A stretch of 38,986 bases of DNA. Origin: Brasilonema sp. UFV-L1 (GTDB taxonomy: Bacteria; Cyanobacteriota; Cyanobacteriia; Cyanobacteriales; Nostocaceae). The translations under genes and the position numbers were made by a program. The notes under the pieces are model-generated. The model saw only the letters and a program-made list of their open reading frames with translations. It was not told the DNA's origin and ran no database searches. The stretch covers positions 1-38,986 of the forward strand of contig NZ_QMEA01000056.1 of the NCBI RefSeq assembly GCF_012912105.1. The letters are read 5' to 3'. This document shows positions 1-38,986 of the stretch, piece after piece. Position 1 is the first letter of the stretch, and each line of letters opens with the position of its first letter.

Positions 1-71
1 GAGTTGGGGGAGTCGGGGGAGAACTTTTTTCTATCTCTCCATCTCCGTCTCTCCCCATCATCCCATCTCAG
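1..71. repeat. Low-complexity G-rich / C-rich repeat downstream of the CobW-type gene
   Basis: A G-rich run at 5-21 faces a CT-rich run at about 33-58, so the strand can fold back (GGGGAGA against TCTCCCC). This is the dispersed low-complexity sequence common between genes of filamentous cyanobacteria. It lies just past the stop of the minus-strand gene and could act as a weak terminator, but no clean U-tract is present. Confidence 0.4.
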
Positions 72-1043
72 TTAAGCAAGACAAGCAAGGAAATCTTGTC
101 TGAGTTGGGCTTCATCTAAGTTACGACCGATGAAAACCAGTTCATTTTTACGGGTTTCACCTTCTTTCCAGGGGCGATCTGGTTTACCGTCAAACAACAT
201 ATGCACCCCTTGGAACACAAAACGGTTATCTTCCCCAGCGATATTCAAAATACCTTTCATACGGAAGATATCTGGTCCTTGGGTTTGCAGTAATTCTCCC
301 ATCCAATCGTTTAACTTGTCACCATCCAGTGCGTCTTCTACTACCAAAGCTACAGAGGAAACAGTTTCATCATGTTCATGAGCATCCTCTCCCAAGAATT
401 CTGGGTCAATTTCTAAAGCGCGGTTGAGGTCAAAGGCTTGGACTCCCAACAACGAATCCATTGATACCTCAGAATTTTGAGTACGGTAGATTTTTGCCAT
501 AGCATTCATTCCCCGAATCCGCTTTTCTAGTTCGTCAAGCTGTTCTGGTGGAACTAAGTCGGTTTTATTGAGTAAAATCACATCAGCAAAGGCAATCTGT
601 TCTTGTGCTTCATCTGCATCCCAGTGTTGCCATATATGCTTAGCATCTACCACTGTTACCACAGCATCTAACTCGAGCTGTTCCCGCATATCTTCATCCA
701 TAAAGAATGTCTGAATCACTGGTGCGGGGTCGGCTAAACCCGTGGTTTCTATGACTATATGGTCAAATTTATGACGACGTTTCATCAAATTACCGATGAT
801 GCGAATCAAGTCGCCACGCACCGTACAACAGATGCAGCCGTTGTTCATCTCAAAGATTTCTTCATCCGTATCAATAACCAATTGATTATCAATACCCACT
901 TCTCCAAACTCGTTGACGATGACAGCAACTTTCTTGCCATGTTCGTGGGTAAGGATGTGATTTAAAAGTGTTGTTTTGCCTGCTCCTAAATAGCCAGTTA
1001 AGACAGTCACAGGAACTGAATCTGTTATTACGTCAGCAACCAT
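72..1043 (-). CDS. CobW/G3E-family GTPase, putative metallochaperone
   Basis: 323 aa, the usual length for the CobW/YjiA/ZNG-type G3E GTPases that use GTP to deliver a metal (often zinc or cobalt) to target enzymes. The P-loop GYLGAGKT is at residues 17-24. The conserved metal-binding CxCC motif (CICC) is at 70-73 in the context NNGCICC. A Walker B-like stretch ends in ETTGLADP, and the guanine-specificity motif NKTD follows near residue 158. The C-terminal half is the CobW C-terminal domain, preceded by a short His/Glu-rich segment (DAHEHDE) that could bind metal. The ATG has a purine-rich stretch just upstream. It stands alone, with no metal transporter or B12 gene beside it, so the metal and client cannot be named. 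Confidence 0.9.
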   Translation of the reverse strand: MVADVITDSVPVTVLTGYLGAGKTTLLNHILTHEHGKKVAVIVNEFGEVGIDNQLVIDTDEEIFEMNNGCICCTVRGDLIRIIGNLMKRRHKFDHIVIETTGLADPAPVIQTFFMDEDMREQLELDAVVTVVDAKHIWQHWDADEAQEQIAFADVILLNKTDLVPPEQLDELEKRIRGMNAMAKIYRTQNSEVSMDSLLGVQAFDLNRALEIDPEFLGEDAHEHDETVSSVALVVEDALDGDKLNDWMGELLQTQGPDIFRMKGILNIAGEDNRFVFQGVHMLFDGKPDRPWKEGETRKNELVFIGRNLDEAQLRQDFLACLA

Positions 1044-1323
1044 ACCCTAGCCTTTGTTCTTTTAGATAATCATTATCGCCTATCTTAATCGTTTTATATT
1101 TTAATGACGACTTGTAGCTAGAGATTCTAAAAAATTCACAATAATATAGCTGCGGTGAGATCTTTATTATTTTTTTCAAAGAAATAATAAATCTCTTAAG
1201 ACATTCACACGAAAGAGTCACTTGATTTCCATCTTGCCTCTGAAGAATGAAGCTTCTTTAGGCACTAAGTATTACGCCTGAAGATATTGTTTCTTTACAT
1301 TGTGTCACGGGGTCTTACACGTA

Positions 1324-1474
1324 AAAAATTTAGCCAGCCCAGCCTACGGCACGAAGCGCCCCTAAGAGGGGCGCTGCGCTAACGCTAACATACCACGACT
1401 CACCGTGGGGCAATACAGATCAACAAAACAAGGGAAGCTCCCAAGGGGAGCCGCTACGCTAAGGCTAAATTTTT
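1324..1474. repeat. Nested inverted-repeat element in a 605 bp spacer
   Basis: AAAAATTTAGCC at 1324-1335 is repeated inverted as GGCTAAATTTTT at 1463-1474. Between them lie two perfect GC-rich hairpins: AGCGCCCCT/AGGGGCGCT at 1355-1375 with a 3-nt loop, and GCTCCC/GGGAGC at 1437-1451 with a 3-nt loop. Flanking GCTACGCTAA-type words are typical of dispersed cyanobacterial palindromes. Apart from this element I see nothing else in 1044-1648. Confidence 0.5.
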
Positions 1475-1648
1475 AGGGGACAATGCGTCACAAAAAACAG
1501 TGTATTGTTTTTAGCGCTATTTGTTTAGAAAACTGTGGTTTATATTGATAAATAGTTGAGTCAACCTTATCATAGTATTTTTGTTCTATTTTGTTTTGTA
1601 CCGCAAAATAGTCTAAACTTCAACTACTTTACTTTAGAAAGGTTTTTT

Positions 1649-2668
1649 ATGACGAGATTAGATAAGGCAAAACAAATCGTATCTCCCTGGTGGCGCTGGC
1701 CTCTTGAAGCTTTATTCCCGGATAAAAAGTTTGATGGACAATTCCAAAATCCAGGTAACGAACAGGTTTTTGATTTTGACTCGGTGATGGCATCTGTTGA
1801 CCCAATCACCATGATTGCATCTGAGGTTGCCTATTATCCAGAAAACGATCAGCGCGAACTTTTTGCAATATTTGTCTCTGGGCTGGGGCAAAGTGAGTCA
1901 GAGTCTTCAAAAAGGAGCCGTAGGTATGCTAATACTCTCTTAACTGGCGTTGCTAATATGAACAACTCTACTTATCTTAAACAACATCCAATTATCGCTT
2001 TTATTAACCGATACCTTGACTGGATTAATGCAGTTCTTGACTATGTTAGTTTATCTGGTAGTCCAATCATTGAAAATGCAGCAACTGTGATTACTTATGC
2101 CGTAAACAACTCAATACCTCTGAATTTATCAGGCGATAGTCTTGGAACAATTCTTTTGGCTAGAGCTATTAGGCTTGCTAAAATAAACTTTATTAGTGGA
2201 CGCGCTAGAGTGTTTGACTTTAAACAACGACGAATTCAAGAACAAAAGTGGAAGCAGCGCACGAGTCAACTGATTAATGCCTTTATCTTTGGAAACGGCT
2301 ATCGAAAATGGGTAGAAGGTCCAAATTACATTATGGTTTCCATTCAAGGCGATCCATTACCAGAAAAATTTGGAATCACACCCCAAAGAGCTATTAAGCA
2401 AAAACGAAACGATATAAAATTTTTGATATTTCCGCGTTTATTTCCTAAAGGCAGCTTTGAAAGCCATAACATGATGTTTACTATTGAATTTCTTCGCCAA
2501 ACTTTTAAAAAAAATCAGATTGAAGTTGGTGATTTTGTTGGCTTGTATAACAAACTCAATTCTAGCACCCTAGAAATTGCGACTCCCGATGAAGTATCAT
2601 GGCCAAGCGACATGAAAGATTACGTGTGGTATCAAGATAGCCTCAATTCTATTTCATCTTTATCGTGA
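1649..2668 (+). CDS. Unrecognised protein with a GDSLG (lipase-like) motif
   Basis: 339 aa from the ATG at 1649, chosen because AGAAAGG sits 6 nt upstream; the frame is also open upstream to a TTG at 1556. I do not recognise the family. The protein contains NLSGDSLGTILLARAIR in the middle, which fits the GxSxG nucleophile elbow of alpha/beta hydrolases. Earlier it has IFVSGLGQS, which could be the oxyanion-hole strand. A weak lipase or serine-esterase relation is therefore possible, although no Asp/His pair can be assigned with confidence. There is no signal peptide or clear membrane span. The N-terminus is rich in Trp and basic residues (SPWWRWP). A hairpin 40 nt past the stop may end its transcript. 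It lies between repeat-rich spacers, facing the 5-oxoprolinase gene tail to tail. Confidence 0.75.
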   Translation: MTRLDKAKQIVSPWWRWPLEALFPDKKFDGQFQNPGNEQVFDFDSVMASVDPITMIASEVAYYPENDQRELFAIFVSGLGQSESESSKRSRRYANTLLTGVANMNNSTYLKQHPIIAFINRYLDWINAVLDYVSLSGSPIIENAATVITYAVNNSIPLNLSGDSLGTILLARAIRLAKINFISGRARVFDFKQRRIQEQKWKQRTSQLINAFIFGNGYRKWVEGPNYIMVSIQGDPLPEKFGITPQRAIKQKRNDIKFLIFPRLFPKGSFESHNMMFTIEFLRQTFKKNQIEVGDFVGLYNKLNSSTLEIATPDEVSWPSDMKDYVWYQDSLNSISSLS

Positions 2669-2707
2669 CACCGTGAGTTTAGCGGTAGCATGGTAGCCCC
2701 AAAGTGA

Positions 2708-2748
2708 AAGAGTCAAGCCAGATACGACGTCGTCGTCGGCTGACTCTT
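2708..2748 (+). terminator. Stem-loop after the GDSLG-motif gene
   Basis: AAGAGTCA and GCC pair with GGC and TGACTCTT, giving an 11-bp stem with a single bulged A and a loop of about 18 nt. It sits 40 nt after the stop at 2668 and before the convergent 5-oxoprolinase stop. No strong U-run follows, so it may be a factor-independent terminator of modest strength or just a convergent-gene hairpin. Confidence 0.4.
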
Positions 2749-2791
2749 GAAAGTTATTTATATCGCGATACAGCGAGTGATAAGTCTTAAC

Positions 2792-5700
2792 TCAACCGTC
2801 AGAACCATATCCACCACCACCCGGTGTCTCAATCACAAACACATCCCCAACATTCATTTCTACCACAGCTTTACTACTCAATTCCTCTACAGTTCCATCA
2901 TTCCTTTCCACATAATTCCTCCCCACTGTACCGGCTTCACCACCATGTAAACCAAAGGGAGCAACAACTCGATGATTGGAGAGGATTCCTGCAGTCATTT
3001 GTTCCAAAAAACGTAGGCGACGAATGACACCGTTTCCTCCGCGATGATGTCCTTTCCCACCACTATTAGGACGAATTGCAAAACTTTCTAAAAGTACAGG
3101 GAAGCGCCATTCTAAGACTTCTGGATCAGTGAGACGCGAATTTGTCATGTGAGTATGAACGCCATCTGTCCCATCAAAATCTGCTCCTGCACCAGAACCA
3201 CCACAGATGGTTTCATAATATTGATAGCGTTCATTTCCAAAGGTGAAATTATTCATAGTACCTTGAGAAGCTGCTAGCACACCCAATGCACCATATAAAG
3301 TATCTGTTATTGCTTGAGAAGTTTCCACGTTTCCCGCCACCACAGCAGCAGGATAATGAGGATTCAACATACACCCTTCAGGAATAATAATTTCTAAAGG
3401 TTTCAGACAACCTGCATTTAAGGGAATATCATCATCTACCAATGTACGAAAAACGTATAAAACCGCTGCTTTACACACTGCAGCAGGGGCATTGAAATTA
3501 TTTAATTGTTGGGGCGAAGTTCCAGTAAAATCAATTTTTGCACTACGCTGTTCGTGATTGATAGTAATTGCTACCTGAATAACACTACCATCATCCAAAG
3601 AATAGCGAAAACCTCCATCTTTCAAAACATCAATAACACGACGCACCGATTCTTCTGCATTATCTTGCACAAACCCCATGTAAGCTTGTACAATTTCTAA
3701 GCTGTAATGTTCCACCATTTTATAGATTTCTTGCACACCCCGTTCGTTGGCAGCAATTTGCGCTTTTAAATCTGCAATATTTTTCGTTATATTCCTAACT
3801 GGATAAGTTGCTTGAGTCAACAATTCAACCAACTCTGTTTCTCGAAATTTCCCGGCATCAACGAGTTGGAAATTATCAAGTAAAATACCTTCTTCTTCCA
3901 CACTCATACTAAATGGTGGCATGGAACCAGGAGTGATACCGCCAATATCTGCATGGTGTCCACGTGAGGCGACGTAGAAGAGAGGGAGATGAGAAGAGGA
4001 GGAAAAAACAGGACTAATAACAGTAATATCAGGGAGATGAGTCCCGCCGTTGTAGGGGTTGTTGGAAGCAAAGACATCTCCAGGTTTGATGCTATTACCA
4101 TAAGCAGCTATCAAAGCTTGCACGCTTTCACTCATGGAACCCAAATGTACAGGAATGTGAGGCGCATTTGCGACTAATTGCCCGGAACCATCAAAAATTG
4201 CACAGGAAAAATCTAGCCTTTCTTTAATATTGACTGAAGAACTGGTATTTTGCAGAGTGATGCCCATTTGTTCGGCGATCGCCCCAAACAAATTGTTGAA
4301 AATTTCCAGCATCACTGGATCAGGTTTTTGTTCTTTGTTCTTTACTTTTTGTTCTTTGTCCTTTGCAACTGACACTTGATTTTTAGCAACAGACAAAACT
4401 AGATGATTGCGTGGAGTTACTTCCGCTTGCCAATGCGGTTCTATAACATTCGTACCCGTCGCTTCCACAATGATAGCTGGACCAGAGATGCAGTCACCCG
4501 GTTGCAACTCATCCCGCTGATACACAGGAGTTGAGTGCCATGCACCAGCAGTGTACATCTGTACAGTAGCAAGCGAAACTAGATTTTTATCGCTTTTACG
4601 TGAAAAAACTGATTCTTCTGGCACATCATTCTTTGCTACTACCTCAACCGAAACAGCCTCAACAATCAACTGCTTCTCAGGCGCAACAAACCCGTAACGC
4701 TGACGATGCAATTCCTCAAACTGAGACTTGATCGCGGTTATCTCACCAAAATCCACCACCAACGTCGAATCAGTCCCCTCATATTTCAAATGTACCTTTC
4801 TCATACCTTCTACTTTCTTGGCGTTTTGGCGGTTCGTTTCCTCTTTCCCTTCCTCTTCGAACTTTGTTAACACACTCTCCAACTCAGACACCAACTCTTC
4901 ACTCAAAACACTTTCCACCGCCCTTTCACGAATGACTCGCACATCCGCTAAACCCATACCATAAGCCGACAACACCCCAGCGTAAGGATGGATAAATACC
5001 TGCTTCATTCCCAACGCGTCTGCAATCAGACAAGCGTGTTGTCCTCCCGCACCGCCAAAGCAACACAAAGTATACTCTGACACATCATAACCACGTTGCA
5101 GCGAGATTTTTTTAATCGCGTTTGCCATTTTCTCAACTGCGATCGCCAGAAATCCAGCTGCCACCTCCTCTGGTGTACGATAATCACCAACAGTATCCGC
5201 TAACTGAGTAAATTTCTGCCGTACCACTTCTGCATTCAACGGCAAATCTCCATTGAGTCCAAACACCTTAGGAAAGAACTCAGGTTGCAACTTACCTACC
5301 ATCACATTGCAATCTGTCACTGTTAGTGGACCACCCTTAGAGTAGGAAGCTGGTCCCGGATTTGCCCCTGCTGACTCTGGTCCTACCCGATACCGCGAAC
5401 CATCAAATTGCACAATCGAACCGCCACCCGCTGCCACAGTGTGAATTGCCATCATCGGCGTTCGCAAGCGGACTCCAGCCACTTCTGTTTCAAAAGTGCG
5501 TTCGTACTCACCATTATAATGAGCCACATCCGTAGATGTACCACCCATATCAAAGCTGATTATTTTCTCAAATCCTGCCATCAAGCAAGTTTGCACCGCC
5601 CCCACAATTCCACCAGCCGGACCTGATAAGATACTGTCTTTGCCTTGAAAATTTTCAGCATCTGTCAGTCCCCCGTTGGATTGCATGAACATTAGCTTTA

Positions 5701-6481
5701 CTGGAGATGAGGGGGATGAGGAAGTGTTTTCTTTACTTTGTATTCTTGTCCCTTGATTTCTAGCTTCTCCATTCAACTGACTCGCCACCTGATTTACATA
5801 TCGCCGTAAAATGGGCGACAAGTAAGCATCCACAACAGTGGTATCGCCTCGACTCACTATTTTCATTAACGGGCTGACTTCGTGGGATACTGAAATTTGG
5901 GTAAATCCTATTTCCTTTGCTATGGCTGCTACCTGCTTCTCATGTTTAGGGTAGCGGTAACCGTGCATAAAAACTATGGCACAGGAAAGAATCCCATCAT
6001 CGTATGCTGCTTGCAATTGGGAACGAACAGCGTCGAGATCCACGGAAATGACTTCTTCCCCTTGGGCGCTGTAGCGTTCCTCTGCCTCAATAACCTTTTC
6101 ATATAACATTTCTGGCAAAATAATCTGACGGGCAAAGATATCGGGACGGTTTTGGTAACCAATTCGTAACGTATCCCGAAATCCCCTGGTAATGACTAAA
6201 ACTGTGCGATCGCCCTTCCGTTCCAAGAGTGCATTCGTCGCCACAGTAGTTCCCATTTTTACCACTGCAATTTTCTCTGCTGGAACTGGCGCTTCTGCTG
6301 GAATTCCCATAACTTCTCGAATCCCCTGCACTGCTGCATCGTTGTAGCGTTCGGGATTTTCTGATAATAGCTTGTGAATAACTAACTGCCCTGATGGGCG
6401 CTTCGCTACAATATCAGTGAATGTACCTCCCCTGTCAATCCAAAATTCCCAGCGAGTCTCAGAGTTAGAAACGGTAGTCAT
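2792..6481 (-). CDS. 5-oxoprolinase (ATP-hydrolysing), fused HyuA-HyuB type
   Basis: 1229 aa, similar in length to single-chain OPLAH enzymes that hydrolyse 5-oxo-L-proline to glutamate with ATP (cytosolic, gamma-glutamyl cycle). The N-terminal hydantoinase A half starts with the ATPase phosphate motif DRGGTFTD at 16-23 and has a second ASKHA-type motif [10 protein letters not shown]. The hydantoinase B half begins near residue 722 ([19 protein letters not shown]) and ends in a glycine-rich tail (ETPGGGGYG). Two low-complexity stretches look inserted: residues about 240-260 (Ser/Pro-rich) and about 703-720 (repeated KEQK/KNKEQK) at the junction of the halves. Both are in frame, so the enzyme is probably active. 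Hydantoinase families are close relatives, but the fused architecture favours 5-oxoprolinase. Confidence 0.9.
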
Positions 6482-6536
6482 AGGACAACGAATAAAAATT
6501 GAGTCATTACAAAACCAGCATTTATCGTCATTTGAC

Positions 6537-6671
6537 GGCGTTGCTGAATCAAGATATGAATTTTAAAATTCCCAATATTGTAATGAAAGTGCATGCACTT
6601 TCACTACAGGGTTTTGCAGGAAATTGACAAACGTGCTACAACCATAATTCATTACTAAATTCAGCAACGCC
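6537..6671. mobile_element. 135-bp MITE, GGCGTTGCTGAA family (copy 1)
   Basis: Begins GGCGTTGCTGAAT and ends ATTCAGCAACGCC, with TIR similarity reaching about 24 bp (a shared ATGAATT block after a variable middle). The interior holds a perfect 20-bp palindrome at 6584-6603 (core GTGCATGCAC). No target-site duplication is evident, suggesting an old copy. It occupies the spacer upstream of the 5-oxoprolinase gene. A second copy with the same ends is at 24477-24632. The rest of 6482-7047 holds no gene I can support. Confidence 0.75.
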
Positions 6672-7047
6672 TCAGTACAATTACTCGTCCCCTTATGCAA
6701 GCCGCGCTAGTCACTGCGCCTCTGAACTGCCTTTTCTCATTTTCACATACAAGAGTGTTCCACAGTTTCACAAGGGTTGGGTCAAACGACACCGAGAGTA
6801 AGTGCTTGAGAATGCTGTCAACGTGTTGAAATCTAACATTAATTTTCCTAGGTTAAGTTGGCAAATTTTATATAGATTTTTATGGATTTTTTTACTTGTA
6901 TCCTAAAGACTAGTTGGACTTTACAAAGATTTGTAAGTTGATAACCGAAACTACTCTGTTAATTCAACCCAAGTCAAAACCCACTAAAAATTTGAACAGT
7001 TAAGAAGTTGGCGGTTGCTGAAAACGAAATTGATGAAAAAGGGCTAA

Positions 7048-7353
7048 TCAATAGAAAGCTTCTACATTGTGTCGGAAGACGATTAAGGCGTGCTTGCCTT
7101 GCTCCTCTTTAAGTGCCCAAAATATAGTGTCAGATACTTCTGGTGAAACAATAGTCTTGATTTCAATGTTAGTATTGTAGCCTGCTAAATCTGCTAAGCG
7201 TCTTCCATGCCCGCCCTCACCTTGTACTTGACTAATGGTGTAACCGCTTACACTGTGGCTTTTTAGTAGCTTAACAATACGGTCTTTGAGTACTGTCTCA
7301 CCAATTATAGTGATGAGAACGGCTGGTTGGACAGAAAAGGCTGAGTTTGTCAT
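7048..7353 (-). CDS. PII-superfamily signalling protein, SbtB-like
   Basis: 101 aa. The pattern ETVLKDRIVKLLKSHSVSGYTI, then GEGGHGRR, then a short T-loop-like segment and NIEIKTIVSP matches the ferredoxin-like fold of PII-like proteins. It is closest, from memory, to the SbtB branch (equivalent ILLKKIAKII, GAKGYTV and GGKGSRNVRSS segments). SbtB proteins are trimeric cytosolic sensors of adenyl nucleotides that act on the bicarbonate transporter SbtA. The classical GlnB uridylylation tyrosine context is absent. The C-terminal CGPEGC redox motif of Synechocystis SbtB is also absent; the chain ends in RHNVEAFY. No sbtA lies in this window, so the partner is unknown. No strong ribosome site precedes the ATG. 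PII-like nitrogen regulator is the safe name. Confidence 0.8.
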   Translation of the reverse strand: MTNSAFSVQPAVLITIIGETVLKDRIVKLLKSHSVSGYTISQVQGEGGHGRRLADLAGYNTNIEIKTIVSPEVSDTIFWALKEEQGKHALIVFRHNVEAFY

Positions 7354-7416
7354 ACAGAAGAAAATAGGTTTTGGGTTCTAAAGCTTAAGTTTTTATCCGC
7401 AGTCCAAATGTTCTAT

Positions 7417-7446
7417 CAAAAAGGCTCAAGCATTCTTGCCTGAGCC
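7417..7446 (-). terminator. Rho-independent terminator of the RRM gene
   Basis: Read on the minus strand, GGCTCA pairs with TGAGCC (with an additional G-C pair inside) around a short loop and is followed by TTTTTGA. It lies 65 nt past the stop of the RRM gene and before the PII-like gene, so the two are probably separate transcripts. Confidence 0.75.
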
Positions 7447-7510
7447 ACTGCTAAATAAAATTAATTTGCTAGATTACATGGGTTAGCTCTTTGAGCTAAA
7501 TTTGCAAAGC

Positions 7511-7810
7511 TTAGTAGCGGTTGCGGAAGCTGTTGTTTCCCCGATTACCACCAAATGAACTTCTTTCTTCCCTGGGTTTAGCTTTATTCACTTTCAAATC
7601 ACGTCCCATCCACTCAGCACCATCAAGAGCATCAATGGCTGCTGTTTCTTCAGCGTCTGTACCCATTTCCACAAAACCAAAGCCCCGCAAACGACCTGTT
7701 TCACGATCAGTAGGTAGCTGAATCCGCTTTACAGAACCATATTCTGCAAACACAGCATTCAGACTCTCTTCTGTAACTTCGTAAGAAAGATTGCCTACAT
7801 AAACTGACAT
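7511..7810 (-). CDS. RRM-type RNA-binding protein (cyanobacterial Rbp)
   Basis: 99 aa with one RNA-recognition motif and a short Gly/Arg/Asn-rich tail (residues about 84-99). RNP2 is VYVGNL at 3-8 and RNP1 is LRGFGFVEM at about 42-50; the aromatic residues that stack on RNA are present. This is the standard form of the cyanobacterial Rbp proteins, small cytosolic RNA binders, several of which are cold-induced. The ATG is supported by GGAG 7 nt upstream, which lies inside a perfect hairpin. A rho-independent terminator follows. The gene is monocistronic, as is usual for the family. Which paralogue it is cannot be told from one copy. Confidence 0.93.
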   Translation of the reverse strand: MSVYVGNLSYEVTEESLNAVFAEYGSVKRIQLPTDRETGRLRGFGFVEMGTDAEETAAIDALDGAEWMGRDLKVNKAKPREERSSFGGNRGNNSFRNRY

Positions 7811-7856
7811 GTATTGTCTCCGAAATCATAAGTGTGTAGAGATTTAAGTTTCGGAG
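7811..7856 (-). promoter_or_regulatory. 5' UTR hairpin that buries the rbp ribosome-binding site
   Basis: On the minus strand, CTCCGAAA (7849-7856) and TTTCGGAG (7818-7825) form a perfect 8-bp stem around a 23-nt loop. The last four bases of the 3' arm are GGAG, the only Shine-Dalgarno, placed 7 nt before the ATG. The stem would therefore hide the ribosome site. Long regulatory 5' UTRs have been reported for cold-regulated cyanobacterial rbp genes; that this hairpin is the switch is my inference. Confidence 0.6.
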
Positions 7857-8401
7857 AAAAGTTTGTAAATACCAAAAACAAAAAGCCTGTCAATACTAAA
7901 AACAAACACTATTAACCGAATTAACTCTCACCTCCCATCATGACATAGCAGACGACTTTTAGGGAGGAAGTTGAAAAAAGCGTTATATAAAGTTACATAA
8001 GCAATTGATAACTAGGTATAAGATGGCACCGCTTGGAGGCATACTCTCTACAGTTTTAAGTTAAGCAACTAGCTGCAAAAGTAGAGAAATACAGCAATAA
8101 AGGTAATATATGCTAGCTTCATGAAGCAGTACTCTTTATGTTTATTATTTTTTCTAGTATGATCACGAGTATCAATCAATTTTATTCTAATATGATTTCA
8201 AACTTGTCTACGTCGGAGTAATATCGATTTATTAACTATAAATGACTACTCCATCACTCTTAGTGAAACATTCACCAAAAGGTTAATATTTTTGAAATTA
8301 TAAAATGTCTTCCCTGACTTCTTAGCTCTTCATTAAGATTGACATTCGTTTTTTCTCTATTGTAATTGTTAGAATATCGGTCATGTCATGCGAAAAAAAA
8401 T

Positions 8402-8665
8402 ATGATGACAAGCAAATTTGATCAGACATTGGCTGCCATATAATTAAATGCAACTAGAAAATTAAACTGGGATTATAACCAATTTAAAGACTGTTTTATT
8501 TGTACAGTAAATCAGGAAGCTATTGAAATAGGACTTGAGAAAAATAGACTCAAAGAATCTGAGTTGCAAACTTTAAAGCAAGCTTTGTTAGATTATGGTT
8601 TTCAGTACAAAAAAACCCTAAATGATTGTATCTTGGTTTTTGAGCAAGATGTTGAATTAAGATAA
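8402..8665 (+). pseudogene. Decayed ORF with one in-frame stop
   Basis: An ATG at 8402 opens a frame of 87 sense and stop codons before the final TAA at 8663-8665, broken once by TAA at 8441-8443. The part after the stop reads as a plausible soluble protein (segments EIGLEKNRLKESELQTLK and DYGFQYKKTLNDC). Either the first 13 codons are chance and the gene starts later without an ATG, or this is a small gene killed by one nonsense change. I do not recognise the family. It sits in a 1.3 kb AT-rich spacer (7857-9126). Confidence 0.35.
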
Positions 8666-8740
8666 AGCAAAATCAAGGTAGCAGTCTTTTGTAAGTCATC
8701 TTTAGTGCTAATGGTGCTTATTTTGCTGGCAGTGGTGTAG

Positions 8741-8908
8741 GTCTGACTCACATCTTGCACCAATCAAAAATGATGTTATTTAAACACTCAGTATTAAAAC
8801 TAAAGCCCTTATTTTACAGAGAAAAGCCCATAAAAGTAATGTAACTTTATTGCTCTGCTTGTGACTAAGCTCAGGTTTATACGGATAGGTGCAAGATCTG
8901 AGTCTGAT
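8741..8908. mobile_element. Probable MITE or IS-end pair, 168 bp
   Basis: A 21-bp segment ending ACATCTTGCACC at 8741-8761 is repeated inverted from GGTGCAAGAT to 8908, with 18 of 21 positions matching. The interior has no coding capacity. Terminal duplications are not clear, so the exact ends are uncertain. Nothing else is recognisable between 8666 and 9126. Confidence 0.5.
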
Positions 8909-9126
8909 TAAAGTTAGGAGATATGCTAGGTGCTTTAGTAACTCCAGTGCCAAGTTATCTAAATGCAGCAAGAGAACTTCTTTGTGGAGATAGCGACGCG
9001 AACCGCAGTTAAGGCAAATAATTTGAGCGTTGTTGCAAAAAATTATAATAGGTAGCTACAGTGTTATACTTAGTAACATCACCAGATATTCTTTGCCTCA
9101 ATAACACATTTGAACGTGTATAAACT

Positions 9127-9411
9127 ATGAAAACCACTTCAAACCTAATTCCAGAATTTGAAAAATTATTTAGAGAAAAACTACGACTAAATAATTGTAC
9201 GCTTAAGAAGAAAAAACAAGAGAATAATTATGAAATTACTACTCCCGCCAGAGACATTTTTTTGATGTCTTGGTGCGAGTTTCCAAAAATTAGTTTGATA
9301 TATCAGCCTGTAGGAATACGAACGAAGCAGACTATAGTTTATGAGCGGGCTATCCGTGACCATATTAATTTTTGTGTGAGTAGCGTCCAGGATAACCCTG
9401 ACTCTAAGTAA
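9127..9411 (+). CDS. Small hypothetical protein, C-terminus probably altered by an insertion
   Basis: 94 aa, Lys/Asn-rich N-terminal half (CTLKKKKQENNYEI) followed by a more hydrophobic segment (DIFLMSWCEFPKISLIYQPVG). No family recognised and no good ribosome-binding site is present before the ATG. Its final Lys codon and TAA stop lie inside the left end (TAAGTAAGTCGGCG) of the repeat element at 9405-9656, so the original reading frame was probably longer. It may be a truncated remnant rather than a working gene. Confidence 0.45.
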   Translation: MKTTSNLIPEFEKLFREKLRLNNCTLKKKKQENNYEITTPARDIFLMSWCEFPKISLIYQPVGIRTKQTIVYERAIRDHINFCVSSVQDNPDSK

Positions 9412-9656
9412 GTCGGCGGAAAAATTTATCGGTATGTAACGAAAAGTTAAGAATAATAATTGGAGTAAAATTTAACACGTTCTGTAGTGTAGTTTCCTCG
9501 CTGCCCTCTGGCTTGAACCCCGTTAATTAAGTAAGTCGGTACGATCAAACCAATATATGTTGAGTTTTGTAAAAACTGTGAAATGACCCATTTCTAAGCT
9601 GTTTGCTGATTTTACATTTTGTTACATAGGTTGATTTTTTAACGCCGACTTACTTA
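9405..9656. mobile_element. MITE-like element with TAAGTAAGTCGG ends, nested copy inside
   Basis: TAAGTAAGTCGGCG at 9405-9418 is perfectly inverted at 9643-9656. Similarity continues inward (a GTATGTAAC-like block about 15 nt further in on both sides), so the TIRs may reach about 40 bp. A third related end, TAAGTAAGTCGGTACG, starts at 9528, giving a possible shorter unit 9528-9656. No coding capacity. The following stretch 9657-9966 holds no gene; a short hairpin-like segment at 9750-9790 recalls IS200/IS605 ends but is too weak to call. Confidence 0.55.
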
Positions 9657-9966
9657 TCGGATAGTAAATCATGTGTTGAATCCAAGAAACTAAGCTGAAT
9701 TATCAGGAAAAGCTAAAAATTGAAAGTCCTAAGAAAAGTCAATATGTGACATCCTCCTACACGCTCACGGAGTACCGTTACAGTGAGAGACTTACGGCGT
9801 TTTAGCTTAAACAAAACTTAAAAAAATTATGCAGCTATGGGAGGAGCTGGTTCGCAATCAAACAAGTGCAGCTATTCATCAAACTAGAATAATACTGATA
9901 AGATTACTGAGCCAGTAGTTCAAAAGCAGAGGATATATTCAGTATTGTCCCTGTATAGTATGGCTC

Positions 9967-11415
9967 ATGAATCACTCTGCAACACCATCTTGGAATGAAG
10001 TCCGAGCAGCATTTCAAAAAATCTGGGGTTATGAAGATTTCCGTCCACCACAGGGAGAAATTATCCAGAGTTTATTAGCAAAAAAAGATACGCTTATTAT
10101 CATGCCTACAGGTGGGGGGAAGTCAATTTGCTTTCAACTTCCGGCACTGTTACAAACTGGATTAACACTCGTTGTTTCGCCTTTGGTGGCGCTGATGGAA
10201 AATCAGGTGCAGGAACTTCGGGAACGCAATTTACCAGCTGCCCTTTTGCATAGTGAATTGCCCGCTGATAAGCGGCGTATGACTTTACAAGCTTTAGCAC
10301 GACAACAGCTAAGATTACTTTACTTGTCGCCAGAAACTTTACTAAGTAAGCCAGTGTGGGAAAGGTTGTGTCAGCCGCAACTTGTGATTAATGGATTGAT
10401 ACTTGATGAAGCGCATTGTTTGGTACAGTGGGGAGACACTTTTAGACCAGCTTATCGAAGATTGGGGACGGTACGACCAGCGCTGCTCAAATCAAAACCA
10501 TTGGGAACAAATATAGCGCTAGCCGCTTTTACCGCCACCGCTGACCCCCTAGCCCAAAATAAAATTCGAGAAGTTCTTCAGCTGCAGCAACCGGCAGTTT
10601 TTCGTATTTATCCTTACCGATCTAATATTAACCTTTTTATTCGTATAGTTTGGACTCCAAGAGGCAGAAAGCAACAATTATTAAAATTTCTTTCGGATAA
10701 ACAAAAACAAACTGGGCTCGTTTACGTTCGGACAAGGCGAGATAGCGAGGAGTTGGCTGCATGGCTGCAAAAGATGGGTTACGTTACGGCAGGTTATCAT
10801 GCAGGATTGGGCGCAGAGGAACGCCGCGATATAGAAGCACTATGGCTGAGTGGAAAAATGCTGTTTGTCATCTGCACGTGTGCTTTTGGTATGGGGATAA
10901 ATAAGAGCGATGTCCGTTGGGTGGTTCATTTTCACCCACCGTTGTTAATTTCTGAGTACGTGCAAGAAATTGGACGCGCTGGACGAGATGGAAAACCAGC
11001 TCAAGCACTAATGTTGATCAGTGAACCGACAGGGTGGTTAGATCCAGAGGATAAGCAAAGACAAAAATTTTTTGAGGAGAATTTGCAGCAGCAACAGCTA
11101 GACGCACAGCAAGTTCTGAAAAAATTGCCGAGAACAGGGGAAGTGAATACTGTAGCGCGAGAGTTTCCTAATGGTGCGATCGCCCTTTCTCTACTACACA
11201 GCAGTGGACAACTCAAGTGGCTTGACCCCTTTCACTACAGTATCGTTCCAGGGGCAAAAACTCAAAGCGTCACACAATTGCACGCTGCAAAGCAGATGAA
11301 TCAATATCTTACCACCAGAGATTGTCGCTGGCGTTTTTTATTGAGTGCTTTTGGTTTTGAGGAAGAAATCAAAAACTGGCGTTGTGGTCACTGTGATAAT
11401 TGCTGCCGAAAATAA
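9967..11415 (+). CDS. RecQ-family ATP-dependent DNA helicase, short form
   Basis: 482 aa, against about 600 for E. coli-type RecQ. Motif 0 (GYEDFRPPQ), Walker A (PTGGGKS, Lys at 52), DEAHC at 147-151, motif III FTATADP and motif VI GRAGRDGK are all present, so the superfamily 2 helicase core is complete. The C-terminus has a zinc-type cluster (CRWRFLLSAFG, then CGHCDNCC) and stops there, so the winged-helix RQC part looks reduced and HRDC is absent. It should unwind DNA 3' to 5' during repair or recombination. The ATG at 9967 is used; an overlapping ATG at 9960 is out of frame. It is followed 78 bp later by the adenosine deaminase-family gene in the same direction, but no functional link is evident. 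Confidence 0.92.
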   Translation: MNHSATPSWNEVRAAFQKIWGYEDFRPPQGEIIQSLLAKKDTLIIMPTGGGKSICFQLPALLQTGLTLVVSPLVALMENQVQELRERNLPAALLHSELPADKRRMTLQALARQQLRLLYLSPETLLSKPVWERLCQPQLVINGLILDEAHCLVQWGDTFRPAYRRLGTVRPALLKSKPLGTNIALAAFTATADPLAQNKIREVLQLQQPAVFRIYPYRSNINLFIRIVWTPRGRKQQLLKFLSDKQKQTGLVYVRTRRDSEELAAWLQKMGYVTAGYHAGLGAEERRDIEALWLSGKMLFVICTCAFGMGINKSDVRWVVHFHPPLLISEYVQEIGRAGRDGKPAQALMLISEPTGWLDPEDKQRQKFFEENLQQQQLDAQQVLKKLPRTGEVNTVAREFPNGAIALSLLHSSGQLKWLDPFHYSIVPGAKTQSVTQLHAAKQMNQYLTTRDCRWRFLLSAFGFEEEIKNWRCGHCDNCCRK

Positions 11416-11493
11416 CTTTGTATCTTAAATTCTTAAACTAATGAAGCGATTACACTGATGTAGAAATGCTTGTACTTTTTCTTTTTTTGAATA

Positions 11494-12531
11494 ATGCTCA
11501 CCTATACATCTACACAGGTTTCTCCAACGCTTGCAACGCGACTGCGATCCATGCCGAAGGTGGAAATTCATGTTCATCTAGAAGGAGCAATAGATGCACA
11601 AACTGTATATAGCATGGCTCAGCGTAATCAAGTGACATTGCCAGTTGCCTCATTTGAAGAGTGGAAATCTTTTTACCAATTTCGAGACTTTCCTCATTTC
11701 ATTGAGGTATATCGCGCTGCTAGTCAGTGTATGCAAACACCAGAGGATTTTGCAGAAATGGCAGAGCAATTCTTGAAGAATCAGTCGCAGCAAAATATCC
11801 GTTATAGCGAAGCCTATTTTAGCCCTGCGCTGCACCACGGTAAGTTAAGCAATGATGAGCTACTTGATGCCTTAGCAGTTGGAGCCGCTACAGGAGAAGA
11901 TAAATATGGCAGTCGGGTTAGGTTCATTGCTGATATTTCCCGAGAATTTTCTGAGTTGCAGAGCCAAGTTTTAGACTTTGCGCTGAAAGGTCAGGAAAAA
12001 GGAATTGTCATTGGTTTTGGCATTGGTGGTCCGGAAACTGGGTATCCCCCTGAAAATTATACCGAAACTTTTGCCAAAGCCCGCTCTCAGGGATTAAGAG
12101 TGGTGGCGCATGCAGGCGAAACAGAAGGACCACCTAGTATTTGGGGCGCTCTGAACAGTTTGCAGGCAGAACGAATTGGGCACGGTGTACGCTGTTTGGA
12201 AGATGCGGTACTGGTAGAAACACTGCGTCAGAAGCAGACACCACTTGAGGTTTCACCACAAAGCAATTACTGCTTGAGTATTGTTTCACCAGACCAACCT
12301 CATCCCATTCGCCAAATGCTAGATGCTGGACTGTACTGTACGCTCAACTCTGACGATCCCCCAATGTTTAGTACCGACCTCAACAACGAGTATCTGACAC
12401 TGGCCGGTCAGGAATTTTCTTGGGAAGAATTATGGCAATTGAATCTCAATACCCTGGAAGCCACTTTCTTGGGAGAAGGAGAAAAAAATCTTTACCGCGC
12501 TGAGTGGCAAGCGTTTTTACAGAATCTTTGA
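11494..12531 (+). CDS. Adenosine deaminase family protein
   Basis: 345 aa, normal for the adenosine/adenine deaminase family, zinc hydrolases that deaminate adenosine or a related purine in the cytosol. The metal-binding HxH is at 26-28 (EIHVHLEG), the third metal histidine in HAGE at 206, the catalytic HGVRC histidine near 230, and the metal-binding Asp pair in NSDDPPMF at 287-288. All key residues are present. The first 19 residues precede the usual PKVELHVHL start, so an alternative start at the ATG at 11551 is possible, though it would leave almost no leader before the motif. Substrate (adenosine, adenine or a modified nucleoside) cannot be decided here. Confidence 0.9.
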   Translation: MLTYTSTQVSPTLATRLRSMPKVEIHVHLEGAIDAQTVYSMAQRNQVTLPVASFEEWKSFYQFRDFPHFIEVYRAASQCMQTPEDFAEMAEQFLKNQSQQNIRYSEAYFSPALHHGKLSNDELLDALAVGAATGEDKYGSRVRFIADISREFSELQSQVLDFALKGQEKGIVIGFGIGGPETGYPPENYTETFAKARSQGLRVVAHAGETEGPPSIWGALNSLQAERIGHGVRCLEDAVLVETLRQKQTPLEVSPQSNYCLSIVSPDQPHPIRQMLDAGLYCTLNSDDPPMFSTDLNNEYLTLAGQEFSWEELWQLNLNTLEATFLGEGEKNLYRAEWQAFLQNL

Positions 12532-12604
12532 AATTTGGCTAAAGTACAACATCACGAAAAAAGTTAGGAGAATTGATTACCGTTAGGCGTTTCTAACAGT
12601 CTGT

Positions 12605-13168
12605 ATGAATGAAAATCAAACCAACGAACCTCAACACAGCATTGTTTCCATCAGCGTACGAGTGCTTTCTCCCGCTGATGCTGAATCATATCGTTTTGTG
12701 CGTTTGCTTGCGCTTCATGAACATCCCCCAGCTTTCGGCTCGTTGCCAGAGAATGAACCAAATCTTTCTGAGATAGCTGCAAGACTCGCAGAGAACGACG
12801 AGCGTTGCTTTTTCGGAGCGTTTCAAGACAATCAACTCATTGGCACCGTCCGGATTTCTCGCTATTGCGCACCCAATGAGAAGCACCGCGCTCATCTTGG
12901 GGGGTTATATGTTTTGCCCGCATTCCGTCGCAACGGTTGTGGTAGATCGCTTGTCAGGCAAGCTTTGAGTTGGGCAGCGAACGCGCGAAGCATTAGAAGA
13001 GTCAACCTAACTGTCGTGACCCAACAAAAAGCAGCGATCTGTCTTTACCAATCACTTGGCTTCCGTATCTATGGTACTGAGCAAGAGACATTCTCGAAAG
13101 CTGGACGTTTCTACGACGAACACCTGATGACATTGGAACTCGCTTCGGATAATGACCGCAACGCCTAA
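12605..13168 (+). CDS. GNAT-family N-acetyltransferase
   Basis: 187 aa with a classical GNAT core: beta-strand LGGLYVLPAFRRNGCGRSL carries the acetyl-CoA pyrophosphate loop (RRNGCG), followed by the VNLTVVTQQKAAICLYQSLGF motif B pattern with the conserved Tyr. It should transfer an acetyl group from acetyl-CoA to a small amine or protein N-terminus; substrate unknown. The Shine-Dalgarno-like AGGAG lies too far upstream (about 33 nt) to be convincing. The gene appears richer in GC than its neighbours. It is bounded by GTTAGGCGT 14 nt before the start and the inverse ACGCCTAAC overlapping the stop, which matches the core-site consensus of integron cassettes. Horizontal acquisition is a reasonable inference. 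Confidence 0.88.
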   Translation: MNENQTNEPQHSIVSISVRVLSPADAESYRFVRLLALHEHPPAFGSLPENEPNLSEIAARLAENDERCFFGAFQDNQLIGTVRISRYCAPNEKHRAHLGGLYVLPAFRRNGCGRSLVRQALSWAANARSIRRVNLTVVTQQKAAICLYQSLGFRIYGTEQETFSKAGRFYDEHLMTLELASDNDRNA

Positions 13169-13220
13169 CAACAGTATGAACCCGAAGCTTAAGTGATGTT
13201 ATTGAGCGTATGGCAAGAGA

Positions 13221-13256
13221 AAAGCTACCCAAACATGGGTACTAATGGGTAGCTTT
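13221..13256. terminator. Bidirectional terminator between the GNAT gene and pheS
   Basis: AAAGCTACCC at 13221-13230 pairs perfectly with GGGTAGCTTT at 13247-13256 around a 16-nt loop. T-rich or A-rich flanks occur on both sides (GAGAAAAGC on the left reads as GCTTTTCTC on the minus strand). It lies between convergent genes and can serve both. Confidence 0.75.
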
Positions 13257-13295
13257 GTTCATAGATTAATTTACAGTTCCTAACCCGTAACTTTT

Positions 13296-14288
13296 TTAAA
13301 ACTGCTGTAGAAAGCGAAGGTCGCTTGCGTACAAACGGCGGATATCATCAATTTGATGTAAAACCATCGCAAAGCGTTCCACACCAAAACCAGCAGCGAA
13401 TCCTGTGTAAAGTTCTGGATCGTACCCCACTGCTTTGAGCACATTTGGATCGACCATACCGCAACCCATAACTTCCAGCCAGCGACCATTCCACTGCAAA
13501 TCAACTTCAGCAGAAGGTTCTGTAAATGGGAAATAACTGGCGCGGAAGCGAATCGGTAAATCACCAAACATCGCTTGCAAAAATATCTTAATTGTGCCTT
13601 TGAGGTCAGTAAACGTCAGTCCTTCGTCAATTGCCAAAAGTTCTATTTGGTGGAAAACTGCTGAGTGAGTTGCATCTACGTTATCTCTCCGGTAAACTCG
13701 TCCTGGCGCAACCACCCGGATAGGTGGTTCCTCTGTTTCCATATAACGAATTTGTACTGACGAGGTATGAGTCCGCAGTAAATTTCCGTCTGGCAGGTAG
13801 AAGGTATCCTGCATATCACGGGCGGGGTGGTCGGGTGGGGTGTTGAGAGCCTCAAAGTTATAGTAATCTGTTTCCATCTCTGGTCCTTGAGCTACAGTGT
13901 AGCCCAAACCGACAAAGATATCCAAAGCTTTGTCGATAATGCCATTGAGGGGATGGACGCGACCTTGAGGACGGTAAATTCCTGGCATTGTCACATCCAA
14001 GGTTTCAGCATCTAGCTGTGCTTGAATTTTTGCCCCTTCCAGAACTGCGCGTTGCTGGTCTAAGCTGTTTTGTAGGGCTTCTTTGACTGTGTTGGCGATC
14101 GCCCCAAATTTTGGTCGTTCCTCCGCACTCAGTTGTCCCATACTGCGCAACAGCGCCCCCAGCTGACCCTTTTTCCCGAGGTAACTGACTCTCAGTTCCT
14201 CCAGACGTTCTAGCGTATCAGCACGGGCGATCGCTTTTTCTCCTTCCTCTCGCAGTTCTAAAAGTTGAGCCTCTAAACTGTTAGTCAT
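13296..14288 (-). CDS. pheS: Phenylalanine-tRNA ligase alpha subunit
   Basis: 330 aa, standard for bacterial PheS, the catalytic subunit of the alpha2-beta2 class II synthetase that charges tRNA-Phe. An N-terminal coiled-coil arm (about 1-90, [16 protein letters not shown]) precedes the class II core. Motif 2 is represented by HSAVFHQIE and the following strand, and motif 3 by GFGVERFAM close to the C-terminus. The PheT partner is not in this window, as is common in cyanobacteria where the two genes are separate. The ATG lies directly against a dispersed ATTTGTC repeat, and no clear Shine-Dalgarno is visible. Confidence 0.97.
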
Positions 14289-14311
14289 TAGTTAATAGTC
14301 ATTTGTCAATA

Positions 14312-14356
14312 GTCATTTGTCATGAGTCCAAGACATGGGACTGCTGGACAAATGAC
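14312..14356. repeat. Dispersed GTCATTTGTC inverted repeat
   Basis: GTCATTTGTC at 14312-14321 is inverted at 14347-14356, with an inner AGTCC/GGACT-like pairing, forming a 45-nt hairpin. A tandem partial copy (ATAGTCATTTGTC) lies just before it. The same word with ATGAGTC occurs again at 31403-31472 beside the thioesterase gene, so this is a dispersed family. Confidence 0.6.
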
Positions 14357-14534
14357 ATTAGTATCGCATTAATGAGTTAAAGACAGCGGTAGAAACCAAA
14401 TATCTTTCTACCAGTTTAGCGGCTTTGCCCAATTCAAAGGTCAAAGTTTTATTTTTAACACAGTTGCGCGTTAAAGTAGAAATTTAAAAACAGCGTTAGA
14501 AGATTATGACTCGATCAATTCCTAGCTTTTTTTC

Positions 14535-14671
14535 TTGACACTAGACTCTTAAGTGATGACTAATGAACGGCAGGTACATTTAACGCACTGGGGCAGCAAA
14601 GGCGCATTGCCTCATTCGGACTAACGTTTGTTTCTCCTGTTGACACTGGACTCTTTAGTGATGACTAATGA
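14535..14671 (+). repeat. Direct repeat pair upstream of surE
   Basis: A 32-bp unit beginning TTGACACT and ending GACTAATGA occurs at 14535-14566 and again at 14640-14671 with two mismatches. The second copy ends 6 nt before the surE start. TTGACA resembles a -35 box, but no convincing -10 box is placed with it. The 389-bp spacer 14289-14677 otherwise contains only the preceding ATTTGTC repeat. Confidence 0.6.
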
Positions 14672-14677
14672 CTGATT

Positions 14678-15475
14678 ATGAAAATATTGATTAGCAACGA
14701 TGATGGTATTTCCGCTTTAGGTATTCGTACTCTAGCAAATACTTTGGCTCAAGCAGGTCATGATATCTCTGTCGTTTGCCCGGATCGGGAACGTTCAGCG
14801 ACTGGGCATGGATTGACAATGCATCAACCGATTCGCGCCGAAATCGTTGAGTCGATTTTTCATCCTGCTGTGAGTGCTTGGGCTTGTGATGGAACTCCCT
14901 CAGACTGTGTTAAGTTAGCGCTGTGGGCTTTGTTAGATTCTCCACCAGATTTAGTTCTATCTGGCATTAATCAAGGTGCTAATTTAGGAACCGAAATTCT
15001 CTACTCTGGTACTGTCTCTGCAGCAATGGAAGGTTTAATCGAAGGTATTCCCAGTATGGCACTCAGTCTGACTAGTCATATTAACAAGGATTTTCAACCT
15101 GCTGCTCATTTTGCCAAAATCTTGGTAGAACAATTGGAACAAAATCCTCTACCAGAACTAATGTTACTGAATGTCAATATCCCTGCTGTTAAATGGGAGG
15201 AAATTTCAGGAGTCTCTATCACCCGTCAGGGAGTGCGGCGTTACGTCGATGTCTTTGATAAACGAGTAGACCCTCGTGGTAAAACTTACTACTGGTTAAC
15301 GGGAGAAATTTTAGAAGATGTGGAACCTCCAATAGATTTAAATCTTCCTCAAAATATACCGACAGATGTACATATGATCCGTAAAAACTACATCACCATG
15401 ACTCCATTACAATATAATCTCACTTATGCAAATGGACTGAATCAATTATCTCAGTGGAATTTTAAGTTTCCGTAA
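14678..15475 (+). CDS. surE: 5'/3'-nucleotidase SurE
   Basis: 265 aa, typical for SurE, a metal-dependent survival-protein nucleotidase that dephosphorylates nucleoside 5'- and 3'-monophosphates in the cytosol. The start [10 protein letters not shown] carries the metal-binding Asp8-Asp9 pair. RERSATGHG places the conserved Ser at 40, and [10 protein letters not shown] supplies the conserved Asn. [10 protein letters not shown] follows the family pattern. The ATG is certain because the catalytic Asp pair lies within the first ten residues. No partner gene (pcm or similar) is adjacent; the MBL-fold gene follows after a 291-bp spacer. Confidence 0.97.
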
Positions 15476-15559
15476 AGTTTTTATCTTGATGAAGATAAGT
15501 ATATCAAGCTGATAATAGATGCATGATAGGAAAACATAAGGTTAGAAAGTAGGAGCCTA

Positions 15560-15625
15560 ATGAAGATAACCTATAAGCAAATGTGTGAAAACAAAAACAA
15601 CTGCTTTGAAGTTTTGCATAAGTAA
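15560..15625 (+). CDS. Possible 21-aa leader peptide ORF
   Basis: A strong AGGAG lies 4 nt before an ATG that opens a 21-codon frame (MKITYKQMCENKNNCFEVLHK), ending 141 nt before the MBL-fold gene. A hairpin with a T-run lies between them. The good ribosome site is the only evidence for translation; the peptide resembles nothing I know. Confidence 0.25.
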   Translation: MKITYKQMCENKNNCFEVLHK

Positions 15626-15703
15626 AGGCAAAAGCAACCTCAAACAAGGTATGCTGTTTTACCAAGAAATGAAACCACCACTAAAAGTTGTGAGACAGAA
15701 TAA

Positions 15704-15731
15704 ACTTATCAAGATAAGTCACTATTTTTTG
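15704..15731 (+). terminator. Terminator-like hairpin ahead of the MBL-fold gene
   Basis: ACTTATC pairs with GATAAGT around two bases, followed after CACTA by six T residues. It ends about 36 nt before the ATG of the MBL-fold gene, so it may end surE-side transcription or act as an attenuator. Confidence 0.4.
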
Positions 15732-15766
15732 TATTAAGTGCCCGCTCAGTCCAGCAAGCAACACCC

Positions 15767-16687
15767 ATGTCTAGGATAGAGAATCAATTTAGTGTACATT
15801 TTTGGGGCGTTCGCGGCAGTATTCCCTGTCCGGGACCACATACCGTTCGTTATGGCGGTAATACCCCTTGTATAGAGATGCAAGTGGGCGGCAAACGCTT
15901 AATTTTTGATGGAGGCACAGGATTGCACGTTTTAGGGCAATCTTTGTTGCCTCATTTGCCGATAGAAGCCTACATTTTTTTCACCCACTCCCACTGGGAT
16001 CATATGCAAGGGTTTCCTTTCTTTTATCCAGGATTTGTCAAGGGAAACACCTTTCATATTTACGGTGCGATCGCTCCTGACGGTTCAACTATAGAACAGC
16101 GTCTCAATGACCAGATGCTGCACCCAAATTTTCCAGTCCCCTTGCAGATTATGCAAGCAAATTTAGATTTCTACGACGTTATATCAGGGCAAGCTATTCA
16201 AATTGACGATATTAATATAGAAACAGCTCCACTCAATCATCCGGGAGAAGCTATAGGATACAGAGTGAATTGGCGTGGTGGCGCTGTTGCCTATATTACG
16301 GATACTGAACATTATTCTGACAGACTAGATGAAAATGTCTTATGGTTAGTGCGTAATGCTGACATCCTCATTTATGATTCCACCTACACTGATGAAGAGT
16401 ATTATTCTCCAATCAAGCCTAAAATTGGTTGGGGTCATTCTACATGGCAAGAAGCAGTGAAGGTAGCCAGATCTGCTAATGTCAAAACTCTAGTCATTTT
16501 TCATCACGATCCATCCCATGATGATGATTTTTTGGATCGTGTTGGACAAGAAGTAGCACAAAAATTCCCCAATGCTATCATGGCACGTGAAGGAATGGTT
16601 CTTCAAGTTCCTGTACCAGTCACTTTATCAGAATCTTTTCCGATTAGGAAATTTTCTACTCATAGATTACAGTCGGAACAACTTTAG
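15767..16687 (+). CDS. MBL-fold metallo-hydrolase
   Basis: 306 aa of the metallo-beta-lactamase superfamily. The N-terminus FWGVRGSIPCPGP with RYGGNT is typical of the cyanobacterial and proteobacterial group related to RNase Z/PhnP-like phosphodiesterases. The metal motif HxHxDH is THSHWDH at 74-79. A later ITDTEH and HHDPSHDDDF provide the further His/Asp ligands. It is therefore probably an active two-metal hydrolase of unknown substrate, cytosolic, with no signal peptide. The start at 15767 is taken because the FWGVRGS motif begins 11 residues in. A possible leader ORF and hairpin lie upstream. Confidence 0.85.
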   Translation: MSRIENQFSVHFWGVRGSIPCPGPHTVRYGGNTPCIEMQVGGKRLIFDGGTGLHVLGQSLLPHLPIEAYIFFTHSHWDHMQGFPFFYPGFVKGNTFHIYGAIAPDGSTIEQRLNDQMLHPNFPVPLQIMQANLDFYDVISGQAIQIDDINIETAPLNHPGEAIGYRVNWRGGAVAYITDTEHYSDRLDENVLWLVRNADILIYDSTYTDEEYYSPIKPKIGWGHSTWQEAVKVARSANVKTLVIFHHDPSHDDDFLDRVGQEVAQKFPNAIMAREGMVLQVPVPVTLSESFPIRKFSTHRLQSEQL

Positions 16688-16742
16688 ATTTTGGATTAGA
16701 TTGGTGATTAGGAGCTTTCAGCAGTCAGCAGTTAGCACACAA

Positions 16743-16873
16743 AAAGTGCTCTTGCAATGAGGGTGCGAAGGAGTCTTCCACTCTTGGGGCAACTGCGCTC
16801 TTGAGGATCTCCCCTTTGCCCCGTCAGGCCCAGAGGAGATCCTGAAGCCCTCGTTGAGTGCAAGTGGCGTGTA
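16743..16873. repeat. Long imperfect palindrome between the MBL-fold gene and ribF
   Basis: GGATCTCC is inverted as GGAGATCC in the centre (about 16805-16840), and outside it CTTGCA-ATGAGGG pairs with CCCTCGTTGAG-TGCAAG. The whole region can form a large cruciform or RNA hairpin. The words are like other cyanobacterial dispersed repeats (CTCTTGAGGATC). No gene is seen in 16688-16970. Confidence 0.45.
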
Positions 16874-16970
16874 ATAAACGTCCTTGAGTGAAATGACTCA
16901 TGAGTTGGTACTCAACAACTCTGTTAGCTGACAGCAAATAGCTTAACAAATCTCAAATCCCAGAATCGAC

Positions 16971-18080
16971 GTGCTAAATTTGTCTCAAAATGGGTGTTCT
17001 GTGTGGGTTACTTCTTCGACCGAATCGGCTCGAACTCCAACTTTTGTTGCTCTTGGCAAATTTGACGGCGTACACCGTGGTCATCAAAAAGTTATTCAAC
17101 CAATATTACCGCCCTTGGGGAGAGGGGGGGACAAACACAAGGGAGGACAACAAGAAATTAGCGACACTTCCTCCCTAATCTCGTTGTCTTCTAAGCCCCT
17201 GGTTCCAGTTTCTTCACACGCTTACTCTACGGTTGTCACCTTTAATCCTCATCCAAGCGAATTTTTTACCGGGCAACCCCGTACTTGGTTAACACCATTA
17301 GACGAAAAAATTGATCAGTTGCGATCGCTGGGAGTAGAACAACTGGTTTTGCTGCCTTTCGACAAAGAATTATCTGCCCTATCTGCTGAACAGTTTGTAG
17401 AAAAGATTTTGGTGGAACAACTGCAAGCTGCACGAATTAGCGTCGGGCAAGATTTTTGCTTTGGTTCTAACCGCAGTGGTACAGCTGTAGATTTAAAGTT
17501 GCTCGCCGCCCAGTACGGCATTCCTGTTTCCATCGTTCCTCTAGAAACGTATGCTTCTGATGGAAGTGCAAACAGTGGTGATACTAGTGTTGCTTCCGGC
17601 GAAAACACTCGCATTAGCACTTCACTCATCCGGCAACTTTTACAAAGCGGCGACGTTCAAAGCGCAAATCAGCTATTAGGACGTGCGTACACTCTAATTG
17701 GTCCTGTCATCAAAGGTCAACAATTGGGCAGAACTATTGGCTTTCCTACAGCCAACCTACAATTACCAAAAGACAAGTTTTTGCCCTGCCACGGTGTCTA
17801 TGCTGTTCGTGTTTTAATTGTAGATGAAACACCAGACAATTCAGAGAATATTTACTTGGGTGTGATGAATATAGGTCATCGTCCAACAGTAAATGGTATG
17901 TATGAATCTGTGGAAATCCATCTGTTAGATTGGTCTGGGAATTTGTATGGTAAAAAGTTGATAGTGCAACTAGAAAAATTTTTGCGCCCAGAACAAAAAT
18001 TTTCTTCTCTAGAAGCCCTAAAAACACAAATTCAACAAGACTGTGATGTTGCTAGAGCTTTTTTTCGTTCAGAATGTTAG
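16971..18080 (+). CDS. ribF: Bifunctional riboflavin kinase / FAD synthetase RibF
   Basis: 369 aa, longer than the usual 305-330. It phosphorylates riboflavin to FMN and adenylates FMN to FAD. The N-terminal nucleotidyltransferase half has GKFDGVHRGHQ (HxGH-like) and TFNPHP, then VGQDFCFGSNRSG and STSLIR. The C-terminal flavokinase half has GRTIGFPTANL with the conserved PTAN. The GTG at 16971 is the start giving a normal leader before GKFDG. Between HQKVIQPILP and STVVTFNPHP, residues about 43-80 form an extra low-complexity segment (GRGGDKHKGGQQ, then Ser-rich) encoded by DNA like the intergenic repeats. It is in frame, so the enzyme probably tolerates it as a surface loop. Confidence 0.93.
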   Translation: MLNLSQNGCSVWVTSSTESARTPTFVALGKFDGVHRGHQKVIQPILPPLGRGGDKHKGGQQEISDTSSLISLSSKPLVPVSSHAYSTVVTFNPHPSEFFTGQPRTWLTPLDEKIDQLRSLGVEQLVLLPFDKELSALSAEQFVEKILVEQLQAARISVGQDFCFGSNRSGTAVDLKLLAAQYGIPVSIVPLETYASDGSANSGDTSVASGENTRISTSLIRQLLQSGDVQSANQLLGRAYTLIGPVIKGQQLGRTIGFPTANLQLPKDKFLPCHGVYAVRVLIVDETPDNSENIYLGVMNIGHRPTVNGMYESVEIHLLDWSGNLYGKKLIVQLEKFLRPEQKFSSLEALKTQIQQDCDVARAFFRSEC

Positions 18081-18193
18081 TTTAGCTTGCTAGGGGAATA
18101 GTCAACTATCTACACCTATCTGAGTTCTGAGTACAGATAAGGTAACAGCATGACACTTTAGACTTTAAGAGACTCCTCGGACTGAGGTCACGG

Positions 18194-18230
18194 GGAAAAA
18201 GGAAAGAAAAATTCTTTCCTTTTTCCTTAG
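18194..18230 (+). terminator. 15-bp perfect hairpin after ribF
   Basis: GGAAAAAGGAAAGAA at 18194-18208 pairs fully with its complement at 18212-18226 around AAA. The stem is AT-rich with the T-run inside the 3' arm, so it may work as a terminator; it ends about 145 nt after the ribF stop. Confidence 0.5.
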
Positions 18231-18381
18231 AAATTGAAGCCATTAAATATACTTCTGAGGTTGCGTACCTGTCCCTCAAGGGTTTTTAGCCAGCTTTCTT
18301 TATAAGGGTTGGGCGTGAAGCTGTAGACACAATTATCGTAAAATTATCATCCATCCGGCATTTACTAACCTATTGACGCTC

Positions 18382-19893
18382 ATGCTCTGCGACTACCTTG
18401 TACAAATCCTGACTGCCCGCGTGTACGATGTTGCCCAGGAAACACCTCTGGAGTACGCTCCGAATTTATCTGCACGACTGAATAATAAACTCCTACTCAA
18501 GCGGGAAGATATGCAGTCAGTGTTTTCCTTCAAGCTGCGGGGTGCTTATAACAAGATTGCGCAACTACCGCCAGATTTGCTGGTACAAGGTGTCATTGCT
18601 GCGTCTGCTGGAAACCATGCCCAAGGCGTTGCCCTCAGTGCCCGTCGGATTGGAACGCGAGCTATTATTGTGATGCCGGTAACCACACCGCAAGTAAAGA
18701 TAGATGCAGTCAAAGCCAGAGGGGGTGAGGTTGTGTTGCATGGGGATACCTATGATGATGCCTATGCCTTAGCCCGTCAACTAGAGGCAGAAAAAGGTAT
18801 GACTTTTATTCATCCTTTTGATGATCCGTATGTGATTGCCGGACAAGGAACCATCGGGATGGAAATTCTGCGACAATATCAGCAACCCATCCACGCTATT
18901 TTTGTGGCGATTGGCGGTGGTGGATTGATTTCTGGAATTGCAGCATATGTGAAACGGTTACGTCCTGAAATTAAAATTATTGGGGTTGAGCCTGTGGATG
19001 CTGATGCGATGCATCAATCGCTGAAAGCAGGAAGACGAGTGCGCTTACCTCAAGTCGGTTTATTTGCTGATGGTGTCGCGGTGCGGGAAGTCGGAGAAGA
19101 AACCTTCCGGTTGTGTCAAGAATATGTGGATGACATTATTTTAGTTGATACAGATGACACTTGTGCTGCGATTAAAGATGTGTTTGAGGATACGCGCTCG
19201 ATTATGGAACCTGCAGGTGCATTGGCGATCGCCGCTGCCAAAGCTTACGTGGAACGAGAACAAATCCAGGGACAAACGTTAATCGCTGTTGCTTGCGGTG
19301 CCAACATGAACTTTGATCGCCTCCGCTTTGTTGCTGAACGCGCAGAGTTGGGTGAACGCCGGGAAGCCATTTTTGCTGTTGCGATTCCCGAAGAACGGGG
19401 CAGTCTTCGCAAGTTTTGTGAATGTATCGGCAAACGCAATCTGACTGAGTTTAATTATCGCATTGCCGATGAAAAAGAGGCACATATTTTTGTGGGAGTG
19501 CAAATTCAAAACCGTGCTGATGCGGCAAAGATGGTTGAAACCTTTGAAACTCATGGGTTCAAAACCATTGACTTAACTGATGACGAACTGACAAAATTGC
19601 ATTTGCGGCATATGGTTGGTGGACACTCTCATCTTGCGAAGAATGAGTTGCTTTACCGTTTTGAGTTTCCTGAACGTCCTGGTGCATTGATGAAATTTGT
19701 CAATTCCATGAGTCCTGACTGGAATATCAGCCTGTTTCACTACCGCAACAACGGATCTGACTACGGGCGAATTGTTGTGGGGATGCAGGTACCTCCCCAT
19801 GAGATGGAACAATGGCAAGCATTTCTGGATACGCTGGGTTACCGCTATTGGGATGAAAGCCAGAATCCAGCATACAAGCTGTTTTTAGGATAA
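18382..19893 (+). CDS. ilvA: Threonine ammonia-lyase, biosynthetic
   Basis: 503 aa from the ATG at 18382 (an in-frame TTG lies 9 nt upstream). The PLP-dependent enzyme converts threonine to 2-oxobutanoate, the first committed step to isoleucine. The catalytic Lys is in SFKLRGAYNK (Lys51). The PLP phosphate loop is VAIGGGGLISG, and SAGNHAQGVAL is the cofactor-binding Asn region. The C-terminal third (from about 325, ERRE, AIPEERGSL) carries two ACT-like regulatory domains, diagnostic of the long, isoleucine-inhibited biosynthetic form rather than the short catabolic one. It stands alone; other ilv genes are not nearby. Confidence 0.96.
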   Translation: MLCDYLVQILTARVYDVAQETPLEYAPNLSARLNNKLLLKREDMQSVFSFKLRGAYNKIAQLPPDLLVQGVIAASAGNHAQGVALSARRIGTRAIIVMPVTTPQVKIDAVKARGGEVVLHGDTYDDAYALARQLEAEKGMTFIHPFDDPYVIAGQGTIGMEILRQYQQPIHAIFVAIGGGGLISGIAAYVKRLRPEIKIIGVEPVDADAMHQSLKAGRRVRLPQVGLFADGVAVREVGEETFRLCQEYVDDIILVDTDDTCAAIKDVFEDTRSIMEPAGALAIAAAKAYVEREQIQGQTLIAVACGANMNFDRLRFVAERAELGERREAIFAVAIPEERGSLRKFCECIGKRNLTEFNYRIADEKEAHIFVGVQIQNRADAAKMVETFETHGFKTIDLTDDELTKLHLRHMVGGHSHLAKNELLYRFEFPERPGALMKFVNSMSPDWNISLFHYRNNGSDYGRIVVGMQVPPHEMEQWQAFLDTLGYRYWDESQNPAYKLFLG

Positions 19894-19996
19894 TCCGTAA
19901 AGAACCATCTGTAAGTATATGATGATTTCAATAATTTAGTCGAGAAATAAAAATACCCTAAATTGCTGTCCTTCCCCAATCACTAGTCCCGCCTGT

Positions 19997-21220
19997 ATGT
20001 TCAACCTGAATCGTCGTCAGTTTTTATTGCGGAGTACTCTCGCGATCGCCGCAACTGTTACCTACAGTCGAGTACAAGCTCAAAAACCACCTTCCCCCGG
20101 CGCATTGCCCAAAGGATTACGGCATCGAAAGGTGCTTATTGTCGGTGCAGGTATTTCCGGTTTAGTAGCAGCGTATGAATTAACAGCAGTTGGTCATGAT
20201 GTCACCATTTTAGAAGCAAGAAAACGTATCGGCGGTAGAGTGTTAACCCTGCACAGAGCCTTTCAAGGAGAGGATTTAGTAGAACTTGGAGCGGCTAGAA
20301 TCCCACCGAATCATAATTTAACCCTTGGTTACATCAAACATTTTGGTTTAAAACTTTCACAGTTTGCGCCGACGACTGGAAAATATATCACGATGAAGGA
20401 CGGAAAACGTCTATTAGTCTCAGCGAAAGAACTATTTCAAAATCAACCACAAATTCGTGCCCAAGAGATTCAAAAAGTGAAGGATGGATTTGATCTACTT
20501 CCCCAAGCATTTGCCCAAGCATTGACAGAAAAAATTAAACTTGATGATTCTGTGACTCGGATTTTACAAACATCTAATGGTGTTGAAGTGTCGTGCTCGT
20601 CAGGGAAACGATATCTTGGTGATTGTGTATTGTGTACTGTTCCGTTAACTGTCTTAAATCAGATTACTTTTTCACCTGAGTTATCTCCGGCAAAAAAAGA
20701 GGCAGCGGCAGGAGGATATAACTATCGAGCAGCAACCCGTTGTTTTGTTAAATTCCCTAACCGATTCTGGGAAAAAGAGAACTTAAATGGGTGGGGATTT
20801 TTTGAAGATGAAGAGCTATGGCATACTACTTGGGATACGCCTGAAAAAACAGGTATTCTTCATGCTTATCTAAAAGGAGAAAAAGCTCTTAAGATGGATG
20901 TTTTTGAGGGCAAAGCTCAGCAGACAAAATTACTCCAGCATTGGGAGAAGATTCTGCCTGGGGTAACTAATTACTCCGTCCAATCGCACTTTTATTCATG
21001 GACAAAAGATGTCTGGTCAAAAGGGGGCTGGGCTTATCCAACAGATGAACAGGAGAAGAAACTATTTTCAGAATTAGGGAAGTCAGAAGGAAAAATTTAT
21101 TTCTCTGGAGATCATACTTCCAAGACAAGAGGCTGGGTTCAAGGAGCATTAGAATCTGGACTCAACGCTGCTAAAGAAATTCACTTTGCTGGCTCTACCG
21201 TTCCTTTTATGAAAAGGTGA
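19997..21220 (+). CDS. Flavin amine oxidase with Tat signal
   Basis: 407 aa. The N-terminus has a twin-arginine signal (NRRQFLLRSTLAIAAT, RR at 6-7, probable cleavage after VQA near residue 28), so export of the folded flavoprotein is likely. The FAD dinucleotide motif VLIVGAGISGLVAAYEL is at 46-62, with EARKRIGGRV following, and the C-terminal FAD-binding FSGDHTSKTRGWVQGALESG is the hallmark of the monoamine oxidase / L-amino-acid oxidase superfamily. It should oxidise an amine or amino acid with release of ammonia and peroxide, outside the cytoplasm; substrate cannot be assigned. A GGAxx-type ribosome site is not obvious. The next unit downstream is an IS1-like remnant. Confidence 0.88.
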   Translation: MFNLNRRQFLLRSTLAIAATVTYSRVQAQKPPSPGALPKGLRHRKVLIVGAGISGLVAAYELTAVGHDVTILEARKRIGGRVLTLHRAFQGEDLVELGAARIPPNHNLTLGYIKHFGLKLSQFAPTTGKYITMKDGKRLLVSAKELFQNQPQIRAQEIQKVKDGFDLLPQAFAQALTEKIKLDDSVTRILQTSNGVEVSCSSGKRYLGDCVLCTVPLTVLNQITFSPELSPAKKEAAAGGYNYRAATRCFVKFPNRFWEKENLNGWGFFEDEELWHTTWDTPEKTGILHAYLKGEKALKMDVFEGKAQQTKLLQHWEKILPGVTNYSVQSHFYSWTKDVWSKGGWAYPTDEQEKKLFSELGKSEGKIYFSGDHTSKTRGWVQGALESGLNAAKEIHFAGSTVPFMKR

Positions 21221-21269
21221 CACCTCATACAGCCGTCACTGGTTACTATAACTGGTTTGAACTGAAAAA

Positions 21270-21490
21270 GTAGCATTGCACAATAACAGTATGAATTTAA
21301 GGTCAATTCCTATGCAATGTCCTGGATGTGGTTCGACTCGTATCCGTAAGGAAACGCCCAATAAAAACTTGTAGTTGCGCGCTCACGCGTATCTCCTTGA
21401 CCAAACGCTACTAATTGCGCCGTCAGGCGTACTGCAGGCAAGAAGCGCACAACTACGAACTATAACGCTACAAACTTGTGCAATGTTGTA
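21270..21490 (+). mobile_element. Internally deleted IS1-like element
   Basis: CATTGCACAA at 21274-21283 is inverted at 21476-21485, compatible with IS ends. Just inside the left end lies the start of an InsA-like ORF, while the rest is a GC-rich palindromic stretch (TAGTTGCGCGCT against AGCGCACAACTA). No transposase catalytic part remains. Confidence 0.5.
21291..21374 (+). pseudogene. 5' fragment of an IS1-type InsA gene
   Basis: 27 codons from the ATG at 21291 to TAG. The product contains MQCPGCGSTRIRKETPNKN, matching the N-terminal zinc-finger opening (CPxCGSxxIRKNG) of InsA-type proteins of cyanobacterial IS1 elements, then stops at once. The second Cys pair and all catalytic sequence are missing. 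Confidence 0.6.
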
Positions 21491-21491
21491 C

Positions 21492-23186
21492 TTAGTTAAT
21501 CTTAAACACGGATTCCACTGTTGATTTCAGCGAATCCCGTGCATCCTTAAGTGTCTGTGCTATGGGCTGCTTATTCTGCAAAAAGATTCGCGCACAATTG
21601 CGTCCTGGCATTCCTGAAATCGAACCGCCGGGATGAGTCCCCGCACCTGTCAAATACAAACCCTCAATAGGTGTTTTGTAGTTCGCAATCTCTGGTAAGG
21701 GACGGAAAAATACCATCTGATCCAAAGTCATATCAACATGGTAGTAATTTCCTTTATACGCACCCAATCTTTCTCCTAGTTCTGCTGGACTTTCTACACG
21801 ACGGGCAATGATTGCGTTTTTTACATTTGGCGCGTAGTCTGCGAGTTTATCAATCACTTTGTCTGCGACTTTGTGCTTTAATTCATCCGTCCACCCCGTA
21901 CCATTTAAACCTGTGCCTTCTGCACCTGCAATTTGATACGGAGCGAAAAACTCAATCCATGCGGTATGCTTACCAGGTGGTGCCATTGATGGATCTAACA
22001 TTGTTGGCACAACCACATACATTGAGGGGTCAGAATCTGGAATTTCTCCTAATGTACATTTACTATGAGCTTGTTCTACATGAGCAACAGAATCTGCAAT
22101 CAAAACAGATCCAATGAGGTATTCGTCTTTGTGTTCGTGATGTTCAAAGCGCAGTGGTTCGTTTAAAGCCAAGTCTATCTTGAGGATAGTTTCGTTATTG
22201 TTGACAATGCGACGTTCTAATCTTTCCCGTAAATTTGGATCCGCAGCATCTACATCGCTGGTATCCATTAATTGCAGAAACAAACGCTTGGCATCAATGT
22301 TTGAAATGACCCCATGTTTAGCACGGTATTCTATACCATTTGCCACCTGTACACCAACAGCATGACCGTTATCAACCAAAACTTTCTTAACCTGTTGGTC
22401 TGTTAAGATGACACCACCTTTACTTGTCACCAAATTCACCAAAGCTTGTACCAATGCACCAGTACCACCACGTGGTCTAGCCATCCCTGGATTATGGCGC
22501 ATTGCCATCATTATTGCACCAATCGCAAGTGTTTTTTGGGAAGGAGGCGCACCGAGTTCTGAAGCAAGTCTAGACAGAGGTGCTTTCAGAAATTCTGAAT
22601 CAAACCACTCGTTAAGAATATCCTCAGCACTGGTTAACATATTACGAACAAAGTCCAGTGTCTTGGAAGGTGAACCAATAACTGAAAATAAATCTTTCAG
22701 CTTTGCAATGTCGTAGTTACCAAGAATATCTAAAACTGACTTGGGAGGTGCATTAAACATAGGAATCATCGCACCAATTGCTCGTTGCCAGTAGTTTGTA
22801 AATTCTAGATATTTTTTGGCATCGCGTTCATTGTAACGGGCAATTCCTGCACTCGTTTTTTCTACTGATTTATGAGCTAAGAAATACTTTCCATCTGGAT
22901 GAGGACAGAAAACAACTGGATCACACTCCAGATATTGTAAACCGTATTTTTCCAGTTCTAATTCTTGCACAACTGGTCCTAGATGAATAAACTCGTGGTC
23001 AATTGCACACAAGTTAAACCTAAATCCAGCAGCTTCCTGTGGTAAACATTCCTCTGTTGTTGCTGCACCACCAGGAACAGAACGTTTTTCTAATACCAGA
23101 ACGCTATAGCCAGCGTTCAGTAAATAAGCAGCACAAACTAGTCCGTTGTGTCCTGCTCCGATAATGACAACATCATACTCTTGCAT
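21492..23186 (-). CDS. crtO: Beta-carotene ketolase, CrtO type
   Basis: 564 aa of the phytoene-desaturase-like FAD oxidoreductases. The N-terminal VVIIGAGHNGLVCAAYLL (GAGHNG at 10-15), EKRSVPGGAATTE and CAIDHEFIHLGPV, the central LNEWFDSEFLKAPL and GAPPSQK, and the C-terminal GLYLTGAGTHPGGSISGMPG agree along the whole length with Synechocystis CrtO (slr0088) as I remember it. CrtO adds a 4-keto group to beta-carotene, giving echinenone and, in some strains, canthaxanthin, at the membranes. Echinenone is the usual cofactor of orange carotenoid protein. Bacterial-type crtI homologues are more distant. It lies 229 bp downstream of the ruined MFS gene on the same strand, with no carotenoid gene beside it. 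Confidence 0.9.
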   Translation of the reverse strand: MQEYDVVIIGAGHNGLVCAAYLLNAGYSVLVLEKRSVPGGAATTEECLPQEAAGFRFNLCAIDHEFIHLGPVVQELELEKYGLQYLECDPVVFCPHPDGKYFLAHKSVEKTSAGIARYNERDAKKYLEFTNYWQRAIGAMIPMFNAPPKSVLDILGNYDIAKLKDLFSVIGSPSKTLDFVRNMLTSAEDILNEWFDSEFLKAPLSRLASELGAPPSQKTLAIGAIMMAMRHNPGMARPRGGTGALVQALVNLVTSKGGVILTDQQVKKVLVDNGHAVGVQVANGIEYRAKHGVISNIDAKRLFLQLMDTSDVDAADPNLRERLERRIVNNNETILKIDLALNEPLRFEHHEHKDEYLIGSVLIADSVAHVEQAHSKCTLGEIPDSDPSMYVVVPTMLDPSMAPPGKHTAWIEFFAPYQIAGAEGTGLNGTGWTDELKHKVADKVIDKLADYAPNVKNAIIARRVESPAELGERLGAYKGNYYHVDMTLDQMVFFRPLPEIANYKTPIEGLYLTGAGTHPGGSISGMPGRNCARIFLQNKQPIAQTLKDARDSLKSTVESVFKIN

Positions 23187-23502
23187 AAATGAAAAATCGT
23201 GCTTATATCTTCCATTACGAGATTACAAATTATTACATCTCATTCCATCATTCGGCAGTTATAGAAATGCTAGTTTAGAATAAAGAATAGGCTGAAAAAT
23301 TTGCTAAAAAAAGACTGGCTAATCGCTGATTGTAAGAAAAGGAAGACAATTGGCAATTAGCACTGATCTAATGCACTCTAGACTTTTACAATTAGTCGTT
23401 ATTCATAGAGTTTTCTCAAGAGTGGCTTGAAACCAAAGACTGTGCTTTATGTAAAGTTTTGGTTTCTGGTACGAATATCCAGAAAATTATAGTTGCTACA
23501 GT

Positions 23503-23542
23503 GGCGATACGCCTTTAGGCGTCTGCGCTTTGCGCAATCGCC
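23503..23542. repeat. 40-bp cloverleaf repeat inside the MFS pseudogene
   Basis: GGCGAT and ATCGCC close the unit; inside are two mini-hairpins, ACGCC-TTTA-GGCGT and TGCGC-TTT-GCGCA, separated by a single C. The result is a perfect three-way junction. Removing about 39 bp restores the MFS frame. Confidence 0.7.
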
Positions 23543-24346
23543 GCTAAACCAAGAAATGCAACATTATAGCCAGCCTTTTGCACCACAAACCCAGCTAGCA
23601 GATGACTCAGAAAAGCACCTATACCAACAGCAGTATTTAGCGCCCCTTGCGTGACATTAAACCGTCCTGTACCTTTAGTTAAATCAGCAACCATTAGTAC
23701 TGAAAGTACGCCGAAAATCCCGCCAGCAACTCCATCTAAAATCTGTACTGAAACCAAAAAATAAGGATTATCGCTGAGAGTGTAAAGTACACCACGAATT
23801 GGCAAGACAGCGAAGCCAAACAAAAAGATAGGTTTTCTGGCAGTATGGGCTAAACGCCCAGCCAAATTAGCAGAAGGAATCATCACCAACTGGGCAACAA
23901 TAATGCAAGCCGACATATAAAGTGTAGCCCCCGTTGCTTTGCCTTCTGAGAGTGTTTGACCGACAAGTGGTAACATTGCTGCATTGGCAAAGTGAAAGAG
24001 AACCACTGCAAGACAAAACCAAAGTATACGGTGGTCACTGAACAACTGCGTAAAGCCAGAGAGATGATGCGGATGTTTTCCTAGAATGTCCTCATCCTCA
24101 TCTTTTGCACCACGCGCTAATTCGTGGTCAATCTCTTTTTCTCGAATCCTTAGAACCGCGATCGCACTAGCTACCGCCATAGCTGCAACTAGAAAAAAGA
24201 TGCCTTTGCTGGTAATAAAAGAACCCACTAAACCAGCTAAAATCGCTGCAAGTACGTTACCTGCATGATTGAACGACTCATTGCGACCAATTCGACGGTC
24301 TAAATGATTATGCCCTACGAGTCCTAGGCTAATAGCGGCGATGTCT

Positions 24347-24373
24347 GGCGACAAGCCGCTCCGCGTCTACGCC
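24347..24373. repeat. 27-bp GGCG...CGCC repeat inside the MFS pseudogene
   Basis: Begins GGCGACAAGCCGC and ends CGTCTACGCC. It has the wording of repeats that are very common in Nostoc-type genomes. Its length is a multiple of three and it puts TAG (24367-24369) into the MFS frame. Confidence 0.65.
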
Positions 24374-24476
24374 CCTGGAAACACCGCTGCTGCTAAACCA
24401 ATAGAAATTTGACCAGCAATGACGACTGGAAAAATCGGTAACACGGCTATTGCAATGCAACCAATAGAGACAATTG

Positions 24477-24632
24477 GGCGTTGCTGAATTTGAGTATGAA
24501 ATACAGTTTTGTCATGCTGAACGAAGCGAAGCGTAGTGAAGCATCTCGTTTAATTTTCAACGCTTTCCGGAGATTCTTCGCTCCACTTCGTTACGCTCAG
24601 AATGACAATTCATACCTTTGTTCAGCAACGCC
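24477..24632. mobile_element. 156-bp MITE, GGCGTTGCTGAA family (copy 2), with 8-bp target duplication
   Basis: TIRs of 24 bp at 24477-24500 and 24609-24632 share GGCGTTGCTGAA and TATGAA. GACAATTG is duplicated on both sides (24469-24476 and 24633-24640), proving insertion. The interior from 24509 to 24608 is a second palindrome type that begins TTGTCATGCTGAACGAAGCG and ends CAGAATGACAA. No coding capacity. The open frame crossing it on the plus strand (24481-24672) is an artefact of the repeat. Confidence 0.92.
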
Positions 24633-25102
24633 GACAATTGCAGCAGCCAGGACAATCAACATTCGTTTCTGACGCAATCGGTCAACTAACGCACCTGTTG
24701 GTGTTTGGGCAATAACTGTTGCAATGGTTGAAGCAGACATTGCAATCCCAATGTTAGCTGGATTCCAATTTTCTGAAGCTTTCAAATAGATAGCTAGATA
24801 CGGTCCAACTCCATCACGTACATCAGCTAGAAAAAGGTTTAAATAATCAAGTGCCCACAAACTTTTCTGGCTTGGTTTTCTACTTTTTTCGTACATTTTT
24901 CGTACATAAATATAATGAAAGTTAAACCAATGCCATTTCATCATTTAAATTTCAATGCGTCTATATCTCTAAGAGTACAATTTTTGGGCAGTTAGTTTAT
25001 ATACGGCAGTGAAGTGGGTACAGTCCATTCAAACGGATTTACTTTTCAAAAACCCAGTTTTTGCATGTATTATGCATTTTATCACTCAAAATTATAAGTA
25101 AA

Positions 25103-25840
25103 TCACACTGAAGGTAGATGTTTGAGACGAGCATCTACTAAAAGTATCATAGTAGCCTTTTGAACCTCCATATTTCTGATACGAAATACTGTATCCTCAT
25201 ATTCAAAATATGGTAAATTGACTAGTTCTTTTACCTTTTGCATTAAGGCGACAATAACTTCAAGTGAAATGCCTTCTCCTTGAGTGCAGTTGAAATTTTC
25301 TAATATGATGGGTTTGTGTTTAGTGCGTGGGCAAACCTGTGCTGTGAAACTTATCGGACGAGTATTCCCTTTTTCTCTTAGCAGTACTTTTCCTAAAAAT
25401 GCCATTTTGCCACCATCTAAGAGGTTAATTTGTATTTCTTGCGGCTGTAAATCTACAATTTCACCATCGACATTCAACTGGAAGTTTTGCATCTTGCTGC
25501 GAACAAATCTTGATGTCAAAGCATGGTTAATATCTGCTTCTGTGAGTAAAATACGAGCAGTCGTATTGACTGGCTGATTCAGTTCAAGTTGACCAAAAAG
25601 AACACTTAATGGATTGATGTCAATGTTATCTGTCTGTAGTTTGATTTCCTGCACACGGATATCTTGCTTCACCAGTCCCTGAGCTTCAATAGAAACTTTA
25701 TCTGCCTGTCCCTGAAATATTTTCAGGAAGTCAGTTTGTACATCTACGTCTACTTTTTCTACTTTGTCTAGCTGTTTAGAAAGTTGCTTTTCTGCTTCCT
25801 GTGAAAGCATTTGCTCTTCTATTCGTTGCTCTTCTAACAT
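25103..25840 (-). CDS. DUF2993 / LmeA-family phospholipid-binding protein
   Basis: 245 aa. The pattern VEAQGLV-type strands, INPLSVLFGQLELNQPV, ILLTEADINHAL and INLLDGGKMAFLGKV is that of the DUF2993 family, in which actinobacterial LmeA binds phospholipids in the cell envelope. Cyanobacteria carry several such proteins of unknown role. The N-terminus (LEEQRIEEQMLSQEAEKQLSKQ) is a charged helix, not a signal peptide, so this member may be cytosolic or its true start may be elsewhere. The N-terminal helix could be amphipathic. It is the second gene in line after the Nif3-like gene on the same strand, 97 bp away. Confidence 0.8.
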   Translation of the reverse strand: MLEEQRIEEQMLSQEAEKQLSKQLDKVEKVDVDVQTDFLKIFQGQADKVSIEAQGLVKQDIRVQEIKLQTDNIDINPLSVLFGQLELNQPVNTTARILLTEADINHALTSRFVRSKMQNFQLNVDGEIVDLQPQEIQINLLDGGKMAFLGKVLLREKGNTRPISFTAQVCPRTKHKPIILENFNCTQGEGISLEVIVALMQKVKELVNLPYFEYEDTVFRIRNMEVQKATMILLVDARLKHLPSV

Positions 25841-25937
25841 GAGTTGATTATCTGCTGGTGTTGGGGTTACTGCTTAATTTAGACGCTGAGCACAAAGAAG
25901 CGTATCTACAAAATGGTAGAAGCAATTGAAATCAATA

Positions 25938-26672
25938 TCATTGATGGTGAAGCACAATCACCTCTAAGTTAGACCAGCGTTCGCGTAAGACTCCAGTAAG
26001 GGCGCGTAAACCCCATGCTTCACCTCGATGATGACCAACTGAAATCAGACCAATTTTCGTTTCTAGCAATGCTTGTTCAGCAGGCTGCCGTAACTGTCCG
26101 GTAATGTAGATATTAGCACCGCGAGTTGCTGCTTCATGCACAAGCGAATCAGTCATTGCACCAACAACAGCAACTCGTGTGACTTCAGGGTTTTGGGCTG
26201 CATGTACTTGATGTACTTGCTCGTATCCACCAAAAATTTGATTGACACAATCACACAAACGGACAAAGCTTTGAGTCGGAAGATCTCCAATCATACCGAT
26301 CGCTCTGCCGTTTTTGTTTCCTAGCACTTCTAAACCAGACATTCCCAACACTTGCGCTAATCTGGGATTGAAAGAAAATGTTAAGCGCTCATCAAATGGT
26401 AAATGATAAGATATAACACCAATATCTGGTGCTAGTTGTCCTGGTTCAAGTTTCCAGGGACGATGTAAGAACAGTGCGTCTATATCTTGAGTGCTTACCC
26501 ATTCTTGTAACTGCGCCCACGGTTCTAGTACCAAGCCCAAACGTCTAACAAAACGTGTTGAAGGTAAATATACACCACCTCTTTCCTCTTGAGAGTATTG
26601 CTCAACAGCAAAGAATTGGTCTAGAAATTCTGTTATCTGTTGTAAAAGAATCAAGTTGCTTTCAGTTATCAT
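25938..26672 (-). CDS. Nif3-like dinuclear metal centre protein
   Basis: 244 aa, the length of the YbgI/Nif3 family, toroidal hexamers with two metals per subunit and often called GTP cyclohydrolase I type 2-like. The typical blocks are FLHRPWKL, VISYHLPFDE, IGMIGDLP, YITGQLRQPAEQALLE and VGHHRGEAWGLRAL, with histidines and Glu in the last block that would hold the metals. Function of the family is not settled. A perfect inverted repeat overlaps its start codon (26671-26693). The upstream hybrid-kinase gene is divergent, so the two share a 161-bp regulatory spacer. Confidence 0.82.
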   Translation of the reverse strand: MITESNLILLQQITEFLDQFFAVEQYSQEERGGVYLPSTRFVRRLGLVLEPWAQLQEWVSTQDIDALFLHRPWKLEPGQLAPDIGVISYHLPFDERLTFSFNPRLAQVLGMSGLEVLGNKNGRAIGMIGDLPTQSFVRLCDCVNQIFGGYEQVHQVHAAQNPEVTRVAVVGAMTDSLVHEAATRGANIYITGQLRQPAEQALLETKIGLISVGHHRGEAWGLRALTGVLRERWSNLEVIVLHHQ

Positions 26673-26693
26673 TCATAATGTCTTATTATGAAT
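26671..26693. promoter_or_regulatory. Perfect inverted repeat over the nif3-like start codon
   Basis: ATTCATAAT and ATTATGAAT (9 bp each) are separated by GTCTT. The left arm contains two bases of the ATG of the Nif3-like gene. It could be an operator for the divergent pair or an mRNA hairpin; the AT-rich sequence makes chance possible. Confidence 0.35.
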
Positions 26694-26833
26694 CATTTAA
26701 CGATATTTCATGAATTATATCTTTTTTGTAAACAGCAACAGAGAAAATTCTTAAAATTCTTAAAATTTCTACAAGAGCAACCAAAAACTTAACCAAAAAA
26801 TAGCGGCAATTGTCTAAATCTAACTAAATAAAG

Positions 26834-29800
26834 ATGCTTAATAATTTGACAATAGGTAACAAAATAGGTGCAGGTGTTGGATTTGGGTTAATGATGCTTG
26901 CCGCTATTGGAGTTATTTCATACCAAACGACAAACAATCTTATTGAAACCTCTGGCTGGCAAACCCATACCTATCAAGTACTTGGAGATTTGAATAATTT
27001 AAGGTCTCAGCTAAAAGAGGCTGAGAAAGCACAACGTAGTTATCTGCTGACGGAAGAAAAAAGTGAAGTACAATCTTACAACAGTGCAATTTCATCTGTT
27101 GAACAAAGTCTCAAATCCTTGAGAAGATTAACGGTAGATAACCCGAATCAGCAGCGTAGAATTGATGCTCTAGAGCCAAAGATTCAACAGAAATTAGAGG
27201 CAATGCAAAGCTCAATTTCTTTGCGTGACAGTCAAGGATTAGATGCTGTCAGGCAACAGGTGTTGACGGATAATAGCGACAGTTTGATGAATGAAATCCG
27301 TCGCCTAACTTTAGATATGGAAAACGAAGAGCGGAATTTATTAGAACAACGCTCTCGGCGAACTCAAGCAGCAACTCATCAGGCAATGAATACTATCACT
27401 TATGGTATTCCCCTAGCTTTTTTACTCTTAACTTTAATTGGTATTTATTTAACTAGAAATATTTCTAAACCTCTTCAAGAACTTTCTAAAGTCACAGAAA
27501 AGCTATCAATGGGAGACTTATCTGTGAGTACAACTGCTAACAATCGCCGGGATGAAATTGGTGTGTTAGCGCAGGCGTTTAACGAGATGGTTGCTAATTT
27601 ACAAAAGACAACTAAGATAAATAATGAACAAAACTGGTTAAAATCTAACGTGGCTAAATTTAGCCAGATGCTGCAAGGTCAGAGAAGTTTAGAAACTGTT
27701 GCTAGTATGATTCTCTGTGAACTTGCTCCATTGGTGAATGCACAACATGGTGTTTTCTACATCATGGACTCTGGTGAGCAACAGCCAATGCTCAAGCTTA
27801 TCGGTAGCTATGCATACCAACAACGGAAACATCTGTCGAACAGATTCCGCTTAGGTGAAGGACTGGTGGGACAATGCGCTCTAGAAAAACAAAAAATTAT
27901 ACTGACAGATGTACCAAGTGACTATATTCATATCAGTTCTGGTTTAGGCGAAGCCAAACCACTGAATATTATTGTGTTACCTGTGCTGTTTGAAAACCAG
28001 GTGACAGCAGTGATTGAGTTAGCTTCTTTTCAACGCTTTGGAGAGATTTCTCTGATTTTTCTAGAGCAAGTTACAGAAACCATAGGTGTGGTGCTAAACA
28101 TCATTGCAGCCGATATCCGCACTCAAGAACTCCTTCAACAATCCCAAGCTTTAACGCAACAGCTACAAATTCAGCAAGAAGAACTTAAGCAGAGTAATCA
28201 AATATTAAAAGAACAGGCCGAGACGTTGCAAGCATCGGAAAAACTCTTGAAGCAGCAGCAAGAAGAATTGCAGCAATCTAACGAAGAATTGCAGCAACTA
28301 ACTGCTGATCTGGAAGAAAAAGCGGAGTTACTATCAGCGCAAAAAAAGGAAGTTGAAAACAAAAATCAGCAACTAGAAGAAACAAGGCAATCATTAGAAG
28401 AGAAAGCAGAACAACTAGCGCTGTCGTCAAAATACAAGTCGGAATTTTTGGCGAATATGTCCCACGAATTGCGGACACCACTCAACAGTTTATTGATTTT
28501 AGCGAAGCTGTTAGCAGATAATGTTGAGGGGAACCTGAGTGCAAAACAAGTAGAATATAGCCGTACAATTCACTCGGCAGGTCATGACCTTTTGGTGTTA
28601 ATCAATGACATTTTAGATTTGGCAAAAATTGAATCTGGAACTATGTCAATTAACATCAACCAAATGCTGTTGACGGAATTGCGTGACTACATAGAAAGTA
28701 CATTTAGGCAAATTGCAACTGACAAAAAGCTTTCTTTCACTATTGAATTAGCTCCAGAACTGCCAACAACAATTGAAACTGATGTAAAATGTTTACAACA
28801 AGTGTTAAAAAATCTGTTAGCAAATGCCTTTAAATTTACAGAACGAGGAGAAGTCAGCTTGCGGCTGTTTGTGGCAAAGCAAGGGTGGAGTTCCGACCAG
28901 GAAACTTTGAATTGTGCCCCTACTGTTATAGCCTTCGCTGTTAAAGATACGGGTATAGGCATTGCTTTGGAAAAGCAAAATATTATTTTTGAGGCATTTC
29001 AACAAGCAGATGGTAGTACGAATCGTAAGTATGAGGGTACAGGGCTAGGCTTGTCAATTTGTCGTAAACTCACTCATCTGTTGGGTGGCGAAATCAAACT
29101 TGAAAGTCGCTTAGGTCAAGGAAGCACGTTTACGCTTTACTTACCCCAAACAAGAGGACAAGAGGATGGGGGGACACGAGGACAAGGAGAAACAGGAGTC
29201 ACACAGGGAAAGAGTCACGCAGGGAGGGAAAGTTTTCTCACTGCGTCCTTTACTCGTTCACTGACTACAAACTCCGAACCAGAGACGCGAACACTTGACC
29301 TTCCCACTCCTTTGATTGACGATAGAGGTAACATCCAACCAGGAGACCGCGTACTTCTGATTGTGGAAGATGATCTCATGTTTGCGCGTATCCTTTTAGA
29401 TATGGCACGACAAAAAGAATTTAAGGTCATTGTCGCTCATAATGGTAGTACAGGTTTGAGGTTGGTACAAAAATTTCAGCCTTCAGCAATCATCCTGGAT
29501 ATCCATTTACCAGAATTGGATGGTTGGACAGTGTTGGATCGTCTCAAGCATGATGCTTCTGTCCGTCATATCCCAGTGCATATTATGACAGTTGAGGAGG
29601 GGCGACAGCGGGGTTTGCAACAAGGGGCGATCGCCTATCTGCAAAAGCCAGTTAGTAGTGAGGCGTTACACCAAGCATTGACGAGAATGAAAGGTTTTGT
29701 CGATCGCAGTGTCAAAAATCTGCTGGTTGTGGAAGATGACCCCACTCAACGACGTAGTATTATGGAACTGATAGGTAACAGCGATGTTGAAACGACTGCT

Positions 29801-30517
29801 GTTGGAACAGGAGCAGAAGCACTAGCGGAGATTCGCTCACAGCATTACGACTGTGTGGTGCTGGATTTAGGACTACCAGACATGAGCGGGTTTGAGTTGA
29901 TTTCACAAATTAAGCAGCAACCACATGGTGAAGCATTGCCCATCATTATCTATACTGCCAGAGAACTGACAAGAGCCGAAGACACTCAACTGCGACGCAT
30001 TGCAGAAACCATTATTGTCAAAGATGTGCGTTCACCCGAACGTTTGCTGGACGAAACTGCTTTGTTCCTGCATCGAGTGCAAGCAAATTTACCGATACCT
30101 AAACGACAAATTCTCGAACAATTGCAATCGTCTGACACCGTACTCGCAGGCAAAAAAGTGCTGATTGTCGATGATGATGTGCGTAACATCTTCGCCCTGA
30201 CAAGTATGCTTGAGCGTTATCAAATGCAGGTTTTGTATGCGGAAAACGGTAAGGATGGCATTGAAGTTTTGCAAAATAACCCAGACATTGATATGGTTTT
30301 GATGGATATGATGATGCCAGAATTGGATGGTTACCAAACAACTCATCTGATTCGACAAAACAATCAATTTAAATCTCTGCCAATCATTGCACTGACTGCA
30401 AAAGCTATGCAAAGCGATCGCGACAAGTGTATTGAAGCTGGTGCATCCGACTACATTTCCAAACCTGTTGACACTGAGCAGTTGCTTTCTCTTTTGCGCG
30501 TTTGGCTATATAGATAG
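26834..30517 (+). CDS. Hybrid sensor histidine kinase: CHASE3-HAMP-GAF-HisKA-HATPase-REC-REC-REC
   Basis: 1227 aa. TM1 is at about 12-30 and TM2 at about 188-208, enclosing a periplasmic CHASE3-type sensor (EAEKAQRSYLLT). HAMP (RNISKPLQELSKVTEKLSMGD) follows, then GAF at about 275-435 and a Gln/Glu coiled coil to 540. The phospho-acceptor His is 544 in SHELRTPLNSLL. The HATPase has the N box LLANAFKFT and the G box DTGIGI plus GTGLGL. Three receivers have probable phospho-Asp at 889 (LDIHLPELDG), 1011 (LDLGLPDMSG) and 1158 (MDMMMPELDG); the last has a complete K motif (ISKPVD). Residues about 772-832 are a Gly/Arg/Thr-rich linker of repeat origin between HATPase and REC1. No HPt or separate regulator is adjacent. 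Confidence 0.95.
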   Translation: MLNNLTIGNKIGAGVGFGLMMLAAIGVISYQTTNNLIETSGWQTHTYQVLGDLNNLRSQLKEAEKAQRSYLLTEEKSEVQSYNSAISSVEQSLKSLRRLTVDNPNQQRRIDALEPKIQQKLEAMQSSISLRDSQGLDAVRQQVLTDNSDSLMNEIRRLTLDMENEERNLLEQRSRRTQAATHQAMNTITYGIPLAFLLLTLIGIYLTRNISKPLQELSKVTEKLSMGDLSVSTTANNRRDEIGVLAQAFNEMVANLQKTTKINNEQNWLKSNVAKFSQMLQGQRSLETVASMILCELAPLVNAQHGVFYIMDSGEQQPMLKLIGSYAYQQRKHLSNRFRLGEGLVGQCALEKQKIILTDVPSDYIHISSGLGEAKPLNIIVLPVLFENQVTAVIELASFQRFGEISLIFLEQVTETIGVVLNIIAADIRTQELLQQSQALTQQLQIQQEELKQSNQILKEQAETLQASEKLLKQQQEELQQSNEELQQLTADLEEKAELLSAQKKEVENKNQQLEETRQSLEEKAEQLALSSKYKSEFLANMSHELRTPLNSLLILAKLLADNVEGNLSAKQVEYSRTIHSAGHDLLVLINDILDLAKIESGTMSININQMLLTELRDYIESTFRQIATDKKLSFTIELAPELPTTIETDVKCLQQVLKNLLANAFKFTERGEVSLRLFVAKQGWSSDQETLNCAPTVIAFAVKDTGIGIALEKQNIIFEAFQQADGSTNRKYEGTGLGLSICRKLTHLLGGEIKLESRLGQGSTFTLYLPQTRGQEDGGTRGQGETGVTQGKSHAGRESFLTASFTRSLTTNSEPETRTLDLPTPLIDDRGNIQPGDRVLLIVEDDLMFARILLDMARQKEFKVIVAHNGSTGLRLVQKFQPSAIILDIHLPELDGWTVLDRLKHDASVRHIPVHIMTVEEGRQRGLQQGAIAYLQKPVSSEALHQALTRMKGFVDRSVKNLLVVEDDPTQRRSIMELIGNSDVETTAVGTGAEALAEIRSQHYDCVVLDLGLPDMSGFELISQIKQQPHGEALPIIIYTARELTRAEDTQLRRIAETIIVKDVRSPERLLDETALFLHRVQANLPIPKRQILEQLQSSDTVLAGKKVLIVDDDVRNIFALTSMLERYQMQVLYAENGKDGIEVLQNNPDIDMVLMDMMMPELDGYQTTHLIRQNNQFKSLPIIALTAKAMQSDRDKCIEAGASDYISKPVDTEQLLSLLRVWLYR

Positions 30518-30571
30518 TTTTCTGCTCTTTAATTCCCTAAGTAATTCTGATTTTACCATAATCAGCTCGTT

Positions 30572-31366
30572 TTACGGAGTCATTGGCGTAAAAAATTTGC
30601 CGTCATTCGTCATTCTTTCTAATTCTCTGGAAAGAGACTGCAGCAGAAGTGATTGAGCTGAGTGCAGAAAAAAATGGTCTCCAGGGAACATCTGCTCAGA
30701 AAAAGCAGCATTTGTTTGTTCTCGCCAAGCTTGGAGTTCATCGTAACTAACTTCTGAATCCTCTAAACCACCAAAGGCTGTTATCGGACAGTTGAGAGTG
30801 GGTTCGGGAGCATAAACGTAAGTTTCAAGGACAGCAAAATCTGCCCGCAAGATGGGGATAAGTAACTGCATGAGTTCGGCATTTTCTAGTACTGCTTTAG
30901 GCGTACCATTAAGACGATACAGTTCTTCTATGAACTCAGGCTCGTTTAAAGCGTGGACGGGCGGTTTTGGGTCAGGGATTTGAGGAGCTCGGCGACCGGA
31001 TACAAACAAGTGAATCGGACTGGTATCATATTCTCTACACAGTAAACGGGCAAGCTCAAAGCTGACAAGCGCACCCATGCTGTGACCGAAGAAGGCGAAT
31101 GGTTTATCTAAATGTGGAAGCAGGGCGGAAGCTAGAAACTCAACCAATGGTTCTAGCTGCGAGAAAGGAGTCAACCTCATCTGGCTTCCTCTTCCAGGAA
31201 GTTCAATCGGACAAACTTCGACAGTCTTTGGTAAATTGTTGAACCACGGGCGAAAAACCAGAGAACTACCCCCTGCGTAGGGAAAGCAGAATAAACGCAC
31301 CGAAGCCTGAGAATTAGGATACGGACAGGTAACGCAGGAGTTATGTGTGTGTGTGGTTTTCATCAT
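30572..31366 (-). CDS. Type II thioesterase (external TE of NRPS/PKS)
   Basis: 264 aa of the GrsT/SrfD-type alpha/beta hydrolase family, stand-alone thioesterases that clear mis-primed carrier domains of non-ribosomal peptide or polyketide synthases. The signature LFCFPYAGGSSLVFRPW is at 25-41, PIELPGRGSQMR at about 53, and the nucleophile elbow GHSMGAL has Ser96. The Asp is probably in LEDSEVSYDELQAWREQT and the His in FPGDHFFLHS. All catalytic elements are present. It is downstream of an MbtH gene with a 161-bp spacer, in a context without any synthetase within this window. The N-terminal 20 residues contain CVTC and are not conserved in the family. Confidence 0.9.
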   Translation of the reverse strand: MMKTTHTHNSCVTCPYPNSQASVRLFCFPYAGGSSLVFRPWFNNLPKTVEVCPIELPGRGSQMRLTPFSQLEPLVEFLASALLPHLDKPFAFFGHSMGALVSFELARLLCREYDTSPIHLFVSGRRAPQIPDPKPPVHALNEPEFIEELYRLNGTPKAVLENAELMQLLIPILRADFAVLETYVYAPEPTLNCPITAFGGLEDSEVSYDELQAWREQTNAAFSEQMFPGDHFFLHSAQSLLLQSLSRELERMTNDGKFFTPMTP

Positions 31367-31410
31367 CTAACTTCGCGCATTGCACTTTTTTCTTATAGGA
31401 CCGTCATTTG

Positions 31411-31472
31411 TCATGAGTCATTTCTTCTTTATTTAACTTCTTTATTTAAGTTTAAAGACAAATGACTCATGA
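31411..31472. repeat. Hairpin of the dispersed ATTTGTC / TCATGAGTC repeat family
   Basis: TCATGAGTCATTT (31411-31423) is perfectly inverted at 31460-31472 around a TTCTTTATTTAA-rich loop. The same words occur upstream of surE. It lies between MbtH and the thioesterase gene and could end or attenuate the transcript. Confidence 0.55.
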
Positions 31473-31527
31473 TTGATTCAAATCATACAGGACGACCACT
31501 ACAAGTTAATATGCAAGCTTATTTGCA

Positions 31528-31755
31528 TTATACCTCACTGTGAGCAGCTTCCTCCATCTTTTTCCGAAGACTCAGTGGTCTCATGTCAGTCCAAACTTCT
31601 TTAATGTAATCCAGACATTCTTGTTTGGGACCACTTTTACCAACATCTTTCCAGCCAAGAGGATTGTCGCGATCAGCAGGCCAAATTGAATATTGTTCTT
31701 CATGATTGACTACAACTTTGTAAATAGTCGTGTCTTCTTTGTCGTCTTGGTACAT
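31528..31755 (-). CDS. MbtH family protein
   Basis: 75 aa, the family standard. The signature is complete: [19 protein letters not shown], then [26 protein letters not shown], with the two conserved Trp residues and the RPLSLR end. MbtH proteins bind adenylation domains of non-ribosomal peptide synthetases and are needed for their folding or activity. The ATG has a strong GGAGAG about 6 nt upstream. It lies 56 bp downstream of a 108-aa gene of unknown function, and upstream of the thioesterase. No adenylation domain is coded here, so it must act on a synthetase encoded elsewhere. Confidence 0.95.
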
Positions 31756-31811
31756 ATTTCTCTCCAGTCAGTTAATCAGATATGTTTTGTATGCTTTTTT
31801 CGTAAAAACTA

Positions 31812-32138
31812 TCACCCTTCTATTGGTTCAAGGTGTCCTTTTCCTTCTAAAGTTGCCAGGTCAATATCTGCTATGCATCGAACTTTTACGTAGTTTAAAG
31901 ATAAGTTACCAACTATGTGAGCCTGACCCTTTTTGTTCTCAAAGTCAGCTTTACTGAAATTAGATGCTTCTGGATCAAGTCTGACACCTAAATCAGTCCC
32001 TCCCCTAGTATTCATGAATTTGATGTGAACATATCCACGCTCAATAGATTCTTTCAAAGCAGCGGCTGTTTTCTCAGGTCTTAAGCTGGCTTCAACGGGA
32101 TGCTCGCCTTGTGACAATCGTTGTACTAACTCGTTCAT
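31812..32138 (-). CDS. Conserved-looking small protein of unknown function (108 aa), MbtH neighbour
   Basis: 108 aa, soluble, no signal peptide or membrane span. Two parts are visible: an N-terminal helical segment (ELVQRLSQGEHPVEASLRPEKTAAALKESIERG) and a C-terminal beta-rich part (VHIKFMNTRGGTDLGVRL, HIVGNLSLNYVKVRC, DIDLATLEGKGHLEPIE). I do not recognise the family. The gene lies between the 102-aa gene (45 bp upstream) and MbtH (56 bp downstream) on one strand, so co-transcription is likely. A role in producing or modifying a peptide natural product is only an inference from the neighbours. Confidence 0.7.
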   Translation of the reverse strand: MNELVQRLSQGEHPVEASLRPEKTAAALKESIERGYVHIKFMNTRGGTDLGVRLDPEASNFSKADFENKKGQAHIVGNLSLNYVKVRCIADIDLATLEGKGHLEPIEG

Positions 32139-32183
32139 GAAAGTGTCTACCCCTTAAAAATCGCTTTTGTCTTAATTTGCTGA

Positions 32184-32492
32184 TCACCCTACTTTCACAG
32201 GTTCATAAACTGGAATTTCAAACGCGAGGGTCTTTTGACAAAATTCTTTCCACTCAGGAGTTACATTGTCAAAGATAATATTTTCGTCTTTGAAAATTCC
32301 ATCTGTGACGACGTAGTTTTCTTGGAGATATAGAAAGTCATCATCAGTGAGTGTTCTATTCACTTCGACTTCCTTGCCATCAATCTCTTTCTTTTCTTTT
32401 CTCGTATTTTCAGCATTCTCAGTCCAATGACTAAACTCGCGCAATTTTTTGATTGGATAGGCTTTGCAATATTTTCCCATGCTTGCCATCAT
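32184..32492 (-). CDS. Small protein of unknown function (102 aa), first gene of the MbtH group
   Basis: 102 aa, charged and soluble. Recognisable stretches are GKYCKAYPIKKLREFSHW near the N-terminus, a basic/acidic centre (NTRKEKKEIDGKEVEVNRTL), DDDFLYLQENYVVTDG and IIFDNVTPEWKEFCQKTLAFEIPVYEP at the end. Two Cys (positions about 9 and 87) and several aromatic residues could be functional. I do not recognise the family. AGAGG lies 5 nt before the first ATG; the ATG four codons on could also serve. It is the promoter-proximal gene of a minus-strand group of four that includes MbtH and a type II thioesterase, with a STRR repeat immediately upstream (from 32569). Confidence 0.7.
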   Translation of the reverse strand: MMASMGKYCKAYPIKKLREFSHWTENAENTRKEKKEIDGKEVEVNRTLTDDDFLYLQENYVVTDGIFKDENIIFDNVTPEWKEFCQKTLAFEIPVYEPVKVG

Positions 32493-32568
32493 AGTACCTC
32501 TTGAAAAAAACTACATAAATCAGATTTTATACAAATTGCTATCGATTTATTTATGTTTCTCGAATTGC

Positions 32569-32640
32569 TTTAACAGTTATCAGTTATCACTGTGTACTGT
32601 GTACTGTGTACTGTGTACTGTGTACTGTGTACTGTTTTAA
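32569..32640 (+). repeat. STRR heptamer array, copy 1 (6.6 x ACTGTGT)
   Basis: A leader TTTAACAGTTATCAGTTATC is followed by perfect tandem ACTGTGT (32589-32634, six full units plus ACTG) and TTTTAA. Heptanucleotide tandem repeats of this kind are known from heterocystous cyanobacteria. It lies about 75 bp upstream of the 102-aa gene. Confidence 0.9.
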
Positions 32641-33424
32641 TTGTCAAAGAAATTCTTGAAAAGTTAAAGTCGCAATTAACAGAAAAGATAAAGTAGGTCG
32701 GTAGAAATAGGGAAAGTATTGTTTTTCAAGAAAGCGCTCTGGTTTGAATTGCTTCGGTGATGCAAATTCTGGCTTAGATTGGCTTAGATATATTGAAAGT
32801 TATTTTTAATTGGCACCTTTTACTCTAAAAGAAATCTATTGCATTTAGCAAGCCTCAAATCATAGATAATACTTATCAATAATTTTTCTAGATATTAGCG
32901 ATCACTATTTTAAGAAAATTCATACTTTTGATAGGTATTCAAAAAAGATTTTAAATGCAATTGTCTTTCATTCATCTTACTGAGTGATTATATATAGTCT
33001 ATATTATAGATGTTCACTCACCGAAAAGTGTTTACTAATAAATGCTGTCTGTTGGTAATACAGAGAATAATGTGGTGTATAAATAAACATGTGCAATGAG
33101 GGTTTTCTGAATATTGACTTGACATCATGAAATTATATGAATGAATTAGTGTTAATCAATAGCAATGGTGTATTTAAGATTTACCTACTATATGTAAACT
33201 TTTATTGGTTGCAGTTTCATTAAGCTTGCTTTATCGATGCAAATGAATTTCAATAATCTCCTATGAGTCGCGTTATCAACTAGAGATTTCGTGGCGTGAC
33301 AAAGTTAAAGAAAAATCATGAAATCTAATGAGCTTGTTTTCAGCCTGTTGCAATCAGGCGCAATTTTTGTGTTGGTTGGTCACATCTGTTACTAGAAGCG
33401 AGGAAATATCATCAAAAAGTTCTG
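32641..33424. other. 0.8-kb AT-rich gene-free stretch between two STRR copies
   Basis: No ORF with coding character, RNA gene or clear promoter was found on either strand. The sequence is AT-rich and includes a TATATATAGTCTATATTATA-like patch near 32992. It may hold promoters for the divergent neighbours (the 102-aa gene and the acylase) but no box can be assigned with confidence. Confidence 0.5.
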
Positions 33425-33482
33425 TTTAACAGTTATCAGTTATCAGTGTGTACTGTGTACTGTGTACTGTGTACTGTTTTAA
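33425..33482 (+). repeat. STRR heptamer array, copy 2
   Basis: The same leader and trailer as at 32569-32640, with one AGTGTGT variant and three ACTGTGT units plus ACTG (33445-33476). It is exactly 14 bp, two heptamers, shorter than copy 1. It ends 39 bp before the acylase start. Confidence 0.9.
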
Positions 33483-33521
33483 ATTCGGTTCTATTCTTCT
33501 AATGAATATCTCAAGACAAGT

Positions 33522-35624
33522 ATGGGCTATTTATACAAAACTTTCAGGCGAAAGCCATTTCGACTGTTATCATTTTTACTTGGTATCATCTTTGCTCTAG
33601 TTTTGGGATGTCAAACTTCTGCACGAGTCGCAAAAAGTACTGAAATCCTCTGGGATACTTACGGAATACCCCACATTTACGGCAAAGATGTCCAAAGTGC
33701 ATTTCAAGCTTTCGGTTGGGCACAGATGCAAAGTCACGGTAACTTGCTTTTGCGTCTCTACGGTCAAGCGCGGGGACGTGCTGCTGAATACTGGGGAGAA
33801 AAATATTTAGAATCAGACCGTTGGGTTCTCACGACGGGAATTCCAGAACGTGCAAGTTCTTGGTATAATTCACAAAGTCCAACTTTTCGTAACTACCTAG
33901 ATGCCTTTGCTGCTGGAATTAATGCTTATGCTAAGGAGCATAAAGAAAAGCTTGACGACGAGGTAGAGGCTGTACTTCCAGTCAAGGCGGAAGATGTTCT
34001 GGCTCACTTACATCGAGTTTTGCATTTTACTTTTGTTGTCAACCCAGAAGAAGTTGCAGGCGTCGCTAAGGAAGAATCAAAAGCAGGATCTAATGGTTGG
34101 GCCATAGCACCAAAACGTTCTGAAAGTGGTAAAGCGATGTTGCTTGCAAACCCACATTTGCTTTGGTCGGATTTATTTTTGTGGTACGAAGCACAAGTAA
34201 CTGCTCCCGGTATTGATGCTTACGGTGCAACACTGGTTGGAATTCCTGTGTTGGCGATCGCCTTCAATGACAATTTAGGTTGGACTCACACCGTCAACAC
34301 TTTCGATGGCTGGGATGCTTACAAACTGGAGCTCGTTGAAAATGGTTATCGCTTTGATGGCAAAGTGCGTCCTTTCCAAACAACAAACCTTTCGGTGAAA
34401 GTAAGGCAAAAAGATGGTACAATAAGTACTCAACCCCTAGTTGTGAAACGTTCTATTCACGGACCAGTTGTCACAGAGAAAGACGGACAAGCCATAGCAC
34501 TACGCGTTGTTGGTCTTGACCGACCTGGGGTACTTGAACAGTGGTGGGATATGGCGCGTTCCCAAAACCTCAAACAATTTGAAACTGCACTCCAACGCCT
34601 GCAACTCCCGATGTTCACGGTGATGTATGCAGATAGAGATGGACACATCATGCATCTGTTCAACGGTCAAGTTCCGGTTCGTTCTCAAGGTGATTTTCAA
34701 TATTGGCAAGGGGTTATTCCTGGTGACACTTCTAAAACCTTATGGACGAAAATTCATCCCTACCAAGATTTACCACGCGTCGTTGACCCAGAAAGCGGCT
34801 GGTTGCAAAATGCCAATGATCCACCTTGGACAACAACATTTCCTACAGCTATCAAACCAGATAATTATCCACCTTACATCGCACCGCCTGGTCCCACGAA
34901 TTTTCGGGCGCAGCGTTCAGTCCGAATGCTGTTTGAGGATGACAAAATTTCTTTTGATGAACTGGTAGAATACAAGCATTCGACGCGGATGGAACTAGCA
35001 GATCGCCTACTAGATGACTTAATTCCCGCAGCACGACAGTCTGGTAGTGAATTAGCAAGGCGATCGGCAGATGTCTTACAAGCCTGGGATCGGCAAGCCA
35101 ATGCAGATAGCAAAGGTGCAGTACTCTTCGCTGCTTGGGCAGAAGAGATGAACTTAGATAAGACATTTAGTAAACCTTGGAGTGAAGACTCTCCACGCAC
35201 CACACCCGACGGTTTAGCTGATCCCAAATCGGCAGTTGCAACACTCGAAGCTGTTGCTACCAAAGTGGAAAAAACATACGGGGCGCTAGATGTCGCGTGG
35301 GGAGATGTTTTCCGTATAACGGTAAGCAATAAAGATTTACCTGCGAATGGTGGTAATGGAGGTCTTGGTATTTTCCGCGTCGTTAATTTTACACCAAAAG
35401 CAGAAGGTCGCTTCCAAGCAGTTGCTGGTGATTCGTTCGTCGCGGCGATTGAGTTTTCTCAACCAGTCAAAGCGATGGCGCTGATTGGCTACGGTAATTC
35501 AACTCAACCAGGTTCGCCCCATGTCAGTGATCAGTTACAGTTGTTTGCTCGCAAGCAGTTGCGTTCAGTTTGGCGAGAGCGTTCTGATATTCTAGCTCAC
35601 TTGGAAGAACGTAAGGTATTGTGA
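33522..35624 (+). CDS. Penicillin acylase-family lipoprotein (AHL acylase-like)
   Basis: 700 aa Ntn-hydrolase precursor. The N-terminus has a basic start, a hydrophobic stretch and a lipobox ending in Cys30 (ALVLGC), so it is probably an envelope lipoprotein. The alpha part includes ILWDTYGIPHIYG and the family pattern AFGWAQMQ. The autocatalytic site is AGSNGWAIAP, making Ser190 the probable new N-terminus of the beta subunit; ANPHLLWSDLFLWYEA follows as usual. Relatives include penicillin G acylase and the acyl-homoserine-lactone acylase AiiC reported from Anabaena sp. PCC 7120, so quorum-signal or acyl-amide hydrolysis is possible; the substrate is not shown. Its stop TGA appears to be one half of a target duplication (next feature). 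Confidence 0.9.
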   Translation: MGYLYKTFRRKPFRLLSFLLGIIFALVLGCQTSARVAKSTEILWDTYGIPHIYGKDVQSAFQAFGWAQMQSHGNLLLRLYGQARGRAAEYWGEKYLESDRWVLTTGIPERASSWYNSQSPTFRNYLDAFAAGINAYAKEHKEKLDDEVEAVLPVKAEDVLAHLHRVLHFTFVVNPEEVAGVAKEESKAGSNGWAIAPKRSESGKAMLLANPHLLWSDLFLWYEAQVTAPGIDAYGATLVGIPVLAIAFNDNLGWTHTVNTFDGWDAYKLELVENGYRFDGKVRPFQTTNLSVKVRQKDGTISTQPLVVKRSIHGPVVTEKDGQAIALRVVGLDRPGVLEQWWDMARSQNLKQFETALQRLQLPMFTVMYADRDGHIMHLFNGQVPVRSQGDFQYWQGVIPGDTSKTLWTKIHPYQDLPRVVDPESGWLQNANDPPWTTTFPTAIKPDNYPPYIAPPGPTNFRAQRSVRMLFEDDKISFDELVEYKHSTRMELADRLLDDLIPAARQSGSELARRSADVLQAWDRQANADSKGAVLFAAWAEEMNLDKTFSKPWSEDSPRTTPDGLADPKSAVATLEAVATKVEKTYGALDVAWGDVFRITVSNKDLPANGGNGGLGIFRVVNFTPKAEGRFQAVAGDSFVAAIEFSQPVKAMALIGYGNSTQPGSPHVSDQLQLFARKQLRSVWRERSDILAHLEERKVL

Positions 35625-35772
35625 TACCGATTTAAAAAATGTTTGCGACAGATGACCCCACCCTCGCTTTTAGCTGCGCTAAAATCTTTCCCTCCCCGAA
35701 TTCGCGGGGAGGGTTAGGGAGGGGTTTAAAAGTTTTCAACTCCATGTGTCGCATTCTTTTTTCAAACTGGTA
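35625..35772. mobile_element. 148-bp MITE abutting the acylase stop codon
   Basis: Ends share TACC...GGTA and about 21 of 27 bp (a poly-A run, then GCGACA). TGA flanks both sides (35622-35624 and 35773-35775), a likely 3-bp TNA duplication. Inside is CCCTCCCCG/CGGGGAGGG (35690-35713), a strong hairpin of the widespread GGGAGGGTTAGGGAGGGG type. It can also serve as a terminator. Confidence 0.7.
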
Positions 35773-35797
35773 TGACACAAAAGGTACAGGGAGACAC

Positions 35798-35826
35798 AAA
35801 CCCGGTTTCTTAAAGAAACCGGGTTT
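35798..35826. repeat. AAACCCGGTTTCT palindrome
   Basis: AAACCCGGTTTCTT is followed after one base by its complement; the 14-bp stem is perfect. The word is a very common dispersed palindrome in cyanobacteria. It lies 20 bp before the metF stop, so it may act as terminator for the minus-strand gene. Confidence 0.75.
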
Positions 35827-35845
35827 CTACGTACGCAAACTACCT

Positions 35846-36766
35846 TCAACCGAAGCGTATTGCTTCAACTCCAGCCATATCCAAAATTTGCGGAATCAAA
35901 TCTTCACGCTTCACCGCCATCATGTGGACACCCTGACACAATTGACGCGCTATCTGAACTTGTTCAGCAGCAATTTTCATTCCTTCTTCAAGAGGATCTT
36001 TTGCTTGCGCCAATCTATCAATGATGTGTTCAGGAATATTCACACCTGGTACACACCGATTGATAAACTGAGCATTTTTCGCTGATTTCAACAGAAAAAT
36101 TCCTGCTAAAATTGGTTTGTCACAGCCAGCAGCTATTTTATCCATAAACTTTTCTAGCCGCTCAAAATCTGTAATCAGCTGACTTTGAAAAAATTCCGCC
36201 CCTGCAGCTAATTTACGTTCAAACCGACTTTGTAAACCAGACCAACTGGCACATTGCGGATCGACTGCTGCACCTGGAAATAAGTCTAGCGCACCATCAG
36301 TCAGAGGTTTTTCGTTGCAGTCAACGCCTTGATTGAGTTTGTGAATCACTTGTAGCAAGCGCACGGCTTCAAGGTCGAATACACCTTTAGCGTCAGGATG
36401 GTCGCCTGCTTTCACAGGATCGCCAGTCAAAGCTAAAATGTTATAAATACCCAAAGCATGAGCGCCCATGAGGTCGGCTTGTAAGCTAATCCGGTTGCGA
36501 TCGCGACAAGCAATTTGACAAACCGGCTCAATACCATTTTGTAACAAAATTGCCGATGCAACCAGCGAACACATGCGTAATACTGCGCGGCTACCATCAG
36601 TAATATTGACGGCATGAACTCTCCCCTTAAGAGTCGCCGCCATTTGTATCATGTGGTCTGGATTACCGCCTTTCGGTGGTGCCACTTCGGCGGTAATCAG
36701 GAATTGACCAGCTTTTGCCGCTGTACGGAAAGAAGTTAAAGCGGTTGGACTTATAGTATCCAGCAT
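35846..36766 (-). CDS. metF: Methylenetetrahydrofolate reductase
   Basis: 306 aa, the length of MetF-type reductases, which reduce 5,10-methylene-THF to 5-methyl-THF with FAD for methionine synthesis. Typical blocks are ITAEVAPPKGGNPDHM, VNITDGSRAVLRM, CRDRNRISLQADLMGAHALGI and NILALTGDPVKAGDHPDAKGVFDLEAV. The C-terminal KILAGIFLLKSAKNAQFIN-like strand and NIPEHIIDRL match the TIM-barrel family. All conserved folate and flavin blocks are present. The gene precedes no other methionine gene; trpS lies 62 bp upstream on the same strand, and co-transcription is possible. Confidence 0.92.
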   Translation of the reverse strand: MLDTISPTALTSFRTAAKAGQFLITAEVAPPKGGNPDHMIQMAATLKGRVHAVNITDGSRAVLRMCSLVASAILLQNGIEPVCQIACRDRNRISLQADLMGAHALGIYNILALTGDPVKAGDHPDAKGVFDLEAVRLLQVIHKLNQGVDCNEKPLTDGALDLFPGAAVDPQCASWSGLQSRFERKLAAGAEFFQSQLITDFERLEKFMDKIAAGCDKPILAGIFLLKSAKNAQFINRCVPGVNIPEHIIDRLAQAKDPLEEGMKIAAEQVQIARQLCQGVHMMAVKREDLIPQILDMAGVEAIRFG

Positions 36767-36828
36767 AACTTATGACGATTTCTGTCTCTGGGTACAGCTA
36801 TAGCACAAGATACCGTCATAAGAAAAGC

Positions 36829-37839
36829 TTAGATTAACAGAGAATAACCCATCGCAGCTTTGACTTGATTGAGAGTTTGGTTGGCGATCGCCTCTGCTTT
36901 GTGCTTTCCATGTCGCAACACAGACTCTAGATAAGCTTTGTCGTTCATCACCTCTTGATATTTTTCTTGAATCGGTTTGAGGGCTTCAATCATTGTCTGT
37001 GTTAACAAAGGTTTAAATTGTCCCCAGCCCATATCCTGACACTCGGCTGCTACTTCCTCCTTGGTTTTTCCAGAAAGCAGCATATACAGTGTTAACAAAT
37101 TGTTACTTTCGGGACGTTCTGAATTGTCAAACTCTAAGCCGCGAATCGGATCAGTTTTACAACGCTTAATCTTTTTTGCAATCTCATCAGGCGAATCGAG
37201 TAAATTAATGCGACTCAACTCAGACGGATCAGACTTCGACATTTTCTTAGTTCCGTCTGTCAAACTCATCACCCTTGCACCTTCTTTGCGAATCAAAGGT
37301 TCTGGTAACTTTAGTACAGGCTGATCTGGTTTCGCAAATTGGTGATTAAACCTGTTGACAATATCCCGCGTCAGTTCCAAGTGTTGCTTTTGGTCTTCAC
37401 CCACTGGTACTTTATCAGTTTGGTAAAGCAGAATATCAGATGCCATGAGAACTGGATAGTCCAACAAGCCGACACCAACATTTTCTCCTTGCTTGAGTGC
37501 CTTCTCCTTAAACTGAATCATATCTTGAAGCCAGTTTAAGGGTGTGATGCAGTTAAGCAACCAAGTGAGTTCACAGTGGGCACAAACGTGAGATTGTACA
37601 AAAATAGTAGAGTAGTTCAAATCAATGCCGCATGCAAGATAAAGAGCGGCGATCGCTTCAGTATCATTTGCCAGCGTCTCGGGTTTATGTGGTACAGTAA
37701 TCGCGTGTAAATCCACCACACAAAACAAATTATCAAACTGGCTTTGGATTTCTACCCAGTTGCGAATAGCGCCCAAGTAGTTGCCCAAATGCAAGTTACC
37801 AGTTGGTTGAACTCCAGAAAAAATTCGTTGCCTGCCCAT
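36829..37839 (-). CDS. trpS: Tryptophan-tRNA ligase
   Basis: 336 aa from the ATG at 37839, normal for bacterial TrpS. The frame is open to a TTG nine bases upstream, but the ATG is the better start. The class I HIGH-like motif is PTGNLHLGNYLGA, and the second signature KMSKS is present as KKMSKSDPSELSRI. The central DILLYQTDKVPVGEDQKQHLELTRDI block is diagnostic for tryptophan enzymes. It charges tRNA-Trp in the cytosol. The upstream spacer carries a 200-bp MITE 57 bp from the start, so its promoter may lie inside or beyond that element. Confidence 0.97.
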   Translation of the reverse strand: MGRQRIFSGVQPTGNLHLGNYLGAIRNWVEIQSQFDNLFCVVDLHAITVPHKPETLANDTEAIAALYLACGIDLNYSTIFVQSHVCAHCELTWLLNCITPLNWLQDMIQFKEKALKQGENVGVGLLDYPVLMASDILLYQTDKVPVGEDQKQHLELTRDIVNRFNHQFAKPDQPVLKLPEPLIRKEGARVMSLTDGTKKMSKSDPSELSRINLLDSPDEIAKKIKRCKTDPIRGLEFDNSERPESNNLLTLYMLLSGKTKEEVAAECQDMGWGQFKPLLTQTMIEALKPIQEKYQEVMNDKAYLESVLRHGKHKAEAIANQTLNQVKAAMGYSLLI

Positions 37840-37896
37840 AAACTGCAATATACTTTTTTAAATCCGACGATAGCGGGAATACAATTGATTTTCTTA

Positions 37897-38096
37897 GAGG
37901 GTGTTTATAAATTTGGCAAAAACCTCGATTTGTCATGCTGAACGTAGCGATAGCGTAGTGAAGCATCTCTCGACTATGATGCAAACCCTAGATTCTATGT
38001 CCTGCGGACACGCTGCGCTAACGTTGTGTTTCACTCCACTGCCCTGCGGGCACGCTACGCGCTCCAGAATGACAAATTTATTTTATAAACACCCTC
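37897..38096. mobile_element. 200-bp MITE with GAGGGTGTTTATAAA ends and TTA duplication
   Basis: GAGGGTGTTTATAAA at 37897-37911 is perfectly inverted at 38082-38096; TTA flanks both sides (37894-37896 and 38097-38099). Inside, TTTGTCATGCTGAACG and CAGAATGACAAA bound a palindromic core (37929-38076) of the same type as that in the MITE at 24477. The GCGGACACGCTGCGCTAACG and GCGGGCACGCTACGC words are further dispersed repeats. No coding capacity. Confidence 0.88.
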
Positions 38097-38229
38097 TTAG
38101 TTTGACATTTGTTTAGATTTCATGCAAAGACGGGCAGTCAACGATCTGTTTTTACCTGGTGCGATCGCATAACGTGCTCAAAGGGGTTGAGAAGAAAGGC
38201 AGTTATGCTGGAGGCAGATTTGACGCAGT

Positions 38230-38247
38230 CTGGGATTTAAATCCCAG
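38230..38247. repeat. 18-bp perfect palindrome CTGGGATTTAAATCCCAG
   Basis: Perfect self-complement in the spacer between the 200-bp MITE and the small ORF. It is a wording often seen as a dispersed repeat. A HIP1 site GCGATCGC lies at 38161. Confidence 0.6.
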
Positions 38248-38286
38248 GCTAATAGACGAAGTCCATTAAAATGGATGCAAACTCAG

Positions 38287-38409
38287 ATGGATGCAGATAA
38301 ACTCAAGGAACTAGTCCAACAGCTACAAGCACAAGATGAAAGGATACGTCAGGTTGTTTTGAGTGAGATTGAATTAACTGATAATGGCAGAAAAGCCGTA
38401 AACTTATAA
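38287..38409 (+). CDS. 40-aa hypothetical ORF
   Basis: 40 aa, MDADKLKELVQQLQAQDERI and then a short tail (QVVLSEIELTDNGRK). It is amphipathic and helical. It resembles the opening of a larger helical protein that has been cut off, and faces the toxin pseudogene 6 bp away. No good Shine-Dalgarno precedes the ATG. I do not recognise the family, and it may be a fragment. Confidence 0.35.
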   Translation: MDADKLKELVQQLQAQDERIRQVVLSEIELTDNGRKAVNL

Positions 38410-38415
38410 ATTACA

Positions 38416-38721
38416 TTATATCTCTATATTTCGCTTTTTCCAATAATCGGGTTTGCGCTTTCCATGTGCAATCGCTATCACCCAAATAACTTCTTCAAGC
38501 TCTATATAAAAGATGAGATAAGGGAAACGTTTAATAGCATAACGACGCACCCCTTCAATTTTGTATGGTGTTCCGAGATTTGGATTTTGCTGAATATTTC
38601 CAAGAACTTTCTCCACTTCAGATAATAAATCAAGTCAATCGCCAATTTTCTGCTTCTCATAGTAAGCAATTGCAGCATCAAGTTCCTTTCTGGCTTCGGT
38701 GTGGATAACGATAAACTTCAC
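38416..38721 (-). pseudogene. ParE/RelE-family toxin with a nonsense codon
   Basis: A 101-codon frame starts at a GTG (38719-38721) overlapping the antitoxin stop as GTGA. The product reads KFIVIHTEARKELDAAIAYYE, then a stop TGA at codon 29 (38635-38637), then VEKVLGNIQQNPNLGTP and RRYAIKRFPYLIFYIELEEVIWVIAIAHGKR, ending in PDYWKKR. This is the ParE/RelE toxin fold with its C-terminal R/H region. TGA replaces a codon that should be glycine-like, so full-length toxin should not be made. A shorter product from the ATG at 38616 would lack the first helices. Confidence 0.82.
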
Positions 38722-38963
38722 GAATACTTCTCTCGCAACTCGGAAAATACTTGATTTGATGGTTCGCCAATAGCTGTTCCACGATGAATATCTTCTAGGC
38801 GCTTAGTTAATTCCGTATCCCAAGCAGCTTCTACATCATTATCAACATTTTCATTAGCAATATTTTCATCTAAAGATTGAATCAAAAAATGAGCAATGTC
38901 GGCACGTTCTTGTGCAGAAAGTTGAGAAAGTTCAAGCTTGAGTTTTTCTGCTGTTTCAGTCAT
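38718..38963 (-). CDS. Addiction-module antitoxin (putative addiction module component family)
   Basis: 81 aa of the short acidic antitoxins found with ParE/RelE toxins: LSQLSAQERADIAHFLIQSLDE is the typical helical N-terminus, and AAWDTELTKRLEDIHRGTAIGEP followed by VFSELREKYS is the C-terminal part that would wrap the toxin. It overlaps the toxin start by GTGA, the usual coupling of type II modules. With the toxin interrupted it is probably an orphan antitoxin, possibly still acting as a repressor of its own promoter. The ATG is 24 bp from the window end, so its promoter is not seen. Confidence 0.85.
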   Translation of the reverse strand: MTETAEKLKLELSQLSAQERADIAHFLIQSLDENIANENVDNDVEAAWDTELTKRLEDIHRGTAIGEPSNQVFSELREKYS

Positions 38964-38986
38964 CGAAAATTTGGGTAGAAACCCCG

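Follow-up and report, generated by a model that had tools for sequence, protein, structure and literature searches.

Why should one MFS transporter gene carry three small insertions of different sequence within 1.5 kb? The gene lies on the minus strand of our window, by which we mean the whole stretch of 38,986 nucleotides that was analysed (contig C289 of the Brasilonema genome G000, an assembly of 8.3 Mb in 337 contigs), where it runs from about 24896 to 23416 and comprises 419 codons plus the three inserts. It is broken into two ORF pieces, both of which match the Pfam profile MFS_1, and its orthologous frames are open. An earlier note, made from the sequence alone, had held that removing three inserts rebuilds a single ancestral frame, and had suggested either a dead gene turned safe landing site or a hot spot. 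We compared seven genomes of the genus, from G000, the window strain, to G006, and find that the rebuilt frame and the death of the gene stand, while the account of how the inserts came to gather there has to be revised.

Among the named genomes, the best three orthologues are Brasilonema records with 92, 85 and 85% identity. The full-length gene is present only in orthologues, encoding 428 aa in G002, 427 aa in G004 and 430 aa in G005; in these intact sister copies all three insertion sites are empty in the alignment, and homology runs across the rebuilt joins, as the earlier note had proposed to look for. The G003 gene has neither of two of the inserts, a MITE and a 27-bp repeat, and carries a cloverleaf repeat of 29 bp net at the same C-terminal site as the third insert of the window, in the opposite orientation, so that a frameshift leaves an ORF of 404 aa. 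In G001, just the 3' third of the gene remains, with the same cloverleaf repeat as in G003, and in G006 the gene has been lost from between conserved neighbours. The gene is accordingly broken or gone in G000, G001, G003 and G006 and intact in G002, G004 and G005. The neighbourhood of the gene in G001 looks mosaic, and the roughly 1 kb that replaces the 5' two thirds there (G001:C9, 19353-20342 of the joined L202 and L203) resembles, by eye, a nucleotidyltransferase gene. Relative to its relatives, the window gene also has an 11-bp tandem duplication at its start codon (24883-24910).

Once the insert columns are removed, the window frame comprises 419 codons with zero stops and zero frameshifts or gaps, where nonsense changes would be expected to make up about 3.4% of random changes. 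Against G003, the nearest relative, dS is 0.294, dN 0.044 and omega 0.15, and against the remaining relatives omega is 0.19-0.22. A parsimony count restricted to sites at which three outgroups agree assigns 34 synonymous and 14 nonsynonymous changes to the window branch, and 17 and 15 to the branch of G003. Purifying selection thus acted on the window gene over the greater part of its branch. Because the frame without the inserts is untouched, omega is low and the changes on the branch are mostly synonymous, the gene probably died late on its branch, in a recent loss rather than as an old ruin, even though the window copy now contains a frameshift and two stops.

The frameshift is due to a MITE of 156 bp (24477-24632) at about codon 88 of 419, whose ends, GGCGTTGCTGAA...TTCAGCAACGCC, we tentatively class as IS1-type. 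It is flanked by a perfect 8-bp target duplication, GACAATTG, at 24469-24476 and 24633-24640, and its site is empty in G002, G003, G004 and G005, which bears out this part of the earlier description; compared with the empty relatives, the element and its duplication add 164 bp. The element is shorter than 300 bp, has inverted ends and contains no ORF. It looks young, because an identical 156-bp copy lies at G000:C237 with another duplication, CTAAATTG. A second MITE in the window, of 135 bp (6537-6671), has the same ends without a matching 8-bp duplication. A survey of the sampled sequence that allowed one mismatch per end gave 17 short elements so terminated, 15 of them flanked by a perfect 8-bp duplication; most were fetched as matches of the window MITE, and two share one duplication sequence. 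Two of three longer elements with the same ends (813-881 bp) also have an 8-bp duplication. One longer relative from the same genome, 881 bp at L107, has an 8-bp duplication and only short ORFs; its matches to InsA (E 6e-4) and to DDE_Tnp_IS1 (E 2e-4) fall short of the curated Pfam cut-offs. By description, the window MITE resembles Nezha and other IS-derived cyanobacterial MITEs, which are likewise short, with inverted ends and no ORF, although its own ends match an IS1-like element. The Nezha MITE makes an 8-bp duplication.

Both remaining inserts are in frame, and each adds a stop, as the earlier note had recognized. The 27-bp repeat, on the minus strand, was first described at 24347-24373; as a net insert against the empty relatives it occupies 24343-24369, at about codon 120 of 419, and brings a TAG. 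On the gene strand it reads GCG-(27 bp)-ATCGC, and it thus splits a HIP1 octamer, GCGATCGC, which is present intact at both small-insert sites in G002, G004 and G005; at the 27-bp site G003 has GCAATCGC. The cloverleaf repeat, first described as 40 bp at 23503-23542, is a real insert, recognizable from its empty sites and its double-hairpin fold, which brings a TAA, yet it does not add 40 bp: the element spans 38 bp (23504-23541) including the split HIP1, only 30 bp of this is net, and the remainder belongs to the pre-existing HIP1 site. Nor does the view of three independent families hold, for the two small repeats differ in sequence but each splits a HIP1 octamer, and for this reason we infer that they form one mechanistic class; of the three inserts, only the MITE is clearly unrelated. 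What the 27-bp repeat shares is the target, the fold being not clearly shared with the hairpin families: with its HIP1 halves it reaches a two-hairpin minimum on both strands, with z scores against shuffled sequences of 0.38 and -0.48.

Both repeats have relatives elsewhere. The window 38-mer occurs four times in its own genome at up to 3 mismatches, the window copy included, and since loops in the cloverleaf family vary in length, we counted the family with a gapped pattern. The pattern for the 27-bp family, which misses the window copy because that copy is one base longer, has four matches in three of the seven genomes, so that the signs of dispersal and recent mobility are weak for this family taken alone. 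Among plasmids, the 40-bp repeat matches two Scytonema NIES-4073 records, and the 27-bp repeat, searched with 8 extra flanking bases, matches Nostoc, Aulosira, Calothrix and other cyanobacterial plasmids among the listed 30 of 128 records, many matches in other bacteria being weak. An Rfam scan of the window at gathering thresholds gave no match. G006 has another member of the 40-bp family (87%) at L309:4633-4669, about 0.1 kb past the match of the next gene. Elsewhere in the window, a heptamer tandem repeat (unit ACTGTGT) forms two short arrays at 32569-32640 and 33425-33482.

HIP1 recurs as the target at other loci. Homologous sites for 20 other loci of the cloverleaf family were sought among the sampled loci, with an underlying search that covered 13 of the 20. 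Five loci have empty homologous sites, each an exact GCGATCGC in at least one genome; the other empty homologues at these five are one or two bases off (GCGGTCAC, GCGATAGC, GCAATCGC) or not cleanly aligned. Thirteen loci have no second homologous site among the sampled loci, and the homologue of L126 is filled. In place of an empty HIP1, the G005 orthologue of L148 (L257) has a different 32-nt sequence, in which HIP1 occurs twice, and at L153 a different 31-nt sequence is present in one homologue; L140 and L153 are probably paralogous or located in an IS. Exact HIP1 is also found at empty homologous sites of inserts in xseA and a hydroxyacid dehydrogenase gene, where the near-HIP1 sites are GTGATCGC, GCGTTCCC (twice), GTAATAGC, GCAATTGC and ACGATTGC. 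The net inserts appear consistent with a cut of the form GCG-X-ATCGC, between nucleotides 3 and 4 and with no extra duplication; for the hairpin families, a 2-bp AT duplication at HIP1 fits equally well. According to Elhai 2015 (PMC4390886), the element SDR5 inserts between nucleotides 3 and 4 of HIP1.

Pattern counts find 63 copies of the window type, which we call family A, and 108 copies of family C (GCGATAGCTTCGCTGCTGCGC-NNN-GCGCAGATCGC), each across seven genomes; family B has the form GCGATAAGCCGGAGGCTTGACGC-NNN-GCGTATCGC. Genomes differ in the presence and absence of repeats at these sites, and the distribution is dispersed and multi-copy. In the predicted fold of all three families, the HIP1 halves form a stem that closes two hairpins; compared with shuffled sequences, the z score is -4.2 for A, -2.2 for B and about -1.0 (-0.96) for C, so that the fold is strong for A alone. 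Stop-free frames number four of six in family A, five of six in family C and three of six in family B. The hairpin loops of A and C copies include the reverse-complement pairs GGA/TCC, TTT/AAA and CTT/AAG, as if single hairpins flip; we do not claim hairpin inversion, as none is flipped at five sites taken as shared. In G003:C57, an SbcC-like gene (L140, named by eye) bears repeats of both family A and family C close to its end.

Do three inserts in one gene require that the gene was a refuge or a hot spot? Small repeats, defined as 16-mers present four or more times in 1.24 Mb of the 8.3-Mb genome of the window strain, have a density of 1.23 per kb outside ORFs of at least 100 aa and 0.058 per kb inside them; the three inserts themselves escape this census, being members of low-copy families. 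Under a Poisson model, the probability of three or more hits in 1.26 kb is about 0.2 for unconstrained DNA and about 6e-5 for a constrained gene, and three hits are therefore ordinary for dead DNA. Of the suggestion that a dead gene became a safe landing site, the death of the gene is supported; the decay that it implies is not seen, since outside the inserts the frame bears no lesion and selection acted on it for most of the branch. The MITE and the 27-bp repeat are the two recent killers, and at most one of them, whichever came later, can postdate the death of the gene. That the gene or its region is a special insertion hot spot, as the earlier note alternatively suggested, we consider improbable. 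The crowding of three inserts into 1.5 kb, the use of the same C-terminal HIP1 in three genomes and the further 40-bp-family copy in G006 would suit it, but three hits match the repeat density of unconstrained DNA, and the FAD gene next to it (21492-23186) gives alignments of 1692-1695 bases with five relatives and is thus free of such inserts. Moreover, the two small inserts are explained by HIP1, which occurs about 0.5 times per kb, so that the target is the octamer rather than the MFS gene. Still harder to accept is that the inserts are tolerated or regulatory, with read-through or a functional split gene: the low omega, and the 404-aa ORF of G003 in which the tail alone is altered, would accord with it, yet the window copy has its frameshift and two stops, and two of its inserts fall as early as about codons 88 and 120.

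The C-terminal HIP1 raises a question of its own, for it is filled in three of seven genus members and in both orientations. Of 17 outside orthologues tried, 16 could be aligned; 14 of these have the exact octamer, all of them empty, and it is more conserved there than the HIP1 at the 27-bp site. We favour, without great assurance, the view that the 40-bp family entered this HIP1 twice, independently and in opposite orientations, at a target that is palindromic and conserved. The loop variants at the site differ (TTTA as opposed to TTT), with G003 and G001 alike in both variant and orientation, and flipping in place seems uncommon: at four of five pairs or groups taken as shared filled sites the orientation agrees, the MFS site being the exception (L126/L172, L131/L145, L141/L153, L157/L163 and a multi-copy element of G002, in all of which orientation agrees, were omitted as paralogous, partial or in repeated elements). 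Against two insertions, striking the same HIP1 twice among thousands is unlikely a priori, and loop length varies also at the shared site L101/L156.

The competing account, a single older insertion followed by an inversion, seems to us possible though rather doubtful. On this account, the repeat entered the common ancestor of the window, G003 and G001 lineages, the gene has since been under partial constraint and able to accumulate inserts, and one copy of the repeat subsequently inverted where it lay, between the 5-bp inverted ends GCGAT/ATCGC. All three lineages have the same HIP1 filled, four genomes have a broken or lost gene as against three with an intact one, and in G003 relaxation is seen in the 28 codons that follow the cloverleaf repeat (10-11 of 28 changed compared with intact genes, p 0.001-0.02). 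However, for the window the same tail shows no significant relaxation (p 0.11-0.19), omega between the two genes is 0.15, and their cloverleaf elements differ, after flipping, by one base, when about seven differences would be expected at dS 0.29 had they been neutral since the split. The tree evidence on the flipped copy is mixed. The rooted MFS tree, which includes neither G006 nor G001, joins the window with G003 (support 88/87), and the trees of the FAD gene and of the L138 locus, the latter with G001, place G003 near G000 and G006, as an older lesion would have it; against this, two other gene trees with midpoint roots set G000 and G006 apart from all others. Across gene trees G000 joins G006, and G003 joins G001 at two loci. 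Overall, we prefer two insertions to one insertion with an inversion.

If these repeats broke the transporter gene, how do they fare in other genes? From the sampled sequence of the seven genomes we collected copies that, collapsed by flank, make up 122 records; seven (five A29, one B27 and one C27, the numerals giving net length) lie within 250 bp of a sequence end and were set aside. We replaced each repeat by HIP1 computationally and asked whether the site falls in an ORF of 150 aa or more. Copies with a net length of 27 or 30 bp preserve the frame (67 copies: 13 A30, 7 B27 and 47 C27), and 32 of these lie in such ORFs, 30 of which remain open with the repeat in place, where it would add 9-10 residues. 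Among 29-bp copies (A29), by comparison, five of 47 lie in such ORFs, and one of these five stays open. ORFs that span the filled site are found for 31 of 67 frame-preserving copies as against four of 48 A29 and B28 copies (Fisher p about 1e-5); one further B27 copy and three A29 copies are spanned only with the repeat present, and the one B28 copy is not spanned. Of 604 cases of intact HIP1, 469 fall within ORFs of at least 150 aa. The loci were not sampled at random, many having been fetched for the copies they carry, and a single multi-copy element of G002 carries some of the A29 copies, so that these ORF counts are neither random nor fully independent. Only two frame-preserving copies break their ORF, namely the window copy, the sole exception among A30, and one C27 copy.

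The genes that house the repeats in frame include ordinary enzymes. Twenty carrier proteins from the 35 spanning records were scanned, and in 10 a Pfam match extends across the insert. In purH, an in-frame 30-bp HIP1 repeat adds 10 residues in G001 (L192:17801-19381) and G003 (L188:9913-11484); the site is empty in G000, G002, G004 and G005 and near-HIP1 in G006, and the G001 protein aligns over its full length to a solved PurH (3zzm) except for the 10 added residues. In xseA, a 27-bp insert is present in G001 and G003, with GCGATCGC in G002 and G004 and a near-HIP1 in G005 and G006; a query with the xseA stretch (L202:4300-5100) matches six other genomes strongly, and in G000 the repeat itself was the sole match among the matches listed (best E 5e-10). 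The hydroxyacid dehydrogenase gene has a 27-bp insert in G000 that is absent from five other genomes with a full match, the site being GCGATCGC in G006 and near-HIP1 in the other four; the G003 match is partial. TrkA-N genes at L330 (G000:C147) and L358 (G004; scanned) have the same family C peptide, as if long retained. All these in-frame copies lie in predicted genes, and the added peptides would be translated with them.

Similar elements are known elsewhere. SDR elements of Nostoc punctiforme are reportedly mobile in recent time, in what is said to be the finding of Elhai et al. 2008, and their size is said to range over 21-27 nt. SDR5, as described in PMC4390886, resembles our repeats in being a tiny dispersed repeat with precise HIP1 insertion, although the 40-bp family, at 29-30 bp net, lies above that size range. 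In-frame insertion of cyanobacterial HIP1 repeats was not described in any paper that our literature search turned up, the principal source (Elhai 2008) lying outside its reach. The repeats fit the already published SDR/HIP1 elements, and it is their in-frame residence in many genes that deserves follow-up. In this respect they appear to work like Rickettsia palindromic elements, small palindromic repeats that, according to PMC3733652, lie in frame in genes for likely functional proteins. We do not claim membership in that group: the likeness is by description rather than sequence, the host is another, and the repeats here are 27-30 bp net with the fixed octamer target HIP1. The Rickettsia elements are longer than 27-30 bp. 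The double-hairpin elements of fungal mitochondria, mobile and likewise consisting of two adjacent hairpins, are not known to target HIP1.

Taken together, the MFS gene was very probably under selection until recently and was then inactivated by a putatively IS1-type MITE and two HIP1-targeted micro-elements of a class that usually preserves the frame of genes. In the order of events that we infer, the gene would have been intact and selected until recently in the window lineage; the 156-bp MITE, non-autonomous and presumably mobilized by an IS1-type transposase, would have landed with an 8-bp duplication and thrown the gene out of frame; and two micro-elements would have entered HIP1 octamers precisely, without extra duplication, with probable loss of transporter function. 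The micro-elements very probably belong to a HIP1-targeted class, three families of which share a predicted fold and whose net 27 or 30 bp usually keeps the host gene in frame and would add 9-10 residues; in the MFS gene, both entered in a stop-carrying frame. More broadly, we lean, with some reserve, towards the view that HIP1 is the docking site of modular, mobile double-hairpin micro-elements which, through their 27/30-bp length and largely stop-free frames, may spread 9-10-residue peptides in frame through ordinary enzymes (PurH, XseA, dehydrogenases, kinases), a palindromic target allowing both orientations; the triple-hit transporter would then be a case in which this process visibly failed. 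For very small mobile repeats, the empty sites are resolved to the base; they show HIP1 targeting by several unlike sequences, and give a handle on what moves elements too small to be transposons. They also suggest that conserved enzymes naturally acquire peptide insertions from HIP1 repeats, which would be a testable route of protein change.
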